This document shows positions 1-64,000 of a stretch of 64,000 nucleotides of DNA, one piece after another. Made by a program: the position numbers and the translations under genes. The notes beneath the pieces are model-generated. The model was not told where the DNA came from. It searched no databases and saw only the letters and a program-made list of their open reading frames with translations. Source of the stretch: Candidatus Thermodiscus eudorianus (GTDB lineage: Archaea; Thermoproteota; Thermoprotei_A; Sulfolobales; Acidilobaceae); contig WAOW01000006.1 in assembly GCA_015521085.1 (NCBI GenBank), positions 62,001 through 126,000 on the forward strand, given 5' to 3'. Position 1 is the first letter of the stretch. Each line of letters starts with the position of its first letter.

Positions 1-1
1 C

Positions 2-94
2 GAGAGGGCGGTGGTGGTGACCGTGAGGGCCCCCAAGCTCTCCATGATACCGCCGGTCCACGTGATAGACAAGTACTCGGGGCTAGCCGAGTAG
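2..94 (+). CDS. 3' end of an unidentified protein (partial)
   Basis: An open frame runs from the left edge of the window to a TAG at 92-94 and encodes the last 30 residues of a protein ending in IDKYSGLAE. It has no internal stop and is followed 42 bp later by the next gene on the same strand. Too little is present to recognise a family; it is called coding because the frame is open to the edge and the next start lies close behind it. Confidence 0.5.
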   Translation, partial: ERAVVVTVRAPKLSMIPPVHVIDKYSGLAE

Positions 95-136
95 GCTTCC
101 GAGGATGAGGGGAGGGTCCCTCCGGGGAGTAGTGCA

Positions 137-952
137 ATGAAGGGTCTGCTAGTTGTGAACGACTCCATACCCCTGTCCATGGCCCCGGCGATACCGCTGT
201 TCATAGCTCCCAGGTTTCCCGGGGGCTACGATGTCGTAGTAGCGGTCTCCCGCCTAGCCACCGGGGGGCTGACTGTGGGGAGCCTCGGGTCCCTGTGGAG
301 CGGTGAGGATGGGGTTCGTAGAGCCAGTGGAGGCGGCCGGTACCATGCAGAGGCGGGCGACTATCACGTGGCGATCGTGCTCCGCAGTGGATCGCTTAGG
401 TGGGTCTACTCCAGGTACGAGGAGGAGCTCCAGGGTGACGGCGTTGTCGGGATCGGCAAGAGCTCCGGGAAGCCCTTCGTAGAGGTATACACTGGAAGGG
501 ACCCCCTAGGCAGGATAGAGGAGCTGTTCCCGGGGCTGGAGGAGGGGGACCCCATAGAGCCCGAGCTACTAGAACCCATAGCCGTGGACCTGGCCAGGGA
601 CGAGTGGAGGGACCCCATAGAGGGGGGCTCCCGGCTCGCCTCGTACCGCGTTGCTAGTGGGAGGCACTATTTCGGCTTGGTGGGGGTGGTGGGCGAGGAG
701 GGCCTCATCCTGAGGGCCTGGCCCGACTCGACTATCCACGTCTACCCGCCCGGCCTGGCCAGGAGTGTCGTGAAGGAGATAGGCATGGCCCCGCCCAGCA
801 TGCCCCTGGCATTCCACGCGGCCAACGGCTTCCTCAGCCTAGTGGAGTATGCTGGCGTGGAGTCAAACCATATAGTCGAGGCCTTCCAGGGGTTCATACG
901 AGAGGCTGAGAAGCTTGCAGGAGGAGATAGAGGTCAGGGAGGAGTCCCATAG
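137..952 (+). CDS. hypothetical protein, 271 aa
   Basis: This soluble-looking 271-residue protein has no signal peptide or membrane segment and I do not recognise its family. It is rich in Gly, Val and Glu, with a hydrophobic N-terminus (LLVVNDSIPLSMAPAIPLF) that looks like a core strand rather than a signal. The ATG at 137 lies 14 bp after a perfect palindrome GGAGGGTCCCTCC (111-123) whose first half could also serve as a ribosome binding site. Its 3' end overlaps the next gene by 38 bp, so the two are probably co-transcribed with the thioesterase-like gene and the nucleotidyltransferase after it. No function is proposed. Confidence 0.75.
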   Translation: MKGLLVVNDSIPLSMAPAIPLFIAPRFPGGYDVVVAVSRLATGGLTVGSLGSLWSGEDGVRRASGGGRYHAEAGDYHVAIVLRSGSLRWVYSRYEEELQGDGVVGIGKSSGKPFVEVYTGRDPLGRIEELFPGLEEGDPIEPELLEPIAVDLARDEWRDPIEGGSRLASYRVASGRHYFGLVGVVGEEGLILRAWPDSTIHVYPPGLARSVVKEIGMAPPSMPLAFHAANGFLSLVEYAGVESNHIVEAFQGFIREAEKLAGGDRGQGGVP

Positions 953-1283
953 GGCCTGTGCAATGGAGTTCACCGTTGGGGAGGAGCACCTGGCGCTCCA
1001 CCTAAAGGAGAGGGGGCGCCGCGTGCTATCGACTCCCTGCCTCGTCCTAATGATGGAGGTAACCGCCAGGACCTGCCTAGACCTAGCCCTCCCCGCCGGT
1101 AAGACTAGCGTCGGCTACAGGGTCGACGTGAGGCATAGGAAGAGCGTTGGGGAGGGGGAGAAGGTGAGGGTGGAGGCCAGGCTGGTGTCCTTCGATGGTA
1201 GGAGGGCGTTGTTCCACGTGACGGCCTATAGCCGCGGCGAGGTCGTCGGCGAGGCCATACACGAGCGCTACGTGGTGGATTAG
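915..1283 (+). CDS. FlK-like hot-dog fold thioesterase
   Basis: The 122-residue product fits the fluoroacetyl-CoA thioesterase (FlK) branch of the hot-dog fold, which hydrolyses small acyl-CoA thioesters. From the TTG start, Thr40 (STPCL), Glu48 (MMEV) and His74 (DVRHRK) have the same spacing as the catalytic Thr42, Glu50 and His76 of FlK. This agreement supports the TTG at 915 although it lies 38 bp inside the previous gene; the alternative ATG at 963 would remove the first strand. In archaea the true substrate is unknown and need not be fluoroacetyl-CoA. It is followed by the nucleotidyltransferase gene after 4 bp. Confidence 0.8.
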   Translation: MQEEIEVREESHRACAMEFTVGEEHLALHLKERGRRVLSTPCLVLMMEVTARTCLDLALPAGKTSVGYRVDVRHRKSVGEGEKVRVEARLVSFDGRRALFHVTAYSRGEVVGEAIHERYVVD

Positions 1284-1287
1284 GGGT

Positions 1288-2001
1288 ATGACGCCTAGAC
1301 CCGCATATCCCGGCGTCGAGGTCGAGTATGACGAGTGGAGGTGGAGGGTTCTAGCAGAGAAGAGGGCTAAGGCCGTGAAGATCATGGAGGCTCTCAGGCC
1401 CCTGCGCGTCGAGGTCATAGTCCACGGTAGCATAGCCCGGGGCGACGTTGACAGGGACTCGGACGTCGACGTCGTGGTCGTCGAGCCCGTCTCCCCAGGC
1501 ATCGTGGAACTCCTGCTTGAGAGGGCCGGCTATAGGGTTAGATATAGGGAGATCGTGCAGGCGACGCCCAACTATACCCCAAAGGTCTACTTCTACCTGG
1601 ATGAGGCGGAGGAGCAGGTCGTCAGCGTCCCCCTGGCGGTTTTGAAGCCGAGGGAGAGGGAGTTCTATAGGTGGGGCGGGGAGCTGGGCCTGGAGGGGGT
1701 CCGGGCGGGCAAGAGGGTCCCCGGGGTCAACAAGGACCTCGTACTCATTATACCGACCGAGAGGGGGCATGTCGAGGTCGAGCTTGAGGGTAACGAGAGG
1801 CTGGCGGCTAAGCTGACCGGCGTGAGCCTTGAGACCGTCGAGGAGAGGATACGGGTGTTGTCGAGGCGCAGGGAGCACGGCAGGACGGGGGTATTCGTCA
1901 AGAGGCCCGTCCCCCCGGGCAAGAGCGTTGAGGAGGTAGTCGAGGAGGTCGCCAGGGAGAACCCCTACTTCAGGAGGGCCCTAGGCCCTAGGCGGGTCTA
2001 G
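1288..2001 (+). CDS. nucleotidyltransferase-fold protein
   Basis: The product (237 aa) carries the signature of the DNA polymerase beta-type nucleotidyltransferase superfamily: HGSIARGD with Gly47-Ser48, then Asp59 and Asp61 (DSDVDVVVV). These residues would bind the nucleotide phosphates and two metal ions. The C-terminal two thirds (NKDLVLIIPTERGHVEVEL and following) resemble conserved archaeal stand-alone members whose substrate is not known. The gene starts 4 bp after the thioesterase-like gene, so translation is probably coupled. Its last 21 bp overlap the convergent methyltransferase gene. Confidence 0.85.
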   Translation: MTPRPAYPGVEVEYDEWRWRVLAEKRAKAVKIMEALRPLRVEVIVHGSIARGDVDRDSDVDVVVVEPVSPGIVELLLERAGYRVRYREIVQATPNYTPKVYFYLDEAEEQVVSVPLAVLKPREREFYRWGGELGLEGVRAGKRVPGVNKDLVLIIPTERGHVEVELEGNERLAAKLTGVSLETVEERIRVLSRRREHGRTGVFVKRPVPPGKSVEEVVEEVARENPYFRRALGPRRV

Positions 2002-2568
2002 CCTGAACAAGGCGTCCTTTGAGGTGGTCCCAAGCAGGGGGTACCCGTCGAGGAGTAGCAGATCCTTGTGGGGCAGGGATTTCAGGAGCGACACGACTAC
2101 GGGGCCCCGGGAGACCCTCCTCAACTCCCCCACAGCCCTCCTAACGCTGTCGACCAGGTCGAGCACCGTGAAGCTGTAGACCGTGTCGAAGCTCTCGTCC
2201 CCGAATGGGATCTCCAATACGTTGCCCTCGACGGCCACACACCTACCCGGGCATATATGGCTGAGCCTCCACCTGGCTATCTCCAGCATGCTCCAGCTAT
2301 AGTCCATGCAGACGTAGAGATCCACCCTGTCCAGGTAGCCGGCGAGCCTCATGTACTCGGCCAGGAGCCCCGTGCCGCATCCAGCGTCGAGGACCCTGCC
2401 CCGGGGAGGGACCCTCCTCAGGGCGACGCTATACTTCTCATACTGCTCCGCCCTATACAGCTCATCGTACCCTTTGGCGGTCGCCTCATACCTCTCCCTT
2501 ATAACGTGACCCTTACCCACCGCCGCTAGCCCTCCGCGGGCCCTAGGATATGCCTCGTAGATCATCAT
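1981..2568 (-). CDS. class I SAM-dependent methyltransferase
   Basis: Motif I of Rossmann-fold methyltransferases is clear (RVLDAGCGTGLL, residues 58-69), followed by an acidic motif II position (YVCMDYSWSML), motif III-like VEGNVLEIPFGDESFDTVYSF and a post-motif Arg-rich strand. The layout is that of the UbiE/COQ5-type family (Methyltransf_11). At 195 residues it is a bare catalytic domain with no substrate-recognition extension, so the substrate (small molecule, lipid or protein) cannot be told. It overlaps the convergent nucleotidyltransferase gene by 21 bp. Confidence 0.85.
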   Translation of the reverse strand: MMIYEAYPRARGGLAAVGKGHVIRERYEATAKGYDELYRAEQYEKYSVALRRVPPRGRVLDAGCGTGLLAEYMRLAGYLDRVDLYVCMDYSWSMLEIARWRLSHICPGRCVAVEGNVLEIPFGDESFDTVYSFTVLDLVDSVRRAVGELRRVSRGPVVVSLLKSLPHKDLLLLDGYPLLGTTSKDALFRLDPPRA

Positions 2569-2623
2569 ATTGATCTAGAGTAATTAAGGGAGGGTTCCTC
2601 CGGCCCCTGGGGAGGGGGAGGCC

Positions 2624-3418
2624 GTGGCGGGGTACACGCTACTAGTCCATCCCTTATGCAAGTCGAGCTACAGCCTACTGCGGGGTCTCGATGAGAAGGG
2701 TTTGCTCGGGGAGTTCAAGGTGGTTGTCCTCGATAGGCCCCTCACGTCCACCATAAGGGGGTTCCCGTGGTCTGTCCCGATGATCCTAGACTCCAGGGGC
2801 ACGCCGCTGGCCATGGATCCCCTGGGCGTGGAGGAGGCCGAGTCTATACTGGCCGGGGATGCCGTGGTTGAGGATGACGTGGAGCAGTTTACCAGATCGA
2901 TACTCTACAGCGCCTACGCGAGCGCGACCGTGCTCTCGCACAGGAGCCTGGAGCCCCTGCTAGACCATAGCTTCCTGGCTCCAGCCCTACGCCTACCACT
3001 ACGACGCGTCGACTATGGAGAGGTTCTCGACAGGCTCAGGCAGGGCCTGGAGAGGCTGTACGAGGAGAATAAGGAGGTGATAGCCAAGGCCCTATCCCTA
3101 TCGATAGTACGCTTCCTCTACTATAGCGGGGTTAGGGACCCCGAGAGGCTGTCGGCAGCCGTTAACGGGGACAGCGTCTCTGCCATGATACACTCTATGG
3201 CGAGTATAGGCAGGATAAACACGCCCCTCGACCCGGGCAGGGCCGATATGAGCGACTACATAGCAAGCTTCATAGCCAGGAGGGCTAAGGGCCTCCTCAG
3301 GAAGATAGCCAGGGAGCACGAGGAGATCACTGGCGACGAGGGCTACTGGAGGTTGATCGAGAGGCTTAGGGGGGTAGAGGGGCTAGGCGCTGGTCAGCCG
3401 GAGGCTCGCCGGGGCTAG
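2624..3418 (+). CDS. thioredoxin-fold N-terminal domain protein
   Basis: The first 75 residues look like a thioredoxin/glutaredoxin fold: strand YTLLVHPLC, a CxxS motif (CKSS, Cys12), a helix, strand FKVVVLD and a cis-proline-like SVPMIL. The remaining 185 residues are helical with no motif I recognise, so it resembles a glutathione-transferase-like two-domain plan, but that is inference. The start is a GTG (gccGTGgcg) preceded by GGGAGGGGGAGG, a strong ribosome binding site. A single Cys in the active motif argues for a monothiol or binding role rather than a disulfide reductase. Confidence 0.75.
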   Translation: MAGYTLLVHPLCKSSYSLLRGLDEKGLLGEFKVVVLDRPLTSTIRGFPWSVPMILDSRGTPLAMDPLGVEEAESILAGDAVVEDDVEQFTRSILYSAYASATVLSHRSLEPLLDHSFLAPALRLPLRRVDYGEVLDRLRQGLERLYEENKEVIAKALSLSIVRFLYYSGVRDPERLSAAVNGDSVSAMIHSMASIGRINTPLDPGRADMSDYIASFIARRAKGLLRKIAREHEEITGDEGYWRLIERLRGVEGLGAGQPEARRG

Positions 3419-3571
3419 GCTCCCCACAGCGTGCCTGGCTATCTCTACATTACAGGTCTTGTGCCTGGAGCACCAGGACTCGCATTCCCTAGCCGTCTCC
3501 CTGCTACGGTATATGAGGCCGCATTCGCCGCAGGCGTAGTAGGTCTCGCCGGATATGGTTATCTTGTACAC
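3383..3571 (-). CDS. small Cys-rich (zinc-ribbon-like) protein
   Basis: The 62-residue product has Cys pairs and a His arranged CGECGLIYRSRETARECESWC followed by CSRHKTC in overlapping form, compatible with one zinc site of the rubredoxin or C2H2 knuckle type. Small proteins with a CxECGLxY core are common in Crenarchaeota and have no assigned role as far as I know. It overlaps the convergent upstream gene by 36 bp, which is typical of the dense packing here. Confidence 0.65.
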   Translation of the reverse strand: MYKITISGETYYACGECGLIYRSRETARECESWCSRHKTCNVEIARHAVGSLAPASLRLTSA

Positions 3572-3656
3572 TTATGCTTCCACCCGTGTTATACATGTGT
3601 CAATACTCTACTTATATACACAGTATATACTTTACCGTATCCCCAGTCTAGCCAGT

Positions 3657-5198
3657 CTAGGCCTGCAACGGGTCACGCAACAAGCCGGGTATCACCTCAA
3701 CTATGTCGAGGGCGGTCAACGACTCCCCGAGCCTCCCATAGGCCAGTTCTCCAGCACGGCCAACCAGGTAGGCCCCTGTTATAGCCGAGTTAAGGGGCGA
3801 CGGGTCCCCGAGTATGCTGTTGCGCTTCGCCATTATCCCGGCTATGACGCCGGTCAACACGTCCCCCGTGCCACCCACACTCATCGCGGCGACTCCACTC
3901 CTATTCTCCCTGCACAGCCCCTCGGCACTACACGCGGCATCCCTCGGGGCCTTCACCAACACAGTAGCCCCCAGCCTCCTGCTTATGCTCCTGGCCTGCT
4001 CCAGCGGGGCGGCGTCGACGCCCGATAAGAGCCTCGCCTCCCCGCGGTGTGGTGTGAGGACTACGGTTTCGGCCAGGCTAGTGCCGGACTCTGCCACCGC
4101 CCTCAGGCCATCGGCGTCTACGACTAGAGGGACCCTCTTCTCGACCGCCAACTCTATTATCCTGGCGGCGGCCTCAAGGGTCTCCTCCTCCCTCCCCAGG
4201 CCGGGGCCGATTGCCACCGCATGGACCCTCTCCATCATGCTAGCTATCCCCTCTAGGTCCTCTCTTGAGAGGGTCTCTCCCCGCAGCGGGTATGGTATCA
4301 CGGTGCTACACTTGGACGCTGCTGTGAAGGCTATCTCCCGTGGGGAGGCTAGGTAGACCAGGTCCACGCCGGTCCTCGCGGCGGATAGGGCTGTGAGGAG
4401 CGGCGCCCCGACATAGTACTTGCTCCCGGCCACGACCAGCACCCTCCCGCCGACGCCCTTATGGGAGTCCCTGGGCCTCCGCGGTATCCTGGCGGCTACG
4501 TCGCCTGGCCCGGCATAGTATTCGGCGTCCCTGGTCAGCCCTATGTAGGCGACCACCAGCTCTCCCGTGTAGAGCCTAGCCTTCAACAGGCCCCTCTTGA
4601 CCTTGTGCATTGTAACCGTTGCGTCAGCCCTCGCCGCCTCATCCACAGCCGCCCCCGTGTCGGGGTCCACGCCTGTGGGGGCGTCGATTGAGACCCGGAG
4701 CCCCGGGGCCTTGTTGAAGGCTTCCACCGCCTCCTTGACCGGGCTCCTGAGGGACCCTCTGACCCCGGTTCCAAGGAGCGCGTCGACCACCACGTCTGAG
4801 TCGTCGACCTCTAGCCAGCCCCGGGCCATGGGCTTCACTATCCCCACGGAGTCCATCCTCAGGAGGGCTTCTAGGTTGAGCCTTGCATCCTCGTGGATGA
4901 CCTCGGTGGGGGGATATGCCAGGTGTACCTGGACCCGGGCCCCCCTACCGGCTAGGTGTCTGGCGGCTACGAACCCGTCCCCGGCGTTGCCCCCCTTCCC
5001 TGCTATGACCGCTATCCTCTTCCCCTTCACGCCGCCTAGCCTGTACTCTATGTAGTCGGCGACGCTCCTGCCCGCGTTCTCCATCATTAGGAGTAGTGGT
5101 ATGCCTAGGGAGACGCCGTTTAGCTCGTAGGCCCTCATATCCTCTACCGAGATAGCCTCTACCTCATCCTCGCCTACCACGTAGAATCCCTGCGGCAA
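3657..5198 (-). CDS. nnr: bifunctional NAD(P)H-hydrate epimerase / ADP-dependent dehydratase
   Basis: This enzyme repairs hydrated NAD(P)H, damage that forms quickly at high temperature. The N-terminal half (about 1-220) is the NnrE epimerase domain, with GKGGNAGDGF (68-77) and IDAPTGVDPDTG (171-182). The C-terminal half (about 235-510) is the NnrD dehydratase of the ribokinase-like fold, with GPGLGR (331-336), DADGLR (361-366), TPHRGE (382-387) and the anion-hole GGTGDVLTG (442-450). Length 513 aa is usual for the fused form. It is divergent from a nicotinamidase-like gene, so two NAD-related genes flank one intergenic region that holds a GAGGGTCCCTC palindrome (5235-5245). Confidence 0.95.
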   Translation of the reverse strand: MPQGFYVVGEDEVEAISVEDMRAYELNGVSLGIPLLLMMENAGRSVADYIEYRLGGVKGKRIAVIAGKGGNAGDGFVAARHLAGRGARVQVHLAYPPTEVIHEDARLNLEALLRMDSVGIVKPMARGWLEVDDSDVVVDALLGTGVRGSLRSPVKEAVEAFNKAPGLRVSIDAPTGVDPDTGAAVDEAARADATVTMHKVKRGLLKARLYTGELVVAYIGLTRDAEYYAGPGDVAARIPRRPRDSHKGVGGRVLVVAGSKYYVGAPLLTALSAARTGVDLVYLASPREIAFTAASKCSTVIPYPLRGETLSREDLEGIASMMERVHAVAIGPGLGREEETLEAAARIIELAVEKRVPLVVDADGLRAVAESGTSLAETVVLTPHRGEARLLSGVDAAPLEQARSISRRLGATVLVKAPRDAACSAEGLCRENRSGVAAMSVGGTGDVLTGVIAGIMAKRNSILGDPSPLNSAITGAYLVGRAGELAYGRLGESLTALDIVEVIPGLLRDPLQA

Positions 5199-5329
5199 CC
5201 CTGCCCTTCACCCCTCCCGGGTGTCAAGCTGGTTGAGGGTCCCTCGTAATATTCCATTGCCATACTGCGACTAGGCAAGCGTTATACGCTCCGCGATGGA
5301 ATAATACTGGTATTGGGGGTGGCTTGGGC

Positions 5330-5941
5330 GTGGTCATGGTCGAGGTCCCCGAGTACAGTGTCGTCGACAGGGTCGAGCTCCCAGCCGATAAGACCGCCGT
5401 GATAGTCGTAGACATGCAGAACGACTTCGTCAAGCCTGAGGGCAAGCTCCACGTGCCCAGGGCCATGGAGACGGTGGAGCCTATAAGGAGGCTGTTGGAC
5501 AAGGCCCGGCGCGCCGGGGCCAGGATCTTCTACACCCAAGACACCCACTACGACGATGACCCGGAGTACGGGATCTGGGGCGAGCACGTCCGCTACGGGA
5601 CCTGGGGCTGGCAGATCATAGACGAGCTAAAGCCCCAGCCGGGGGACATAGTGCTCGTCAAGACCAGGTACGACGGCTTCTACGGCACGCCCCTCGACGA
5701 CCTACTCAGGGTGTATGGGATCGAGTACACGGTGATCGTCGGCACGGTAGCCAACATATGCGTGCTACACACGGCGGCGAGCGCGGCGCTTAGATGGTAC
5801 AAGGTGGTGGTCCCGGTGGACGGTATAAGCGCCCTGACAGACTTCGACATGCACGCCACGCTAAGACAGATAAGCTGGCTGTATAAGGGCATAATCGTGG
5901 AGTCCGTCGAAGGCATAACCTTCACCGGGAGGGGCCGATGA
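5330..5941 (+). CDS. nicotinamidase / isochorismatase-family hydrolase
   Basis: The cysteine-hydrolase triad is visible: Asp in VVDMQNDF, Lys in LVKTRYDGF and Cys in GTVANICV. A nicotinamidase-type metal site is present as D-T-H in TQDTHYD and a later His in IWGEH. Together these favour nicotinamidase (nicotinamide to nicotinate, NAD salvage) over isochorismatase, but the family is broad. Possible starts are TTG 5324, GTG 5330 and ATG 5336; GTG is chosen because the purine-rich GGGGGTGG (5315-5322) sits 7 bp before it. The divergent nnr gene supports a place in NAD metabolism. Confidence 0.85.
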   Translation: MVMVEVPEYSVVDRVELPADKTAVIVVDMQNDFVKPEGKLHVPRAMETVEPIRRLLDKARRAGARIFYTQDTHYDDDPEYGIWGEHVRYGTWGWQIIDELKPQPGDIVLVKTRYDGFYGTPLDDLLRVYGIEYTVIVGTVANICVLHTAASAALRWYKVVVPVDGISALTDFDMHATLRQISWLYKGIIVESVEGITFTGRGR

Positions 5942-6143
5942 CTGGGATCGCCGGCACCGACGCGATCCGCGACCAGAGGCGTGGGGACCAGGCTAAACAA
6001 GGAGGCCCGCCAGGGGAAGGGGACGGTAGGCCACACCCCCGGATTCCCCATTCTCGCGTCGTGTAGTCATACATGGGTAATACTGTGTTCTAGGCTCCGA
6101 TAATCCCGGCGTATTAACCAATTACCCACCGGGGTGCCTTGGA

Positions 6144-6467
6144 GTGTCAATAGCTAGAACCGCCTGGCTCATAGCCAGCGAGGATGCGGAGAGGTATAGG
6201 GCGATGGCCAGGAAGGCCAGGAACCCCCATAGGGCCGCTGTGCTTAGGATGGCCGCTAACGTGTTGGAGCAGGCCGCGTGGGAGATAATGAATGGGAGGG
6301 TTACGTCCTCCACATTGGAGAACCTGCAGGTCATAGAGAGCCTTTTGAAGTCGAGGGGCATGCCCGTGGGCCCCGTCAGGAGGGCTAGGTCTATTCTGAT
6401 GAGGATGATCAAGTTTAGGATAGAGGATATTGTCGGCGTGAGTGGCGAGGCTCTCGGCCTGCCCTAG
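6144..6467 (+). CDS. hypothetical helical protein, 107 aa
   Basis: This small basic protein is predicted almost wholly helical (RTAWLIASEDAERYRAMARK, then LRMAANVLEQAAWEIMNG) without membrane segments or catalytic motifs. The GTG start at 6144 follows GCCTTGGA. It ends on the opposite strand's stop codon, overlapping the convergent gene by 4 bp. I do not recognise the family; a role as a small helical adaptor or nucleic-acid-binding protein would be a guess. Confidence 0.6.
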   Translation: MSIARTAWLIASEDAERYRAMARKARNPHRAAVLRMAANVLEQAAWEIMNGRVTSSTLENLQVIESLLKSRGMPVGPVRRARSILMRMIKFRIEDIVGVSGEALGLP

Positions 6468-7006
6468 AAGGGGCTCTCCACCGCCGGTTTGTGTGCCTCG
6501 AACTCCACGGCCTCGTAGCCGTTTATCTTGGTGCCACGCCTTACTCTAACCACCGCGATCCTACCATTTCTCCTATACGTGACCCTGCCCGGCGTCTCCA
6601 GCCTCCTTATCCTCCCGTCTGGCTGGGCGATCCAGTAGACGATGTAGGGGTACTCGGCGGCGCCGGGCTCGTAGTAGTTCTCGTAGACGTTGACGCCGTC
6701 TATCGGCGAGTATGGTATCCTTACGTGGAACGTGATGCTATGCCTCCTCCTGCTGCCCCGGAAGTGTAGGATAGCCGCGTCTACGACAGGCCTCACCTCG
6801 ACCCCGTTAACGAGTGTGCGCTCGTCGTCGATGGCCTCCTGCATGAGCCTCCGGGTCTCTTCCTCCTCTCTCCTCCTATTACGGGGGTCCCTCATATAGG
6901 ACCAGAACTCGCCCGTGGGGTCCACGTAGTCGAAGACTATGGTATAGTATATGACTCCCCACGCGATGTTAAAGATCCCCTCGCCGTAAACCGGGATTAT
7001 CCTCAC
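6464..7006 (-). CDS. hypothetical protein, 180 aa
   Basis: The product is a 180-residue, beta-rich and Arg/Tyr-rich soluble protein with no motif I can name. It contains a charged helix (RNRRREEEETRRLMQEAIDD) between strands and ends in EFEAHKPAVESPF. The ATG at 7006 is the first in frame and lies 9 bp below CCCCGGTGAGG on the minus strand, a fair ribosome binding site. It is convergent with the small helical protein and divergent from the PHP phosphoesterase. Codon use matches the neighbours, so it is taken as real. Confidence 0.65.
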   Translation of the reverse strand: MRIIPVYGEGIFNIAWGVIYYTIVFDYVDPTGEFWSYMRDPRNRRREEEETRRLMQEAIDDERTLVNGVEVRPVVDAAILHFRGSRRRHSITFHVRIPYSPIDGVNVYENYYEPGAAEYPYIVYWIAQPDGRIRRLETPGRVTYRRNGRIAVVRVRRGTKINGYEAVEFEAHKPAVESPF

Positions 7007-7094
7007 CGGGGACCCTCCACCCAGAGGCTAACCCCCGGGATGCAATGTAATAAGTAGATATGCAGGTAGCTACAGGGGGACGGGGCAGAGGCCA

Positions 7095-7757
7095 TTGGAC
7101 AGCTACAGGGCCGAGATACACCTCCACACGAGGGTGAGCGACGGAGCCATGACCCCCGAGGAGGCCGTCAGGATAGCGCTCAACAGGGGGCTCACGGCCC
7201 TAGCGGTGACGGACCACGACACCTTCAGGGGCAGCTCCCTGGCCGAGAGGATCTCCAGGATCCTTGGAGGCCCCATGATAATCCACGGGAACGAGGTCAG
7301 GACAGACCTAGGCGACGTGCTAGTCTACTGCGACTCCCCCCACCCAGAGAACCCGACCACTCTAGAAGAGCTAAGGGACTGGGCCGACGAGAGGAACTGC
7401 CTAATGGTGGCAGCGCACCCGTTCCACCCTGTCAGGAGCAGCATCGGGCTAAAGATCCTCAAGAAATACAGGTTCTTCGACGCGGTAGAGGTCTGGAACG
7501 CCCGCGGGCCCCCCTGCCTGAACACACCGGCTATCATACTAGCCCATAAACGGGGGATCCCAGGGACCAGCGGGTCAGACGCCCACGTCCACAGGGAGCT
7601 GGGGACCACGCCCATAGTACTCCCAGAGGAGCCCACGGGAGTCGACGACGTGCTGGAGTGGATCAGGAAGAGACGCGTTAAGCCGACCTACAGGCCGGTT
7701 AGGCTCACAGCCATACCCTACATCCTGGCCTGGAGCGTCAAGAGGAGGAGCCTCTAG
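7095..7757 (+). CDS. PHP-domain metal-dependent phosphoesterase
   Basis: All PHP metal-binding motifs are present in order: HLHT (His9, His11), TDHDTF (Asp40, His41), GNEV (Glu67), AAHPFHP (His108) and GSDAH (Asp162, His164). These form a trinuclear site used for phosphoester hydrolysis, as in histidinol phosphatase or the YciV/TrpH-type nucleoside 3',5'-bisphosphate phosphatases. At 220 aa the protein is a stand-alone domain, so the substrate is open. The TTG start at 7095 follows GGGGGACGGGGCAGAGG. Its 3' end overlaps the convergent GIY-YIG gene by 20 bp. Confidence 0.9.
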   Translation: MDSYRAEIHLHTRVSDGAMTPEEAVRIALNRGLTALAVTDHDTFRGSSLAERISRILGGPMIIHGNEVRTDLGDVLVYCDSPHPENPTTLEELRDWADERNCLMVAAHPFHPVRSSIGLKILKKYRFFDAVEVWNARGPPCLNTPAIILAHKRGIPGTSGSDAHVHRELGTTPIVLPEEPTGVDDVLEWIRKRRVKPTYRPVRLTAIPYILAWSVKRRSL

Positions 7758-8217
7758 CCAGGAGCCTATAGGCCGGGCTACACCCCATGGCCTCGAAACA
7801 CCTCTGCACACCCTCCAGGCACTCCCGGAGCCCACGGCACCTGTACAAGTGAGTCTCGGCAACGCTATCATCGCTCGATCCAAACCCCCTGATCCACGGG
7901 GTCAGGAGCCTGCTGCACTCCAGGGCTAGAGACCCCTCGCTACAGTCGCTGTCACAGGAGTAGAAGACTCCTACGGGCTCGGCCCTGGCAGACACGTAGT
8001 CTATGTGCCACCTAAGCCTCTTCTCCCGAGCCATATGCCTACAGACCCTAGCCCTAACCCCTCCAGGGCCCCTCGCACTCCCAACGTAGGCGTAGACACC
8101 GGGCGGGAATCTCTGGGGGCCGAGGCCTCCCACAGCCGCCTCCAGCCCCTCCTCCACCTGGAAGAGGTACACGTAGACGCCCCTGCAAGGTGGTATCTCG
8201 CTGCACGAGCCGCGCAA
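7738..8217 (-). CDS. DUF123 GIY-YIG-type endonuclease-like protein
   Basis: The protein belongs to the archaeal Uri/DUF123 branch of the GIY-YIG fold: GVYVYLFQ, GVYAYVGSARGPGGVRARV and RLRWHIDYVSA, followed by a Cys/His-rich C-terminus with a conserved ETHLYRC-type end. Related proteins are putative structure-specific nucleases of unknown role. The frame extends to 8280, but a TATA-like TAAATATA on the minus strand at about 8251-8258 would place transcription start near 8225; the in-frame TTG at 8217 is therefore preferred, giving about 159 aa. This start is an inference. Confidence 0.8.
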   Translation of the reverse strand: MRGSCSEIPPCRGVYVYLFQVEEGLEAAVGGLGPQRFPPGVYAYVGSARGPGGVRARVCRHMAREKRLRWHIDYVSARAEPVGVFYSCDSDCSEGSLALECSRLLTPWIRGFGSSDDSVAETHLYRCRGLRECLEGVQRCFEAMGCSPAYRLLARGSSS

Positions 8218-8351
8218 TCCATGGCCCCCATGCCCTTGACCAGCGCCTAGGCTATATTTACCGGGGGAGGGACCCTCCACTGCATAGCACCGGCATTCCC
8301 GGAGGCTAGGGCTTGGAGTACGCCTTGTGGGATTGAGTGGTGCGATGAGCG

Positions 8352-9128
8352 TTGTATAGGGCGCTGGTGGTCTCGCCGCCTACAATCGACGTGTTGGAGA
8401 CTGGTTGCCGGGCTGGGGGCCCCGCGCTATACGCCGGGTACGCCTTCAGGGAGTTAGGCGTGGAGCCCTATGCTATCGGCCCTGTTGGACACGCCACCAT
8501 GGAGGTTGTCGGGGTCGAGCGGGGGCTTGGGGTACGCAGGGCTGGGTACATGGTTGTGGGGCCGGGCATGGTGTTTGAGATCTCCTATGAGGGTCCCTCA
8601 AGGACCATAAGGGCCAGGTCTTCGGTCCCAGTGATCGATGCCGGACAAGTTCTGAGTGTTGCTAGGAGTGTGGGCCCTCTTGACGTGGCTTTGGTGAGCC
8701 CGGTTTACGGGGAAGAGTATGGAGGGCTCCCGCTGCTCCTACAGGGCTACTCTAGGATTGTGGCCTTGGACGTGCAGGGGTACTCTAGGAGGGGCCTCCT
8801 CTACCCCGGGGGCATGGGAGTGGTGCAGGTGGTTCATGCCAGCGAGGGCGAAGCCCCCTATACGCCTGGGACCTGGCTTTTCCTACTGACCCGGGGGCCC
8901 GGGAGGGTTGACGTGTACATGTACGGGCGCCTCCTCGGGGGTGTTGATCCCCCTGGTGGGGTGTTGGAGGACCCGACGGGTGCTGGCGACGCGTTTACGG
9001 CCGCCTTCCTGGGCTATATGCTCCGTGGGTATGGTGTGGAGGATTCCGTGGCGCTGGCCTCCGAGATAGTCCCCTCTCTCCTGGAGGAGGTGCATGAGGC
9101 CGCGTGGATCGGGGATTGCAGTGTATAG
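8352..9128 (+). CDS. PfkB-family carbohydrate/nucleoside kinase
   Basis: The PfkB signature DPTGAGDAFTAAF (from Asp207; catalytic Asp213 in the anion hole) marks a ribokinase-like kinase that phosphorylates a sugar, nucleoside or related alcohol with ATP. An N-terminal Gly-Gly segment (CRAGGPALYAGYAF) matches the substrate-binding motif. At 258 aa it is shorter than the usual 290-320, with little lid. The TTG at 8352 follows GATGAGCG and no better start is seen. It lies divergent from the GIY-YIG gene and 15 bp before the protease gene. Confidence 0.85.
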   Translation: MYRALVVSPPTIDVLETGCRAGGPALYAGYAFRELGVEPYAIGPVGHATMEVVGVERGLGVRRAGYMVVGPGMVFEISYEGPSRTIRARSSVPVIDAGQVLSVARSVGPLDVALVSPVYGEEYGGLPLLLQGYSRIVALDVQGYSRRGLLYPGGMGVVQVVHASEGEAPYTPGTWLFLLTRGPGRVDVYMYGRLLGGVDPPGGVLEDPTGAGDAFTAAFLGYMLRGYGVEDSVALASEIVPSLLEEVHEAAWIGDCSV

Positions 9129-9143
9129 GCGGTAGCGTCTTAA

Positions 9144-10322
9144 TTGCCTGGCCTAGGAACGGTATCTGGAGTTGAGTGGGGGTTGGACAGGGGTCTGCTG
9201 GCGTTCGCCGCGATACTGGTAGTGTTCTGGACAATAGTCTACTCGCTGTTCCGCGGTAAGAGGGGTAGGGTGGAGGTCCACCCCGGCTATATAATAGCCA
9301 GGGCGGGGATAAGCCTCGACCCCATGCCCGAGGGCCGCAAGGCCAGGCTCTTCCGCCTCTACGGGTGGGCCAGCTTCGTAATCCTCATAGCGTCGGCGGT
9401 GCTCTTCTACTACTACACGATAGACCTCTTCCTGCTACGATACATCAAGCCCCCCGAGTGCTCCGCGGGGGTCGCCGGCTTCGTCCCCTTCATACCCGGC
9501 GTGACCATGTCGTGGCAGGCCACGATATACATACTACTGGCGCTGGGCGTGGCCGCGTTCTTCCACGAGCTAGCTCACGCCTACGTGGCGAGGGCCGTCG
9601 GGCTGAAGATAAGGGATGCCGGGATAGCCTTCTTCCTCTTCATACCGGGGGCGTTCGTCGAGCCCGACGAGGAGGAGCTGAATAGAGCCGAGAAGAGGAG
9701 GAAGATACCCGTCTATTCCGCCGGCGTCGGGGCCAACGCCGTGATCGCGGTTATAGCGCTACTCCTGGCTGGGGCCCTTGTAGCGGGAGCCGTCATCACC
9801 GGGGTTGACCCTGGGAGCCCTGCCAGCGAGGCGGGCTTGAAGCCCGGCATGGAGATCCTCGCCATAAACGGGACTCCTGTTAGGAGTGTTGGGGACGTGT
9901 TGAATATACTCGGAGGGATGGGCCTGCCGGACCCCACGAAGACCCTGACAATAGACTTCGAGGTCCGGTACAACGGTGAGGTAACCCATGTAATCGTGCA
10001 TAGAGAGGGTAACCCCAACGCGAAGCCCTGTGAGCGTGGGAGGATAGGCATAACCCTTGAGAACGAGTACTGGCCTAGCAGAGAAGTCGGCGTGTTCGTG
10101 AACCTGCTCTTCATAATAAACCTGAGCCTCGCCATAGTTAACGCCGCCCCCCTGGTGCTCCCACTACCGGGCGGCTCGATCCTGGCCGACGGAGCCTACA
10201 TCCTTAAAGAGCTCGTGGAGCCTCTCCTAGGCGAGAAGAAGGCCATGGCCCTGACCGTAGCGGTTGGCGTAGGGACCCTCTTGCTGGTCCTATCGCTCCT
10301 GAGCTTCCAGAGGATAATGTAG
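9144..10322 (+). CDS. site-2 protease (M50) membrane metalloprotease with PDZ domain
   Basis: This is an intramembrane zinc protease of the S2P/RseP type. The zinc motif HELAH is at 141-145 in a hydrophobic helix (GVAAFFHELAHAYVAR). A PDZ domain follows (about 215-300, with DPGSPASEAGLKPGMEILAING). The C-terminal membrane segment LPGGSILADGAYIL supplies the third zinc ligand Asp in a diverged LDG-type motif. About six membrane segments are visible, and a loop with two Cys (PPEC and KPCERG) may form an external disulfide. The TTG start at 9144 is the only one upstream of the first helix. Likely role: regulated cleavage of membrane-bound regulators or signal remnants. Confidence 0.92.
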   Translation: MPGLGTVSGVEWGLDRGLLAFAAILVVFWTIVYSLFRGKRGRVEVHPGYIIARAGISLDPMPEGRKARLFRLYGWASFVILIASAVLFYYYTIDLFLLRYIKPPECSAGVAGFVPFIPGVTMSWQATIYILLALGVAAFFHELAHAYVARAVGLKIRDAGIAFFLFIPGAFVEPDEEELNRAEKRRKIPVYSAGVGANAVIAVIALLLAGALVAGAVITGVDPGSPASEAGLKPGMEILAINGTPVRSVGDVLNILGGMGLPDPTKTLTIDFEVRYNGEVTHVIVHREGNPNAKPCERGRIGITLENEYWPSREVGVFVNLLFIINLSLAIVNAAPLVLPLPGGSILADGAYILKELVEPLLGEKKAMALTVAVGVGTLLLVLSLLSFQRIM

Positions 10323-10385
10323 GATCGCCCCCGGGTAAGGGTTATAGAGGCCGTGGCCCCACGGCCTCCAGGAGGTGTCGGGCTT

Positions 10386-11153
10386 ATGGATAAACGCGCC
10401 GGGATCGTCTTGATCCTAGTCGGGCTAGCAGTCATGGCAAGCTCCCTATACTCCTACTCCTCGACCGCAAGCCAGGTCTACACGGCGTTCACGGGCAAGC
10501 CCTCCGAGTGTAATGGAACGGCCTTCGGCGTGAACCTAGCCAACCTGGAGTCCCAGGGGAAGGGCTCCCTGGTGGCTTACTTCGAGGAGAACAGGAGCGT
10601 GGAGGTCCTGGAGAACTTCACCTGGAGGCTCTCAGTCCTAAACGACCCCTGTAGAGACGGGTACGCCGAGGTCCGCCTGACGACGTCAAACGGCGAGGAT
10701 ATACACACGAACACAACCATAGAGAACCTATACAGTATACTGGCCGCTCCCCTAGACCTCCTAGCACTATACGCCCAGCAGAGCGGAGTGGTGTCTAGCC
10801 TGGGACCGGCGTCGGGCTACCGGGTAGACCTGCAGCCCCAAATCATAACCGGCCCGGTGAACGGGACCTACTACCTAGGCTTCACCACGTACTACTACCA
10901 CGGCTCCACGGGCCTCCTAATGAAGATAGAATCCCACCGAGTGCTCAGCTACGGTAACGCCACTGGCGCTCCCAAGCTAATGCTCCTCAAGATGGAGGTA
11001 AACGACTACTCCTACCAGAAGGGCGGGGAAACCGCCTCCTACAGGGAGAGCCTAGACATAGCCACCGCCGCATCATTTCTATACGGGCTCTACTTCATAC
11101 TTGGGCTCGTCATAACCCTATACGGCCTCGGAAAACTAGCCTCCCTACTCTAA
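10386..11153 (+). CDS. membrane-anchored extracellular protein, unknown
   Basis: The 255-residue product has an N-terminal membrane segment (IVLILVGLAVMASSLY), a 190-residue external domain with several N-glycosylation sequons (NGT, NRS, NFT, NTT, NAT) and two Cys that could pair, and a C-terminal segment (FLYGLYFILGLVITLYGLG). I do not recognise the family. The frame is open from a GTG at 10353, but the ATG at 10386 is preferred because CCAGGAGGTG (10368-10377) stands 8 bp before it. It follows the site-2 protease by 63 bp on the same strand and could be a substrate or partner, which is speculation. Confidence 0.75.
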   Translation: MDKRAGIVLILVGLAVMASSLYSYSSTASQVYTAFTGKPSECNGTAFGVNLANLESQGKGSLVAYFEENRSVEVLENFTWRLSVLNDPCRDGYAEVRLTTSNGEDIHTNTTIENLYSILAAPLDLLALYAQQSGVVSSLGPASGYRVDLQPQIITGPVNGTYYLGFTTYYYHGSTGLLMKIESHRVLSYGNATGAPKLMLLKMEVNDYSYQKGGETASYRESLDIATAASFLYGLYFILGLVITLYGLGKLASLL

Positions 11154-11186
11154 CCCCAAGTATACCCCAGTCCTGAGGCCCCGGGA

Positions 11187-11759
11187 TTAGACGCCCCAAG
11201 CCTCAGCCGTCAAGAGGAGGAAGACTATCCCGAGGACCGCGACTAGGAGGACGCTCGGGCTGAGCATGTCCCGGGGCTTCCTAAGCGAAACCACTATAAC
11301 TAGGCCCAGGACCGTGGCGCTCGACGTGCAGAGGAACAGGGACGCTATGCCAGGGTAGTACGTCGTTGCATGGTCTATGGCATCTAGCAGGTATACGAAT
11401 ACACTGCTAGCTGCCAGGTGGGAGGCCAGGCCAGCGGTCGCGAGGCCCAGCGCAAAAGCCAGGACCGGGTCCACCGGGGGCGTGGCTTCCCTGCCTCCGA
11501 GGCCCGTGACTATCCACGCTATACTGCCAGACACCATCGAGGCGAGGAGGGCGGAGGCGTAGGCCTTCAAGGGCTCCCTCTTCCAGGCGAAGTACGCGGG
11601 GGCCACGTAGGTGGGGAGCCCGGCTAGAGCACCCGCTACCAGGGTGCTCCCAGTGGCCAGGTAGCCCGCGTAGGCTAGTATGAAGGCTAGCAGTATGCTC
11701 CCCAGGCCCACGAGGGGCTTCCTCTTACCCCGTTGCCGCGGAGTCCTCGACAGGTTCAT
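11187..11759 (-). CDS. integral membrane protein, unknown
   Basis: The 190-residue product has five or six hydrophobic segments and a basic N-terminus (SRTPRQRGKRKP), and no family is recognised. The frame is open to 11852, but the ATG at 11759 is preferred because it overlaps the stop of the upstream gene as TAATG, the usual sign of translational coupling in archaea. It is therefore the last gene of a three-gene minus-strand unit with the JAMM-type protein and the YfcE-type phosphodiesterase. Confidence 0.75.
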   Translation of the reverse strand: MNLSRTPRQRGKRKPLVGLGSILLAFILAYAGYLATGSTLVAGALAGLPTYVAPAYFAWKREPLKAYASALLASMVSGSIAWIVTGLGGREATPPVDPVLAFALGLATAGLASHLAASSVFVYLLDAIDHATTYYPGIASLFLCTSSATVLGLVIVVSLRKPRDMLSPSVLLVAVLGIVFLLLTAEAWGV

Positions 11760-12148
11760 TACCCGGTTACACCCACTTCGACGAGGCCCCTGCTGGTCTG
11801 CTTCCAGGCCCTTATCTCCCTCTTCGATGCGATGACCCATATATATGGCCACCGCTTCATCCCCTCAAGGTCGTATTTGCTCGGCCTTGGCTCCCCGCAG
11901 GGGTGGTTGTGGTATACAGCTACAAGCTCCAACCCGTACCTCTCGGCCATGGTGAAGGCCACGACTATATCCCAGGCGTCTCCCTGGAACCTGTCCCTGG
12001 CACCATACACGTTCCTCAATGGAACGTAGACTAGGACGCGGGAGCCTCTACCGAAGAGTAGCCCGATGTGCTCGACGCTGGAGTCGGCTGCTATGACCTC
12101 CAACAGCCTCTTCAAGCCGTCGAGCTCGATTACCTCTTGTCCAGCCAA
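11759..12148 (-). CDS. JAMM/MPN-domain metalloprotease (deubiquitinase-like)
   Basis: The complete JAB1/MPN/Mov34 metal signature is present: Glu26 (SVEHIGLLFG), then His80-Asn-His82, seven residues, Ser90, two residues, Asp93 (HNHPCGEPRPSKYD). Such archaeal proteins remove ubiquitin-like modifiers (SAMP, Urm1-type) from proteins or from sulfur-carrier conjugates. At 129 aa it is a minimal catalytic domain. The start is a TTG at 12148, inside the last 19 bp of the upstream phosphodiesterase gene, and the stop overlaps the next ATG (TAATG). The tight overlaps on both sides suggest one transcript. Confidence 0.9.
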   Translation of the reverse strand: MAGQEVIELDGLKRLLEVIAADSSVEHIGLLFGRGSRVLVYVPLRNVYGARDRFQGDAWDIVVAFTMAERYGLELVAVYHNHPCGEPRPSKYDLEGMKRWPYIWVIASKREIRAWKQTSRGLVEVGVTG

Positions 12149-12648
12149 ATTATCCTCGCCTTCAACGTGCTCGTATCCAGCACTGCTACGCTGGGCTCCC
12201 CGAGCCAGCCCCCGGTCTCGCCGGGATTCAATACCAGGACTCCCCTCTTGTAGCGTAGATCGCTATCGTGGGTGTGACCATACAATACCGCGTCCCACCT
12301 CCGCGACTCCGCCAGTGCATCGACTATCTCAACGGTATTCTCGGGCGACCCGAAACCGTGTAGCAGGAGTATCCTCCTGCCGTCTAGTGTAAGAGTGTAG
12401 GGCGGCTCCCGGATCCCGGCTCCCACCTTTGAAGCAGCCCTCCTCAGACCCTCCTTCTCGCCGCAGTTATTACCGTAGACCGCTTCTACCCTGGCCTTGA
12501 GGCTCCCGGCTAGCTCTATCAGTGTGAAGGGCGCGACTATGTCTCCTAGGTGTATTACCAGGTCCACTCCGAGCTCGTTGAACACTCCTGCAGCCCTTCT
12601 GACATTCGCTAGGTTGTCGTGGGAGTCACTCATTACACCTACCAGCAC
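12130..12648 (-). CDS. YfcE/MJ0936-family metallophosphodiesterase
   Basis: The calcineurin-like fold motifs are complete: SDSHDN (Asp8, His10), HLGDI (Asp36), YGNNC (Asn), LLHGFG (His) and YGHTHDSD (His-Thr-His). This subfamily hydrolyses phosphodiesters such as cyclic nucleotides or model substrates with two metal ions; the natural substrate in archaea is unsettled. Length of 172 aa is normal. The gene starts with GTG at 12648 and leads a three-gene unit with the JAMM-type protein and a membrane protein. Confidence 0.92.
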   Translation of the reverse strand: MLVGVMSDSHDNLANVRRAAGVFNELGVDLVIHLGDIVAPFTLIELAGSLKARVEAVYGNNCGEKEGLRRAASKVGAGIREPPYTLTLDGRRILLLHGFGSPENTVEIVDALAESRRWDAVLYGHTHDSDLRYKRGVLVLNPGETGGWLGEPSVAVLDTSTLKARIIWLDKR

Positions 12649-12921
12649 GGGGGTACGCCCTCCTAGTAATGTAGTTGCCCGTTGGGGGCAAAAACGTTGG
12701 GGCCCTCGGCCGTCATGGCCGTATCCTCCTATGGGGGTAGTCCGGGTTTTATATTAGTATTTAGTTTTACGCGATTACCCTGTTAGAGGGCGTCTGATGC
12801 GATATGGAGCCTGTAATGCCCGTGGATATACTCGGCGGGGCGTGGCTGTTACTAACAATTCTAAAATACCTAGAGGCGTCTATCTAGTGAATATGGTCTA
12901 TTAGAGAAGTGGTGTTTGTCC

Positions 12922-13944
12922 ATGGTTCAGAAGCCAAGGGTTTTCGTGACTAGGCAGATCCCGGAGCCCGGGCTGGAGAGGATCCGGGAATACTACGATG
13001 TAGACGTCTGGAGCGAATACACGGCGCCGCCCTACGAGGTCCTCCTGGAGAAGGCCCGCGAGTACGACGCCCTGGTCACACTACTTACTGACAGGGTCGA
13101 CTGCAACCTGATCAAGGAGGGCCAGCCCCGGCTGAGGATAATTGCGCAGTACGCCGTGGGATTCGATAACATAGACCTGGAGTGCGCCACAAAGTATGGG
13201 GTATACGTGACTAACACGCCCGGGGTATTGACGGAGGCTGTAGCCGACTTCACATGGGGGCTCATACTGGCTGTCACCAGGAGGATCGTAGAGGCCGACG
13301 GCTTCGTTAGGAGCGGCGAGTGGCACAAGACGGGGACGGGATGGCACCCGCTCATGATGCTCGGCTTCGAGGTCAACGGCAAGACGCTGGGCATAATAGG
13401 CATGGGACGCATAGGGAGGGCCGTGGCCGAGAGGGCTAAAGGCTTCAACATGAAGATCCTATACTACGATTCGAGGCGCCTGCCGCGCGAGGAAGAGGAG
13501 AGGCTCAACGCCAGATACGCCACCCTCGAAGAACTACTCAGGGAGTCGGACATCGTCTCGCTACACGTACCGTTGACGAAGGAGACCTACCATTTGATAG
13601 GCGAGCGGGAGCTCAAGATGATGAAGAAGACAGCGTACCTAATCAACACGGCCCGAGGGAAGGTTGTAGACAACATGGCTCTAGCCAAGGCCCTTGAGGA
13701 GGGATGGATCGCCGGCGCCGGTATAGACGTGTTCGAGCAGGAGCCACTGCCCCCAGACCATCCCCTCACGAAGCTTAAGAACGTCGTGCTGGCTCCTCAC
13801 GCCGCGAGCGCTACCACAGAGACGAGGACGAGGATGGCCATGCTCGTAGCCGATAACTTGATCGCCTTCCTCAAGGGAGAGGTGCCTCCTACGCTCGTGA
13901 ACAGGGAGGTCGTCAATGTGAGGAAGCCCGGCTTCAACAAGTAA
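12922..13944 (+). CDS. gyaR: D-2-hydroxyacid dehydrogenase (glyoxylate/hydroxypyruvate reductase type)
   Basis: The protein is a D-isomer-specific 2-hydroxyacid dehydrogenase with the NAD(P)-binding motif [15 protein letters not shown] and the catalytic set Arg (NTARGKVV), Glu ([12 protein letters not shown]) and His (LAPHAAS). Close archaeal relatives reduce glyoxylate or hydroxypyruvate with NAD(P)H. Of two in-frame starts (TTG 12916 and ATG 12922) the ATG is chosen. The 273 bp before it hold an AT-rich stretch (TTTTATATTAGTATTTAG, about 12748-12765) and a second one (CTAAAATACC, about 12861-12870); the latter fits a promoter for this gene, the former could serve an unseen small RNA, but I find no C/D-box pair. 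Confidence 0.92.
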
Positions 13945-13980
13945 ACCCCGCGCCACGTCTAGACCCTCGGGTGGCTTGCT

Positions 13981-14223
13981 ATGGCCGAGGATAGGTTTAG
14001 GGAGTACGAGGAGGCGTTGTCCCGTGTCAGCGAGTTGAAGATAGGCGATTTGAGGAAGCTCTGGATCGAGTATGATAAGCAGAACGATATACTCTACTTC
14101 GTATTCAGCGACGAGGAGCCCGATGAGAGCATAATGATCGAGGACGACATTATAGTGAGCCTCAAAGGCGATAGACTCGTGAGCATCTCGGTCTACAACT
14201 TCTCGAAGCGGGTAAACCTCTAG
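13981..14223 (+). CDS. DUF2283-like small protein
   Basis: The 80-residue acidic protein contains WIEYDKQNDILYFVFSDEE, then IEDDIIVSLKGDRLVSISVYNFSKR, which follows the DUF2283 pattern (YD...D.LY.... and a closing I.N.S). The family has no known function; bacterial members are small beta-rich proteins often linked to toxin-antitoxin loci. It lies 36 bp after the 2-hydroxyacid dehydrogenase, probably in the same transcript, and is followed by a T-rich terminator. Confidence 0.75.
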   Translation: MAEDRFREYEEALSRVSELKIGDLRKLWIEYDKQNDILYFVFSDEEPDESIMIEDDIIVSLKGDRLVSISVYNFSKRVNL

Positions 14224-14225
14224 GC

Positions 14226-14248
14226 TCCAATAAATAATAATTTTTCCC
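14226..14248 (+). terminator. T-rich terminator after DUF2283-like gene
   Basis: Directly after the stop codon the strand reads CAATAAATAATAATTTTTCCC. A run of five T after an AT-rich segment is the usual intrinsic stop signal for archaeal RNA polymerase. It separates this gene from the surface-protein gene. Confidence 0.5.
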
Positions 14249-14326
14249 TGTAGGCGTATGATCTCTATAACCAATAGATATTAACCCTTCTCCACAGGGA
14301 TATAGATGGAAAAAGGGTGAAGGTGA

Positions 14327-16609
14327 TTGACTAAAATAAACCTTAAACCGGTACTCCTACTGGCAATACTCGTGCTACTACCAATAGCACAGGCATTAAT
14401 AGCCTCGACCACGGTAAACGAGACAGCCAGTCTCGGAGCAAGCCACTCGACCATAACCTACCAGCTACAGGCGACGACTGAGAAGCCTACCAACGCTACC
14501 GGGTCCTTCACGCTGACCCTACAGGGCGATAGCAACAGCGGAACCATGTCCCTAGCCGGGGACTCCAACATAGACTACGTGAACGAGAACATGAGCGACC
14601 TTTACATAAGGCTAAACCTGCAGGGCTCCTATAGCAGCGAGAGATTCTCCACGTCATTCGACCTAGACTTCTACACCAACCTAAGCAACACTATGAACAT
14701 GACCCCATCGCCATCACTGATAGCGCCTCTAACCGCGGAGTTACCCTACCTGCAGGTAGCAATGCCAGCCTACATACTCCAGAACCCCATGAACCCCATG
14801 GGCGGGCAACCCGGCATGCCGGGCATGCCGAGTATGGAGGTATCAGTCAATGCCACGGGAACAACCACGGGAGTATTTAATGGAACGCACGGCGTGTTCC
14901 AGACCAATGTCGACGGCGTGTTCAACCTAGTGAACGGTGCCATGATCCTCGTCGGCATGCCCGGCGACTTGAAGGGCAACTTCACGCTCTACCAGATGCA
15001 GGTGGTCACTAACACCTCGTCTACCACGGATACAATGATGAATGTGACCTTCAACAGCGGCAACACTACTATAGACCAGCAGGCAGCGTACAACCTCTAC
15101 AACATACTCTCCATGATGAAGTCGATGCTAGAAGCCAACAACCAGACCTCCACCAGCATAGACGTGACATACTCCGGGGGCACTAGCGTGGGTGTCCATA
15201 TACACTCGGAGACTAGCACAACGGCACCGCCAACAACGCCTATAGCAGGGAACTACACGGTACAACCCAACATCACGGCCAACGCGATACCACTCTTCTA
15301 CGAGAATGCGACGGGATCATTCACATACCACCTACTCCTAACAGGCAGCTCGTCCACCAAGACCCTACACGCAGAGGATACAATCCAGGCCAATGTAGAG
15401 GGGATAAACCCGGACGCGCTATCCTTCTACCCGACAAACATTAATGTAAACGGGCAGATCACAAACAACGGGTTATCCGCCAACATCAACATCGAGGGAG
15501 ACGGCGACCCGAGCGTGGCCTACGATATAGCAGCCACGCTACTCTACCCCTTCATGGACGAGGGACTCTGCAGCAAGACCAGCCTCACAGCCGACTTCTC
15601 CACGGATGGCAGCATACACTTCTACAACACGGAGACCGGCGAGGACCTAGGGACGCAGCTACACATAACGTGCCAGAACCTCGAGGACCTAGAGCACATA
15701 ACGGTTGGAGAACCAGGGTTATCGGTTCGGAAGGTCGCTAGCGGAGAGACCATAGTAGAGGGTTCTGGAGAGACGGTGAACCTCAGCTACCCAATATTCC
15801 AGGGGTCCAAGGTCGTCGAGGTCCACGGGAAGGGATTCAGCGTAAAGACTGGTAGAATAGCCCTCGCATCGAGCAAGGTATTCGTCGTCAAGGCCGGGAG
15901 CCGCGAGGTCGTGTTCAAGACCCATGGAAACACGGTGATAGATGGCGCCCTAAAGCTGAAGGTCCTTGACGAGACCGAGGCTTCACAGCTAGCCGCCTCC
16001 CACGGCTACACGGCCGCTGGAGTGGGCGTTAGCGTGGAGGGTATTGAGAAGGGCAAGGCCGACATAACCCTGCCGGTAGAGTCGACGAACGTCGCTATAC
16101 TAGAGCTACACGATGATGGCACAGCGACCCTGATAACGAATGTTAACGTGAACCCTGACGGAACAGTGACGTTTAGGGCCTCAAGCTTCTCCACCTTCAT
16201 CCCAGTAGCTCTTGGAGGTAGCGGAGGCGGAGCAACGACCACGTCCACCGCGAGCCAGACACAGACGAGCACAGGCACACAAACCACGACAACCAGCAGC
16301 CCAGGTACAACAACCAGCACAAGCCAGACGACAACGACAAAGGAGGAATCACCAGGCCCGACAATAGCGCCGGGAACCACTACGACAACAACCACGAAAC
16401 CCTCGCCAACAGGGTCAAAGACGACGGCAACCGGTACAACGGAAACAACCAGCACAAGTACACAAGAGGAGAGCCAGGAACAAGCCAGTAGCATAACCAC
16501 ACAGGGAGGCGGAGGAGAACAAGGAAGCGGTAACACAGCCCTGATGGCCGCCGCCATAATAGTTATAATCGTTGTTGGAGCCGCTGCGGCACTAGCCCTG
16601 AAAAGGTAA
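14327..16609 (+). CDS. Thr-rich cell-surface glycoprotein, membrane-anchored
   Basis: This 760-residue protein has a signal peptide (PVLLLAILVLLPIAQALIA), a long Asn/Thr/Ser-rich external part with dozens of NxT/NxS sequons, a Thr/Ser/Pro linker (about 635-735, e.g. TSTGTQTTTTSSPGTTT) and a C-terminal anchor (LMAAAIIVIIVVGAAAALAL) ending in KR. A beta-rich domain around 450-630 precedes the linker. The plan is that of S-layer-associated or solute-binding archaeal surface proteins, with the linker probably O-glycosylated. The TTG start at 14327 follows GGTGAAGGTGA, a good ribosome binding site. Function unknown; it stands alone between a terminator-like stretch on each side. Confidence 0.88.
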   Translation: MTKINLKPVLLLAILVLLPIAQALIASTTVNETASLGASHSTITYQLQATTEKPTNATGSFTLTLQGDSNSGTMSLAGDSNIDYVNENMSDLYIRLNLQGSYSSERFSTSFDLDFYTNLSNTMNMTPSPSLIAPLTAELPYLQVAMPAYILQNPMNPMGGQPGMPGMPSMEVSVNATGTTTGVFNGTHGVFQTNVDGVFNLVNGAMILVGMPGDLKGNFTLYQMQVVTNTSSTTDTMMNVTFNSGNTTIDQQAAYNLYNILSMMKSMLEANNQTSTSIDVTYSGGTSVGVHIHSETSTTAPPTTPIAGNYTVQPNITANAIPLFYENATGSFTYHLLLTGSSSTKTLHAEDTIQANVEGINPDALSFYPTNINVNGQITNNGLSANINIEGDGDPSVAYDIAATLLYPFMDEGLCSKTSLTADFSTDGSIHFYNTETGEDLGTQLHITCQNLEDLEHITVGEPGLSVRKVASGETIVEGSGETVNLSYPIFQGSKVVEVHGKGFSVKTGRIALASSKVFVVKAGSREVVFKTHGNTVIDGALKLKVLDETEASQLAASHGYTAAGVGVSVEGIEKGKADITLPVESTNVAILELHDDGTATLITNVNVNPDGTVTFRASSFSTFIPVALGGSGGGATTTSTASQTQTSTGTQTTTTSSPGTTTSTSQTTTTKEESPGPTIAPGTTTTTTTKPSPTGSKTTATGTTETTSTSTQEESQEQASSITTQGGGGEQGSGNTALMAAAIIVIIVVGAAAALALKR

Positions 16610-16649
16610 CGCCACCGTATAGTCTAAAGAGTCGGGGGGCCTACGCACC

Positions 16650-16665
16650 TCCATCCGTTTTTACT
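16650..16665 (+). terminator. T-rich terminator after surface protein gene
   Basis: A stretch CCATCCGTTTTTACTATTAA follows the surface-protein gene by about 45 bp. The five-T run is consistent with an archaeal intrinsic terminator and lies before the next gene's ribosome binding site. Confidence 0.4.
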
Positions 16666-16711
16666 ATTAATAATCCGGTGGTAGCCATCGTTCTAAGGGA
16701 AGGGTGTAAAG

Positions 16712-17395
16712 TTGGCTAGAAGGGTCAAGATCGTACTATTCGACATGGACGGGGTCCTGGTGAGGATCCATAGCAGTTGGGAGTACCTCCACAGGCGCTT
16801 CGGCGTCTTGGAGGAGGCCAAGAGGGTCATGCGGGAGTTCCTTGAGGGAAAAATAGACTATATCGAGTGGATGAGGCGGGACACAGAGCTATGGGTCAAG
16901 AAGAAGGGCAGGGTCCATATCCGTGAACTCATAGAGGAGTTCAACAATGTCGAGATCGACCCCGAGGTTCCGGTTGTAGGGAGCGGCCTCCACAAGAGGG
17001 GTATACTAGTCGGCATCGTCTCCGGGGGGATCGACCTGCTGGCCAGGAGGGTCGCCCGCGTTATTGGCGCCGACGTATGGGTGGCCAACAAGCTGGAGTT
17101 CGATAAGAGGGGCTACTTGAAGCCCGGCGGCGTGCCTATTGTTGGCGTGGATAAGTCGAGGGCTGTTAGGAGGATACTGGGAGAGTATGGTATAGAGCCG
17201 TGGGAGGCCATGTTCGTGGGGGATAGTAGGTGGGATGAGAGTGCTATGCGGGTCGTGGGCTATCCCGTCGCCTACGGCGACTCGTGTAGCTATCTCGATA
17301 GCGTGGTGAAGTGCAGGGTGTCTAGGCTAGTCGAGGTCTTGGAGTTAGTTGATGAAATAGAGGAAAAGGGTGATTGCCCAGGTTTCAGGGTCTAG
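16712..17395 (+). CDS. HAD-superfamily phosphatase (PSP-like)
   Basis: Motif I is FDMDGVLV with nucleophile Asp11 and acid Asp13; motif II is GIVSGGID; motif III Lys is in VDKSRA; motif IV is FVGDSRWDES. A helical cap lies between motifs I and II (about 20-90), as in the phosphoserine-phosphatase-like IB subclass. The likely reaction is hydrolysis of a small phosphomonoester; serine phosphate is possible but not shown. The TTG at 16712 is preceded by AAGGGAAGGGTG. The stop overlaps that of the convergent isocitrate dehydrogenase by 4 bp. Confidence 0.85.
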   Translation: MARRVKIVLFDMDGVLVRIHSSWEYLHRRFGVLEEAKRVMREFLEGKIDYIEWMRRDTELWVKKKGRVHIRELIEEFNNVEIDPEVPVVGSGLHKRGILVGIVSGGIDLLARRVARVIGADVWVANKLEFDKRGYLKPGGVPIVGVDKSRAVRRILGEYGIEPWEAMFVGDSRWDESAMRVVGYPVAYGDSCSYLDSVVKCRVSRLVEVLELVDEIEEKGDCPGFRV

Positions 17396-18657
17396 GCTTC
17401 CTTTATGAACTGTACCAGCGCGTCTGTGTACTCCGTGGTCTTCACCGGCTCTACTCCCGGCATATGCCTTGCTAGGTCGTATGTCACTATCTTGTTGGCT
17501 ATCGCCTTCCTTATAGCGTCTTCTACGAGGGGCCTGACCTCGCTCCAGCCCATGAAGTCCGCTACCAGTAGCACCCCGCTGAGTATCTCGGCCGTCGGGT
17601 TTATGACGTTCTTGCCAGCGTACTTGGGGGCTGTGCCGTGGACTGGTTCTCCAACTGCTATGCCGTCTCCTAGGTTCATCCCGGCGGCCATCCCGATGCC
17701 TCCGACGAGGGCGTTTGCCTCGTCGCTTATGTAGTCTCCGTTCAGGTTGGGGGTTACTATTATCTGGTAGTCCCATGGCCTCGTGATTATCTGCTGTAGC
17801 ATGTTGTCGGCTATCCTGTCGTTCACCAGTATCTTGCCCTCGGGTAGCTCCCCGTTGTACTTCTCCCAGAGCTCGTCCTCGGTCACTATATAGTCCCTGA
17901 ACTCGTTTAGCGCGACCTCGTAGGCCCACTGCCTGAAGGCGCCCTCGGTGTACTTCATTATGTTGCCCTTGTGCATTATCGTGACCCTGGTGTAGCCATG
18001 CCTAATGGCCCACTCCATAGCCCTCCTCATGTGCCTCTTGGTCTTGAACTCGCTGATCGGCTTTATCCCGATGCCGGAGTCCTTGGGCAGCTCCACGCCG
18101 AACTCCTTCTTGAGGAACTCAAGTATCTTAAGGGCCTCATTCGTGCCGGCGGGCCACTCTATGCCAGCGTAGACGTCCTCGGTGTTCTCCCTGAATACCA
18201 CGAAGTTAACCTTATCCGCGTACTTGTGGGGCGCCGGCTGCCCATACCACTTGACCGGCCTCACGTTCGAGTACAGGTCGAGTGCCATCCTTATCGCGAC
18301 GTTCAGGCTCCTGTACCCGCTTCCTACGGGCGTGGTTAGGGGTCCCTTGAGGCCTAGCCTGGTCATCTTTATGGCTTCCAGCGTGGCCTGAGGGAGGAGT
18401 ACACCGCACTCCTTCTGGGCTTTCTCGCCTGCCAGCATCTCCCACCAGACTATCTTCCTCTTGCCCCCATAGGCCTTCTCCACGGCGGCGTCTAGCACTT
18501 TCCTTGCGCTGGCCATTATCTCGGGGCCTATACCATCGCCCTCTATGAACACTACTATCGGGTTATCGGGCACGACCAGCTTGCCGTTCTCGACCTTGGC
18601 GAGTTCTCCCTCGCTTGGAGGCTTCAGCTCGTCTGGCGTGCACGCGTATGTAGCCAT
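17392..18657 (-). CDS. icd: isocitrate dehydrogenase (NADP-dependent)
   Basis: The product matches the homodimeric prokaryotic isocitrate dehydrogenase. Substrate-binding Ser and Arg lie in TTPVGSGYRSLNVAIR; FRENTEDVYAGIEW and the metal-binding Asp pair region (GDYISDEANAL) are intact. Coenzyme residues correspond to the NADP type: HGTAPKYAGK (Lys-Tyr) and TYDLARHM (Tyr and Arg). The frame opens at a GTG (18669), but the ATG at 18657 is preferred because GAGGTGA (18666-18672) is a proper ribosome binding site 8 bp upstream. A TATA-like AATAAATAC lies at about 18697-18705. It supplies NADPH and 2-oxoglutarate. Confidence 0.96.
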   Translation of the reverse strand: MATYACTPDELKPPSEGELAKVENGKLVVPDNPIVVFIEGDGIGPEIMASARKVLDAAVEKAYGGKRKIVWWEMLAGEKAQKECGVLLPQATLEAIKMTRLGLKGPLTTPVGSGYRSLNVAIRMALDLYSNVRPVKWYGQPAPHKYADKVNFVVFRENTEDVYAGIEWPAGTNEALKILEFLKKEFGVELPKDSGIGIKPISEFKTKRHMRRAMEWAIRHGYTRVTIMHKGNIMKYTEGAFRQWAYEVALNEFRDYIVTEDELWEKYNGELPEGKILVNDRIADNMLQQIITRPWDYQIIVTPNLNGDYISDEANALVGGIGMAAGMNLGDGIAVGEPVHGTAPKYAGKNVINPTAEILSGVLLVADFMGWSEVRPLVEDAIRKAIANKIVTYDLARHMPGVEPVKTTEYTDALVQFIKEA

Positions 18658-18728
18658 GTTTATATTCACCTCGTGTTTAGGGTGGCGTGGAATAGAGTAT
18701 TTATTGATGGGATGGAGGATGGTTTAGG

Positions 18729-19817
18729 TCACTGGCTTAAGAGTCCCTTAAGGCTCTTCGTGTAGGGGGGATACGCTATCCCCTTCTCGGTGATTATCGC
18801 GGTTATCAGCCTGGGCGGCGTTATGTCGAAGGAGGGATTATACACGTTCACGTCCTGGAGTGTGATGGGGTATTTACCCATGACCCTTCTCACTTCGTCG
18901 GGGTCCCTCTCCTCTATAACTATCTCGCCTGGATCCTCGGTTGCCTGTATCGTGCTAGTCGGGGCTGCGACATAGAAGGGCTTCTCATTGTCCCACGCGG
19001 CCAACGCAACCATGTAGGTCCCGATTTTATTGGCCGTGTGGCCCGTGAGTATGATCCTGTCGGCCCCCACGATCGCGAGGTCCGCCATCCCCTTCATGAA
19101 GACGAGCCCCGGCATGCCGTCGGTCACCAGGGTGAATGGTATCCCCTCCTTGGTCAGCTCCCACACGTTAAGCCTAGCCCCCTGTAGCACGGGCCTGGTC
19201 TCCGTCGTAATGACGTGGATCCTCTTACCCTCATACCACGCGTATCTAACCACTCCAAGGGCGGTCCCGAAGCCGGCTGTCGCGAGGGCGCCCGTGTTGC
19301 AGTGGGTCAGTATCTTGTCACCGTCGTCTATGAGCTTTGACCCGATCCTGCCCATCTCGATGTTATTCCTCACGTCCTCCACGTAGATCCTATAGGCCTC
19401 CTCTAAAACAGCCTCCCTAACCTCATCGATGTCTCCTCTGGCGGCTGACTCGGTTATCCTGGCCCATACCCTGTCCAGGGCCCAGAAGAGGTTGTAGGCG
19501 GTGGGCCTCGTCGACGCCAGGTAGTTGCGTGCCTCTTCGAGATGAGCCAGCAGCTCCTCCACGGTCTTCGCGTCATTGTATAGGGATGCTAGGGCCATCG
19601 CGAAGGCTGCTGAGACGCCTATGGCTGGGGCCCCCCTTATCTCCATGTTCTTTATTGCCTCTCCAACCCTTCTGTAGTCCTTGGTCCTCCTATAGACCTC
19701 CTCGAAGGGGAGTAGCCTGGTGTCGAGCCATACGAACTCTCCCGCCTCCACGTCCCAGTAGAGCGGCTTTATCTTCAGGAACTCCTCGTATTTCTCCAGT
19801 TCCTCTAGCGGGTTCAC
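18729..19817 (-). CDS. MtnA-family isomerase (methylthioribose-1-phosphate or ribose-1,5-bisphosphate)
   Basis: The protein has the conserved motifs of the MtnA/eIF2B-like aldose-ketose isomerases: MEIRGAPAIG, LTHCNTGALAT with the catalytic Cys, TETRPVLQGARL and IVGADRIILTG with the catalytic Asp. Length (362 aa) and the N-terminal helical domain favour S-methyl-5-thioribose-1-phosphate isomerase of the methionine salvage pathway; the archaeal ribose-1,5-bisphosphate isomerase is a shorter relative. The start is a GTG at 19817 with AGGTGG ahead of it. It is followed by isocitrate dehydrogenase on the same strand but with a promoter in between. Confidence 0.9.
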   Translation of the reverse strand: MNPLEELEKYEEFLKIKPLYWDVEAGEFVWLDTRLLPFEEVYRRTKDYRRVGEAIKNMEIRGAPAIGVSAAFAMALASLYNDAKTVEELLAHLEEARNYLASTRPTAYNLFWALDRVWARITESAARGDIDEVREAVLEEAYRIYVEDVRNNIEMGRIGSKLIDDGDKILTHCNTGALATAGFGTALGVVRYAWYEGKRIHVITTETRPVLQGARLNVWELTKEGIPFTLVTDGMPGLVFMKGMADLAIVGADRIILTGHTANKIGTYMVALAAWDNEKPFYVAAPTSTIQATEDPGEIVIEERDPDEVRRVMGKYPITLQDVNVYNPSFDITPPRLITAIITEKGIAYPPYTKSLKGLLSQ

Positions 19818-19944
19818 CTATATCCACCTGAGGGTGTAGGTATAGCTTGCGTTGGTTTAAAAGAGAAGGGTGTCGACCGGTCTGGGCTCCTCGGTAGAGA
19901 GTGGGGGAGTCGGCGTGGATTCGAAGGAAAGGAGGGGAAAAACA

Positions 19945-21159
19945 CTATATCTTCAGGCCGAAGGCCTGCCTGACTAGCTGCCTGACTATCGTGAGCCTCT
20001 GTATCTCGTTGGTGCCCTCGTAGATCGTTGTTATTATAGCGTCCCTCAGGTACCTGGCCACGCCGGTCTCCTCGTCTGCTCCTACGCCGCCGTGTATCTG
20101 TATGGCCTGTCTCGCGATCCACTCGGCGGCTTCGGTGGCGAAGGCCTTCGCCAGGCTGCTGGCTATGACGAACTCCCTCCTGCCCTGGTCCGCTAGTGAT
20201 GCGGCCCAGTAGGTTAGGAGTCTGGCGGCTTCCAGCTTCATGTACATGTCGGCTAGCTTCTGTATTATCATCTCGAAGGTTATTAGTTGTTGGCCGAAGG
20301 CCTCCCTCTGTAGGGCGTAGTTTAGCGCCTGCTCGAAGGTGGCCTGGGCTATGCCTACCGCCTGGGCTGCTATGCCTATCCTCGTGTGGTCGTAGGTGGT
20401 TACTATGTATTTGAACGCCTCGTTCTCGTTACCTATCCTGTTCTCGGCGGGCACCTTGACCTCGTCTAGTATGACCTCGTAGGGCTGCTCTCCCCTCATG
20501 CCGATCACGTTGAAGCGCTGGCCGATCTTCAACCCCGGGGTATCCCTCTCGACGACGAAGAGGCTGATGCCATACCACCTCTTGCCGGTCTCCTTGAGGG
20601 CCTGCTCGATTGGCATGGTCCTCGCGGAGACGACGAAGTAGTCGGCCTTCTCGGCGCCGCTTATGAAGATCTTCCTCCCCGAGATTATGTAATGGTCGTT
20701 CACTCTCCTAGCCTTCGACTGTATACCGGCAACATCACTACCCGCCCCGGGCTCGGTGTTGGCGTGGGCCCCGAAGGCCTCCCCCCTAGCTATTGGTGGT
20801 ATGTACTTCTTCTTCTGCTCCTCACTGCCGAATAGGAGTATTGGTATTCCGAACAGGTGGTTCACGCCGATCGCCACGGCCAGGCTTGGGACGGCCCTCG
20901 CGACCTCCTCGGTGAGTATCGCTACGAGGGTCTGGCCACCGCCCTGCCCGTCGTACTCCTCCGGTATGCCTACGCCGAAGAAGCCCTGCTGGGCGAACTC
21001 TTCGAATATCTCCCTGGGTATCTCGTTGGTCTTCTCGATCTCCTGCCAACGGGGCAGTACCTTGTTCTCTATGACCTCCCTGACAGCCTTCCTAAAGAGC
21101 TCGTGCTCCTCCGTCAGCTCTATCTTGAAGTCCTCCACGCTCCTGAAGGGGAAAACCAT
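19945..21159 (-). CDS. acyl-CoA dehydrogenase
   Basis: This is a full-length (404 aa) FAD-dependent acyl-CoA dehydrogenase. The N-terminal helical domain is followed by the FAD/substrate loop TEPGAGSDVAG, the middle beta domain (IISGRKIFISGAEKADYFVV) and the C-terminal helical domain with QREAFGQQL and IHGGVG. The catalytic base is Glu381 in IYEGTNEIQR, the position used by short/medium-chain and glutaryl-type members. The ATG at 21159 lies behind a TATA-like ATATTATTATATTG (about 21222-21235). No other beta-oxidation gene or electron-transfer flavoprotein is in the window, so the acyl substrate is not indicated. Confidence 0.95.
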   Translation of the reverse strand: MVFPFRSVEDFKIELTEEHELFRKAVREVIENKVLPRWQEIEKTNEIPREIFEEFAQQGFFGVGIPEEYDGQGGGQTLVAILTEEVARAVPSLAVAIGVNHLFGIPILLFGSEEQKKKYIPPIARGEAFGAHANTEPGAGSDVAGIQSKARRVNDHYIISGRKIFISGAEKADYFVVSARTMPIEQALKETGKRWYGISLFVVERDTPGLKIGQRFNVIGMRGEQPYEVILDEVKVPAENRIGNENEAFKYIVTTYDHTRIGIAAQAVGIAQATFEQALNYALQREAFGQQLITFEMIIQKLADMYMKLEAARLLTYWAASLADQGRREFVIASSLAKAFATEAAEWIARQAIQIHGGVGADEETGVARYLRDAIITTIYEGTNEIQRLTIVRQLVRQAFGLKI

Positions 21160-21268
21160 TCCCTGCTACACCCGCCCTTCATACTACTCTCTGTGTAATG
21201 TACGTCGGGCGGAGACGTTTTCAATATAATAATATGGGAGTATAGGCTCATATAGAGGCTTTCATTTA

Positions 21269-22180
21269 TTAGGGAACCCTCCCAGGCCCCACAGCTAAGC
21301 CCGACTCGACCTGACTACATATGTACGATAGCTTTGCCAGGGTCGAGCCCGGCGTGAAGGGCGCTGGGACATATATCACTGGGGAGCCTAGTCTCACGGC
21401 CTGCTCGTAGAGCCACTGGTTCCTCTTCCCAATAGGCTCCCCGTGTAGGCCGACTAGGACCACCGCGATTCCGCCCTCCCCGAGGACTTCTACAGCCTTC
21501 TGCAGGGTTTCCGGCGTCACCTGGGCCTCCTCTCCGGGTGAGAGGATTACGCTAGTTTCCACGCCAAGCCATTCTACAGCATATTGAGCCACCGGGCTCC
21601 CGAGCACTGCCTTCGATCCTCGGAGGGACTCTCTGCACGCGTCTAGCCGGGCCAGTCTAGCAGTTACCTCGTGCATGTTGGATTCGATTACGTCCTTGCA
21701 TTGGGGCATCTTGTCAGCTAGAACAGATGCCAGCGCCTCGATGTACTTCTCGTAGTTGTCCGGGTCGTATATTGGCATGTGCGGGTTCACGACGCCGTTG
21801 GGCATCTTCTCCAGCCTTATACCCTGTATCCTGGTTATCTCCAACAGCCTATCGCCTTCCACTATCTTCCGGATTTGGAGTTCGAAGGGGGCGTGGGAGG
21901 ACGAGACGATTAGTAGGGCATGCTTCACGGCAACCACCTGCCTCGTGCCCAGGTTGTAACTGTGTGGATCGATCCCCGGAGGCGCTATGGATTGTACTGT
22001 CACGTTGCATCCATCAGTTAGGAGTCGTATGTCATCCGCTATGCCCGGGAAGGTGCCCAGCACTATGGGCCCAGGGGTCCCTCCAGCCAGCCCTGCCCCT
22101 ACTATGGTTGCTAAAACAGCTATCACTAGTATCGCCGCGGCCAGCAATGACTCCCTGGACCCGGTGTCGTCACCTTTCAA
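21269..22180 (-). CDS. metal ABC transporter substrate-binding protein (ZnuA/cluster A-I type)
   Basis: The protein starts with a membrane segment (LLAAAILVIAVLATIVGAGLAGG) acting as signal or anchor, followed by a ZnuA/TroA-type binding domain. Metal-ligand candidates are His in PPGIDPHSYNLG, His in VVNPHMPIYDP and Glu/Asp in the second lobe. The long helix joining the two lobes is visible (YIEALASVLADKMPQCKDVIESNMHEVTARLARL). The family imports Zn, Mn or related divalent ions. The TTG start at 22180 directly abuts a GTGCAC element. It is divergent from the ATPase, permease and NikR-like regulator genes, which complete the system. Confidence 0.88.
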   Translation of the reverse strand: MKGDDTGSRESLLAAAILVIAVLATIVGAGLAGGTPGPIVLGTFPGIADDIRLLTDGCNVTVQSIAPPGIDPHSYNLGTRQVVAVKHALLIVSSSHAPFELQIRKIVEGDRLLEITRIQGIRLEKMPNGVVNPHMPIYDPDNYEKYIEALASVLADKMPQCKDVIESNMHEVTARLARLDACRESLRGSKAVLGSPVAQYAVEWLGVETSVILSPGEEAQVTPETLQKAVEVLGEGGIAVVLVGLHGEPIGKRNQWLYEQAVRLGSPVIYVPAPFTPGSTLAKLSYICSQVESGLAVGPGRVP

Positions 22181-22336
22181 TGTGCACCTACCCCCGTTAT
22201 CTCTTCTATAGATATTATTATATGTGCACGAAGGCAGGATTAAAGTATATCTTCGACGATATCCGGAAGACTGTATGCTCGGAGTCTACATGGTATCGTG
22301 CATATTAGCCTTGAATCTACCCCTATAATGTGCACC
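22179..22336. promoter_or_regulatory. divergent metal-uptake promoter with repeated GTGCAC sites
   Basis: The region between the binding-protein gene and the ATPase gene holds AATGTGCACC at 22179-22188, TATGTGCAC at 22222-22230 and AATGTGCACC at 22327-22336; a variant CGTGCATAT lies at 22308-22316. On each side one element abuts or overlaps the TATA-like box (minus strand ATATAATAATATC about 22210-22223; plus strand CATATTAG about 22311-22318) and one sits near the expected transcription start. This paired layout suggests one metal-responsive regulator shutting both promoters, probably the NikR-like protein encoded at the end of the plus-strand operon. The binding is inferred. Confidence 0.6.
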
Positions 22337-22349
22337 GGGGGCCGACGCA

Positions 22350-23126
22350 TTGGACTTAGAGGTAAGACACGTATGGTACAGCATAGATGGCGAGACGATA
22401 CTGGAAGACGTTAACATGCGACTGGAGGGCCCCGGCCTAGTACAGCTATTGGGGCCGAACGGAGCCGGTAAAACCACGCTACTCAGAGTGATCACTGGGC
22501 TACTAAAGCCGACTCGGGGCGACGTGATAGTTTGCGGTGAGAACGTCACAGGCCGCCCGGAGCTGGCAGGGCGGTGCATAGGCTATGTACCCCAGAGGCC
22601 CCCTATCTCCCGCTATAACCCGATGACCGTAGGCGACTTCCTCGCGACCAGGATACTCCTCGGCGGGAAGTGGCCTAGGATAAGGCCTACAGGCTCCCTG
22701 CTACGCCACACAAAGGGTATCATGGAGATAGTTGGAATAGACCCCAGGCTACAGGATAAGAGGCTCTGGGAGCTCAGCGGCGGGCAGCTGATGCGTGTGT
22801 TCATAGCCAGGACCCTGCTCCACGAGCCCGAGATACTACTGCTCGACGAGCCGTTGGCCCCGGTCGACCCGGGTGGGAAGGCTGAGATCGCGAAGCTACT
22901 GGCTGGTCTGGCCAGGGACAAGCTGGTGGTTGTGACGAGCCATGATCCGATCCTCCTCATGGAGCATACGAGGACCCTCGTACTACTCAACAGGAGGATC
23001 CATGGTATAGGCGCCCCGAGCGAGATCTTCAGGCAGGAGATCCTGGCCAGGGTGTATGAGGGCGCGGTTGTCGAGGTTGGGAAGCACTTCCACATTGTCG
23101 ACGAGCACGGAGGTGGGAGGAGTTGA
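22350..23126 (+). CDS. metal ABC transporter ATP-binding protein (ZnuC type)
   Basis: A complete ABC ATPase: Walker A GPNGAGKTT (35-43), Q-loop PQRPP, signature LSGGQ (142-146), Walker B ILLLDEP (162-168) and switch His in TSHD. The best family fit is the zinc/manganese importer group (ZnuC, MntB-like), supported by the neighbouring permease and binding protein. The TTG start at 22350 lies 13 bp after the GTGCAC element at 22327-22336. The stop overlaps the permease start as TTGA (23123-23126), so the two are translated together. Confidence 0.93.
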   Translation: MDLEVRHVWYSIDGETILEDVNMRLEGPGLVQLLGPNGAGKTTLLRVITGLLKPTRGDVIVCGENVTGRPELAGRCIGYVPQRPPISRYNPMTVGDFLATRILLGGKWPRIRPTGSLLRHTKGIMEIVGIDPRLQDKRLWELSGGQLMRVFIARTLLHEPEILLLDEPLAPVDPGGKAEIAKLLAGLARDKLVVVTSHDPILLMEHTRTLVLLNRRIHGIGAPSEIFRQEILARVYEGAVVEVGKHFHIVDEHGGGRS

Positions 23127-23989
23127 AGGGCTTCGACTATATGGTTATGGGCCTGCTCGCGGCCTCCCTCATAGCTGGCATATATGTCGGCGTCGTCTAC
23201 GATCCCTACTGGCCGCTGAACCTGGCCGCGGCCGGCCTGGCCTTCGGCTCCCTCAGCCTACTAGTCTATTCCAGGAGGCTGATGTATATAGCAGCTGCAT
23301 CACCTCATGGAGCCTTCCTCTCAGCGAGCCTAGCTATACCGGCCAGTATAGCGGTTGGGGGCCCCGTAGAGGCGTGGACCCTGGTCTTCAGCATACTAAC
23401 AGTGTATATAGCATGGTATCTGGTAGGCAAGGGCCTGGACCCTGACGAGGCCACCAGTATATATGTGGGGGTCTCGGCGACCGGGGGAGTATTGGCCGCG
23501 TACCTAGTGTTAACCCGCTACCCGTACTCTTCCCAGGTGATTGCATCGATTATAGGGGACCCCCTGCTAGCTGGCAGGGGCGAGGTGCTCTTAGCCCTCG
23601 CCGTCGCTCTAGTCTTCCTACTGGTCTCTGCGTCTAGCCTGAGGGAGGTCCTTTACGTGGGGGCGGATCCCGAGGACGCGAGGCTCAGCGGGATGAGGGT
23701 GTGGGCATACGACCTATTCCTCTATACTAGTATAGCTGTAATAGCCGCGGTAATGGTCCGGGTCGTGGGCTTCGTGCTTGAGCACGTCATGATACTCCTG
23801 CCGGGCCTGATAGCCCACTACACTGTCAGGGGGGCCTATCGCGCCTTCACGGCCAGCGTGGTGGTCTCGCTGTCAGCCTCCATACTAGGCCTCCACCTGG
23901 CCATCCTACTAGACCAGTCCCCCTCGGCTATGACCGGCTTGATATTGATAACCGCCTTCCTAATAGCAGTGGCGCGGGGGAGGGGTTAA
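23123..23989 (+). CDS. metal ABC transporter permease (ZnuB type)
   Basis: The 288-residue protein has eight or nine membrane segments and the ABC-3 family layout, including the coupling segment GADPEDARLSGMRVWAYDLFLY, which meets the ATPase, and the following hydrophobic block (VVGFVLEHVMILLPGLIAHY). The TTG start is inside the stop codon of the ATPase gene and the stop overlaps the next ATG (TAATG), placing three genes in one operon. It forms the membrane channel for Zn, Mn or Ni uptake. Confidence 0.9.
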   Translation: MKGFDYMVMGLLAASLIAGIYVGVVYDPYWPLNLAAAGLAFGSLSLLVYSRRLMYIAAASPHGAFLSASLAIPASIAVGGPVEAWTLVFSILTVYIAWYLVGKGLDPDEATSIYVGVSATGGVLAAYLVLTRYPYSSQVIASIIGDPLLAGRGEVLLALAVALVFLLVSASSLREVLYVGADPEDARLSGMRVWAYDLFLYTSIAVIAAVMVRVVGFVLEHVMILLPGLIAHYTVRGAYRAFTASVVVSLSASILGLHLAILLDQSPSAMTGLILITAFLIAVARGRG

Positions 23990-24387
23990 TGGCTAAGAAG
24001 AGGTTCGGCATAAGCCTTGAGGAGTCCCTGGCAGCCTCCATAGACTTGCTCTCCGACAAGCTAGGCGTCAACAGGAGTAGGCTGATCGAGGAGGCTATAA
24101 GGAACTACCTTGAGGATCATAGCCACCTGCTCGTGCCGCACAGGTGCCGCGGCGTTATCGTTGCTACATGCCCCTCCTCGTGGATGACTAGGCGGGTCGC
24201 CGAGGAGTATAAGGGGGTGATTAACGCCTGGCTGCACGCCCACGTGCAGGGGGAGTGCGTTGAGATGCTCGTGGTCGAGGGTGAAACCGATGAAATCGCC
24301 AAGCTCTACTCGACAGTCAAGAAGATGGGATGCAGGTCGAGATATATACCCACCACGCCCGAAGCCACTAGATCCACGGAAACCTAA
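23989..24387 (+). CDS. NikR-like ribbon-helix-helix metal-responsive regulator
   Basis: Residues 4-45 form a CopG/NikR DNA-binding domain (KRFGISLEESLAASIDLLSDKL, then SRLIEEAIRNYL). Residues 55-125 form the NikR ACT-like metal-sensing domain, with WLHAHVQGECVEMLVVEG giving His83, His85 and Cys90. In E. coli NikR the nickel site is His76, His87, His89 and Cys95; here the segment is one residue shorter and the position of the fourth ligand (EYKGVINA) has no His, so the metal site differs. It is coupled (TAATG) to the metal permease gene and probably binds the GTGCAC sites upstream of the operon. Confidence 0.85.
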   Translation: MAKKRFGISLEESLAASIDLLSDKLGVNRSRLIEEAIRNYLEDHSHLLVPHRCRGVIVATCPSSWMTRRVAEEYKGVINAWLHAHVQGECVEMLVVEGETDEIAKLYSTVKKMGCRSRYIPTTPEATRSTET

Positions 24388-24468
24388 CAGGAGGAGCGAC
24401 ATCGATCTCCGGGGGAGGGATCCCTGGTAACCAGCCAGGGGGATACAGGATAGGATAGGGGCTATGGG

Positions 24469-25530
24469 ATGGCGAGGCTCTGGCTATACATTCTATACAT
24501 CGGCCTCTTACTCTACACCTGGAGCATGGCCGAGGCCGGTGTATCGCTGGCCTACCAGGGCAGGCCCGAGAGTATATCGCTGATAGTAGCCCTGTGGGGC
24601 TTCTCCTGGTTTATATCCTACCGGGTCGCCTTGCTCAATGCGGGTAGCGTCGAGGGGAGGCGGAGGACGATAGCGTATTCCTCCCTCTCCTCGGCTATAG
24701 CCCTGATACTATCCCTGGCCAACGGGGGAGACTATCTCCTAGCCGCGTCCTACGTGCTCTCAACGGCAGCGCTAGCGCTAGGCACGGGATCAATCATATC
24801 ATCCATACTACGAGGGGCGCCTGCCGGCGATATAACCGGGATGATCTTCAAAGCCCGAGTCTATCCAGGCCTCGTCCACGCCGGGCTAGTCCTGGCTTCT
24901 AGCACTGTACACTACCACCCACTGGCTCTCGCATCGACGATACTATTGGTTGCGGCTTTGATTGCGGCCTCCGAGTCTAGGCCCCTGGTCCCGGCTGTCT
25001 CCCTTGAGGTCATCGATAGATTCGCCGATGCCCTGCTGGAGGGTCCCTCTAGGGCGTACTTTAACGGGTACCTTAGAGGCCTGGCGGCCTTCATGATAGC
25101 CGTCTTATCCATTGCCAGGATACTCTACCTCCCGGGCGCCATAGAGGGTGGCTTGACGACTGGTATGCTACTCTATGCTGTATCGCTTATGCTGGGCGCG
25201 TTCCTGGGTAGCCTGGTCGGGTTTAGGACTGCCCTGCTCGTTGTACTGGTCTCCTCGCTGGTCTCTTGGATGGGTCCCCGTCCCTACATTGACTTGGCGG
25301 TAATTGTGATGCTGTTCTCCCTGTTGGATGTCAAGGCCTTCCTAGCGACGGCTATGGGCATGCCCTCCCGCATCCCGGAGCTCTCCTGGAGGATATCGCT
25401 CTTGATAATGGTGTTCTCCCTAGCAACGGCCCTCGTTGTGAGGGTTCTCGGGGAGCCCAGGGCTATACTATTATCGGCTGTCATGTTGGCCGCGGTGGTA
25501 GGGCTTCTAGCCGGGGGATGGCGGGGCTAG
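24469..25530 (+). CDS. polytopic membrane protein, unknown
   Basis: A 353-residue protein with about ten membrane segments and short loops; no conserved motif or family is recognised. Charged residues are few: a central loop (SLEVIDRFADALLEGPSRAYFNGYLRG) is the longest. The ATG at 24469 follows GATAGGGGCTATGGG. It is 81 bp after the metal-uptake operon with no evident terminator between them, so co-transcription is possible. It carries one GAGGGTCCCTC palindrome at 25039-25049 within the coding sequence. Confidence 0.75.
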   Translation: MARLWLYILYIGLLLYTWSMAEAGVSLAYQGRPESISLIVALWGFSWFISYRVALLNAGSVEGRRRTIAYSSLSSAIALILSLANGGDYLLAASYVLSTAALALGTGSIISSILRGAPAGDITGMIFKARVYPGLVHAGLVLASSTVHYHPLALASTILLVAALIAASESRPLVPAVSLEVIDRFADALLEGPSRAYFNGYLRGLAAFMIAVLSIARILYLPGAIEGGLTTGMLLYAVSLMLGAFLGSLVGFRTALLVVLVSSLVSWMGPRPYIDLAVIVMLFSLLDVKAFLATAMGMPSRIPELSWRISLLIMVFSLATALVVRVLGEPRAILLSAVMLAAVVGLLAGGWRG

Positions 25531-25648
25531 TGCGACTGGCCTCTATTCGCGTATAATCCCTCCATAACCGGATAATACTCTACGGCGACGGCCATTCGTA
25601 TAATTCTACAATTACAAACAGAAGTCATTTATTCTCTTTGACGCCCAT

Positions 25649-25660
25649 ATTATAAAACCA
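25649..25660 (+). promoter_or_regulatory. TATA box of the cyd operon
   Basis: ATATTATAAAAC is a near-ideal archaeal TATA box, preceded by GACGCCC. Transcription would start about 25675-25680, roughly 10 bp before the GTG start of cydA, giving a very short leader. Confidence 0.65.
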
Positions 25661-25688
25661 GAGATCTCGAATTAGTAGTTGTTAACGG

Positions 25689-27383
25689 GTGACAGCGTTG
25701 GTTGATCTATTAGGCCAGTGGGCAAAGTATCCAGCGTTCCACGACAGAGTGCTGTCCATGATAGGTATAGAGGTCCACTGGGCCATACTCCAGTACGTGG
25801 TAGGGCTGAGCTTCATAGCATTCGTAGCATACCTGGTCTACCTCAAGACCGGCGACAAGAAATGGGAGAAGCTTGCCTACACCATCTTCAAGGGCTTCGT
25901 GATAGTATTCGCTGTCGGTGCAGCCACCGGTACAGCCAGCGAGTTCGGACTAGTACTCCTATGGCCCAACCTCACCGAGGCAGCCGGCCGGTACATCTAT
26001 TTCCCACTCTACGCAGAGGTATTCGCCTTCCTACTAGAGGTCATATTCGTCTACCTGACCTTCTATGGCTGGAAGAAGTTCGGCAAGAAGGCCATGGTAG
26101 TACTACTACTCCTCTCCTTCATAGGGCCATGGTACAGCGCTGCCATGATCGTGAGCGTGAACAGCTACATGGTCGCCCCAACAGGCATAGTGCCAGCCTA
26201 CGACCCATCCACCGGGGCATGGCTCTACGACCAGGGATACCCGAAGATAACCCTCGTGGTCCCCAACGACCTAGTCGAGGCCCTGAACGTGTCACTGCTA
26301 CAGAGCCTTGGCATGACCGTGAAAGGCAAGCTAAGCGACGCGGTCATAGTGGAGATGCCGTCTAGGATAGTACAACACCTAGCCTACGAGGCCTGGTCCG
26401 GCCACACGGTGAAGGACAGCATACTAGCGCTGGTGGCGAACAAGGACTACGTAAAGGCCCACCCAGAGATACTGAATGTGCCAGTCAAGGCTATAGTAGA
26501 TAAGATACTCGTCAGGACGGTAGAGTACGCCGGAGTCGAGGTCGTAACCTTCAAGAGCCCCGTCTACACAGCATCGATCCTACACGTCATAGGCTCAGCG
26601 TTGACTGTCAGCGCCTTCACGATGCTAGGAGCCTATGCGCTGAGGATCAAGAGATACGGGGAGGCGTCGCCGGAATACAAGGACTACATAGACTCGGCCT
26701 TCAAGTTTGCAGCCGTCTTCGCCCTGGTAATCATCGCGCTCCAGGGATTCGTCTTCGGCCACGAGATGGGCGTGTCCATAGCCCACTACAACCCAGAGAA
26801 GTTCTCGGCCATGGAGGCGACGACAAGCAAGATAACCCCGCTTACGAAGCTCATGCCGGGAGCAGAGAAGCTGGCCGCCTTCCTGGCATACGGCGATCCC
26901 AACGCGCCGCTACCCAGCTACGATGAGATACCCGACAACTACTGCGCGTGCCAGGCCACGCTGGGAGACGACATGGCCAGAATAGGGACCTGCAAGCCGC
27001 CACTGATAATACACTACCTCTACTACACCAAGATAGGCCTAGGAGTACTCCTAGGACTCTACGCGCTGATACTAGTATTCTACCTATGGAGGAGCGGCGT
27101 CTCCGGAGTGCCGGGATGGCTACTAGCACTAGGGCCGGTGGCGCTGGTGGTGGCCCAGATAGTCAGCTACTTCGGCTGGGCTGTCAGGGAGATCGGAAGA
27201 AAGCCGTGGACTATCTACGGAGTCATGACCCCAGACGTAGCCCACACCGCCAACCCAGCGAGCACCGCCGCCGTAGCACTGGTTGCGCTCTTCTTCATCG
27301 TAGTCCTGGCTGCACTCGGCTACAGCGTGTACAGGTTCCTCTGGGTGCCTGGTAGGCCTGAAGAGGAGGAGGTGATGGCGTGA
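25689..27383 (+). CDS. cydA: cytochrome bd-type quinol oxidase subunit I
   Basis: CydA catalyses quinol oxidation and oxygen reduction in the membrane. Heme and channel residues can be matched by position: His30 (EVHWAILQY), Glu85 (TASEFGLVLLW), Glu110 and Glu117 (YAEVFAFLLEV), His299 (SILHVIGSA), the Q-loop side motif KFSAMEA (371-377) and the hallmark Glu501-x-GRKPW (503-507). A large external Q-loop (about 160-290) carries extra sequence, and a Cys-containing insert (NYCACQATLGDD) lies at 417-428. About nine membrane segments. The GTG at 25689 follows a strong TATA box. The partner gene overlaps its stop and is itself CydA-like, not CydB-like. Confidence 0.92.
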   Translation: MTALVDLLGQWAKYPAFHDRVLSMIGIEVHWAILQYVVGLSFIAFVAYLVYLKTGDKKWEKLAYTIFKGFVIVFAVGAATGTASEFGLVLLWPNLTEAAGRYIYFPLYAEVFAFLLEVIFVYLTFYGWKKFGKKAMVVLLLLSFIGPWYSAAMIVSVNSYMVAPTGIVPAYDPSTGAWLYDQGYPKITLVVPNDLVEALNVSLLQSLGMTVKGKLSDAVIVEMPSRIVQHLAYEAWSGHTVKDSILALVANKDYVKAHPEILNVPVKAIVDKILVRTVEYAGVEVVTFKSPVYTASILHVIGSALTVSAFTMLGAYALRIKRYGEASPEYKDYIDSAFKFAAVFALVIIALQGFVFGHEMGVSIAHYNPEKFSAMEATTSKITPLTKLMPGAEKLAAFLAYGDPNAPLPSYDEIPDNYCACQATLGDDMARIGTCKPPLIIHYLYYTKIGLGVLLGLYALILVFYLWRSGVSGVPGWLLALGPVALVVAQIVSYFGWAVREIGRKPWTIYGVMTPDVAHTANPASTAAVALVALFFIVVLAALGYSVYRFLWVPGRPEEEEVMA

Positions 27384-28597
27384 TGTTGACGTGGACAACC
27401 TTCTGGCTAGCCCTCGTATTCTCCTTCCACATAGTCATGGTGAACCTGGGCATATTCCTAGCGCTATACGTGCCACTACTCAAATACAGAGTCGACAAGA
27501 AGGGCGACAAGCCGCTAGACGCCGTCGCCTACAAGCTTATGAAGTTCTACGCGGCAACCTACGGGGTCGCCGGGGTCTTCGCCACCGCATTCACAGTATT
27601 CCTGCTAAGCTTCTATCCAGACTTCCTAGGACTCGCGGGCAACATCACACTGATACCCTTCGGGCTAGCGATAATAATGATCGTAGTGCACTTCTTCTCC
27701 ATAACAGGCTTCTACTACGGCTGGCATAGATGGAGTAGAGGAACCCACTACCTCTTCGGCTTCCTACTAGGACTATCAGCGGTACTCATACCATTCGCCT
27801 TCAGATCAGTATTCGCATTCCTAAACATACCGGTAGGCCTCGAACTGGCGGGCGGAAAGCTGAGCCTCAACGTCGGGAAGGCGCTAACAAACCCGACCTT
27901 CCCACCGCTATACCTCAAGTCCCTGACCGCCGCGATAACCGCTGGAGCCTTCGCCGTGGCCGGAGGCCTAGCATTCTCGGCGGCCAAGAGCAACGATGCA
28001 GAGTACAAGAGGGCGGTCGGCGTCGTGACCAGGGACCTGGCGCCGGTGATAGCGGCTGGTCTAATCCTAATGATTGTATTCGGCCTATGGTACGCTATAA
28101 GCCTACAAGACATACCCTACAAGTTCAACAACGTGTTCGCCAGGCTCGGCTGGAAGGCCGGTGACGGAGCCATTGCCCACGACCTGAGCTGGCTGTTCGT
28201 GTTGAAGATGCTGTTCTTCGCCTTCCAGATCTACGTGATAGCGGTAGTGTACAAGTACCTGAAGAGCGGAGAGATACCGCCGTCCAAGGCGAGCCTAGCC
28301 CTCTACGGAGGCCTAGCCGCCCTACTCACCGTGGCCCTGGGAGAATTGCTCAACGCCTTCAGCCAGTACCCCTACTTCATAGCCTGCCTCGGCTCGCCGC
28401 AGCCATGCCAGGACCTACTAGCACAGATACCCAAGGACCAGCTACAGTACCTGGCAAACACGTTGAACCTGGAGACCTACAACTCGCTAGCAGTACTAGG
28501 AGGCGTGAAGATCATAACGTCGCTCTTCATGATATTCCTGATAGCGTCGACCTTCTACTTCTTCTACGTCTACTTCTTCAAGAAGGAACAAGCATAA
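27383..28597 (+). CDS. CydA' - second CydA-like oxidase subunit in place of CydB
   Basis: The 404-residue membrane protein begins LALVFSFHIVMVNLGIFLAL, which lines up with the N-terminus of CydA including one His, and has FYYGWHRW matching the FYGW of CydA. It lacks the acidic residues of the proton/heme site (AFTVFLLSFYP where CydA has the Glu) and the GRxPW motif. This fits CydA', the duplicated CydA-like subunit reported for archaeal CydAA' oxidases that have no CydB. The ATG overlaps the cydA stop (TGATG); a GTG one codon earlier is an alternative. The two subunits are certainly co-expressed. Confidence 0.82.
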   Translation: MLTWTTFWLALVFSFHIVMVNLGIFLALYVPLLKYRVDKKGDKPLDAVAYKLMKFYAATYGVAGVFATAFTVFLLSFYPDFLGLAGNITLIPFGLAIIMIVVHFFSITGFYYGWHRWSRGTHYLFGFLLGLSAVLIPFAFRSVFAFLNIPVGLELAGGKLSLNVGKALTNPTFPPLYLKSLTAAITAGAFAVAGGLAFSAAKSNDAEYKRAVGVVTRDLAPVIAAGLILMIVFGLWYAISLQDIPYKFNNVFARLGWKAGDGAIAHDLSWLFVLKMLFFAFQIYVIAVVYKYLKSGEIPPSKASLALYGGLAALLTVALGELLNAFSQYPYFIACLGSPQPCQDLLAQIPKDQLQYLANTLNLETYNSLAVLGGVKIITSLFMIFLIASTFYFFYVYFFKKEQA

Positions 28598-28610
28598 ACC
28601 ATCTAAAACA

Positions 28611-28630
28611 ATAATCTTTTTCCCTCTCCC
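28611..28630 (+). terminator. T-rich terminator of the cyd operon
   Basis: AATCTTTTTCCCTCTCCCC follows the last cyd codon by about 15 bp. The pyrimidine-rich T5 run fits an archaeal intrinsic terminator and closes the two-gene unit. Confidence 0.55.
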
Positions 28631-28721
28631 CTGTCCCCTAGCCCAGACGCTTCTACAGCCCCCATGGATATATGAAGCCCAGGGCCCAGCTAGACGTAAC
28701 CCATGGGGGAGCCTATCTACC

Positions 28722-29420
28722 ATGACCGGTAGAGTGGAGCTCGTAGTGGTTAACGATAACGAGCCGGGTCCTGGGCTCTACAACGACTGGGGCTGGAGCC
28801 TATACATCAAGGCCCATAATAGAGAGGTGTTGTTCGACGCCGACACCAAATACACCGTCATAGAATACAACGCTAGAGCACTGGGAATCGACCTGTCGAG
28901 GCTGGACTTCGCGGTCCTAAGCCACTGGCACAGAGATCACTACGGAGGCTTCCCAGCCGTAGCCATGGCTAGAAAGGGGCTAACCGTATACACCCCACCC
29001 GGCCCCCTGCCGAGGCTCGCGAGACTGGGACTAGAGCCCGTGCCAGTCGACGAGACACTCTACATCGGCGGATACACTATAATGGAGCCCCTCTACGTAG
29101 GGGGACTAGACCTGTACGAGCTAGGCCTCATAGTAGAGTCCCCGAAGGGGCCGGTTCTAGTGGTGGGCTGCAGCCATCCAGGCATAGACAACATAGCCAG
29201 GAAAGCCGCCAGCATAGTAGAGGAAGAGCTATTCATGGTTATCGGTGGCTTCCACAACCCACCGGCAGACGCGATAGACGCTGTAGCCGAGCTAGTAGAG
29301 GGACCCATATGCGCGAGCCACTGTAGCGGCGACGATGCGAAACGCTACATAAGATCCCGGTATCCCGGCAAGTCCTGCAGCGTGAGGACTGGGTCCAAGA
29401 TCACGATCACCGGGGCATAG
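28722..29420 (+). CDS. metallo-beta-lactamase-fold hydrolase (COG1237 type)
   Basis: The MBL metal motif is HWHRDHYGG (His68, His70, Asp72, His73), followed by GCSHPGIDNI and a later His (IGGFHNPP) and a closing ASHCSGDD. The N-terminal EPGPGLYNDWGWSLYI and the GCSHPGI motif are typical of the COG1237 group, which includes an archaeal enzyme proposed to act in methanopterin-type aminobenzene-ribofuranosyl phosphate synthesis; in non-methanogens the substrate is unknown. The ATG follows a GGGGGAG element. It is 28 bp before the radical SAM gene and may form an operon with it. Confidence 0.85.
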   Translation: MTGRVELVVVNDNEPGPGLYNDWGWSLYIKAHNREVLFDADTKYTVIEYNARALGIDLSRLDFAVLSHWHRDHYGGFPAVAMARKGLTVYTPPGPLPRLARLGLEPVPVDETLYIGGYTIMEPLYVGGLDLYELGLIVESPKGPVLVVGCSHPGIDNIARKAASIVEEELFMVIGGFHNPPADAIDAVAELVEGPICASHCSGDDAKRYIRSRYPGKSCSVRTGSKITITGA

Positions 29421-29448
29421 AAGGGGAGAGCCCTCTCGGGTGTGTCGG

Positions 29449-30801
29449 ATGAAGCTTGCGGTCATAGCGAGGCCCGTCTACGGGGCTAGAAACGCCTTCG
29501 GACCCCTGCTCACGAGCATAGAGGAGGAGCTCGGGGATAAAGTGGAAACCCTGGTGGTGGAGGGGAACCCGCTACGCGAGGCGAGCTCCTATAAGCTAAG
29601 AGGGTACACGCCGGTCATACTCTACGGCGTCTCCTCGCCCTCATACCTGGAGCTGAGGAGTGAAATCCGGGAGGCCGCGGGGAGGTATATTGTCGTGGCG
29701 GGGGGACCTCATGCCGAGGGAGCCTACTGGCACCTTCTGAGGGATGGCGTGTGGGCTGCTGTAGTGGGTGACGGCGAGGCCGCGTTGACCAGCCTACTCC
29801 AGGCTTTGGTGAGGCGTGAGGGTCCCTCTGAGGCGGTCAACGTCGCCTACAGGGACGAGGACGGGGGGTTTAGGGTCTCTAGGCAGGTGCTTGTGAGGCT
29901 AGACGACTACCCGCCCTACAATGTTAGGCACCAGCTCTATCCCCCCATAGAGATCATGAGGGGATGCATATACCGGTGCAGGTTCTGCCAAGTCCCATGG
30001 CTCTTCAAAGCATCAGTCAGGTATAGGGGGCTGGAGTCTACCCTTGAAGCCTCCCAGAGGTATATAGAGGCTGGGTACCGGAGGATTAGATTCGTAGCAC
30101 CCATAGGATTCGCCTATATGAGCCGTGGACCCGGGGACGTCAACCTCGACGCTATAGAGGGTCTCTTGAAGGGTGTTAGGAGGCTGGGGGGCGTCCCGTT
30201 CCTCGGAAGCTTCCCCAGCGAGGTGAGGCCCGAGTACGTGACTAGAGAGGTACTAGACCTTGTTAGAAGGTATGCAGGTAATAGGAGGGTTTCCCTGGGC
30301 CTGCAGAGCGGTTCCGACAAGTTGCTTGAGAGGGTTGGACGCGGCCATACGGTTGAGGACACCTTGGAGGCCGTCAAGCTGGTCCTGGACCACGGGCTTG
30401 TCCCAGTGGTTGATCTAATGTTCTCGTTGCCAGGCGAGGATGAGGAGGATGTAGAGGAGACCGTTAGAGTCATGTTCGAGCTAGCAGGGATGGGTGCTAG
30501 GCTGAGGCTCCACACCTTCATCCCCCTACCAGGGACCCCGCTGGCCAGGTCCAAGCCCTCCCCAGTCAACGAGAGATACAAGAAGGCGGCGCTCAAACTG
30601 CTTGGCAAGGGCGTCCTTGAGGGCTACTGGAGGGAGCAGGAGCAACTAGCGCCAAGGGTCTACTGTCTGACGGCTCTCGATCCGGCTCCGACCCCCGAGC
30701 CTAGGCCCCTGCCCGGGAGCCTGGAGTACTGTTCTAGGCACGGCTTGTCCCTCCCAGGTAATACCGTGCATATACAGGAACCCAGTAACAGTTTTAAGTA
30801 A
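29449..30801 (+). CDS. B12-binding-type radical SAM protein (TIGR04013-like)
   Basis: An N-terminal Rossmann-like domain (about 1-140) has a GDGEA motif (VVGDGEAALTSLL) seen in B12-binding radical SAM proteins. The radical SAM core follows with the cluster motif RGCIYRCRFC (Cys173, Cys177, Cys180), then YRRIRFVAP and VSLGLQSGSD. The pattern matches the uncharacterised archaeal TIGR04013 group. Possible chemistry is methylation or methylthiolation at an inert carbon, but the substrate is unknown. The ATG at 29449 is chosen over a GTG at 29440. It lies behind the MBL hydrolase gene and contains one GAGGGTCCCTC palindrome (29818-29828). Confidence 0.88.
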   Translation: MKLAVIARPVYGARNAFGPLLTSIEEELGDKVETLVVEGNPLREASSYKLRGYTPVILYGVSSPSYLELRSEIREAAGRYIVVAGGPHAEGAYWHLLRDGVWAAVVGDGEAALTSLLQALVRREGPSEAVNVAYRDEDGGFRVSRQVLVRLDDYPPYNVRHQLYPPIEIMRGCIYRCRFCQVPWLFKASVRYRGLESTLEASQRYIEAGYRRIRFVAPIGFAYMSRGPGDVNLDAIEGLLKGVRRLGGVPFLGSFPSEVRPEYVTREVLDLVRRYAGNRRVSLGLQSGSDKLLERVGRGHTVEDTLEAVKLVLDHGLVPVVDLMFSLPGEDEEDVEETVRVMFELAGMGARLRLHTFIPLPGTPLARSKPSPVNERYKKAALKLLGKGVLEGYWREQEQLAPRVYCLTALDPAPTPEPRPLPGSLEYCSRHGLSLPGNTVHIQEPSNSFK

Positions 30802-30843
30802 GTCTACCATGGTGACTAGTTTTCAATAGTTAATTAAAGATAA

Positions 30844-30897
30844 TCTCATGTGAGAAAGCCTAGTATTTAAACATTTTACCCGTTTGTTTCAAACGGG
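30844..30897 (+). promoter_or_regulatory. purine-type permease promoter with inverted repeats
   Basis: TCTCA-TG-TGAGA (30844-30855) lies just before the TATA box TATTTAAA (30864-30871). A perfect inverted repeat CCCGTTTG-TTT-CAAACGGG (30879-30897) covers the expected transcription start and ends 8 bp before the ATG. In DNA it could be a repressor operator; in RNA it would form an 8-bp stem whose 3' arm contains the GGGGG ribosome-binding purines. Both point to control of this transporter, presumably by purine supply. Confidence 0.6.
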
Positions 30898-30905
30898 GGA
30901 TCATT

Positions 30906-32279
30906 ATGAGCCTAGCCTCAAGGCTTGACTCCTTCTTCAAGATAAGCGAGAGAGGCTCAAGCATACGGATCGAGGTCATAGCCGGCCTAACCACCTTCAT
31001 GACAATGGCCTACATACTGCTAGTGAACCCCATAATCCTGGGGGATGGCGGTGTCCCCAAGGAGGGCGTGGTCGCAGCCACCGCTCTCTCCTCGGCCCTG
31101 GCGACCCTCATGATGGGGCTATACGCCAACGCGCCCTACGCGCTGGCGCCGGGCATGGGGCTCAACGCCTACTTCGCCTATAGCGTCGTGCCCTTCATAG
31201 CAACCATACTCGCGGCCAGGGGCATATCGTCTACCGAGCCCTGGCGTATAGCCCTGGCGGCGGTCTTCATAGAGGGCCTGGTATTCATACTCCTCTCCGT
31301 CACCAGGGCCCGGGAGGCTGTGGCGAACGCCATACCTCCAGGGCTCAAGTACTCTATAGCCGCGGGGATAGGCCTGTTCCTAACACTAATCGGCTTCGAG
31401 AACGCTGGGCTGGTAACCGGTAACCCGGCTACATTCATAGGACTCAACATAGAGGCCTTCACAAAGCCTGGCCCCATCATAGCACTCGTATTCCTCCTCG
31501 TGGCCGGAGCCCTAATGGCCCTCCGGGTACCGGGGGCCCTCCTACTGTCGATTATAACGGCCGCGATAGCTAGCTGGATCACGGGGGTCTCGAAACCCCC
31601 GGAGCATCTGGTGGCCCTGCCTAGCTTCAGTGCGGCCTTCAAACTAGACCTTCCCGGCCTCCTGGATCTAGGGCTCGCCACCATGGTGGCGATCATATTC
31701 ACATTCTTCATGGTAGATTTCTTCGACACCCTGGGGACAGTCACTGGGCTATCAGCGATAGCCGGGCTGATGGACGAGAGGGGCAGGATCAAGGGGCTCG
31801 GGCGGATGCTGCTCACAGACGCCACCGGGACCACTATAGGGGCCTTGCTCGGCACTAGCACTGTGACCACGTACATTGAGAGCGCGGCCGGGGTAGAGGA
31901 GGGTGGCAGGACCGGGCTGACCGCGGTCGTGGTTGGCCTGCTCTTCCTCCTGGGACTCTTCTTCGCGCCATTCTTCGTTGCAACCCCGAAATACGCGACG
32001 GCCCCCGCGTTGATAATTGTGGGGCTCCTCATGGCCCAGGCGATCAATAGGATTGACTTGAGGGACCCTACGGAGGCGATACCGGCCTTCCTAACGATAG
32101 CCGGTATACCCTTCACGTTCAGCATAGCGGACGGTATGGCGCTAGGCTTCATAAGCTATGTGGTGTTGAAGGCGGCGAGCGGGAGGTGGAGGGAGCTCAA
32201 CTGGGTTATAGTCCTCATAGCCCTGATATTCCTAGCCTACTTCATAAGCCTACCCCAGATCCAAGCATCGATCTCCTAA
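30906..32279 (+). CDS. NCS2-family nucleobase permease (AzgA-like)
   Basis: A 457-residue transporter with 12-14 membrane segments. Motifs of the AzgA (COG2252) branch of nucleobase:cation symporter-2 are present: GLTTFMTMAYILLVNP, APGMGLNAYFAY, FFDTLGTVTGLS and GTSTVTTYIESAAGVEEGGRTGLTA. These proteins import adenine, guanine or hypoxanthine with protons. The short N-terminal amphipathic segment (RLDSFFKISERGSSIRIE) is typical. The promoter shows strong inverted repeats. It stands alone as a transcription unit. Confidence 0.92.
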   Translation: MSLASRLDSFFKISERGSSIRIEVIAGLTTFMTMAYILLVNPIILGDGGVPKEGVVAATALSSALATLMMGLYANAPYALAPGMGLNAYFAYSVVPFIATILAARGISSTEPWRIALAAVFIEGLVFILLSVTRAREAVANAIPPGLKYSIAAGIGLFLTLIGFENAGLVTGNPATFIGLNIEAFTKPGPIIALVFLLVAGALMALRVPGALLLSIITAAIASWITGVSKPPEHLVALPSFSAAFKLDLPGLLDLGLATMVAIIFTFFMVDFFDTLGTVTGLSAIAGLMDERGRIKGLGRMLLTDATGTTIGALLGTSTVTTYIESAAGVEEGGRTGLTAVVVGLLFLLGLFFAPFFVATPKYATAPALIIVGLLMAQAINRIDLRDPTEAIPAFLTIAGIPFTFSIADGMALGFISYVVLKAASGRWRELNWVIVLIALIFLAYFISLPQIQASIS

Positions 32280-32518
32280 AACGGGGAAAACTGGATAACC
32301 GCAGCATTCATTTTTAACTATATAAAATTATTAATAATTAAATATACCTGCATAACCTACCCTCACACCCTCAACCACAAAAAATCCGAAGGTCCCTAGG
32401 GCAAGCAACACTAGACCTCCCAGGCAAGCCTATAAGAGGGAATCCAAGAGCCAAAAATAGTCATATAGCCATATCATTTAAGATCCTCCGAGTAGTATTC
32501 TCTATAGGGGGCTACTAG

Positions 32519-32773
32519 GTGGGATCCACAATAAGCACTGTCGAAGAACTTGTCTTAAGGAGAAGATGGCTCATAGAAGAAACAAAAAAATTTGAGAAAA
32601 AATATGGTATCGATAGTAGAGATTTCTATGAGAAGTGGAGTAAAGGGCTACTCCCCGAGCCCTTAGACCCAGAGGTACACGGGGATTTCATGATATGGTA
32701 TGGGCTCATAGAGGAGTTAAACAGGCTTGAAGTGGAACTCGAAAAGAAGCTTAAACCGAGCAAAAGAGAGTGA
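32519..32773 (+). CDS. putative antitoxin of a TumE-type pair
   Basis: This 84-residue charged helical protein (VEELVLRRRWLIEETKKFEKK, then SRDFYEKWSKGLLPEPLD and a closing coiled coil LIEELNRLEVELEKKL) is followed after 4 bp by a DUF6516/TumE-type toxin gene. Pairs of this order and size are common in archaea. It starts with GTG at 32519 in an AT-richer pocket than the surroundings, in keeping with a mobile module. The antitoxin role is inferred from position; no DNA-binding domain is obvious. Confidence 0.7.
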   Translation: MGSTISTVEELVLRRRWLIEETKKFEKKYGIDSRDFYEKWSKGLLPEPLDPEVHGDFMIWYGLIEELNRLEVELEKKLKPSKRE

Positions 32774-32777
32774 AATA

Positions 32778-33149
32778 ATGCCAACTAGACTAGCTGACCG
32801 AATAGCCTATATCACAGGTAAGCTACGAACACTAGGATTCCAAAGCATTATCCTCGCAGCCTACAGGCCTGGTCCCACGAGTATAGAAGGCTACTTCAAG
32901 TTAAATGCAACAAAACAGGATTTCAGAGTCTTTACGGCGGAGCTTATCTTAGGAGGATCAGTCATAAAATACTCGTACACACTGCTTTACGGCGGAAAAG
33001 TTATTCTCAGGTACGATAACGCTCCCCATCACCCCCATATCGAAACATTTCCACACCATAAACACGAAGACGATAAAATAACGCCGCTTTTCAACCCCTC
33101 GGTAGACGCCTTTATTGAAGACGCCAAGCAAATAATCAAGGATCCCTAA
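32778..33149 (+). CDS. TumE-family (DUF6516) toxin
   Basis: The 123-residue protein ends its core with RYDNAPHHPHIETFPHHKH, the His-rich signature of the DUF6516/TumE family of toxins, after a beta-rich part (FRVFTAELILGGSVIKYSYTLLYGGKVILRY). Members are toxins of type II-like modules, but the biochemical target is not established to my knowledge. The frame extends back to 32727 inside the antitoxin gene; the ATG at 32778 is preferred as it sits 4 bp after the antitoxin stop. The His cluster could bind metal. Confidence 0.78.
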   Translation: MPTRLADRIAYITGKLRTLGFQSIILAAYRPGPTSIEGYFKLNATKQDFRVFTAELILGGSVIKYSYTLLYGGKVILRYDNAPHHPHIETFPHHKHEDDKITPLFNPSVDAFIEDAKQIIKDP

Positions 33150-33219
33150 CAGGAGGTATACTACTCACCCTCTAACGCATTGGTGGATCCATCAGCGAGA
33201 ACCCGAGCCTATCACCGCT

Positions 33220-33657
33220 TTAGAGCATTGTAGCTAAATACTCCGGTTCCTTTCCCAGCCATTCTCTAATTCTTTCCTTATTTCTCTGCAATTCCCTTTC
33301 TGCCCTCAAGAATAGAGGACTCAGGCCGTACTTCTTTGCCGCTGCTAGCGTGTAACAGCCTCCTAGGCTTATCGGTATTTGACACTTACATTTTGCCGCG
33401 TGCTCCCAGATCTTCTCGTCCTCTATGATTGTGAGCGTCCTTGAATCTATTAGGATCTGCATCCTTTCCAACGCCTTTTCCGAGCCCCACAATCTACAAG
33501 TCACATATAAGGCCTCGGTTAGGCCAAGCCTCGTCGCGTACGCGTCGATACTCCCTGTAATTATTGAGTTCACTAAGTCCTTGACTATATCGCTCCCAGC
33601 TAATACTTCGATCAAGACACTCGCGTCTAAGATATACGCCTTTTGTGGGGAGTTCAA
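33220..33657 (-). CDS. VapC-type PIN-domain toxin (third Asp replaced)
   Basis: PIN-domain layout: ILDASVLIEV (first Asp), GLTEALYVTCRLWG (Glu), IWEHAAKCKCQIPISLGGCYTLAAAKKYG and LFLRAERELQ. Related VapC toxins have Asp where this one reads Gly-Gly-Cys (LGDCYTLA expected), so the third acidic residue that binds Mg is missing and RNase activity may be lost or altered. The remaining sequence is intact and the overlap with the antitoxin start/stop (ATGA, 33654-33657) is conserved. Confidence 0.82.
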   Translation of the reverse strand: MNSPQKAYILDASVLIEVLAGSDIVKDLVNSIITGSIDAYATRLGLTEALYVTCRLWGSEKALERMQILIDSRTLTIIEDEKIWEHAAKCKCQIPISLGGCYTLAAAKKYGLSPLFLRAERELQRNKERIREWLGKEPEYLATML

Positions 33658-33902
33658 AACCTTGTATCCCTCCTCCTCTCGCTCGCTAAAAGGCGTTGTG
33701 CCGTATCAGTGTTGTGTTCTTTAACGGGGTTCTCTAGAAGGAGTTTTAGGAGTTGCGGCTTAGACTGTGCCCGCATGGCTAGGATACGTATTAATTCATC
33801 GTAGTCCAGTCTCCTCCCTAGCATAGCTTCGAAATCTATAAGGACCCTCTCAAGGAGTTTCTTCGTTTCCTTCCGGACTCTTATACTCGTATACTCCGAC
33901 AA
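33654..33902 (-). CDS. VapB-type antitoxin
   Basis: SEYTSIRVRKETKKLLERVLI followed by LGRRLDYDELIRILAMRA is the crenarchaeal VapB pattern: an N-terminal strand-helix-helix DNA-binding part and a C-terminal tail that would wrap the toxin. The frame extends to 33953 but the TTG at 33902 gives the usual SEYTSIRV start. The last four bases overlap the toxin start (ATGA). The promoter probably lies in the AT-rich ATATATG stretch at about 33938-33945 on the minus strand. Confidence 0.78.
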   Translation of the reverse strand: MSEYTSIRVRKETKKLLERVLIDFEAMLGRRLDYDELIRILAMRAQSKPQLLKLLLENPVKEHNTDTAQRLLASERRRDTRF

Positions 33903-34171
33903 TAGCCACGCCCACTTAATATGCAATGCATACAGAGCATATATGTTTTGCAAAGTATAACGATCTAGAAAGAATCAGAATACAAACTATGAGCAGAACT
34001 GGAGAGCACTAGCAAGACGTGTAGACCCTGTCGAAATAGTTGTTGGCGTTGAGGTGCTAAGGCCCGGCAATCATGCCACGGCCTGTACAGGTATATTCTA
34101 TGGTAGCCCTATCGGGTACTTGCTGCATGCCTTGTCACAGTTATGATTGTGGGAGAGGCGTTCCGAGGTCG

Positions 34172-34939
34172 TCAGCGGTTTCCCCGGGGTTCTGTAGCTA
34201 CTAGATCATTGATGTTATTGATGTTCATGTTGTTTGTTTTGTGGCTCTGTTTCCGTGTCGTGATTGTGTGTTTCTTTGCTACGATTACTGGTATGTAGCC
34301 TGTTAGGGTGTAGAGGAGTATCGTGTAGGCTAGTAGCTGGGCGAGCGCCCTGACTAGCCAGTTGTATGGTGTTATTATGAATAGTGTCATGAATGATATG
34401 CGGGCTACGTCGTAGAGTAGTTGCCTGTACTTGAATGTAGAGTCCGTGGCTCGGCCTCGCAGGGGCCTCCTGTAGTAGGGTATTGGCGCGGCTGTAGCCG
34501 CTAGTAGTAGCAGGAGGGGTATCGGGTGGGGGGTCCCTCCGGAGACTATGGTGAAGAGTATGTACAGCGCGTGTGCTATGAAGGGTAGGCCGCTGAAGTA
34601 CTCCCTCCCATGGACCTGCCTATAGACCAGCCTGTAGAATCCCAAGGGTACTAGCAGCATCGCGTAGGCTATGTAGGGCGGGCTAGCCCCAGTTAGCGAG
34701 AGCAGTAGTAGAGAGGGGGCTACGACCTGGCTGTACCTGTCCACTGCCCTGTCCAGAAGGAAGCCCTCCCTGGTGGGCCCCTCGTACCTGGCCACGATCC
34801 CATCTACAACGTCTAGGGTGTAGGAGAGGAAGAGCAGGCGGATTGCCAGGGTGATATGGCCCTCTACTGCTAGCCCGAGGGCTAGCGTGGTGGTGGATGC
34901 CGATGATAGGGTTACTAGGTCGGCCTTCCTAACCATCAA
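34172..34939 (-). CDS. CDP-alcohol phosphatidyltransferase-family protein
   Basis: The active-site signature is complete: Asp46-Gly47-x2-Ala50-Arg51-x7-Gly59-x3-Asp63-x3-Asp67 (DGIVARYEGPTREGFLLDRA). The enzyme is an integral membrane protein with about seven hydrophobic segments and transfers a lipid-phosphate from a CDP-lipid to an alcohol such as serine, inositol phosphate or glycerol phosphate, making an archaeal polar lipid. The C-terminal tail is unusually Asn/Lys-rich (KQSHKTNNMNINNIND). It is 15 bp downstream of the sugar-phosphate isomerase gene, so they may share a transcript. Confidence 0.88.
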   Translation of the reverse strand: MMVRKADLVTLSSASTTTLALGLAVEGHITLAIRLLFLSYTLDVVDGIVARYEGPTREGFLLDRAVDRYSQVVAPSLLLLSLTGASPPYIAYAMLLVPLGFYRLVYRQVHGREYFSGLPFIAHALYILFTIVSGGTPHPIPLLLLLAATAAPIPYYRRPLRGRATDSTFKYRQLLYDVARISFMTLFIITPYNWLVRALAQLLAYTILLYTLTGYIPVIVAKKHTITTRKQSHKTNNMNINNINDLVATEPRGNR

Positions 34940-34954
34940 CCAACTCCCTACACG

Positions 34955-35959
34955 CTACGCTAGCCTCCCAGTCACTGACTTCTTGTAGAGGCTTATGCCC
35001 TCGATCACCTCGGGATCCCGGCCCATGTACTCTGCCAGCCTCACGCTGGCCAGCCCCGCTATTAGGGCCGAGTAGAGCACTCCGGCCAGCGGGTGGCTGG
35101 CGGCCTCTGCCGTGGCGTCTACCACCTTTACCGGGCCGATGGACGAGTAGTGCTCCTCTATGTGGGCCTTGACGAGCCTACAGAGCCTGTCCTGGCTAAG
35201 ATCTATGTATATGGTCGCATATCTACCGCGAGTATAATACCACCTGGCCACCGCGTTGTGGCCAGCCTCTGGGAAGATCTCGACTAGAGCTGGGTGCTTC
35301 GCGTTCTCGGCGAGCTCCGTGGCCCACCGCTCTGCAACGAACCCGAGGGGGCCGCACGACGCTATTATGGGTGTTAGGGGGTCCCCCTGGTTCCATATTA
35401 GCCCTGCCACCTCCCCGGCTATCTCTTCCGCCTTCCCGACTCGCAGCTGGCCCGCTATCACGTCTACCTGGTCCTTTACAGTATCGCCTAGGAGGAGGGC
35501 TAGTAGTCCTCCTACCAGTGATGCCAGGCTTGACCTGGGGTGCCCCTTCTTCTCTATACCGACTATAGCGCTCTTGTTCTTGACCCCGAGGTTGTATAGG
35601 GTGCTGTCCCTGCCCGCTACGATCGCCGTCTTCGCCCCCTTCTCTAAGGCCTTCCTCACGCATGATATTGTCTCGTAGGTCTCCCCAGAGTAGCTTACGC
35701 CGACTACCAGGTCCCTATCGTTTACATAGCTTGGGAGGCGGTCGGAGCGCTCTACTATGTAGGGCTTCGCTTCCTCCATGAGCGGTTTTATGGCGTAGAG
35801 GGAGAAGCCGGAGCCGCCCATACCACATCCGAGGACCAGCCGGTGTTCTCCCAGGTCTACACTGCCCTGCCGTGCTTCTAGAGCTTTAGAATAGGTTTCT
35901 GTTAGCTGGCTTGGCCAGGAGAGGTATTGTTCCCTTATCGGAATCACTGTCCTGTGCAC
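34955..35959 (-). CDS. bifunctional phosphoglucose/phosphomannose isomerase
   Basis: The protein has two SIS domains and the signatures of the crenarchaeal PGI/PMI family: LGCGMGGSGFS, GVSYSGETYET, and ELAENAKHPALVEIFPEAGHNAVA with the catalytic Glu and His. It interconverts glucose-6-P, fructose-6-P and mannose-6-P, feeding gluconeogenesis and mannose for glycans and lipids. At 334 aa its length is normal. It lies before the CDP-alcohol transferase gene and about 2 kb from the surface-glycan cluster it could supply. Confidence 0.94.
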   Translation of the reverse strand: MHRTVIPIREQYLSWPSQLTETYSKALEARQGSVDLGEHRLVLGCGMGGSGFSLYAIKPLMEEAKPYIVERSDRLPSYVNDRDLVVGVSYSGETYETISCVRKALEKGAKTAIVAGRDSTLYNLGVKNKSAIVGIEKKGHPRSSLASLVGGLLALLLGDTVKDQVDVIAGQLRVGKAEEIAGEVAGLIWNQGDPLTPIIASCGPLGFVAERWATELAENAKHPALVEIFPEAGHNAVARWYYTRGRYATIYIDLSQDRLCRLVKAHIEEHYSSIGPVKVVDATAEAASHPLAGVLYSALIAGLASVRLAEYMGRDPEVIEGISLYKKSVTGRLA

Positions 35960-36088
35960 CTGGGAGTGTATGGTGGTTGCGTTGTACTATTCAATCTTTC
36001 ACTATGCCCCCAGCGTGTCCTATCAGCCTTGTACCATATGGTTATATCCACTGCATACTATCCTGTAGTCTATTAGGGAGTATGGCCG

Positions 36089-36871
36089 GTGGAGGCGTTA
36101 ATCACGCTACTAACGATAATACTGGTAAGTATAATAATAAATAAGATTGCCACCGCTGCTTTGAAGAGGACCGGGCTCCCGAAGGACGTGGCGAGCTTCC
36201 AGGCCCAGTCCGCCTTCTCGGGAGTGGGGTTCACGACGAGCGAGTCGGAGTACGTAGTGAACCACCCGGTCAGGAGGAGGATAATCAGGATCCTGATACT
36301 CCTGGGAAGCGCCGGGTTCACCGGCGTGCTCGCCACGCTAATACTAACGTTCATCGGGCAGACCAGGGAGACTGCCATTGCACGGCTACTCGTGCTCTCC
36401 GCGGGGCTACTGGCCTTGTATGTATTTGCTTCTAGCGAGAAGATAGACAAGGTTGTTGGTAGGGTCATAGAGTGGGGGTTGGATAGGTTCACCAGTATAA
36501 GGGTTGTCGACTATGAGTCCCTCCTCGGAGTCGGCCACGGCTACACGATAGCGAGCTTCACGGTAAGCGAGGACAGTTGGCTGGCAGGGAAGAGGCTGAG
36601 GGAGACGAGGCTCAGGGATGAGGGCGTGGTAGTCCTCGGAATCTACAGGCGTGGCAGGGATGGTGGCATAGTCTATATAGGAGCGCCGGGCCCGGAGACC
36701 GTGATCAAGCCGGGCGACGAGCTAATAGTCTACGGGCACGAGGAGACCATATCCAACCTGTCCAGGAGGCTTAAGGGGTCGGCTGGCGATGCGGAGCATT
36801 TGAAGATGGTTGAGAGGCATAGAGCTAGGGTTAGCCTTGAGGAGGCACAAGAAGCCCTCTCAGGGGGCTAG
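36089..36871 (+). CDS. membrane protein with TrkA-C (RCK_C) domain
   Basis: The N-terminal part has four membrane segments with a distinctive loop (QAQSAFSGVGFTTSESEYVV), the C-terminal part (about 150-240) is a TrkA-C domain with ASFTVSEDSWLAGKRLRE, VLGIYR and VIKPGDELIVYG. The order resembles archaeal and bacterial ion-transport proteins where RCK_C senses a ligand to gate or regulate potassium or other ion flux. It is not a full Trk channel because no selectivity filter is seen. The GTG start at 36089 follows GGGAGTATGGCCG. It is convergent with the next gene by a 4-bp overlap. Confidence 0.82.
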   Translation: MEALITLLTIILVSIIINKIATAALKRTGLPKDVASFQAQSAFSGVGFTTSESEYVVNHPVRRRIIRILILLGSAGFTGVLATLILTFIGQTRETAIARLLVLSAGLLALYVFASSEKIDKVVGRVIEWGLDRFTSIRVVDYESLLGVGHGYTIASFTVSEDSWLAGKRLRETRLRDEGVVVLGIYRRGRDGGIVYIGAPGPETVIKPGDELIVYGHEETISNLSRRLKGSAGDAEHLKMVERHRARVSLEEAQEALSGG

Positions 36872-37608
36872 GTGCAGGGTACAGCTACGGCTCCGAGGAC
36901 TAGCAGGCTCCGGAAGAGTTCGTGGAACCCGTATTGCTTTAAGCTAAGCCTCTCGTACAGGCCGGCTGGTATCATTGCTAGCCTCAATAGCACGTCTAGT
37001 ATTAGGATTGCTGAGGAGGCTGTGCAGGTGTTTGAGAGGGTGAGTGCTGCTATGACTACTCCTACGCCGCCCAGCGAGGCTGTAAGCGTTAGCTCCTTGT
37101 ACCTCCCGGTTACCCTTGCTCCCGCTAGTGCTACTGTCATGAGGGAGTATGTGAGTGGTAGGAGTGGGTAGATGGGGTTGCCGCTTGCGAGGGCTAGTGC
37201 GCCTCCCACGGCCGATACGAGTGGTCCCCCTATTAGTATGAGTGATAGCCCTGTTGCTATCGCAGCTCCTACCAATAGTGTGATTGTTGGGATGAGGTAG
37301 TAGATGGAGCCCGGGAGTGTGTCTAGGACGAGTGGTAGGAAGAGTATTCCTATGGGGATGATTATCTTTGCTCTCTCCCTCCCGGGTTTCCTGTTTAGTG
37401 CTAATCCTGTTGCTGGTAGCGCTGCTATTGCCCCTATCAAAGCTGCTAGGAGGTATGGGTTATCTATGTATTTTATTGATAGTATTATGCCGTATGTTAG
37501 GCTGGATATCCAGACTCCCAGGATGCCGCCCTCTTTCGGTATTATTCCGCGGGTTTTTATGGTGTAGTGCTCTTGTTCTGTCATCCATTTTGGCAATAAA
37601 TCCTTCAC
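36868..37608 (-). CDS. membrane protein, possibly YwiC-like
   Basis: The 246-residue protein has about eight membrane segments. Its N-terminus HYTIKTRGIIPKEGGILGVW resembles the PKEHG start of YwiC-like proteins, and it ends GFHELFRSLLVLGAV, also similar; the His of the motif is Gly here. YwiC has no assigned activity, so no function is claimed. It ends in a 4-bp overlap with the TrkA-C protein gene. T-rich codon use in part of the gene differs a little from its neighbours. Confidence 0.7.
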   Translation of the reverse strand: MKDLLPKWMTEQEHYTIKTRGIIPKEGGILGVWISSLTYGIILSIKYIDNPYLLAALIGAIAALPATGLALNRKPGRERAKIIIPIGILFLPLVLDTLPGSIYYLIPTITLLVGAAIATGLSLILIGGPLVSAVGGALALASGNPIYPLLPLTYSLMTVALAGARVTGRYKELTLTASLGGVGVVIAALTLSNTCTASSAILILDVLLRLAMIPAGLYERLSLKQYGFHELFRSLLVLGAVAVPCT

Positions 37609-37818
37609 CGGGGCGTCGTTATGGCCCGGGTATTAGTTTAATTGTCTAGTATTGACGCGTAATGTTGCGGCTCCAGGGATATGTATCTTGGCACGGCTTG
37701 ACGAGTATTTATATGAATATCTTATTATATTTTACTAGATACTAGTTAATTGATAAAGTTTTATAACAGGGGCTGGGAATGAGAGGTAACACAGGAATAA
37801 TCTACCAGGTGCCCTATA

Positions 37819-38865
37819 GTGTTCAACGAGAAATACTGGGTCGAGAAGCCGGTCGTAGTGACTGGCGGCGCAAGCTTCATTGGAAGCCACCTCGTCGACA
37901 AGCTCGTAGAGCTAGGAGCAAAGGTGACGGTCATCGACAATTTCAGCAGTGGTAAAATGGAGAACCTCGCTGAGAGCAAGGATAAAATCGACATAATCAA
38001 GATGGACCTGGAGTACGATGAGTTCGACAAGATAGTCAAAGTGCTAAAAGACAATGAAATAGTATTCCATCTAGCAGCCGTACACGGTGGGAGGGGATAT
38101 ATAGCGACACATCCAGCAGATGTAGCCTCGATATTCGCCATAGACCATCGCACCTTCGAGGCGAGCCTAAAGGCTGGTGTCGAGAAAGTCGTCTACGCGA
38201 GCAGCGCCTGCGTCTATCCGCCCAAGCTACAGACAGACGAGTACCGTGATTATCTGATTAAGGAGGAGGACAGTGACCCCTTCAAGCTAGACGATTACCT
38301 CAGCGCCGACGAGCTGTATGGCTGGTCTAAGCTCATGGGGGAGGCACAGCTGATAGCATTCATAAAACAATACGGGCTGAAAGGCGCCAACCTCCGCTTC
38401 GTAACGGTGTACGGGCCTAGGGAGAACGAGACACACGCCATAATAGCCCTAATCTACAAGGCCTTCGAGCGCATGGACCCCTACATAATCTGGGGCGATG
38501 GAGAACAAGAGAGGGACTTCACATACGTCTCCGACATCGTGAATGGCCTCATACTCGCCGCCGAGAAGATAGACGATGGAACACCCCTGAACCTGGGTAC
38601 AGGAGTCAAGTACAAGATCAAGGACATAGCGGAGCTGATATTCAAGATAATGGGCTGGCGCCCCAACAAGCTGGTATTCGACAAGAGCAAGCCTGTAGGG
38701 GTGATAAGCAGGGGGCTCGACATAACCAAGGCCAGGAGATTGATCGGGTATGAGCCGAAGGTGACGCTGGAGGAGGGGCTTAGAAGGACTATAGAGTGGT
38801 ATGTGAAGACCCATGAGAGGAAGGGGTATGTCGATGAGAAGATCCTGATGGAGAGGGAGAGATAG
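37819..38865 (+). CDS. NAD-dependent sugar-nucleotide epimerase/dehydratase
   Basis: An extended short-chain dehydrogenase: nucleotide motif VVVTGGASFIGSHLVDKL (12-29), catalytic Ser-Ala-Cys region ASSACVYPP and YGWSK (Tyr-x3-Lys). Best resemblance is to GDP-mannose 3,5-epimerase or UDP-glucose 4-epimerase-like proteins; the exact sugar is not clear. The GTG at 37819 is preceded by AT-rich promoter sequence (TTTATAAC about 37760-37767). It opens the surface-glycan cluster and is 25 bp before the first glycosyltransferase gene. Confidence 0.9.
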   Translation: MFNEKYWVEKPVVVTGGASFIGSHLVDKLVELGAKVTVIDNFSSGKMENLAESKDKIDIIKMDLEYDEFDKIVKVLKDNEIVFHLAAVHGGRGYIATHPADVASIFAIDHRTFEASLKAGVEKVVYASSACVYPPKLQTDEYRDYLIKEEDSDPFKLDDYLSADELYGWSKLMGEAQLIAFIKQYGLKGANLRFVTVYGPRENETHAIIALIYKAFERMDPYIIWGDGEQERDFTYVSDIVNGLILAAEKIDDGTPLNLGTGVKYKIKDIAELIFKIMGWRPNKLVFDKSKPVGVISRGLDITKARRLIGYEPKVTLEEGLRRTIEWYVKTHERKGYVDEKILMERER

Positions 38866-38890
38866 AGAGGGACCCTGCGGGAGAGACCCG

Positions 38891-39646
38891 ATGGCTAGCG
38901 AAGAGATAATTGACACCGTCAACGTGGAGAGGCCCCTGGTCTCAGTCCTGCTCCCCGTCCACAACGAAGCCGACCTCATAGCCGACGTAGTCGCCGAGAT
39001 CCATGAGAAAATCCTCTCCAAGATAGACGGGGAGATAGTGATTAGCGAAGACGGGAGTACCGATGGGACCAAGGACGTGGTAAAACAGTTGAGCCGAGAG
39101 ATACCATTAAGGGCGATACTATCTGACGAGAGGAAGGGTTACGCCTACGGCATAATAGACGGGTTGAAACACGTGAGGGCGCCATACGTGTTGTTCATGG
39201 ACAGCGACGGCCAGTACAACCCAGACGACTTCTGGAAGCTCTGGGAGTACAAGGACAAGTACGATATAGTCGTTGGCAGGAGAGTTAAACGCAACGATAA
39301 CTGGTTCCGCAAACTAATGTCAGCCACATTCCAGTCCATGTCTAAGATAGCCTTCTGGCTATGGTACGTGAAGGATATAACATCGCCCTTTAGACTCGCG
39401 AAGACCACCGTAGCCCGGGATGTAGCCTCAGAGTTCAAATACATGGTCGAGAGCTTCTGGACCGAGTTCACCATAAAAGCCCACCTCAAAGGATACAAGA
39501 CCATAGAGATCCCAATAGAACACAGGCCAAGGCCCACAGGCGATACGAGAGTCTACAAGCCATCCAAGATCCCCGGCATAGCCTTTAGGCAGGCCAAGGC
39601 CCTCGTAAAGATCCGGTTCGAGGCCTGGAGGAGGAGAAGCGGGTGA
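38891..39646 (+). CDS. family 2 glycosyltransferase, dolichol-phosphate mannosyltransferase-like
   Basis: GT-A fold glycosyltransferase with LVSVLLPVHNEADLI, SEDGSTDGT, the metal-binding FMDSDGQYNPDD and the acceptor-side region ITSPFRLAKTTVARD. The pattern is that of DPM1/AglD-like enzymes that load a sugar on dolichol phosphate for N-glycosylation. It lacks its own membrane domain, but the next gene overlaps it by 4 bp (GTGA) and encodes one of the UPF0104 type, so the pair looks like a split form of the fused AglD. Confidence 0.9.
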   Translation: MASEEIIDTVNVERPLVSVLLPVHNEADLIADVVAEIHEKILSKIDGEIVISEDGSTDGTKDVVKQLSREIPLRAILSDERKGYAYGIIDGLKHVRAPYVLFMDSDGQYNPDDFWKLWEYKDKYDIVVGRRVKRNDNWFRKLMSATFQSMSKIAFWLWYVKDITSPFRLAKTTVARDVASEFKYMVESFWTEFTIKAHLKGYKTIEIPIEHRPRPTGDTRVYKPSKIPGIAFRQAKALVKIRFEAWRRRSG

Positions 39647-40698
39647 ATGCCAGCGGCGTTAAGCTTAACGTAAAATACCTCATAGTCAGCCTCATAATCC
39701 TCATAATCCTCTACAAGATCGGCGATCCCCACGAGATCGCCGCGACCCTCTCCCGCATAAACGCCAAGTACTTTCTCTCCTCGATACTCCTCTACATACT
39801 AGCCTCCATATTCGTAGCACTGGCCCTACAGTTCTCGATAGCCAGCTCCGGTGAGCGTCCCCCCGCATTGAAGGTTGTGATGGCAAGCTTCGCCGGGCAA
39901 CTGCTGAGCGATATAACGCCGATGAGGTCAGGGTACTTCACCACGCCCTATTTCCTGTCGAAGATGAGCGCTACCAGCCTGGAGAGGGGGATATCAGGGG
40001 TCTTTCTGGTTGGTATTGTGAATTCCCTTACCAAGGCCCTGATAGGCTCGCTGGCCGCGGTATACATTGTCTGGAGGATCAAATTCTATGACAGCATACT
40101 GAGCCGGGTCATAATATACTCCTCGGTGATTGGAGTATTCATGCTGCTCCTCATAGCCCTCGCACTCTACGTGGTGCTATTCAACAACAAGAGGGTACTA
40201 TCCCTGCTAGGGAAACTACCGTATATAGGAGAGAAGGCGCTCAGCCTTGCCGGGAACGTCAAGATAGACAAGGAATACCTAGACAGGAGATACCTCGTCT
40301 ACTCGTCCATAATGATAATAGCCTCCGTGATAGTAAACGGGCTAGCTACCATGGCCGTGCTAAAATCCGTAAATCCGGCCTACGACCTGAGGATCCTAGA
40401 CTTCATATTCATAGCCTCGATAACGCCGCTATTCATCTACGCCCCCTACACGATAGCCGGGCTGGGTCTACAGGAGACCGGCTATGCGGCCCTAGCAGTA
40501 GCATTATACAACATCCCTGTGAACGAGGCGGTGGCCTTCGCATTCCTAGCGCGTATACTATTCACGGGGACCGACGTGATAGGGCTGCCAGTTATAGCGA
40601 AATACCTAGCGGAGGCAAGGGACGCCGAGGACAGCGAGGCCTCTGGCCTCTATAAGCCCTCAAGTAAGCCAGCCAACCTCTCGCGGAACACCCGGTAG
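39643..40698 (+). CDS. UPF0104 / lysylphosphatidylglycerol synthase-type membrane protein
   Basis: A 351-residue protein with seven or eight membrane segments and the family motifs ASFAGQLLSDITPMRSGYFTTPYFL, NSLTKALIGSL and GLGLQETGYAAL. In Haloferax AglD an equivalent domain is fused behind a GT2 domain. It starts with GTG overlapping the GT2 stop and probably acts with it, as scaffold or lipid-carrier flippase. Its 3' end overlaps the convergent GT4 gene by 49 bp, an unusually long convergent overlap. Confidence 0.88.
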   Translation: MNASGVKLNVKYLIVSLIILIILYKIGDPHEIAATLSRINAKYFLSSILLYILASIFVALALQFSIASSGERPPALKVVMASFAGQLLSDITPMRSGYFTTPYFLSKMSATSLERGISGVFLVGIVNSLTKALIGSLAAVYIVWRIKFYDSILSRVIIYSSVIGVFMLLLIALALYVVLFNNKRVLSLLGKLPYIGEKALSLAGNVKIDKEYLDRRYLVYSSIMIIASVIVNGLATMAVLKSVNPAYDLRILDFIFIASITPLFIYAPYTIAGLGLQETGYAALAVALYNIPVNEAVAFAFLARILFTGTDVIGLPVIAKYLAEARDAEDSEASGLYKPSSKPANLSRNTR

Positions 40699-41840
40699 TC
40701 GTATTCTCTAGCCCGTGAAATGCTGAGCGTGGAATACCTCTTGTAGGCCTCTTCATCCTCTAGTAGGACCCGTAGGTTGCTGGCCAGCTCCCCTAGGGTC
40801 TCGTAGGATAGACCATAGACGTCTCTATCGATTATGTCGTGATAGGCGCCGCCGCTCCTGTGTACGACCACCGGGAGGCCCAGTGCCATGGCTTCGAGGA
40901 TCGTTATCCCGAAGTGCTCACCTATCGCTGAGTGCACGTAGACTAGGCTCCTGCCCACTAGCTTGAGCAGCTGGTCGTAGGAGGGGTTTAGCTTGACGTC
41001 TAGATCTACATTGTACTTCTTGGCGGTTCTCAGCAGCTTCTCCAGGTACCATCTGTTGCTCCTCGCGTAGGATCCGATTATCCTGACCCCGGGCCTCTCA
41101 CCCTCTATTAGGCTGACAGCCTTGATTATGTCCTCGAACCTCTTCTCAGGGCTTATCCTGCCTATAGAGACCACGTATCTCTCCCTGCTGCGGCTCCGGA
41201 AGCGGCTTATGTATCCGTAGTCGATGGGCGGATGGAGGACTATGCCTCCCCGGCCGTAGAGCATCTCTAACAGGCGGTTGGTCCAGGTCGAGTTGGCCAG
41301 TAGGAGGCTTGCCTCGGAGTGTGGATCGCCTCGCATGTATCTCTTGGCTAGCCGCGTGAAGGCTCCAAGGTATATCCTACCTATACGAGACTTCCTGTAT
41401 TTCCTGAAGTAGGGTTCTATCTCCCTCCTCGCCTCTGGAGGGAGCATCTTGTAGTTCTCTGGTAGTAGGGTTTCGAGAGGGAAGTGCACGTACTCCACTA
41501 TACCGGCCACCGTCTTGCCTAGGTTCTTGTAGAAGGGATTGTCTATGAACACTAGATCCGCTGGAGGAGTTCCAGCGCCTAGGATCCTCTTCAGCCCCCA
41601 TCTGAGCAGGAGCCTCTGGTAGAAGAAGAAGGTCTTAGTCGCGACTGGGATCATGTAGGATACGCCGCCTACACAGGTGCCCCTGAGAAACCTTGTTGCC
41701 TCCCTGGAGGGTTTCGTAGCCGTCACGATTAACGGCACCTCGAAACCGGTTTCGCATAGGGCTCGTATAACGTTGTTGACTAGATGGGTCTCGCCTCCGT
41801 GGTGAAAGCTGTGGTGTGCCACGAGCATCCTGTGCTGCAA
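40650..41840 (-). CDS. family 4 glycosyltransferase
   Basis: GT-B fold retaining glycosyltransferase: VSIGRISPEKRFEDIIKA in the donor half and the E-x7-E motif in GEHFGITILEAMALGLPVV. The N-terminal HHSFHHGGETHLV and the central long insertion recall ALG11-type mannosyltransferases that extend a lipid-linked glycan. It is the only minus-strand gene of the glycan cluster and overlaps the UPF0104 gene at the 3' end. Confidence 0.9.
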   Translation of the reverse strand: MQHRMLVAHHSFHHGGETHLVNNVIRALCETGFEVPLIVTATKPSREATRFLRGTCVGGVSYMIPVATKTFFFYQRLLLRWGLKRILGAGTPPADLVFIDNPFYKNLGKTVAGIVEYVHFPLETLLPENYKMLPPEARREIEPYFRKYRKSRIGRIYLGAFTRLAKRYMRGDPHSEASLLLANSTWTNRLLEMLYGRGGIVLHPPIDYGYISRFRSRSRERYVVSIGRISPEKRFEDIIKAVSLIEGERPGVRIIGSYARSNRWYLEKLLRTAKKYNVDLDVKLNPSYDQLLKLVGRSLVYVHSAIGEHFGITILEAMALGLPVVVHRSGGAYHDIIDRDVYGLSYETLGELASNLRVLLEDEEAYKRYSTLSISRAREYDYRVFRERLAGLLEGL

Positions 41841-41977
41841 GCCTACACCCTCTAGACGGTCAGTGTCTAGCGGTACCTCCCGGGGGCTAGTCTTCCATGG
41901 GTGTTCACTGGTTTAGGTTCTCGTCAGTGATTTTATTAATGCCCCCATTCATGTTGTTCAGAGGGTTAGGAGGATAA

Positions 41978-42898
41978 TTGCAGAGAATCGTGCTATCCAT
42001 GATCACCTATAACAGCATCAGACGGCGCGGTAGAAGGCTGCTGGAGAGGGTCTTGGAGTCCTCCCTCCAAGTCCCCTACGACGCCATGATCGTAGTCGAT
42101 GACGGATACGATGGGACCGGCGACTTTATAAGAGCCTGGGCTGGAGAGCATGGGAAAGAGGTCTTCGTAACAAGGTCTAGGGCCGGCCGTGGAGTGGTGA
42201 CGCGGGCGACCGCTAGGCAGACTGCTATAGACTTATTCCTAGAGGAATATACTGGTGAATGGCTAATGTTTCTAGACGACGACGCCGTACTACTTGAGGG
42301 CTGGTGGAGTGAGGCGAAGAGATACGTCTCAGAGGACCGGGTGGGGATCATATGGGGGGTCAACCGAGACCTCCTAGAACCCGAGAGGAATCTAGAGAAG
42401 AAGATCAAGGGGTTCAAGGTGAGGGGTGGGCTCCACGATACGCTACTGAGGAGGGAGGCATTAATGGAGATACCACCCATACCGGAAACCCTCCACGCCT
42501 ACGAGGACGCGTGGATCTACTGGAACATGACGTGCCGTGGCTGGGAGTATAGGATAGTAGAGACGGGATGCCTCCACTATGGAGGCGACAACCCGTTTCT
42601 ACACGGCGATCCTAGAGCGGTCTACGAGGCCTACCGCCTGCTAGGCCTAGTGGAGGACTATAGGGAGGATGCGGTCAGAGACTACCAGGGCGTTGTGAAG
42701 CCCTTCATAAACGTCGTCAGGCCACTCCTGGGCCTGCTGGTGAGGATGCCGGCCGCCCTGAGAAGGGGAACCGCTAGAAGGCTTGTGAAGATGCAGTTCA
42801 ACAAGGCCAGGGCTAGATGGCACCAAGCGATAGCCCGGCTGAAGTATGGTCCCCCCAGGAACCCCTGCGAGTTGCTCATACGAGACGCCACAATATAA
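41978..42898 (+). CDS. family 2 glycosyltransferase
   Basis: A GT-A enzyme with VLSMITYNSIRRRGRR, a modified VVDDGYDGTGDF and a metal-binding LMFLDDDAVLLEGWW motif, then GCLHYGGDNPF. A basic C-terminal amphipathic part (RMPAALRRGTARRLVKMQF) may bind the membrane. The TTG at 41978 follows AGGAGGATAAT, a strong ribosome binding site. Donor and acceptor are unknown. It is 28 bp before the phosphodiesterase gene. Confidence 0.86.
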   Translation: MQRIVLSMITYNSIRRRGRRLLERVLESSLQVPYDAMIVVDDGYDGTGDFIRAWAGEHGKEVFVTRSRAGRGVVTRATARQTAIDLFLEEYTGEWLMFLDDDAVLLEGWWSEAKRYVSEDRVGIIWGVNRDLLEPERNLEKKIKGFKVRGGLHDTLLRREALMEIPPIPETLHAYEDAWIYWNMTCRGWEYRIVETGCLHYGGDNPFLHGDPRAVYEAYRLLGLVEDYREDAVRDYQGVVKPFINVVRPLLGLLVRMPAALRRGTARRLVKMQFNKARARWHQAIARLKYGPPRNPCELLIRDATI

Positions 42899-42925
42899 AG
42901 CGTCTACACCCCCAAGGGCTACAGC

Positions 42926-44470
42926 ATGGGAGCAAGGGGAATGACTAGGGTAATAGTCCTGGGCTTCGACGGCCTAAGCCCGGAAATGGCCGCTAGCATG
43001 CCGAGCCTGTCACAGCTCAACCTATACAGTATGGATAGCCTTATACCGTTGACCTACTCCAGTTGGCCTTCCATAATGAGCGGCGTGAACCCGGGCAAAC
43101 ACGGGATATACGACTTCTTCAAGTACAATAAGAGCAGCGATGGCGGATGGTCCTTCGACATAGTGACGAGCCTAGACCTACAGTATCCTAGGATAAATGA
43201 GATCATAGAGCTTGCTGGCCCGCGCCACAATCCAAAGTACGCCTTCATAAACCCAATCCCCAGTTATCCCCTGAGTCCGTTAAGGGCTAGGAAGGGCTTC
43301 GTGGCTTCACTCGACTTCTTCACGCCGAAACCCGTGTCTTCAGACGACTCTATACTCCGGGAATCGATCGACCTAGAGAAACTATCACTACTAATAGACA
43401 AATTCATGGGGACCTTGTCCTGCGATAGGGTTGTCGAGTACGCTAGAGAGAAGATCAGGCTCTACCACTCCATGCTGAAGTGGTTCATCGACGCTGGATA
43501 CGACCTGGTGTGGATAACAATCAACTTACCAGACGCCCTGCTACATAGATGCCCTCAGGCCCTCCCCCAAAATGGCAAGAGATACCTGGAATCCATTCTA
43601 GAGGAGCTAGACTCGATGGTCTCCTACAGCAGGTCCAGGGCGGACAACCTAATCGTTGTGAGCGACCACGGATTCAAAGAATACAAGGGGGTGGTAAGGC
43701 TCAACTCTCTACTCTACAAGAACGGATACGCCGTACGAGCCCGGGACGAATCCTCTATACTCCGCCTTGATTCAGCCTTCGACGATAGACCTGAAAAGAA
43801 CATAAAGTTGAACCCCAAGCTGGTAAAGCTATCCTTTGCAATAGCCAGGGGGCCTCTAAGGAGGGTCCTTAGGAGGGGATATTGGCTGGCCTACAGAGTC
43901 GCTACCGCCATCACCGGGAAAGGAATAACATATGATATACCAGGGGGAGCTGACTCCAGGGAGTCTAAGGCGTTTACGCCCTCTGGCTCGAAGAAGGCTA
44001 CTCCAAAATACGTCATCCTGCTAAATGACTTAAGCATCAGAAGGGATCTCATAGACCTGCTTGAAAAGGCTGGTCTCTATGCGTTCTACTCCAGGGATCT
44101 CCTCTGGGGCCCGCATGTACCCGACTTTATCGTATTTACTTATGGTCTTGAGCGGCATCCTGTGGCAGGGACTACTTATGAGACGCCCATAGATGATTCC
44201 AGGACTGTAACTAATCATTCCCGGTTCGGGGTCCTGGCGGTGGCGACTGAGGACCCCGATCTTGTGTCAGCTACCGGTGATGTGGTCCACGGGTTCCTAG
44301 CTACTCCCCTCGCTCTATGCGGTCTAGGGGTTCCTCTGGACGACTATATGGATGGGGTTTCGTATCTTGGGGGTAAATGTAAAGGTGAGCGTATAGACTA
44401 TAGGGCGAGGTGGACTATACGCAAGCGGCTGGCCAGGTCTAGGATCTCTACACGGGTGAAGATCGTGTAG
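42926..44470 (+). CDS. alkaline-phosphatase-superfamily phosphodiesterase/transferase
   Basis: The type I phosphodiesterase/nucleotide pyrophosphatase fold is shown by VIVLGFDGLSPEM (metal Asp15), the nucleophile segment PLTYSSWPSIMSGVNPGKHGIY, VWITINLPD and VVSDHGFKEYKG (metal Asp-His) and a late His (TNHSRFGVLA). In glycan clusters such proteins may transfer or remove phospho-linked groups or act on sugar nucleotides. No signal peptide is present, so it appears cytoplasmic. It is 5 bp from the flippase gene and surely in the same operon. Confidence 0.86.
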   Translation: MGARGMTRVIVLGFDGLSPEMAASMPSLSQLNLYSMDSLIPLTYSSWPSIMSGVNPGKHGIYDFFKYNKSSDGGWSFDIVTSLDLQYPRINEIIELAGPRHNPKYAFINPIPSYPLSPLRARKGFVASLDFFTPKPVSSDDSILRESIDLEKLSLLIDKFMGTLSCDRVVEYAREKIRLYHSMLKWFIDAGYDLVWITINLPDALLHRCPQALPQNGKRYLESILEELDSMVSYSRSRADNLIVVSDHGFKEYKGVVRLNSLLYKNGYAVRARDESSILRLDSAFDDRPEKNIKLNPKLVKLSFAIARGPLRRVLRRGYWLAYRVATAITGKGITYDIPGGADSRESKAFTPSGSKKATPKYVILLNDLSIRRDLIDLLEKAGLYAFYSRDLLWGPHVPDFIVFTYGLERHPVAGTTYETPIDDSRTVTNHSRFGVLAVATEDPDLVSATGDVVHGFLATPLALCGLGVPLDDYMDGVSYLGGKCKGERIDYRARWTIRKRLARSRISTRVKIV

Positions 44471-44475
44471 GGTCT

Positions 44476-45990
44476 ATGCGTCTGAAGGTGCGGTCGGTAT
44501 TGGGGGCTGGAGAGGTTAGGCTGGTCTACAGTAGTATATCGCTCTACGTCTCGCTGCTATGGAGGATGGCTACCAGCATATTATATACTATAGTCGTGGC
44601 TAGGAGGCTTAACATTGGAGACTATGCGCTGCTCGGCCTGAGCGTATCCTTCTCGATGCTATTCTCCCTCCCGGTCAACCAGTGGGCCTACTGGGCCCAG
44701 AGGGCCATAGCTAGGCGTGCTGGGAGTGGTGTTGGATCCACGGGGCTCCTGCTGACGCTCCTCTATTCACTAGCCTCGCTCCCCCTATACATAGCCGTGG
44801 CTTGGGTTGAATCGGTTGTGCTGGGTTATGGTTTTAGGGGACTCTTACTGGCGGTCCCGCTTGTAGTGGCTATGCAGGTCCACGTGTACTTGGGCAGTAT
44901 AACGTCGGTTACGATGCCATCAAGGTTCGCGGGGGCTAGGATTGCTGGGGACACGGTCAAGCTCCTAGCCGCGCTTACACTAGTAACGTATCTAGGCTAC
45001 AAGTATCCCGGAGCCATAGCCGCGCTTACTCTATCGACTGTAACCTCGATGTCGATTATGCTATTACTAACGTATAGGCGTGGCATGCTCCGGGGCGGGT
45101 TCGAGTGGCCGCTTGCTAAGTCCTGGATCCGGGGCTTCTATACGCCCCTTGCAAGGAACATGATCGGGATACTGCGCTCCCTCATGAGACCCATAGTCTC
45201 GTGGGTAACCGGTAACCCGGCGTCCGTTGCGTACCTGCACGTGGGGCTCTCGGCCGAGACACCGTTACTGCAGGCCGGATCCTATACCGCAACCCCCCTC
45301 TACTCTCGCGCTCTCAGGAAACCCTCAGGGGACGATGTCGGGACCAGCCTGGGACTATACCTCATATTCGCCGGGTTCATAGCCGCCGTACTCACTGGAA
45401 TGGCTAAACCCGTGGTTACAACCTTTAACCCAGCCTATATAGGGGCGTGGCCCGTCATGGTACTAGTCACGGTATACGCGTTCCTCTTCGGAGTCATAGG
45501 GATCTATAGGTCAGCCCTCATCGCCCTCGACACGAGCGACAGGAAGGGCCTTGCAACCGGTTATAGGACCTTCATGACTAGGATTCTGGAGGCTAATATA
45601 GCAGCTATGCTGGTAGCCTACACTGCGGCTGTACCGTTAATGTGGGTCTACCGCGGAGATGCACTGGCCCCGGTAGCCATACTATTGTCGTCGTTCATAG
45701 CAGTCTACACTGTCCTCCTGGCCTACTACCACAGGCTTCTCTCGAAGAGGCTTGACTACAGGCCTCCCCATAGCGAGGTAGCGGGTCTGGTGTTGGCGCT
45801 GGCGGCATCCTACTCGTACTACTACTATAGTGGAGCGTATTCTATTGTGGTGACTAGCTTCCTCCGTGACGTATGGGGGCTTATACTCCATATTGCGGTG
45901 TCTGGCGTGATATTCTACACCATCATGCTGGCCGTGAGTCCCCTTGCTAGAAGGATATTGCGGAGAGGGTTTTTGATGCTGTCCGGGTAA
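44476..45990 (+). CDS. Wzx-like polysaccharide/lipid-linked glycan flippase
   Basis: A 504-residue protein with 12-14 membrane segments of the polysaccharide-transporter/MOP type. The first helices contain LLWRMATSILYTIVVARRLNIGDYALLGL, a classical start of this family, and Arg/Lys residues lie within helices in the N-terminal half. It probably moves the lipid-linked oligosaccharide across the membrane for protein glycosylation or S-layer assembly. It closes the cluster and is followed by a very T-rich terminator. Confidence 0.85.
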   Translation: MRLKVRSVLGAGEVRLVYSSISLYVSLLWRMATSILYTIVVARRLNIGDYALLGLSVSFSMLFSLPVNQWAYWAQRAIARRAGSGVGSTGLLLTLLYSLASLPLYIAVAWVESVVLGYGFRGLLLAVPLVVAMQVHVYLGSITSVTMPSRFAGARIAGDTVKLLAALTLVTYLGYKYPGAIAALTLSTVTSMSIMLLLTYRRGMLRGGFEWPLAKSWIRGFYTPLARNMIGILRSLMRPIVSWVTGNPASVAYLHVGLSAETPLLQAGSYTATPLYSRALRKPSGDDVGTSLGLYLIFAGFIAAVLTGMAKPVVTTFNPAYIGAWPVMVLVTVYAFLFGVIGIYRSALIALDTSDRKGLATGYRTFMTRILEANIAAMLVAYTAAVPLMWVYRGDALAPVAILLSSFIAVYTVLLAYYHRLLSKRLDYRPPHSEVAGLVLALAASYSYYYYSGAYSIVVTSFLRDVWGLILHIAVSGVIFYTIMLAVSPLARRILRRGFLMLSG

Positions 45991-46076
45991 AGGTCCGTGG
46001 TTCTGCCTGGTGTTTGGCACTGGTCTTTGGATTCTAGATGTTGCTTGAGCGCGTCTGTTAGTCTAAGAATAAAGAC

Positions 46077-46101
46077 GTTTTATTTTATTTTTTATTTTTA
46101 T
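46077..46101 (+). terminator. T-rich terminator of the glycan cluster
   Basis: The strand has 25 nearly pure T residues broken only by single A (GTTTTATTTTATTTTTTATTT and on). It lies about 90 bp after the flippase stop and is the strongest intrinsic termination signal in the window. Confidence 0.65.
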
Positions 46102-46153
46102 GTATTAAAGTTTATTAACCTGTTATTACTTGTATTCGATTTGGTGCACTTGT

Positions 46154-47431
46154 ATGGGAGGTAAACGATTAACTATACTCCTAATATTAATATTATTATT
46201 AAATTTAATATTAATTGATGCCCAAGCTTCCAGCAACGACTACGAGATGGTAGGAGCTGAACCAGGAGAGCAAGGAAGCCAATCAAGCCCCTCATGGGCT
46301 GGCTCCGACATGGACATAAAGAACGTCTCGATAAAAATGAATAACAGCTACGTCACCTTCCGGATAGGACTAGAAGCACCCTTCCAAGGAGGCAAAGGCA
46401 GCTTCAGGAGCTGGTGGCAGATATTCCTCGACACCAACAAAGACACCGCTACTAGAGGCGCCCCAGTGGTAGAGTTCAGAGACTTTCTATGGGACTACGT
46501 AGTCCATATCGTAAACTTCACCGAGACAAACACGCTGGTATGCCAGATAGTCAAGAATGAAGAACCGGACGACACCCTTATCGGATACTGCGACGCCTTC
46601 ACCGCGAACAAGGGAGACTACTACCTATATATCACGGTCAACAGGACCCTGCCCGACGGAGCGCTCATACGCGACTCCTTCTACCTGATGGCGAGAACCG
46701 CCGTACTCAATACGGGTGAAACCACGCCGACAGTATACGATCTAGCCCCCTCCGACGACTATATCGGTTATGGCTCTGTCCAGACTGCAGACTACTACAT
46801 GTACAACTATGACAAGAATATACCTGGCTGGAACCTCGTGATTGGTGACGAGGTTAATTCTAGTATCAGTGGAAACCTAGATATAACCTGGTTGAACGAG
46901 ACATCCGACTCCCTAAACTTATACATTGGATTATCAGTTAGAGAACCCTACGAATGGTACCAGTCATACATCTACGACTACAACTATACGGTTTACATCG
47001 ACGTCGATAATGATACAGCCACAGGCTACCAGTTAAAGGACGATAGTAACCAAGTAATTCTAGGGGCCGAGTATAAGATCGTCTATAAACCGGGCTATAC
47101 TCCTAGACTCTACAACTACACGCTGGTCGACCCAGATAACAAGGTCTGGGACTTCACATTCACCCGGTATATTGACTACTTGAAGAACCCGGCCGACCCC
47201 AGCGACGATCTAATTCTGATAATACCTAGGTATGCCATAAATGCTGGCAGCGGTGACCCCGTTGTTGCTGCGGAGACTACAAGGGCCCAGGTCTATCCCA
47301 GCCAGCAGGGGGCGTCCCGGGTCGATGTGACCTCTAACCCGCTCTCGGCCCCTATTCCGGAGAGCTCTTATCCGGCTATTGCTGTGTTGATAGTAGCCTT
47401 ATCCATAATAATATATAAATATTTCTTATAA
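46154..47431 (+). CDS. secreted protein with duplicated Ca-binding-like DxDxDTATG domain
   Basis: A signal peptide (LTILLILILLLNLILIDAQA) leads a 390-residue external protein with many N-glycosylation sequons and a C-terminal anchor (YPAIAVLIVALSIIIYKYFL). Two related beta-domains are visible, each with an Asp-rich loop: FLDTNKDTATRG (about 97-108) and YIDVDNDTATGY (about 280-291), each following an NxSYVTFRIGLE/SDSLNLYIGLS strand. Such loops occur in DOMON-like bacterial exoproteins. The frame opens at 46130, but the ATG at 46154 gives a normal signal peptide. Function unknown; possibly carbohydrate or heme binding at the cell surface. Confidence 0.8.
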   Translation: MGGKRLTILLILILLLNLILIDAQASSNDYEMVGAEPGEQGSQSSPSWAGSDMDIKNVSIKMNNSYVTFRIGLEAPFQGGKGSFRSWWQIFLDTNKDTATRGAPVVEFRDFLWDYVVHIVNFTETNTLVCQIVKNEEPDDTLIGYCDAFTANKGDYYLYITVNRTLPDGALIRDSFYLMARTAVLNTGETTPTVYDLAPSDDYIGYGSVQTADYYMYNYDKNIPGWNLVIGDEVNSSISGNLDITWLNETSDSLNLYIGLSVREPYEWYQSYIYDYNYTVYIDVDNDTATGYQLKDDSNQVILGAEYKIVYKPGYTPRLYNYTLVDPDNKVWDFTFTRYIDYLKNPADPSDDLILIIPRYAINAGSGDPVVAAETTRAQVYPSQQGASRVDVTSNPLSAPIPESSYPAIAVLIVALSIIIYKYFL

Positions 47432-47500
47432 TAATTATTTTATATTGTATATACTAGGTGGTGTGGAAAGCATATATTCTTAAATGATTTCTAATTCGAT

Positions 47501-48082
47501 ATGACTTCGAACAACAAGGTGTTTAGAATGGCTAGGCGGAATGTAGAACTCATAGAGCAAGCGGGGATTGATGTAAAGAAGCTCCTCGACATGCTCATAA
47601 GAGCCGCGGCGGCGGAGTTCACAACATACTACTATTACACTATACTGAGGATGCATGCGGCCGGGCTTGAGGGAGAGTCTATAAAGGAGATAGTTGAGGA
47701 TGCAAGGATAGAGGATAGGAACCACTTCGAGGCACTAGCAGTAAGGATCTATGAGCTGGGAGGCGAACTACCCAACGACATCAGGGAGTTCTCCGATATG
47801 GCCAGCTGTATGGATGCAAAGCTCCCGGAGAACCCGACGATCGAGAACCTGCTGAAGGTCCTCCTTGATGCAGAGCGCTGTGCTGTGGGAGTGTATACTG
47901 AGATACTCAACTATGTGTGGGGCAAGGACTATAGGACCGCTGACCTCGCGCTGGCTATACTGCATGAGGAGATAGAGCATGAAGCATGGTTCGAGGAGCT
48001 GTTGACTGGGAAGCCGAGTGGGCATTTCCGGAGGAGGGCTCCCGGGGAGAGCCCCTACACGTCCAAATTCCTAAAAACATAA
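47501..48082 (+). CDS. DPS-like thioferritin (DPSL)
   Basis: A four-helix ferritin-like protein with a bacterioferritin-type di-iron site: Glu39 (AAEFTTYY), Glu71 and His75 ([10 protein letters not shown]), Glu125 (DAERC), Glu156 or Glu157 and His160 ([10 protein letters not shown]). Cys103 and Cys127 match the two cysteines that define DPSL/thioferritins. These assemble 12-mers that use hydrogen peroxide to oxidise and store iron, protecting DNA under oxidative stress. The fit with a nearby CDGSH-type Fe-S protein is good. A short C-terminal tail ([14 protein letters not shown]) is basic. Confidence 0.9.
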
Positions 48083-48126
48083 TCTTTTCTCTATATTTAT
48101 TTAGGTTTGTCTTATTGGTGGTGCCT

Positions 48127-48396
48127 GTGGCACGACTCATCCTATTCCGAGACAGAGGGCCTAGGATCGACGAGGAAACACTCAAATCAATATGCTGGTG
48201 CGGCCTGAGCAAAACCCACCCATACTGCAGTGGAATGCATATCCACATAACAGACGAGGAGGAGGGAAGGATCTACGTCTACGACTCGAAGGGCGACAGG
48301 ATCGGAGCCGTTGCGAAGATCATCCTAGAAGACGGTAGAGAAATAGACCCCGCCACTATCTACACGCAACGAAAAACGCGGGTCCCCCAAGGATAG
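48127..48396 (+). CDS. CDGSH-type iron-sulfur protein with SGMH variant
   Basis: One zinc-finger-CDGSH motif binds a [2Fe-2S] cluster by three Cys and one His: Cys23-Trp-Cys25, Ser28, Pro32, Cys34 and His38 (CWCGLSKTHPYCSGMH). The usual CDGSH tail is CSGMH here, keeping both ligands Cys and His. A second beta-rich half follows (EEEGRIYVYDSKGDRIGAVAK). The ORF is open much further upstream, but a TATA-like CTATATTT at 48091-48098 and GGTGGTG before it favour the GTG at 48127. Such proteins are thought to act in redox or iron-sulfur transfer. It follows the thioferritin gene by 44 bp. Confidence 0.85.
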   Translation: MARLILFRDRGPRIDEETLKSICWCGLSKTHPYCSGMHIHITDEEEGRIYVYDSKGDRIGAVAKIILEDGREIDPATIYTQRKTRVPQG

Positions 48397-48490
48397 CACT
48401 CTCGACGAGCTACAAGTAGATACAGGTCTTAATATAATACTAGGGTTTATTAAGACTAGATTGTAATATTTGAGGCATGGGAGTAGCATT

Positions 48491-49039
48491 ATGCAGCTAG
48501 ACGCTGGAGAGCTCCCCACGCTAGCATTATACCTGGTGGTCATGTGGATTCCACCACTACTCCTCCTCTACAGGCTAACCTCTAAAAGCAACATGAGTGC
48601 TCTATGGAAGACAGTATTCGCTGCCGCCTCGATAATGTTACTCCTAGTACTGTTTCTATCGGGGCTACTCTCGATCGCCTCATACATCTCCCTAGCACTG
48701 CTCATCGGCTCGTACCTAAGCGGTAGGATTGGTTTCTCGGGCGCGGTATTCCTCGGCTTCGTCGTCTCGGGAGTTATTGGAGGGACCCTCCAGGCGTTAT
48801 ACTGGCCCTCCGAGTCGGCAGTCTACTTCGACGTCCTGGGTGGTGTTGTCGGCGAGGAGATCTACGATCTCGCCGTAGAGTCGTTGGGAGACCCTCATAG
48901 TGCTAGCGCGGATGCCACTGTCCCCGCGGCTTTCAGGTATCCCTGGGTGTTAATGCTGGGGTCCCTCACCGCCTGGTGCGGTCTTGGGGCTATGTTAGCC
49001 CTAGTGTTCCACCGCCTACGCCTAGGCCACATAATATAA
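48491..49039 (+). CDS. membrane protein, unknown
   Basis: A 182-residue protein with five membrane segments and a conserved-looking acidic loop (WPSESAVYFDVLGGVVGEEIYDLAVE) between them. The ATG at 48491 follows TTTGAGGCATGGGAG, and a TATA-like TTAATATAATA lies at 48429-48439. No family is recognised. It carries the most extended copy of the window's palindrome (TGGAGGGACCCTCCA, 48778-48792) within the coding region. Confidence 0.7.
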   Translation: MQLDAGELPTLALYLVVMWIPPLLLLYRLTSKSNMSALWKTVFAAASIMLLLVLFLSGLLSIASYISLALLIGSYLSGRIGFSGAVFLGFVVSGVIGGTLQALYWPSESAVYFDVLGGVVGEEIYDLAVESLGDPHSASADATVPAAFRYPWVLMLGSLTAWCGLGAMLALVFHRLRLGHII

Positions 49040-49221
49040 TTAAATATATAATTAAACTTATATTAATTGATTAAACCATGGAGATCCCAGTACTGGCCCA
49101 CCGCCCCCTAGCCAATAACGGCTACTAGGTAACAGTCCCTCCACGCTTGTAATCACCTTATTAACCCGGCCGGAGGCCCGGTAAACGAGTATAGAGGATG
49201 GAGGACTCGGAGTAACAGGAC

Positions 49222-49713
49222 ATGGGTTTACTAGGCAAACTATTCATTCTCGCCATAGTCATCCTGGCTCTGGGATACTATGCCGACCAGAAGGGCTACA
49301 TCGACGTCGAGACGGAATTCAACATAGACACCGGATCCACGGGCAAGAGCGTCCTATGGACGAATGACAACTTCAGCCTCGCAGCAGCCAGCCCAGGAGA
49401 CCACAAAGACGAGAAGGTGTCCCTAGACGTGTACGTATTCAATTCGATACCGCTCGAAACAGATGACGGGACGATAACAGGGTACGAGGCCTACCTGGGG
49501 GGCATTAAGCAATTATCGAGCGACCCCTTCAACACGGGCAAGAGGATAGTCTTCTCCTACGCCCAGGGAGACGTCCCCACGGACGCCTGCATGCATATCG
49601 AGGGCCATATATACGGGTCCTCAGACGTGACCGTGCAGTCGGGCCAAGTAATACACCCAGTATACATTGTCTCAGACCACGTGGCATCGATCGACTGCTC
49701 CACCCTACCCTAA
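49222..49713 (+). CDS. membrane-anchored external protein, 163 aa, unknown
   Basis: An N-terminal membrane segment (LLGKLFILAIVILALGYYA) anchors a beta-rich external domain (SVLWTNDNFSLAAASPG, VSLDVYVFNSIPLETDDG, VTVQSGQVIHPVYIVSDH) with two Cys that may pair. It is not recognised. The ATG is preceded by CTCGGAGTAACAGGAC. The upstream 180 bp hold an AT-rich stretch (49039-49065) and no other gene. Confidence 0.65.
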   Translation: MGLLGKLFILAIVILALGYYADQKGYIDVETEFNIDTGSTGKSVLWTNDNFSLAAASPGDHKDEKVSLDVYVFNSIPLETDDGTITGYEAYLGGIKQLSSDPFNTGKRIVFSYAQGDVPTDACMHIEGHIYGSSDVTVQSGQVIHPVYIVSDHVASIDCSTLP

Positions 49714-49912
49714 CAAGACACCGGGGGCAAGGAGATGAGAACCCCCATATACACACAACCCCCTTTTCTCATAAACCCCGCTACCAGCTCGGGCTAAGTA
49801 GCACGTGGCCAGCAAGCCTGAGGGTGCTAGACATGCCTCTTCACCAGCGTTACGCGCCCGCTTAATAACGGCCTAATGCAGCCTGGGAATAGTAGAGGAG
49901 GTGTTCTAGCGG

Positions 49913-50176
49913 TTGTCCAAGGTCGCTGGCGCCGGGCTAGCGGTGATGTTTATCGGAATGCTCGTCCTCATACTAGCATTGTCTGTAGCCTACCCCAGCC
50001 ACTACGAGGAGCCAGTATCCCAACGCACCATGCTAATCTACATCATAGCCATAAGCGCTGTAGCACTAATAGCCTCGGGGACTGCTCTACTAGCCCTCTC
50101 CTTCGACCTCGACGAAATACTCAACTTGCTAAGAAAGTGCAACAAACGCGAAGCCGGAAGCCGAGATGAAGGCTAG
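49913..50176 (+). CDS. small two-helix membrane protein, 87 aa
   Basis: Two membrane segments (AGLAVMFIGMLVLILALSVAY and TMLIYIIAISAVALIASGTALLAL) followed by a charged tail (SFDLDEILNLLRKCNKREAG). The TTG start at 49913 stands 9 bp behind AGGAGGTG (49896-49903), a perfect ribosome binding site, which is the main reason to call it. It is the last gene before the CRISPR leader. Function unknown. Confidence 0.65.
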   Translation: MSKVAGAGLAVMFIGMLVLILALSVAYPSHYEEPVSQRTMLIYIIAISAVALIASGTALLALSFDLDEILNLLRKCNKREAGSRDEG

Positions 50177-50614
50177 AACCCCTCTAAAATTCAAGAGACA
50201 ATGGAGCCAGAGTGATCGTGGTAACAGTACCTGAAGGGTCCTCTAGAGGAACACGTACACAGATTAATCAACAGTCACTGCAAACAGCAATTCCCTGGGT
50301 TCCCGGGAATTAGGCGTAGCAGGCAAACCCCTGGGGTTAATGGAAAACAGGGCTCTAGCCCCGGGGATTCTACACACCCACAATCAACTACAAGACGAAA
50401 TTCCCTGGAAATCCGGGAATTCCGGGCCTGGCCAGGCAAAACATATACATTCATGACTGTAAAGGATAAATATGATGAGGGCGGCCCCTGTCATGAGTTT
50501 CATAGTGAATCCACTGTATGGATGTGTGTTTAATGGGGGTTAAAGGCTCCCTTTAAAGATGGGAATCTGACCGATAGAAGAGGGCTAAAGGAAACCTCTA
50601 GCCCGAGCTATACT
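50177..50614 (+). promoter_or_regulatory. CRISPR leader region with eight palindromes
   Basis: This 438-bp gene-free stretch precedes the first repeat. It holds TCCTCTAGAGGA (50239-50250), AATTCCC-N9-GGGAATT twice (50289-50311 and 50399-50421), AACCCC-T-GGGGTT (50326-50338), CCCCGGGG (50359-50366), GCCTGGCCAGGC (50426-50437), TTAAAGG-CTC-CCTTTAA (50540-50556) and GGGCTA-N11-TAGCCC (50582-50604). TATA-like GGATAAATATG is at about 50464-50474. It is called leader because the far end of the array carries the degenerate repeat. The palindromes may bind adaptation or CRISPR-transcription regulators. Confidence 0.7.
50289..50421. repeat. two copies of a 23-bp inverted repeat in the leader
   Basis: AATTCCC, nine variable bases, GGGAATT occurs at 50289-50311 (centre TGGGTTCCC) and 50399-50421 (centre TGGAAATCC). 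The copies are exactly 110 bp apart start to start. Arms are identical and centres differ, as expected of a dimeric protein's operator rather than of a recent duplication. Confidence 0.75.
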
Positions 50615-51878
50615 GAAAATCTAACATAGAATTGAAAGACCCTCAAAAGCGCCATCTTCCAGATGAAGTTCGCCGCGAAAATCTAACATAGAATTGAAAG
50701 GTAATGCGCCCCTTTCGGAGGGAGAGCCCCTAGCGATCACCCTGAAAATCTAACATAGAATTGAAAGTTCATGAATCATAAAGTAGTATGCGACTGTCTT
50801 TATGGAGAAAATCTAACATAGAATTGAAAGACTATAAAGTCCATTACTAACATAGCGTCGCCTAGTGTCAAAATCTAACATAGAATTGAAAGACGCTATG
50901 TGGCGTCGGGGGATCGCAGACAGGTGACGCGTCAAAATCTAACATAGAATTGAAAGTTCTTCTATTGGCGGGTCCAGCGTCCTGTACTGCACGCCAGCCT
51001 CGTTCAACCAAAATCTAACATAGAATTGAAAGTCCAACTCTTCGTCACTCAACCAGCCGTCCTGGCCCTCAAATGCAAAATCTAACATAGAATTGAAAGA
51101 GACACGGCGATCCTTGAAGTGGCGTGGCAACTCCTGGTTAAGCAACAAAATCTAACATAGAATTGAAAGTGATTCGTCCAAGCCAGTAAAACGCCTTCTT
51201 CAAGTATCTTCAAAATCTAACATAGAATTGAAAGTACATTACCTTTATTATTTCTATTATATTTTTGTCTGTTAGCAAAATCTAACATAGAATTGAAAGA
51301 GCCTGAGAGTCCGACCAGTTACAGGTACTGGCTCAGGAAGTACAAAATCTAACATAGAATTGAAAGGTAATATAATATCGCCGTAAGGCCATGGTATTCC
51401 ATTCAAAATCTAACATAGAATTGAAAGACACATCACACGGTCACCTCGGCTTCTATTGGCTTGAACTTGTCTGCAAAATCTAACATAGAATTGAAAGTTG
51501 AAAGAATAGAGAACTCCGTGCTCTCGGAGAGCTCTTAGCCTCCGCAAAATCTAACATAGAATTGAAAGACAATTATGCACTTGGCCCCCATCCTCCTAGC
51601 CGTCTCCAAAATCTAACATAGAATTGAAAGGCCATAGATCATGAACTCAGCTATCTTCTCATTGTTATGATCAAAATCTAACATAGAATTGAAAGTCAAA
51701 TGAACAGCCACCTATAGATATTCCATTAACATAATGACAAAATCTAACATAGAATTGAAAGGGGCGAGCCCGGAGCAGGTCAAGGCGGTAGTGGCGGGGA
51801 CAAAATCTAACATAGAATTGAAAGGGGAATTCTCGACGAAGACGCAGTTATACAGCCAAAGCACGACAAAATCCAACG
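50615..51878 (+). CRISPR. CRISPR array, 19 intact repeats plus a degenerate terminal repeat
   Basis: Repeats are 24 nt, begin with G or C followed by AAAATCTAACATAG and end in ATTGAAAG. They start (24-nt form) at 50615, 50677, 50744, 50807, 50869, 50933, 51009, 51076, 51146, 51211, 51276, 51343, 51404, 51474, 51545, 51607, 51672, 51738 and 51801. A degenerate copy (CAAAATCCAAC then divergent) starts at 51867. The 19 spacers are 37-52 nt. Degeneration at the right end and the first-base variant at the left place the leader on the left. The ATTGAAAG 3' end is typical of archaeal type I repeats. No cas gene is in the window. Confidence 0.97.
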
Positions 51879-52208
51879 GGGCGGTAGTCTAGACGAAGGT
51901 GATTAAGAATACTCGGGAAGCCATAGAATTGTATCTAAAAACCCTATCAGAGGAGAGAGCTTCTGAATAGAAGTTGTTGGAATCAAGAGAGTGAAGGCTG
52001 TTGCCTAGGGGATCACGCCCATTGATTCCTATAGGCTAATATGCCTTTTGGGCGAACTCGTGTATGGTCTATAGGGTAGAAGGGGTCCCCTGCGTAGTTC
52101 TAATTAACGGGTGGGGGATTGTCTGGAGGGAATTACTTTAGGTTCCTGGAAGGAGGTTGCTAGGCGGCTAACCGGCTATATCTAAAAAATAAAAATATTA
52201 TTTTACTG
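51879..52208. other. gene-free stretch after the CRISPR array
   Basis: About 330 bp without a plausible gene, RNA or repeat. It is of average composition and ends with AT-rich ATATCTAAAAAATAAAAATA (about 52178-52197), which would act as a terminator for the minus-strand gene ending at 52209. It also contains a last trace of the repeat (CATAGAATTG near 51923), suggesting older array material that has decayed. Confidence 0.5.
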
Positions 52209-52541
52209 TTATTTTCTGTAGGCTATTAGCACTCCGCCAGCCAGGGCGATCCAGGCTCCTATAGTCCAGAATCCGCCGTCGAAGGGCATGGTTATCAGGG
52301 CTAGGATCACTATGGTCCAGCCTACAGCTGCTGGGTGGCTCTTGTACCAGTACAGGGCAATGTACATTATTATGCTGAGTATTATCTCTATCCATCCCGT
52401 GACGGTTGCACTAGCATAGTGCCATCCATAGAAGTTACCGCTTGCTAGGACTGCCGCTCCGTCGATTAGTATTAATAGTGCGCCGATGGCAGCGGTCCAG
52501 AGACCAGCTTTACCCTGTTCTTCGATCGCCTGCTCTGACAT
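52209..52541 (-). CDS. small four-helix membrane protein, 110 aa
   Basis: Four membrane segments with small loops and a closing motif GGFWTIGAWIALAGGVLIAYRK, a Gly-rich pattern seen in small archaeal membrane proteins of the DUF6114-like kind. The N-terminus is acidic (SEQAIEEQGK). The ATG at 52541 is preceded on the minus strand by AACGGTGAAAACAA, where GGTGA is the ribosome binding site. Function unknown. Confidence 0.72.
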   Translation of the reverse strand: MSEQAIEEQGKAGLWTAAIGALLILIDGAAVLASGNFYGWHYASATVTGWIEIILSIIMYIALYWYKSHPAAVGWTIVILALITMPFDGGFWTIGAWIALAGGVLIAYRK

Positions 52542-52731
52542 TTGTTTTCACCGTTTAGCTATTGTTATGGTTCTAAAACGTATACAATTTTTCTTTGATA
52601 AATTAAAGCCGCTGGGATCTACAACCTGTATATAACACCGTGACATGTCATCTACAAATTGTAATATATACTACCATGCAAATCTCAACTCCAAACACGG
52701 AAACTCCAAAACTAGTGGCTCGTAGGAACCC

Positions 52732-53280
52732 TCAACCCGCCACGTCCAACAATACTACGTATTCCGTTCCCGACTTTACCTCGGCTCCGCCTGTTATCTT
52801 AACCCAGGCATTGAGTACTATGTAGTAGTTGCCCGGCTCTATCTTCTCATCTAAGATTATAGCCAGGTTGTATGGTCCCTCGCCTCTCTCCTGGAGGCTG
52901 ATATGGGAAGGGTTTATGGGCTTAGCTCCTGGTATGTTAGTTCTATTTCCGGGTTCTAGGCGTAATCCGTATTCAATCCTAATCTGGTCCCTGGGTGTTA
53001 GCTTGAGTGTCTCTCTTACACACTCCAATAAATTATTATTTAAATCTATTTTTATTTTGATATTTATTTTATCGCCTCTCCCAGCATCAACGACAAGAGT
53101 CTGCGGACTAATATGCCTATACCCATGAGAGGAATTAACCACTAAGAGCCCGATATCGAATGGACACAGCTTCAATCCCGCCAATCCAGGATGCGTACTT
53201 TGCCTGGGCTCCTGGGCACTAGCTCGCTGTATGACGGTAAAGTTTGATGTCGCCACAACCGTCTGATCAGATCCCGACAT
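52732..53280 (-). CDS. hypothetical protein, 182 aa, start lies in a decayed vapC
   Basis: The sequence has a beta-rich Asn/Asp-containing core (DKINIKIKIDLNNNLLECVRE, RIEYGLRLEPGN, YNLAIILDEKIEPGNYYIVLNAWVKI, TEYVVLLDVAG) and looks like a real domain with AT-rich, foreign-looking codons. Its ATG at 53280 overlaps the last codons of the broken vapC remnant, and the first 25 residues look unlike the rest, so the true N-terminus may have been lost or altered by the event that truncated vapC. No family is recognised. Confidence 0.55.
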   Translation of the reverse strand: MSGSDQTVVATSNFTVIQRASAQEPRQSTHPGLAGLKLCPFDIGLLVVNSSHGYRHISPQTLVVDAGRGDKINIKIKIDLNNNLLECVRETLKLTPRDQIRIEYGLRLEPGNRTNIPGAKPINPSHISLQERGEGPYNLAIILDEKIEPGNYYIVLNAWVKITGGAEVKSGTEYVVLLDVAG

Positions 53281-53565
53281 AAGTGTAGCCGAGCGCGTCT
53301 ATTAGTGATATGTTCTTTCCCTTCCTCTTCTGTTGTAGCTTGAATTTAGCCGCGTCTACGTAGTCTTCGTCTGTCGGGTGGATTATGGGAGTTTCCCTCC
53401 TCACCTTCTCCAGTATCTCCTTGGCCTTGTGGGGACTGTAGTCTCTTGTTATGGCGTATGCGAGTTCGAGGAGGTTGAATTCGCTCGTGATTATGGCCTT
53501 GTAGGGCTTGTAGTTTGGGTTCCCCGGAGTATTTCTATGAGGGCGTATGTGTCGGCGTAGTACAC
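53267..53565 (-). pseudogene. decayed vapC (PIN toxin), frameshifted and truncated
   Basis: Read on the minus strand from GTG at 53565, YYADTYALIEILRG is a VapC start with its Asp and Glu; the frame then breaks. One base further on, GNPNYKPYKAIITSEFNLLELAYAI, RDYSPHKAKEILEKVRRETP and ISLIDALGYTY continue the same protein. One missing G in the run at about 53524-53527 explains the shift. The usual end (about 20 residues with the last Asp) is absent; the frame stops at TGA (53267-53269) inside the start of the next gene. It belongs with the broken vapB next to it. Confidence 0.8.
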
Positions 53566-53566
53566 G

Positions 53567-53734
53567 CTACTCTTCCTCCCTCAGCTCCTCCTTGAACTTC
53601 TGGGGGTCTATCCTCCAATCCCGGAGGAGCCCATAAATGGATAGCTCCCTCTTTCCATCGGGCAGGAGCTTCCTGAGGCTCTCCGGCGAGGCCTAGATAA
53701 CCAGCTTCTTCGCCTCCCCCAACACCACTCCCAT
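53567..53734 (-). pseudogene. decayed vapB with internal TAG
   Basis: From ATG 53734 the frame reads MGVVLGEAKKLVI, then a TAG stop (53693-53695), then continues ASPESLRKLLPDGKRELSIYG and closes EELREEE at TAG 53567-53569. Without the internal stop it is a 54-residue antitoxin. Its ATG sits in the 38-bp repeat also found at the active vapB at 54400. The stop, together with the frameshift in the following vapC, shows a dead module. Confidence 0.8.
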
Positions 53735-53765
53735 GCTTGTTATTCTATGCCCGGGTGCTTATATG
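53728..53765 (-). promoter_or_regulatory. vapBC promoter, 38-bp exact repeat copy 1
   Basis: Identical over 38 bp to 54394-54431. On the minus strand it contains the TATA-like ATATAAGC, then ACCCGGG, and ends at the antitoxin start ATGGGAG. The TATA-to-ATG distance of about 28 bp means a leaderless transcript. The CCCGGG palindrome just below the TATA box is a probable site for VapB autorepression. This copy drives only the decayed module and lies inside the end of the next toxin gene. Confidence 0.75.
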
Positions 53766-54203
53766 CTGGTTTATCTCGCCTGGTGTTATAACTGTTATAC
53801 CTCTTTCCCGGAGTTCCTCGCACTTGTAGTCCTTCTTATTGTAGGTGAGAATGACTACCTCTTTGTATTTCTTGGAGAGGCTTAATGCGAGGGCGGCGAA
53901 CCACTTGTCTGCTGGGTCCTTGACGAGCTTGGCTGCCGTGTCGAGGTATTGCTCGTATTGGCTTGTTGGGACGAATTTTATGGCTTGTTTTAGGAGTTTC
54001 ATCCTTGCATGTAGCTCTTCGACTGGTGTGCCCTTCTTGATGGCCAGTTCTGTGAGGTGTTTGATTGTTTCCTCAAGCAGGATCTCTGGGGCGTATACCT
54101 CTGTTATTGTTAGTAGGTTTCTCACCGTACCATGGGTTGGTCCCTCTGGCTTGAGTATTGCGGCTATGAACACGTTCGTGTCTATGACTATTGGTGGGGT
54201 GAT
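53745..54203 (-). CDS. VapC-type PIN toxin, apparent AUC start
   Basis: PIN-domain toxin: TPPIVIDTNVFIAAILKPEG carries the first catalytic Asp (DTN), followed by EETIKHLTELAIKKG, DPADKWFAALALSL (Asp pair) and VVILTYNKKDYKCEEL. No ATG, GTG or TTG exists ahead of the essential DTN: the first GTG lies after it and would remove the catalytic Asp. A ribosome binding site TTAGGAGGGGG stands 5 bp before an ATC codon at 54201-54203, exactly where homologues start, so the start has become (or is) AUC. It overlaps the antitoxin gene by 16 bp. Confidence 0.75.
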   Translation of the reverse strand: MTPPIVIDTNVFIAAILKPEGPTHGTVRNLLTITEVYAPEILLEETIKHLTELAIKKGTPVEELHARMKLLKQAIKFVPTSQYEQYLDTAAKLVKDPADKWFAALALSLSKKYKEVVILTYNKKDYKCEELRERGITVITPGEINQHISTRA

Positions 54204-54400
54204 CGTAGCCCCCTCCTAACTCTTCCTATTACTTCTCTTACCTCTTCCTCGCTCGGTTTTAGGAGTTTGGAGATGTCTTGGGCTGCGACCTCGAAGAGTA
54301 TTGCCCGCGCTATCCCTTCAAGCCTATCTTTTCCTATAGAGAGCTCCTCGGGAACCTCAACCTCGATAGTAACTTTCTTCGTTGCCACCATAGCTCCCAT
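54188..54400 (-). CDS. VapB-type antitoxin
   Basis: The 70-residue protein begins MGAMVATKKVTIEVEVPEEL and has a helical C-terminal half (SKLLKPSEEEVREVIGRVRRG), close to the antitoxin at 54850-55065 (shared VATKKVTIEVEVPE). It would neutralise the following PIN toxin and repress its promoter through the N-terminal strand domain. The ATG at 54400 lies 28 bp below a TATA-like box in the 38-bp repeat, so the mRNA is leaderless. Confidence 0.82.
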   Translation of the reverse strand: MGAMVATKKVTIEVEVPEELSIGKDRLEGIARAILFEVAAQDISKLLKPSEEEVREVIGRVRRGLRSPHQ

Positions 54401-54431
54401 GCTTGTTATTCTATGCCCGGGTGCTTATATG
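54394..54431 (-). promoter_or_regulatory. vapBC promoter, 38-bp exact repeat copy 2
   Basis: This copy is identical to 53728-53765 and drives the antitoxin starting at 54400. It overlaps the last codons of the upstream toxin gene. A diverged third version (GATATAAACACCCGGGG then 15 bp and ATATGGGAG) precedes the antitoxin at 55065, so TATA, CCCGGG and ATGGGAG spacing is kept in all three. Confidence 0.78.
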
Positions 54432-54883
54432 TTGGTCTCTTGTAGCTCTCTTGGTGTTAGGACTGTTATACCCTCTCTTTGGAGTTCCTCGCATTTGTAG
54501 TCCTTCTTATTGTAGGTTAGTATGATTACTTGTTTGTAGTGTTCTCGTAGGTGTAGTGCGAGGGCTACGTATGGAGTGTCCTTCGGGTCCCTCACGAGGT
54601 CTTTTGCTTTTTCTAGGTGCTTCTTGTAGCTCTTCTTCTTGGCTTCTGTCGTTATTTTTAGGATTGTTTGGAGGGCTGTTTTGAGGGTCCAGGGGTCTAT
54701 GCCCTTCCTTTTCGCCACATCATCTACTACCGTGTTGAACTCCTCCTTCACGTAGTCCGGGACGTATAGCTTATCTCCTCTTAGGTGGAGGGTGAGTAGA
54801 GTGGCTGCTGTATAGCCTTCGGGTTTTAGGATTGAGGCGAGTAGGACGTTTAGGTCGAGGACTGTTGCGCGTGCCTCTTCCAT
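54425..54883 (-). CDS. VapC-type PIN toxin
   Basis: Full-length PIN toxin of 152 aa: ATVLDLNVLLASILKPEG (first Asp), VKEEFNTVVDDVAKRKG (Glu), RDPKDTPYVALALHL (Asp pair) and VIILTYNKKDYKCEEL. It would cleave RNA when free of its antitoxin. It is a close paralogue of the toxin at 53745 (the KKDYKCEEL end is identical), but here the start is a normal ATG at 54883, 34 bp inside the antitoxin gene's end. Confidence 0.9.
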   Translation of the reverse strand: MEEARATVLDLNVLLASILKPEGYTAATLLTLHLRGDKLYVPDYVKEEFNTVVDDVAKRKGIDPWTLKTALQTILKITTEAKKKSYKKHLEKAKDLVRDPKDTPYVALALHLREHYKQVIILTYNKKDYKCEELQREGITVLTPRELQETNI

Positions 54884-55065
54884 ACCCGTTCCTCCACTCT
54901 GGAGAAGATCTCCTCCAGTTCTTCATCGCTCAGCAGCTCTCTCACCTTCCTCATAGACAGCCATACCGTGAAGGCCCTCCACAACCTCTCCAAGGCCTCC
55001 TCGCTAAAACCCTCGGGAACCTCAACCTCTATCGTAACCTTCTTCGTCGCCACTGTCACTCCCAT
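54850..55065 (-). CDS. VapB-type antitoxin
   Basis: A 71-residue antitoxin: MGVTVATKKVTIEVEVPEGF, then a helical segment (ALERLWRAFTVWLSMRKVRELL) and acidic-basic C-terminus. It shares its first 18 residues almost exactly with the antitoxin at 54188, showing tandem duplication of the module followed by divergence of the toxin-binding half. The start is leaderless behind ATATAAACACC. It is the first gene of the minus-strand toxin-antitoxin run that ends in the CRISPR-side genes. Confidence 0.85.
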   Translation of the reverse strand: MGVTVATKKVTIEVEVPEGFSEEALERLWRAFTVWLSMRKVRELLSDEELEEIFSRVEERVWKRHAQQSST

Positions 55066-55247
55066 ATCGATATTCTTGTCCCCGGGTGTTTATATCTCGG
55101 TGTCTCCTGGATGTGGTAGCGAACCTTGAATGTTGTAAGGGGATCATGTTTTTGTGTCTCATCTATTTATAAGGGAGACGCCTGTTGTGGGACGCGTGGG
55201 GGGAATAGTTCTGGATCATTGTTTTTACGATGGTGTGGAGGGTGTTG

Positions 55248-55326
55248 TGGTGCGGCCGCCGGGATTTGAACCCGGGATCGCCGGCTTGGAAGGCCGGCGT
55301 CCTAGTCCAGGCTAGACGACGGCCGC
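55248..55326 (-). tRNA. tRNA-Gly (anticodon TCC)
   Basis: On the minus strand GCGGCCG (55320-55326) pairs with CGGCCGC (55252-55258), leaving discriminator A and an encoded CCA (55248-55250). The anticodon arm GCCGG/CCGGC holds the loop CTTCCAA, giving anticodon TCC. The T arm is CCGGG-TTCAAAT-CCCGG and the D arm contains GTCTAGCCTGGACTAGGAC. No intron is present. It stands at the edge of the CRISPR/vapBC island; I did not see a second copy of its 3' end that would mark an integration. Confidence 0.95.
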
Positions 55327-55403
55327 CTCCGTTCTTGGCCTTGGTGTCTGGTGGGGGTTTATCTAGGTTACCTGGCCTCCCATTGCTAGATGGCTATAGG
55401 GGG

Positions 55404-57389
55404 ATGGCGCTGGGTAGAAGGGAGTTCGCCTCGCTTGTCATTGCAGTGTTAGTGCTAGCCATGTATCCGGCTGTGCTTGTTCATCCCGATGGTAGTGCTG
55501 GGCCTGTGGTGTATAGTGGGAGCTATGATAGGCTTAGCGTGATCATACCGGATCCATCGACCAGGGCTTGCAGCGTGTTCGTGATGGATTCCGTTATCGG
55601 GGAGCTAGATATCATCTTCATGGTCAACGGGAATACCACCTGCAGCGATATAGAGGTCTACATCTACAACTCCAAGATCAAGCTCATAGAACTGCTTGGA
55701 AACACGGAGTACGTCGACGGGGAACTCCAGATAGTCAACACTACGAATACGGCTCTAACCTCTATCACCATCTCAACCCTAACACTCAGGAGCGTAGTCG
55801 TGTTGGATTCGCGCATCGGCCAGTGGCTAGTCTCCGCCCGCGACGTATCCATCGTGGACTCGGAGTTCCTGGCAGTGACTGTCACCGATAACGATGTACT
55901 CTTAGTCGGGGGGAGCCGTGGGGCCTCCATATACGTTGGCCAGGAGGGCGGAGGCGAGATCCACTTCGAGAACTCCAGCCTGGATAACGGGTTCCTCCCC
56001 CTCGGGACGGGCGCTAGACTGAGCGAGGCATTAGCCAATGCCCCAGTCCGGGTCGTCTCCCCCAATGGTAGCCTGACAGTCCAGGACTCGAACTTCACCT
56101 GCAGCTCGGGACCCTGTAGCTTGGAGTTTGCTGGCGTTGGCAGCGGGGTATTCGCCAACGCTATCCTGGACTTGGCCGGCGGGGTACTCAGGTGGGCCTC
56201 GGGCGGTGCGTCCTCTAGCCTCGTGTTGAATAGAACCGTTGTGCGAGGGAGTGTAGATATACGCCTCGCCACCTCTGGCTTGGGCGAGTTGGTAGTGGAG
56301 GACTCCTTCCTGGGCGTGAGGGGAGGGAACGCCACGTCCATCTCAGGGTATAGCGTTAACCTGTCCGCTGGCCGTATCAGGGTCTCCAACTCCACCCTCA
56401 CGGCCGGCAGAATACTCCTGTCCTCTGGGAGCGTGGCTATAGAGGGTTCCAGGATCTCCTTCGGCTCCCTGACTATAGACGGGGCATCCGAGATCTCGAT
56501 GATTGGAGATAGGATGGCTGGCGACTATATCCTGGCCGAGTCCAGGGGTCTGGACAGGGTTTCCTGTGTTGGTTGCGAGGTCTTTACAACTATCATGTTA
56601 GACTCTATACACTGTAATAATACGGTGATAAATATATCTAATACCGTCTTCTACCGAGGCGAAGGACTCGTACTCAGGGCCCTAGAGGGAGAGGTGGCGG
56701 CCAATATAACCGGGGCCCTGTTCATGGACAGGAGGATGGAGTTCATAATCTACAGCTACCCGCCAAGCAATGTAGAAGCCCATATAGTCACGAGCAAGTC
56801 ATACTACTCCAGCCTCGCAGGCCCCACGGTGAAGATAAACGGGGAGACGAGGAGATACGGTGGAGCCGCAATCGACTTGAAGGGCGTAAACGCTACGGTA
56901 ACCATTAGAGACTGGCTACCGGGGACCAATAGCGGCGTCGTGGAGGAGGCCGGGAGTACTCCCCCCTTCACTGTGGAGGGAGGCCATGTTATACCCGTTA
57001 GAGGGACCCTCCCCAGGCTAGACGCCAAAGAGTTCTACATAGTCGTGCTCGACACGCCCAGGAAGGAGATAGCCATAGTAACCAATGAGACCCTAAGGGT
57101 CGAGGCCTACGATGGAAACGGGAACCCCCTAGCCAACAATACCGGGACCGGTAGAGTCTTATTAGAGCTATCCTACAAGGCCAGGGAACTCGTAATTCTA
57201 TACGAGCCAATAGAGACCGGGATAGCGCCGGGTGAAAGTACGGCCTCGAACACCTCTAACAAGGGCAGTGGAGCCCTCTCCACTGTTAAGCCGGGCCGGG
57301 GGTCCTCGTGGTTGAAGTGGCTCCTAGCCCTGTTGGCCATAGCGATTGTTATCCTGGTGGCGTCGTTGTTGTCTAGGAGGCTCCATTAA
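55404..57389 (+). CDS. large beta-rich surface protein, membrane-anchored
   Basis: A 661-residue exported protein: N-terminal segment EFASLVIAVLVLAMYPAVLV, then about 550 residues of short repeating strands with Asn-Ser/Thr turns (SNSTLTAGRILLSSGSVAIEG, FGSLTIDGASEISMIGDRM) that look like a right-handed beta-helix, a low-complexity Ser/Thr/Gly stretch and a C-terminal anchor (WLLALLAIAIVILVASLL) ending RRLH. Two or three Cys pairs may bridge. The frame runs back to 55230 through the tRNA gene, so the ATG at 55404 (after TATAGGGGG) is the start. Role unknown; probably cell-surface or S-layer associated. Confidence 0.8.
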   Translation: MALGRREFASLVIAVLVLAMYPAVLVHPDGSAGPVVYSGSYDRLSVIIPDPSTRACSVFVMDSVIGELDIIFMVNGNTTCSDIEVYIYNSKIKLIELLGNTEYVDGELQIVNTTNTALTSITISTLTLRSVVVLDSRIGQWLVSARDVSIVDSEFLAVTVTDNDVLLVGGSRGASIYVGQEGGGEIHFENSSLDNGFLPLGTGARLSEALANAPVRVVSPNGSLTVQDSNFTCSSGPCSLEFAGVGSGVFANAILDLAGGVLRWASGGASSSLVLNRTVVRGSVDIRLATSGLGELVVEDSFLGVRGGNATSISGYSVNLSAGRIRVSNSTLTAGRILLSSGSVAIEGSRISFGSLTIDGASEISMIGDRMAGDYILAESRGLDRVSCVGCEVFTTIMLDSIHCNNTVINISNTVFYRGEGLVLRALEGEVAANITGALFMDRRMEFIIYSYPPSNVEAHIVTSKSYYSSLAGPTVKINGETRRYGGAAIDLKGVNATVTIRDWLPGTNSGVVEEAGSTPPFTVEGGHVIPVRGTLPRLDAKEFYIVVLDTPRKEIAIVTNETLRVEAYDGNGNPLANNTGTGRVLLELSYKARELVILYEPIETGIAPGESTASNTSNKGSGALSTVKPGRGSSWLKWLLALLAIAIVILVASLLSRRLH

Positions 57390-57428
57390 TTAATGGAGCC
57401 TGTCACAACGGTCTTCGCATGGAGATAG

Positions 57429-58718
57429 ATGGTGGAGGAGCTACTAGCGCTGCTGCTGTTCATCGTTGTGGTGACGGCTATCATAGCTAGGGTTGTGGAG
57501 GAGGCTGTCGCGGCCCTGGCAGGAGTAGTGCTTATGATAGTGTTGACCGGGTATACGCCTGTCGACGCGTTCAACGCCATAGACTGGAACGTCATGGGCA
57601 TACTCTTCGGGATGTGGGTTATAACGGGGTACATGATGAGGGCCGGGTTCTCCCGCGTGGTCCTTTCGTGGATAGTCAAGAGGGTCAACAGCTACAGGGC
57701 CTTACTCCTCATGCTCTCCCTAGCAGCGGGCTTCATATCAATGCTAGTCGACAACGTGCTCGTCATACTCCTATTCGGGGCCCTCTCAATAGAGGCCGCA
57801 AAGAGGGCCCGCGGCAACCCCGTGCTGGCGGTGCTACTAGTCGGGTTCTCTGCTAACTTCATGGGGACGGCGCTACTAATGGGAGACCTCCCGCCGCAAC
57901 TACTCCACAGCATAGCCGGGGCCGAGTTCATCGACTTCATATGGAGCCGTGGGAGGCCGAGTAGCTTCATACTGCTCACGATAACATTCCTCCTAACACT
58001 AGCAACATACTACGCGTTATACGTCAGGAGAGAGCCCCAGACGCTACCCTCCATCGAGTTCGGGGAGGATGGGGTTGATAGGGGACTGCTCTGGCTGTCG
58101 ACGCTGTTCTTCGCCTTGACCGTGGCGGGGATGGCTGTCAGGCCCCTACTGGGGGTCCCCCTCGGCTTCATAACCGTCTCGGGCGCGGCCCTGCTGTCAC
58201 TAGCCGTGGAGGCGTATAGGCGGTGTAACAGGGAGTGGCCTGGCTTCGACGAGATACTGGGGGAGGTTGAGTGGAGGGCCCTCCTATTCTATGCGAGCCT
58301 CTTCGCGCTCGTCGGAGGGCTAGAGTTCAACGGAGTGTTGGAGGCTATGGCCGAGAAGTTCCTCCCCTTGATTAGTAACGGCGGCTTCACGGCGTACACA
58401 AGCTCCTATTGGATCGTGGGCGCACTCTCCACCTTCGTGGAGCACGACGCCCTACTACTAACATTCCTCTACATCGCTAGGGACGCGGCCCACATAGCGG
58501 GCTTCGACCCCTGGCCCCTGTACTGGGCTATGGCCTGGAGCGCCACGCTCGCGAGCAACATGACTACTGCAGCGGCACCAGCCCTATACGTTGCCTTGAC
58601 GCTGGCCGAGGAGAAGGGGTATAGGATAGGGGCCAGGGAGTTCCTCAGGTATAGCGTGCCTTTCGTGTCGATCAGCCTTGTACTGCAGTTCCTCTTAAGC
58701 GCGGTTATATGGGCCTAG
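57429..58718 (+). CDS. ArsB/NhaD-type (ion transporter superfamily) permease
   Basis: About 12 membrane segments in two halves. The first half has GILFGMWVITGYMMRAGF and FISMLVDNVLVILLF, the second GALSTFVEHDALLLTFLYIA; these Asp/Asn-in-helix motifs mark the ArsB/NhaD/DASS ion transporters. Substrate may be sodium/proton, arsenite or a dicarboxylate; it cannot be told. The ATG at 57429 follows CATGGAGATAG. It is followed by a TrmB-family regulator gene with its own promoter. Confidence 0.82.
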   Translation: MVEELLALLLFIVVVTAIIARVVEEAVAALAGVVLMIVLTGYTPVDAFNAIDWNVMGILFGMWVITGYMMRAGFSRVVLSWIVKRVNSYRALLLMLSLAAGFISMLVDNVLVILLFGALSIEAAKRARGNPVLAVLLVGFSANFMGTALLMGDLPPQLLHSIAGAEFIDFIWSRGRPSSFILLTITFLLTLATYYALYVRREPQTLPSIEFGEDGVDRGLLWLSTLFFALTVAGMAVRPLLGVPLGFITVSGAALLSLAVEAYRRCNREWPGFDEILGEVEWRALLFYASLFALVGGLEFNGVLEAMAEKFLPLISNGGFTAYTSSYWIVGALSTFVEHDALLLTFLYIARDAAHIAGFDPWPLYWAMAWSATLASNMTTAAAPALYVALTLAEEKGYRIGAREFLRYSVPFVSISLVLQFLLSAVIWA

Positions 58719-58749
58719 AAGCCCCCAGAGACTATGGGCTCTGTGGCCG

Positions 58750-58761
58750 GGCTATATAGCC
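58750..58761. promoter_or_regulatory. palindromic TATA element before trmB-like gene
   Basis: GGCTATATAGCC is a perfect 12-bp palindrome that contains the TATA box of the regulator gene, 16 bp before its ATG. A dimeric regulator bound there would block TBP, so self-repression is plausible. Confidence 0.5.
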
Positions 58762-58777
58762 GCCCTCTAGGGTACAC

Positions 58778-59554
58778 ATGTATGAGGCTAGGTACGGGTT
58801 GAACGAGGAGATAGAGGCTAGGATTAGGATACTGTTGGAGTTGAATAGGTACGAGGCCAAGGCCTATCTAACGCTCGTGAAAATGGGCTCTATGAAGGCA
58901 GTCGAGCTGGCTGAGCTCTCCGGGATACCGAGGGGCCGCATATACGATGTGCTTAGGAGCCTCGAAGCGAAGGGGCTAGTGAACAGGAGAGACCACTTAT
59001 ACGAGGCGGTCAATCCCAGGAGGGCACTCTCTAGGATCGGGCAGAGGAAGCTCGTCGAGGCACTAGACGCTATGAGGAGGATTGAAGAGTTGGCGGAGGA
59101 GCTTGAGAACTCCTATAAGACCGGTGGGATGAGAGAGGAGGTGAGACTCGTATATGGCTTAAAGGAGAGCCTCGCGGCGGCGCTCTCCTCGATAACGCAA
59201 TGCAAAGGACCAGTATACTTCGTGGCCTTCAAAGCCTCAGAGAAGAGCCTCGAATACTGGGACCTCCTAGCGCCGCTAATCGACAGGCTCCCCCCTAATG
59301 TGAGGATACTCGTCCCATCAACCCAGAGGCCGCCCAAGCAAGCCCTGGAGGCGCTCCTAGAGAAGGGGATCGAGGTCAGGAGTAGCCCGGCCGCGGTGCT
59401 TGACATGATGGCCGCCTGCGACACGGTGATAATAGGGCTGCCGAGCCTCCACCACGACGTGGTCTCGGTATTCATAAGGCATCCAGCCTTCGCATCAGGA
59501 CTAGCCTCTAGGCTGGAGGAGATGTGGCATAACGCCAAGCCAGTGAAGGAATGA
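58778..59554 (+). CDS. TrmB-family transcriptional regulator
   Basis: An N-terminal winged helix (YEAKAYLTLVKMGSMKAVELAE, GIPRGRIYDVLRSLEAKGLV, then VNPRRAL) is the standard TrmB DNA-binding domain, followed by a coiled-coil helix (LDAMRRIEELAEELENSY) and an alpha/beta effector domain of the phospholipase-D-like type (about 120-255). These proteins control sugar or transport genes in archaea. The start ATG is near-leaderless behind a palindromic TATA box. Targets could be the permeases on either side. Confidence 0.9.
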   Translation: MYEARYGLNEEIEARIRILLELNRYEAKAYLTLVKMGSMKAVELAELSGIPRGRIYDVLRSLEAKGLVNRRDHLYEAVNPRRALSRIGQRKLVEALDAMRRIEELAEELENSYKTGGMREEVRLVYGLKESLAAALSSITQCKGPVYFVAFKASEKSLEYWDLLAPLIDRLPPNVRILVPSTQRPPKQALEALLEKGIEVRSSPAAVLDMMAACDTVIIGLPSLHHDVVSVFIRHPAFASGLASRLEEMWHNAKPVKE

Positions 59555-59615
59555 CTGTATAGAAATCATTTTTAGCTAGGCTCGACGGAGGGAATCCTAT
59601 ATTGGGGTCTGGGGG

Positions 59616-59825
59616 ATGAGCCTGCTGGGGCTCATCAACCGGGTGCTCGGAAACAGGTGGGTTGGCCTAGCCATATTCACCGGGGCCTTCTACCTAACCT
59701 TCACAACGCTACAAGACTTCCTCAAGAAGACGCCAGCGGCCTCCACGGGAGTGCACCTGCTCGAAGCCCTCTCGACCATCGTATACGTGGCAGGCGCGGT
59801 GCTAGTGGTAAGATACATTAAATAA
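59616..59825 (+). CDS. small two-helix membrane protein, 69 aa
   Basis: Two hydrophobic segments (WVGLAIFTGAFYLTFTTL and EALSTIVYVAGAVLVVRYI) joined by a polar loop (DFLKKTPAASTGVH). The ATG at 59616 follows TATTGGGGTCTGGGGG, an adequate ribosome binding site. It could be an accessory to the permease 74 bp downstream. No family known to me. Confidence 0.55.
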   Translation: MSLLGLINRVLGNRWVGLAIFTGAFYLTFTTLQDFLKKTPAASTGVHLLEALSTIVYVAGAVLVVRYIK

Positions 59826-59898
59826 TCGCCGCGTCCACCACGAGAGCCTAGAAGCCCACAACGATGAGAGACCTAGACCGCTGTCAGAGGAGTCTAGA

Positions 59899-61494
59899 TT
59901 GGAGAGGGGAAAGCTGGGGTACTGGGAGATCTTCAGCATCGGAGTCGGCGGTATGATTGGAGGCGGGATATTCGCCACGCTCGGCTTGAGCCTGGAGCTA
60001 GCCAGGGGGGCCGCCCCGCTTGCTTTCTTCTTCGCGGGGCTCATCGCCTTGTTGACCAGCTATAGCTACGCGAAGCTCTCAGCCCGCTACCCCAGCGTGG
60101 GTGGAACGATAGAGTTCCTTGTTAGGGCGTATGGCGATAACATTGTTACCGGCGGGTTGAACATAATGCTCCTAGCCGGCTACATAGTCATGATAGCGCT
60201 CTATGCGCACGCCTTCGGAGCCTACGGAGCCAGTATGATCCCAGGCCACTACAGCGAGGCGTACACTATACTAGTCGTGTTCGCCATAGGGAGCCTCACA
60301 CTAGTCAACTTCCTTGGAGCCGTGGTGAGTGGGAGGATAGAATTGGCCCTGGTAGCGTTTAAGCTCTTCGTACTCCTTTTCGTAGCCGCGGTCGGGCTGA
60401 GGCTCGTGGATTGGTCTATGCTCTCCCCGGCGACCTGGCCGCCGCTAGTCAACATAATAGCTGGCGGCATGATAATATTCCTCGCCTACGAGGGCTTCGA
60501 GCTAATAGCCAACACCGCCGGCGATGCCGAGAACACTACCGTCCTTAGGAAGGCCCTATACTCTGCCGTCATCACGGTGATATCGGTCTACGTGCTGATA
60601 TCACTGGTCTCAGCCGGTGCACTCTCCCCGGAGACCGTTGAGAGGGCCAGGGACTATGCACTGGCCATCCTAGTCAAGCCAGTACTCGGAGAAGCCGGGA
60701 CCACGCTTGTCGTCGCAGCAGCCCTGGCCTCGACTAGCAGCGCAATCAACGCAACACTCTACGGGACCGCCAGGATGAGCTACCTCGTGGCGAAGTATGG
60801 AGAGGCACCGCAGATACTCGCCAGGAGGATATGGCGGGGCGCCTACGAGGGCTTAGTCATCATAAGCGTCCTCAGCCTCTTACTAGCGCTGGGGACCAGC
60901 CTGGAGGCGATAAGCACGGCGGGCAGCGGAGGGTTCCTCATAATCTTCGCCGCGGTTAACCTTGCAGCCTACAGGCTCCGGAGGACCACTGGCGCGAACC
61001 CGGTACTGGCTCTGGGCGGTGCGATGCTCAGCCTCGTGGCGCTCTCCATACTCGTATGGAGGATGTACCAGTTGGACCCGAGGCAGTTAACCGTGCTCGC
61101 GGGGATACTGGCCGGCAGTATCCTGGTAGAGGCGGTCTATAGAGGGGTTACCAGGAGGAGGCTGCCCCGCGTGGTGGATCCGAGGCTTGCGGAGAGGGAG
61201 TCGATGCTGAGGAACTGGGAGGAGATAGCAGGTAGGGTTGCATCCTCGATAAAGAAGGTGGTTAGGGATGCCGAGGTGTTCATCATAGGGAGCCACGCTA
61301 GGCTGGAGCCCCAGAAGGCCGGCGACATAGACATACTGGTCGTCACCCCCAGGAAGCTGACGAGAGAGGAGGAGGACGCGGTGAAGAGCGCGGTAGAGAG
61401 GGATCTCGGCTTACCGCCACATCACCCGGTCCACCTGCACGTGGTCTCTAAGGAGGAGGCAGGTAGGTACAGGCATAGGAAGAGGATAGAGTAG
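59899..61494 (+). CDS. APC-family amino-acid permease fused to a nucleotidyltransferase domain
   Basis: Residues 1-405 are an APC-superfamily amino-acid permease with 12 membrane segments, including the substrate loop GVGGMIGGGIFATLGLSL in helix 1 and AYEGFELIANTAGDAEN in helix 6. Residues about 420-531 form a minimal polymerase-beta-type nucleotidyltransferase: FIIGSHARLEPQKAGDIDILVV with Gly464-Ser465 and Asp476-x-Asp478, followed by a strand HPVHLHVVS. The frame is uninterrupted, so this is a true fusion and the domain would be cytoplasmic. The TTG start follows CAGAGGAG (59885-59892). The reaction of the added domain is unknown; it may sense or modify a cargo or a nucleotide. Confidence 0.88.
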   Translation: MERGKLGYWEIFSIGVGGMIGGGIFATLGLSLELARGAAPLAFFFAGLIALLTSYSYAKLSARYPSVGGTIEFLVRAYGDNIVTGGLNIMLLAGYIVMIALYAHAFGAYGASMIPGHYSEAYTILVVFAIGSLTLVNFLGAVVSGRIELALVAFKLFVLLFVAAVGLRLVDWSMLSPATWPPLVNIIAGGMIIFLAYEGFELIANTAGDAENTTVLRKALYSAVITVISVYVLISLVSAGALSPETVERARDYALAILVKPVLGEAGTTLVVAAALASTSSAINATLYGTARMSYLVAKYGEAPQILARRIWRGAYEGLVIISVLSLLLALGTSLEAISTAGSGGFLIIFAAVNLAAYRLRRTTGANPVLALGGAMLSLVALSILVWRMYQLDPRQLTVLAGILAGSILVEAVYRGVTRRRLPRVVDPRLAERESMLRNWEEIAGRVASSIKKVVRDAEVFIIGSHARLEPQKAGDIDILVVTPRKLTREEEDAVKSAVERDLGLPPHHPVHLHVVSKEEAGRYRHRKRIE

Positions 61495-61549
61495 CCGCTA
61501 CAGTACTAGTAGTTGAGGGGTCCCTCACTGGACGCCTTACGCCATTCTA

Positions 61550-62098
61550 TTATTTAACAATTATATTTATTAGTCTTTCTAGGTATTCCTCCTCTGAGAT
61601 GTCCGGGGGAGGCCTCAGGGTATAGCAGAGGAGGCTCCCGAAGAATGTCCTAACCCGGATCCTGTACTCTATCGACTCGCCTCCAAAGACCGCCATGGAC
61701 ACGCGCCTTGTGTAATCAGTGCAGATCTCCCTTAGACTCTCCTCGACCTGGGGATAGACTGTTCTGATAGACATGGTATGGAGCATGAGGTTCCTATAGA
61801 CCGGGTCCTTATACTTCTCAAGGTAACCCTCCCCTATACACCTAAGCAGGCGATCCCTCTCAAACCCCTCTCCAAGGCAACGGTCGAGCACGTCTATCGG
61901 TAGGCTCCTCCTCGCCACCTCAAGGATAAGCTCATCCTTAGACCTAAAGTACCAGAAGAGGAGCCCCTTAGAGACGCCAGCCTCCCTGGCTATGGCAGAG
62001 GCTGAGGCCTTGAAGTAGCCGTTAGAAGCGAATATCTTCATCGCTGCCTCTACGATCCGCTCCTTGACCTCCTCTTTATCCCTCCCCAAGGCCAGCAC
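61550..62098 (-). CDS. TetR-family transcriptional repressor
   Basis: The N-terminal DNA-binding domain is textbook TetR: KERIVEAAMKIFASNGYFKASASAIAREAGVSKGLLFWYFRSKDEL. The rest is a helical ligand-binding domain. The frame opens at 62158; the GTG at 62098 is chosen because a TATA-like TAAATATC on the minus strand at about 62127-62134 implies a start below it (TTG 62089 is the alternative). It is downstream of the ACR3-like exporter gene, whose promoter carries TTGAC-type repeats likely to be its operators. Confidence 0.9.
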   Translation of the reverse strand: MLALGRDKEEVKERIVEAAMKIFASNGYFKASASAIAREAGVSKGLLFWYFRSKDELILEVARRSLPIDVLDRCLGEGFERDRLLRCIGEGYLEKYKDPVYRNLMLHTMSIRTVYPQVEESLREICTDYTRRVSMAVFGGESIEYRIRVRTFFGSLLCYTLRPPPDISEEEYLERLINIIVK

Positions 62099-62127
62099 CC
62101 CAGCACGCCACGGGTGTATCCAGATAT

Positions 62128-63245
62128 TTACCGGGCGCTGGTTCCAACGCCGAGCCACCCCTTAACTCTGGGCAGGCTCCAGAGGTATAACACGGCTACC
62201 ACAGGCTGGATCGCCGGTATCAACGCGGCTGGGACAGCGGCGGTTGCACTGATCGCCATAACGCTTACTGCAGCCGCTACGCTTTCGTTCTTGGTCAGGG
62301 ATATGAATGCCATTGCAGAGTGGTCCTCGTATGATAGGTGTAGTGCTCTAGTCGCTGCGATCAAGGATGCTATTATTGTAGCGTATATCAATGCCTGGAG
62401 CCCTATTATTTCCCCGCCAGTGCGGGTTTCGAGACTAGTAGCTGGGCCTTCGCGGAGATTAGAGTTGCTATGAGTGTCAGCATTGCTATTATCGTCCATA
62501 TGCTTAGGTATGGCTTTATCCGCTTCCCAAGCCTTCTCTCGATGCATTCGAGTGCATCCTCTATGTGTGAAAGCGCCTCTTCCAGACTCGTATACCCTTT
62601 ACTTCTCTTACAGGGCATGTCCTCGCTGGAGTCCCTTAGTATCGCCTTCGCACGGTGCTTGACCAGGTAGTATCTAGCCAGTTGTCCCAGTATGAATGGT
62701 GTTAGCAGGGCAATGCCCACCGACTCGCCTAGTAGGCCTAGGGGGATGCTCACAGATAGGGTCTTTGCGTATAGCCCTATGCATGCTGGGACCGCGGCTA
62801 GCGCGCCGAATATGCTGATTATGGCTAGTAGTGTAGCAAATTCTATATTCCCCTCGGCGAGTAGGACGTAGGCTATCGATGCACTAGAAGCGGGCACGCT
62901 GTTCGCGGCCACGAACCCGATTGATATTGGCTTCGAGGGGAGGAGTCCCGCTAGGATCATGGCCGCGATGGGGCCGACGCCGAATATTATGGCTAGGGCT
63001 ACTAGTGTCTCCAGCTTCTTCCCGGCGAGTTCAGCACCGAATCTCTCTGCTCTTAGCTGGATCATCGACGGGAGTAGCGTTAGTACTGCTAGCGTTATTA
63101 TAATGTCTTTTATTAGTTGTTTATGGGTTTTGATGTAGGGGCCTGCATGGTAGCCTATGGGTAGAGCGGCTATGATTACTATGATGATGTAGGCTAGGAG
63201 GTACTTCCTCAGGTGTTCCGAGAGCCTTAGGGCAGCTCCCTCCAC
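62128..63245 (-). pseudogene. ACR3/BASS-type exporter, interrupted by a -1 frameshift
   Basis: From GTG 63245 the first 278 residues carry helices of an arsenite/bile-acid-sodium symporter superfamily protein (GFVAANSVPASSASIAYVLLAEGNIEFATLL) and stop at TAA (62406-62408). The -1 frame continues the same protein: EIIGLQALIYATIIASLIAAT, SYEDHSAMAFISLTKNESVAAAV and closing helices, to 62128. Together about 372 residues, a normal length. The shift falls in a four-G run (CCCC at 62412-62415 on the plus strand). Where ACR3 has a catalytic Cys (PCT) this protein has PAS. Mutation, sequencing error or programmed frameshifting are all possible. Confidence 0.82.
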
Positions 63246-63247
63246 TT

Positions 63248-63293
63248 ATTGACCACCAAGTCAATCTAACCAGTCAGTCAATAGTATTTATCC
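63248..63293 (-). promoter_or_regulatory. exporter promoter with TetR-type operator repeats
   Basis: On the plus strand ATTGAC-CACCAA-GTCAAT is a perfect inverted repeat (63248-63265), followed by GTCAGTCAATAG, two more GTCA half-sites (63273-63284). The minus-strand TATA box is GATAAATACTATT (63281-63293), so the repeats occupy the stretch from TATA box to start codon. This is the expected place for repression by the TetR protein encoded downstream. Confidence 0.6.
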
Positions 63294-63351
63294 TTGACAC
63301 AAGACGACGATAAAGGAACCACAGCGAAGCCGACTTATAGACGGGGAACGA

Positions 63352-64000
63352 CTAGAACCACTCCCTAACCCTGCGAGACACGACAAAAGCACTAAACAAT
63401 GTCAACGACAACAACACCGAAGCACACGCGCTAGCCGGGCCAAGCAACCTACCACCCCCATACAGCTGATAAGTCAAGACACCAAGACTCCACGTAGAAG
63501 GCTCCGTCAACACGAGAACAGCCCCAAACTCGCCCAGACTAGCCGCCACAGCCAGGAGAGCCGCCGACGATAAGCCCGGGCCAGCGACCCTAGCCAGCTG
63601 ATAGAGAAGCCTATACCCCCTCAAGCCAATCGACAACATGTACTCGACCGCCTCCCGGGGTATCCTGGAGAGGCCCGAGTCGACGGCCCTCGAAGCCAGC
63701 GGCAGTGACATCGAGACGTGGGCGAGGCCGATCAACAAAACTATAGTCAACGTGTGCCCTAGGACACTCCTTAATGCGAGGTAGAGAGTGAGGTATAGGG
63801 CGACGCCGACAGTCACCGGAGAGAAGAGTATCGGAGCCAGCCCCGCTAGGCGGCCGAACACTCTATCCCTCTCCACGACCAGGGGTATGGAGAGCGTGAC
63901 GGCTCCAGCCATGGCTATGACGGCGTATAGGAGGCTGTTGAGAAGGGCCCTGGAGAAGCTTGCCCCCGGCGGGACTGGCAGGGGACCGGCTACGAGGCGC
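63352..64000 (-). CDS. ABC transporter permease, partial at window end
   Basis: The frame is open through 64000, so the N-terminal part lies outside; the ATG at 63912 is internal because RALLNSLLYAVIAMAGAV continues the protein upstream. The EAA-type loop reads REAVEYMLSIGLRGYRLLYQLARVAGP and is followed by SLGEFGAVLVL, the pattern of ThiP/FbpB/ModB-like binding-protein-dependent permeases (thiamine, ferric iron, or oxyanion import). Five or six membrane segments are seen. It ends 107 bp from the exporter start on the same strand. Confidence 0.85.
   Translation of the reverse strand, partial: RLVAGPLPVPPGASFSRALLNSLLYAVIAMAGAVTLSIPLVVERDRVFGRLAGLAPILFSPVTVGVALYLTLYLALRSVLGHTLTIVLLIGLAHVSMSLPLASRAVDSGLSRIPREAVEYMLSIGLRGYRLLYQLARVAGPGLSSAALLAVAASLGEFGAVLVLTEPSTWSLGVLTYQLYGGGRLLGPASACASVLLSLTLFSAFVVSRRVREWF

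Follow-up and report, generated by a model that had tools for sequence, protein, structure and literature searches.

The leader of a CRISPR array in the window (the whole stretch of DNA analysed here, 64,000 nucleotides from Candidatus Thermodiscus eudorianus) carries two copies of a palindromic element, AATTCCC-N9-GGGAATT, which are probably operators of a Csa3-type regulator at the leader-distal end and a variant of the CAPPa/Csa3a motif whose spacer is 9 bp long rather than 10. This interpretation comes from comparing sequences: the pair, with its conserved arms, is confined to leaders in this genome, and relatives have it in leaders as well as in csa3/adaptation promoters. The original prediction, which had a Csa3-like protein among its candidate regulators, is thereby supported for this pair and not for the other palindromes around it (Table 1).

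Table 1. Palindromes, leader and array; negative positions are counted from the first repeat, and fractions give conserved positions among the three leaders with the same repeat.
Feature	Position	Strand	Remarks
Palindrome TCCTCTAGAGGA	50239..50250		outside conserved leader; not shared, 2/12
CRISPR leader	50277..50615	+	~339 bp, upstream of first repeat; ~80% identical to leaders of two other arrays in same genome
Distal palindromic element, AATTCCC-TGGGTTCCC-GGGAATT	50289..50311		starts at -327; in 3/3 leaders
Palindrome AACCCC-T-GGGGTT, between the two elements	50326..50338		partly conserved, 10/13; centre base T/G/A
Palindrome GGGCTCTAGCCC	50350..50361		not retained in sister leaders, 5/12
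Proximal palindromic element, AATTCCC-TGGAAATCC-GGGAATT	50399..50421		starts at -217; in 3/3 leaders
Palindrome GCCTGGCCAGGC	50426..50437		not retained in sister leaders, 6/12
TTAAAGG-CTC-CCTTTAA	50540..50556	+	conserved 16/17; TTAAAGG-CYC-CCTTTAA across leaders
Leader-end inverted repeat GGGCTAAAGGAAACCTCTAGCCC	50582..50604	+	-34 to -12; 18/23 conserved
CRISPR array	50616..51824	+	19 intact repeats AAAATCTAACATAGAATTGAAAG; truncated repeat after, at ~51868

The array has two sisters in the genome that share its repeat, AAAATCTAACATAGAATTGAAAG, on contigs C1 and C3; arrays of this kind hold up to 28 intact repeats, nearly all identical, and the three leaders show about 80% mutual identity. Homology among these leaders starts at element 1 in C1 and 12 bp ahead of it in C3, and runs to the first repeat, and the sequence upstream of this start is unrelated among the three. 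The leader proper therefore begins near 50277, which leaves the palindrome at 50239-50250 outside. Downstream of the array, two PIN-domain proteins, possible toxin genes, are encoded on the minus strand (53745-54173 and 54425-54883 of the window).

Across the three leaders, the arms of the distal element are identical at 14 of 14 positions and its middle at three of nine, and the arms of the proximal element at 12 of 14; taken together the arms keep 26 of 28 positions, as opposed to 33% for the loop of element 1 and 62% and 59% for the flanking sequence. The two copies were first described as one 23-bp element present twice, 110 bp apart, and both positions and spacing are exact, but what the copies have in common is the 7-bp arms only, their nine central bases being different (TGGGTTCCC vs TGGAAATCC). 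The consensus, AATTCCCTGGANTCCAGGGAATT, departs little from a perfect palindrome of odd length. Within this genome, the element and its spacing are conserved in leaders with the same repeat: the pair is present in 3/3 of them with spacings of 110, 111 and 110 bp, the distal element starting at -325 to -327 and the proximal one at -215 to -217. In the 1.52-Mb genome, a pattern search of the whole assembly found five exact copies of AATTCCC-N9-GGGAATT, all in leaders of this repeat and none outside them, and a sixth copy, with two mismatches, is also in a leader. As a separate observation, 23 identical bases lie near several contig ends of this assembly (G000 C2:58-80, C5:58-80, C9:77336-77358 and C10:84023-84045), which points to a repeated element as a possible cause of breaks in the assembly.

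The abundance of palindromes in the stretch 50239-50604 (366 bp) was examined by counting inverted repeats with perfect arms and loops of at most 12, in comparison with 200 shuffles. Repeats with arms of at least five number 12, compared to 4.1 ± 2.1 in the shuffles, of which one reached 12, and those with arms of at least six number seven, compared to 1.0 ± 0.9, with no shuffle reaching seven. The excess over shuffled sequence is thus confirmed; the claim that such density is seen nowhere else in the window is not. Counts of 12 or more perfect inverted repeats (arms of at least five) are found at four other places, and 48691-49200, with nine of them (arms of at least six) per 366 bp, is above the reported stretch.

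Nor do the data support a field of operators under multi-protein control, as first imagined. TCCTCTAGAGGA is outside the leader and probably irrelevant to it, GGGCTCTAGCCC and GCCTGGCCAGGC lack conservation in the sister leaders, and these three palindromes, at 50239, 50350 and 50426, are likely due to chance. Nothing points to the Cbp1-like control that was also put forward: published work places Cbp1 on repeats, and the 23-bp elements are not in repeats. The two array-proximal inverted repeats, inside a block 86% conserved among the three leaders, have other likely readings. The one at 50540 overlaps a TATA-like TTTAAA and is probably part of the core promoter, whilst GGGCTAAAGGAAACCTCTAGCCC lies near the position of the stem-loop bound by Cas1 in S. 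islandicus (PMC9456107) and may correspond to it, although each sister leader has one broken pair.

Another idea is that the palindromes work through a cruciform or hairpin, as structure in DNA or RNA, instead of as protein sites. The 7-bp arms are indeed perfect, and S. islandicus Cas1 prefers stem-loops at the leader end, binding from -25 to +7 (PMC9456107), but the elements at -327/-217 are far from the integration site and the half-site TTCCC/GGGAA is conserved across families with varying inner bases. Since structure would keep the pairing rather than the letters, we consider this very unlikely, and a cruciform-forming element, suggested earlier as well, is not required to explain the palindromes.

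Sites of the same kind recur in relatives. When the leader was compared with 98 relatives by BLASTN, almost only the repeats matched; leaders diverge too fast for BLASTN, and pattern searches were therefore needed. The pair pattern was searched in 229 genomes of the class, and genomes of the Thermosphaera group, which belong to another family, have the pair in their leaders, in the N9 form, at -270 to -272 and -152 to -154. Within the same genus, the leader of G002 shows one weak site at -219, its contig ending before the distal position. One-mismatch matches in G095 (C60:11957) and G088 (C245:5827) have no array nearby within the 6 kb read, and a scan of the pair pattern over all GTDB genomes was set aside, chance matches dominating the matches listed.

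Selection on the motif was to be avoided, so a sample was drawn by proximity to csa3: 60 regions no longer than 20 kb surrounding csa3 genes, in which 49 readable leaders were scored, with array ends and orientation set by the author from the repeat sequence. A site was defined as TCCC-N(8-11)-GGGA with dyad symmetry, a definition influenced by the first leaders seen, and a pair as two sites 85-160 bp apart, the expectation being taken from dinucleotide shuffles. At least one site occurs in 20 of the 49 leaders, compared to 0.63 expected, and a pair in nine, compared to none expected, some of the 49 being paralogues or sister-species sequences and hence non-independent. The site is thus often paired (9/20 of the leaders that bear it), and 29 of the 49 csa3-linked leaders have no site by this definition. 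Region G010, seen earlier by pattern, has no array and is outside this count. The spacer is 10 bp in 29 of the 30 sites of these leaders, N9 being rare, and the pairs, found in at least four families (f1, f8, f9 and also f11, where the arrangement is -210/-118), lie mostly near -270/-152 or -210/-118. Sulfolobaceae leaders (L302:9771-9886, L303 and L312) have TCCC-N10-GGGA sites 92 bp apart at -210/-118.

Upstream of csa3, a site is present in seven of 40 regions, compared to about 1.4 expected from average density, and four of these seven are pairs about 100 bp apart. Pairs precede csa3-csa1-cas1-cas2-cas4 in G140, where one of the two sites has a half-site mismatch, and csa3 in G047, G035 and G042. 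G140 belongs to the Thermosphaera relatives, and its sites, both in leaders and before csa3, are of the N9 form. In G033, a paired-site promoter in which a site abuts the TATA box occurs as two inverted copies at both ends of a 5.1-kb contig (L275:131-310 and 4799-4975). An origin of the palindromes by chance, in intergenic DNA of mixed GC content, would be in line with the similar counts at other places of the window and with the several listed palindromes that lack conservation, but the pair recurs in 3/3 leaders and across families where no pairs are expected; chance is refuted for the 23-bp pair and is an extremely improbable account of the whole.

The misfit is in the cas genes. The assembly, 95% complete and in 10 contigs, gives no match to the Csa3_N domain (PF22662) and has neither a type I-A Cas7 of the TIGR02583 kind nor a RAMP. 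A weak TIGR01884 match was set aside, similar weak matches being present in most genomes; these are probably generic winged helix-turn-helix (wHTH) proteins, such as the TrmB-like protein at 58778-59554 of the window. The single Cas1 is that of a type I-D locus (L125:2576-12177, on G000:C9), which also encodes a Cas3-like protein, Csc1, Csc2, Cas10d and Cas6 and is flanked on both sides by arrays whose repeat differs from AAAATCTAACATAGAATTGAAAG. Two Thermosphaera-group genomes, G141 and G142, likewise keep the elements with no Csa3 and no Cas1 detected; they are 96-98% complete, and their arrays and paired leader palindromes are on L128, L129 and L130. The explanation would be a cas island missing from these assemblies, relic sites, or a different regulator that reads them, and genomes with sites but no detected Csa3 raise the question of which protein that would be.

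Relic operators would mean that this lineage has lost its type I-A module together with the Csa3, that the three leaders have kept the sites by recent common descent, and that the arrays are orphans. Such a history, which we find possible but rather unlikely, would suit the absence of Csa3, type I-A Cas7 and RAMP from the assembly and the similar situation of G141 and G142, with arrays of up to about nine repeats. Relics would hardly be expected, however, to have arms conserved far above their flanks among leaders only ~80% identical, and the numerous intact and nearly identical repeats resemble those of active arrays; in addition, 95% completeness in 10 contigs leaves room for a missing cas island. 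Less probable still is that the sites are bound by a divergent CARF-wHTH protein of the type I-D locus (L125:10650-11324, on G000:C9), so that the regulator of one system controls the arrays of the other. It is the sole Csa3-like protein found in the genome, with a weak match to CasR/CARF3 models, a C-terminus that reads as wHTH, and a low-confidence structural model whose best match is Csa3 (2wte), but the mean pLDDT of this model is 52, and no TCCC-Nx-GGGA palindrome with good dyad symmetry is found in 20 kb around the type I-D locus, its own arrays included.

If the pair does consist of Csa3-type operators, the regulator, combining CARF and wHTH domains, would act as a dimer, with one dimer per site, and the pair could raise occupancy cooperatively, or the two dimers could loop the ~110 bp between the sites. 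Binding may activate pre-crRNA transcription and help to bring Cas1 to the leader end, as reported for the single S. islandicus site; the remaining palindromes would then represent core promoter, leader end or chance. By B-DNA geometry, a spacer with one base fewer than most relatives have would turn the half-sites by ~34 degrees relative to each other, which suggests a matching variant of the regulator. It is tempting to speculate, although we hold it doubtful in this general form, that paired sites 92-154 bp apart are used throughout the order by two Csa3-type dimers to bend or loop the leader. The dimers would then be the archaeal equivalent of IHF, positioning Cas1 at the first repeat and also turning transcription on, and lineages would differ by one base in half-site spacing, in keeping with their own regulators. 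The matter bears on how archaea without IHF steer new spacers to the leader end, and a paired site at fairly stable positions, in several families beyond that of the Csa3a work, offers a concrete and testable architecture.

The closest known counterpart is CAPPa, the CRISPR-associated promoter palindrome, an 18-bp putative Csa3a site of Sulfolobales leaders and of the acquisition promoter that co-occurs with Csa3a (PMC8699464). The figure legend of that work writes N8 whilst its text says 18 bp; the Sulfolobaceae leaders read here have N10, hence 18 bp, and fit the text and not the legend. The elements described here share with CAPPa the TCCC/GGGA half-sites and the location in CRISPR leaders, in 3/3 of those with repeat AAAATCTAACATAGAATTGAAAG and with every exact copy in a leader, and in relatives (G140, G047, G035 and G042) also the position before csa3 and the adaptation genes. 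They differ in the spacer, N9 (17 bp) as opposed to N10 (18 bp) in nearly all sites of csa3-linked leaders, and in being two copies 110 bp apart and further upstream (-327/-217) in a genome whose 95% complete assembly reveals no Csa3a by PF22662. No site stands before an acquisition cassette in this genome, where no type I-A cassette was found and the type I-D locus has no site. With Csa3 and type I-A undetected in the assembly and the type I-D locus free of sites, we call the finding CAPPa-like instead of assigning it to CAPPa itself.

Csa3a of S. islandicus binds a leader-distal motif from -143 to -94, whose mutation lowers spacer uptake, and interacts with Cas1 (PMC9456107). Footprinting has also shown Csa3a on the csa1 promoter, where the palindrome that it binds is imperfect (PMC4333418). 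S. solfataricus Csa3a, on the other hand, bound DNA in vitro without sequence preference (PMC8699464), and similar initial results of non-specific binding exist (PMC8844856). The pair resembles the S. islandicus motif in being a leader-distal regulator site apart from the leader-repeat junction, but that motif is reported as single, whereas here there are two sites, further from the array, to which binding is inferred. Finally, like the IHF site of type I-E and I-F leaders, the pair could serve as an upstream architectural or recruiting site for integration, although the protein and the sequence are unrelated.

Follow-up and report, generated by a model that had tools for sequence, protein, structure and literature searches.

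In the window (the whole 64,000-nt stretch of DNA that was analysed), one uninterrupted reading frame encodes an amino-acid permease of the ApcT type that runs on into a minimal nucleotidyltransferase (MNT) domain. This architecture is conserved among archaea, has a single origin, descends on its MNT side from HEPN-MNT pairs, and has lost its nucleotidyltransferase motif in bacteria. We propose that the MNT was domesticated as an NTP-Mg2+-binding allosteric regulator of amino-acid uptake for which NMP transfer is dispensable, a proposal for which the balance of the evidence seems to us even.

The frame (59899-61494, + strand) begins with TTG and encodes 531 aa without an internal stop. Its parts, and the two genes upstream of it, are:

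58778-59554: TrmB regulator, upstream of the fusion
59616-59825: 69-aa membrane protein, upstream of the fusion
59886..59892, + strand: putative ribosome-binding site AGAGGAG, 6 nt before the TTG
59899..61164, + strand: ApcT-like APC amino-acid permease domain, residues 1-422 (PF13520; ApcT 3gi9 by sequence and fold)
60361..60363, + strand: K155, equivalent of ApcT K158 (alignment to ApcT, with Ala in that column of 3gi8, the K158A structure)
60979..60981, + strand: R361, where the TM10-TM11 loop begins, a candidate for the domain interface (distribution of Arg across relatives)
61177..61491, + strand: MNT domain, residues 427-531 (PF01909, AlphaFold2, hhalign)
61288..61293, + strand: G464-S465 of GSX10DXD (51 intact fusions: G in all, then S or G)
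61324..61332, + strand: D476-I-D478, the metal-binding DxD, present in every archaeal fusion aligned
61423..61440, + strand: HPVHLH, residues 509-514, with H512 at the third metal-ligand position (alignment with fusions and free-standing MNTs)

Pfam assigns residues 6-367 to AA_permease_2 (PF13520, E 3.7e-31); over the final 112 aa, NTP_transf_2 (PF01909, E 2.3e-7) scores above its curated cut-off. The initial annotation had described an uninterrupted in-frame APC permease-MNT fusion and called for a structural model. An AlphaFold2 (AF2) model of the full-length protein, built from 58 sequences, gave a mean pLDDT of 90.2 and a pTM of 0.90; together with the open frame, both Pfam domains and Foldseek, it bears that description out. 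The secondary-structure order of the MNT in the AF2 model is predicted as HHEEHEH. A chance domain match was rejected on the PF01909 score, the model and the hhalign alignment to free-standing MNTs.

For the permease part (residues 2-422), the best PDB relative was ApcT/MJ0609 (E 1.8e-59), which also ranked first in a Foldseek search with the AF2 model (3gi9, TMt 0.88). The two share the same fold and an equivalent lysine, K155 here and K158 in ApcT, where it carries the coupled proton; in contrast to the fusion, ApcT stops after TM12 and has no MNT domain. K155 is invariant (Lys in 98/98 aligned relatives). Amino-acid import coupled to protons is the most likely activity of the permease.

When 40 related genomes were searched at the protein level, the fusion was recovered full-length at 17 loci (L003-L019), 47-73% identical and free of internal stops. 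Among 300 Thermoproteota genomes, all of the close permeases (9/9) are fused, five of them in single-contig genomes, and none is split. A scan of genome contigs placed the fusion in Acidilobaceae, Pyrodictiaceae, Archaeoglobaceae and Hydrothermarchaeota, and also in MAGs labelled Aquificota, Thermodesulfobacteriota, Thermotogota, Deltaproteobacteria, Campylobacterota and WOR-3; because most contigs come from MAGs, isolated outliers (Micrarchaeota, Thaumarchaeota, WOR-3) may reflect faulty binning. The 17 full-length relatives, the many genomes and the single-contig cases in Thermoproteota rule out an assembly error or read-through. We looked for the two situations that the initial annotation had named as damaging, a fusion unique to this DNA or separate genes in relatives, and found the genes fused in relatives; the conservation of the glycine and the DxD that it had hoped to see in several genera extends, in archaeal fusions, to many. 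An additional copy, L020 (G023 contig 9, about 4042-5588), has in-frame stops and is either a decayed gene or a sequencing error. The viral contigs searched held no relative of the fusion. In the openly licensed literature that we searched, no APC-MNT fusion and no such active-site variant is described, and the passages found in comparative HEPN/MNT papers contain no permease fusion; the earlier impression that no system of this kind had been described agrees with this.

Both genes pointed out upstream, for TrmB and for the small membrane protein, are present, and neither is a conserved neighbour of the fusion. No neighbour is widely shared beside fusions (in the closest relatives the flanks covered only 1.5 kb), so that there is no operon clue to the substrate. 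No HEPN toxin gene adjoins the fusion, and none recurs beside fusions in relatives. A search of its own genome returned no HEPN protein over the PF05168 cut-off, no PF01934 match and no other match to the fused MNT sequence; it did return four other PF01909 matches and one ApcT-like paralogue without the MNT domain. Two loci of that genome, L117 and L118, gave weak PF05168 matches below the cut-off.

The archaeal fused MNT domains align with free-standing MNTs of relatives (hhalign 99.8%, E 2e-30), and the neighbour of such a free-standing MNT is a HEPN protein (PF05168) in seven of the seven cases tested (E 3.8e-19 to 1e-28). As the nearest free-standing relatives are thus MNTs that belong to HEPN-MNT (type VII) pairs, the fused domain is a domesticated antitoxin, a descent that the initial annotation had not recognised. 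In a tree of MNT domains, one branch separates 45 fused from 27 free-standing members (support 100/97). In a tree of the permease parts, rooted by two distant permeases (L002 and L021), the fusions form a clade (support 99/94) inside which the forms with a degenerate MNT are nested; domain-less permeases lie outside it, except for one mostly Campylobacterota group nested within. Together the two trees indicate a single fusion event, and the fusion spread through many hot-vent archaea and bacteria. Homology and the trees support a HEPN-MNT pair as the donor of the MNT, probably in a hyperthermophilic archaeon. Elsewhere, a 213-aa frame (L134:382-1023, - strand) encodes a HEPN-like sequence followed by an MNT.

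The motif spacing is exactly GSX10DXD (GS 464-465, DxD 476-478), and the spacing of 10 recurs in 50/51 intact fusions. In MntA, GSX10DXD is the catalytic motif, and D71 is the third Mg ligand, which binds the second Mg2+ (PMC7641770). The GS and DxD motifs had been called intact, which is only partly right for the active site: both stand at 464-478, but the acidic third metal ligand expected in 'HPx[D/E]xH' is absent and His512 takes the place of the carboxylate, a departure from the full canonical site. Position 512 is His in 31/51 intact fusions and Asp in the other 20/51, with Archaeoglobus and Geoglobus among the Asp-type members and an Aeropyrum-like form among the His-type ones; each of the two states must have changed several times on the permease tree. 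Free-standing MNTs (n = 27, read by eye) have Glu there in 18 cases, Asp in six and another residue in three. The limitation to D or H within the fusions could mean that His keeps an altered catalytic function. The intact group of 51, all of whose members are archaeal as judged from the record title or from relatedness to the window, was defined by the DxD and G464, and conservation of these residues inside it is therefore by construction. Independently of this definition, no aligned archaeal fusion falls outside the group, and all 21 outsiders come from records labelled bacterial. G464, D476 and D478 are kept in all aligned archaeal fusions at a mean MNT identity of 38% (37 dereplicated members). 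Because the DxD serves catalysis and binding alike, its conservation does not tell the two apart.

In the bacterial fusions (n = 21), GS is lost and the DxD is absent as a pair from 21/21. These degenerate domains still align to the intact MNT (hhalign 99.8%), and one of them was modelled by AF2 with a pLDDT of 85.7. Its best PDB matches in Foldseek were mostly MNTs and related nucleotidyltransferases, with probabilities of 0.95-1.00 and E values of only 0.004-0.05, and also included a BolA-like protein; judging from this model, bacterial fusions are predicted to keep the MNT fold. In the domain-less Campylobacterota group the protein stops just past the linker and retains a remnant, for example YLDKDLEEKE; this loss of the MNT within the clade shows that transport works without it, a point against the regulator proposed here. 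For close pairs (pairs with dS above about 1, near saturation, were left out), dN/dS was well below 1 in both permease and MNT, the MNT evolving faster (0.042 and 0.049 for L003/L004; 0.061 and 0.102 for L033/L034; 0.034 and 0.203 for the degenerate pair L067/L068). These low values, which include the degenerate pair, argue that selection keeps the MNT domain even without its motif. Among free-standing relatives, one MNT (L113:1228-1563, + strand) has also lost GS and DxD.

We compared permease columns in search of a modification target; apart from a few weak columns, R361 alone changes together with an intact MNT. R361 is Arg in 49/51 intact-MNT fusions, 1/21 degenerate-MNT fusions and 2/26 domain-less permeases; no obvious new Tyr, Ser or Thr is confined to intact-MNT fusions, which leaves R361 as the clearest coupled change. 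The TM10-TM11 loop that carries it would be cytoplasmic if the termini lie inside, as in ApcT. R361 is a candidate contact with the MNT rather than proof of one, and kinship accounts for part of its pattern.

In the mechanism that we infer, a proton-coupled permease, whose substrate would be an amino acid, carries the MNT on its cytoplasmic C-terminus, after TM12. The domain most likely binds NTP-Mg2+; binding would alter the transport rate allosterically, and control would run from the nucleotide or energy state of the cell to uptake. Amino-acid uptake is thereby probably regulated by cellular nucleotides through the fused domain, which would have passed from an allosteric NTP-binding regulator in archaea to a bacterial tail that has no motif and serves regulation or structure. 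The His third ligand in this lineage and the fold kept without the motif in bacteria together indicate that NMP transfer is unnecessary for the persistence of the fusion, with nucleotidyl transfer a possibility in the Asp-type lineages.

Two readings are live, and the second is nucleotidylation coupled to transport, as the initial annotation had suggested. An active MNT enzyme might nucleotidylate a bound partner or the permease itself, on a cytoplasmic Tyr, Ser or Thr, and so switch transport on or off. The exact match to the catalytic motif of MntA (PMC7641770), the G and DxD kept in archaeal fusions and the Asp third ligand of 20/51 would fit such an enzyme, as would the domestication of HEPN-MNT modules into protein-modifying regulators proposed in passages of PMC3710099. 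The His at position 512, in this protein and in most of the intact group, and the bacterial members that have lost the motif entirely are the reasons why we do not favour it, and the permease columns offer R361 where a Tyr, Ser or Thr arising only with an intact MNT would be expected; we regard the active enzyme as possible though doubtful. A more specific form, in which substrate or the level of NTP prompts the built-in nucleotidyltransferase to AMPylate the permease or a partner and thereby switch transport, we consider unlikely; if true, this AMPylation switch would be a mode of transport control for which we found no earlier description in the openly licensed literature.

A tail that is purely structural or targeting, with a fold that stabilises or dimerises the permease and for which nucleotide is irrelevant, would account for the fold and linker retained in bacterial members without any motif; it sits badly with the G and DxD retained in fast-evolving archaeal domains, and we judge it improbable. 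Adenylylation of the incoming substrate, which would couple uptake to activation in the manner of group translocation, is suggested by the physical fusion of a transporter to a domain of NMP-transferase type. The minimal domain, which has no separate substrate-binding domain, and the loss of the motif from bacterial fusions though their permease is conserved make this reading very improbable. Hardly credible, finally, is an MNT with its antitoxin role retained, in which it would bind or modify a HEPN toxin at the membrane: the closest free-standing relatives are indeed HEPN-paired, but the fusion's own genome has no PF05168 match over the cut-off and no PF01934 match, and no HEPN gene recurs beside the fusions.

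The preferred reading, allosteric regulation by bound NTP-Mg2+, can be set beside known systems. The MNT of HEPN-MNT (type VII) pairs, MntA among them, has the same fold and GSX10DXD and is the closest profile match, whereas here the domain is fused to a permease, lacks a HEPN partner and has D or H as third ligand vs mostly E or D. Parts of HEPN-MNT systems have been domesticated into regulators, according to passages of PMC3710099; there GlnD and GlnE, which regulate nitrogen metabolism and combine NTase with HEPN-like domains, provide a precedent, although they are soluble multidomain enzymes with no transporter. APC permeases with C-terminal USP domains likewise join an amino-acid permease to a cytoplasmic domain at the C-terminus whose family binds nucleotides, and are a functional parallel to the fusion. 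One example, from Archaeoglobus (L124:320-2548, - strand), has two C-terminal USP stretches; it differs from the fusion in that its added domain is unrelated (PF00582) and its permease belongs to another branch (30% identity).

Thus, a component of a toxin-antitoxin system was recruited once into a transporter, and its later fate can be traced through evolution, from archaea with the motif intact to hot-vent bacteria with the motif lost and the fold kept, and to one clade without the domain. These natural variants (Asp form, His form, motif-less and domain-less) allow one to ask whether NTP binding or transfer controls uptake. For annotation, a nucleotidyltransferase domain assigned to such a permease marks a genuine family rather than a faulty assembly. 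The window also contains a second gene with a nucleotidyltransferase domain (1288-2001, + strand; PF01909, E 7.6e-10), whose 237-aa product is of unrelated architecture.
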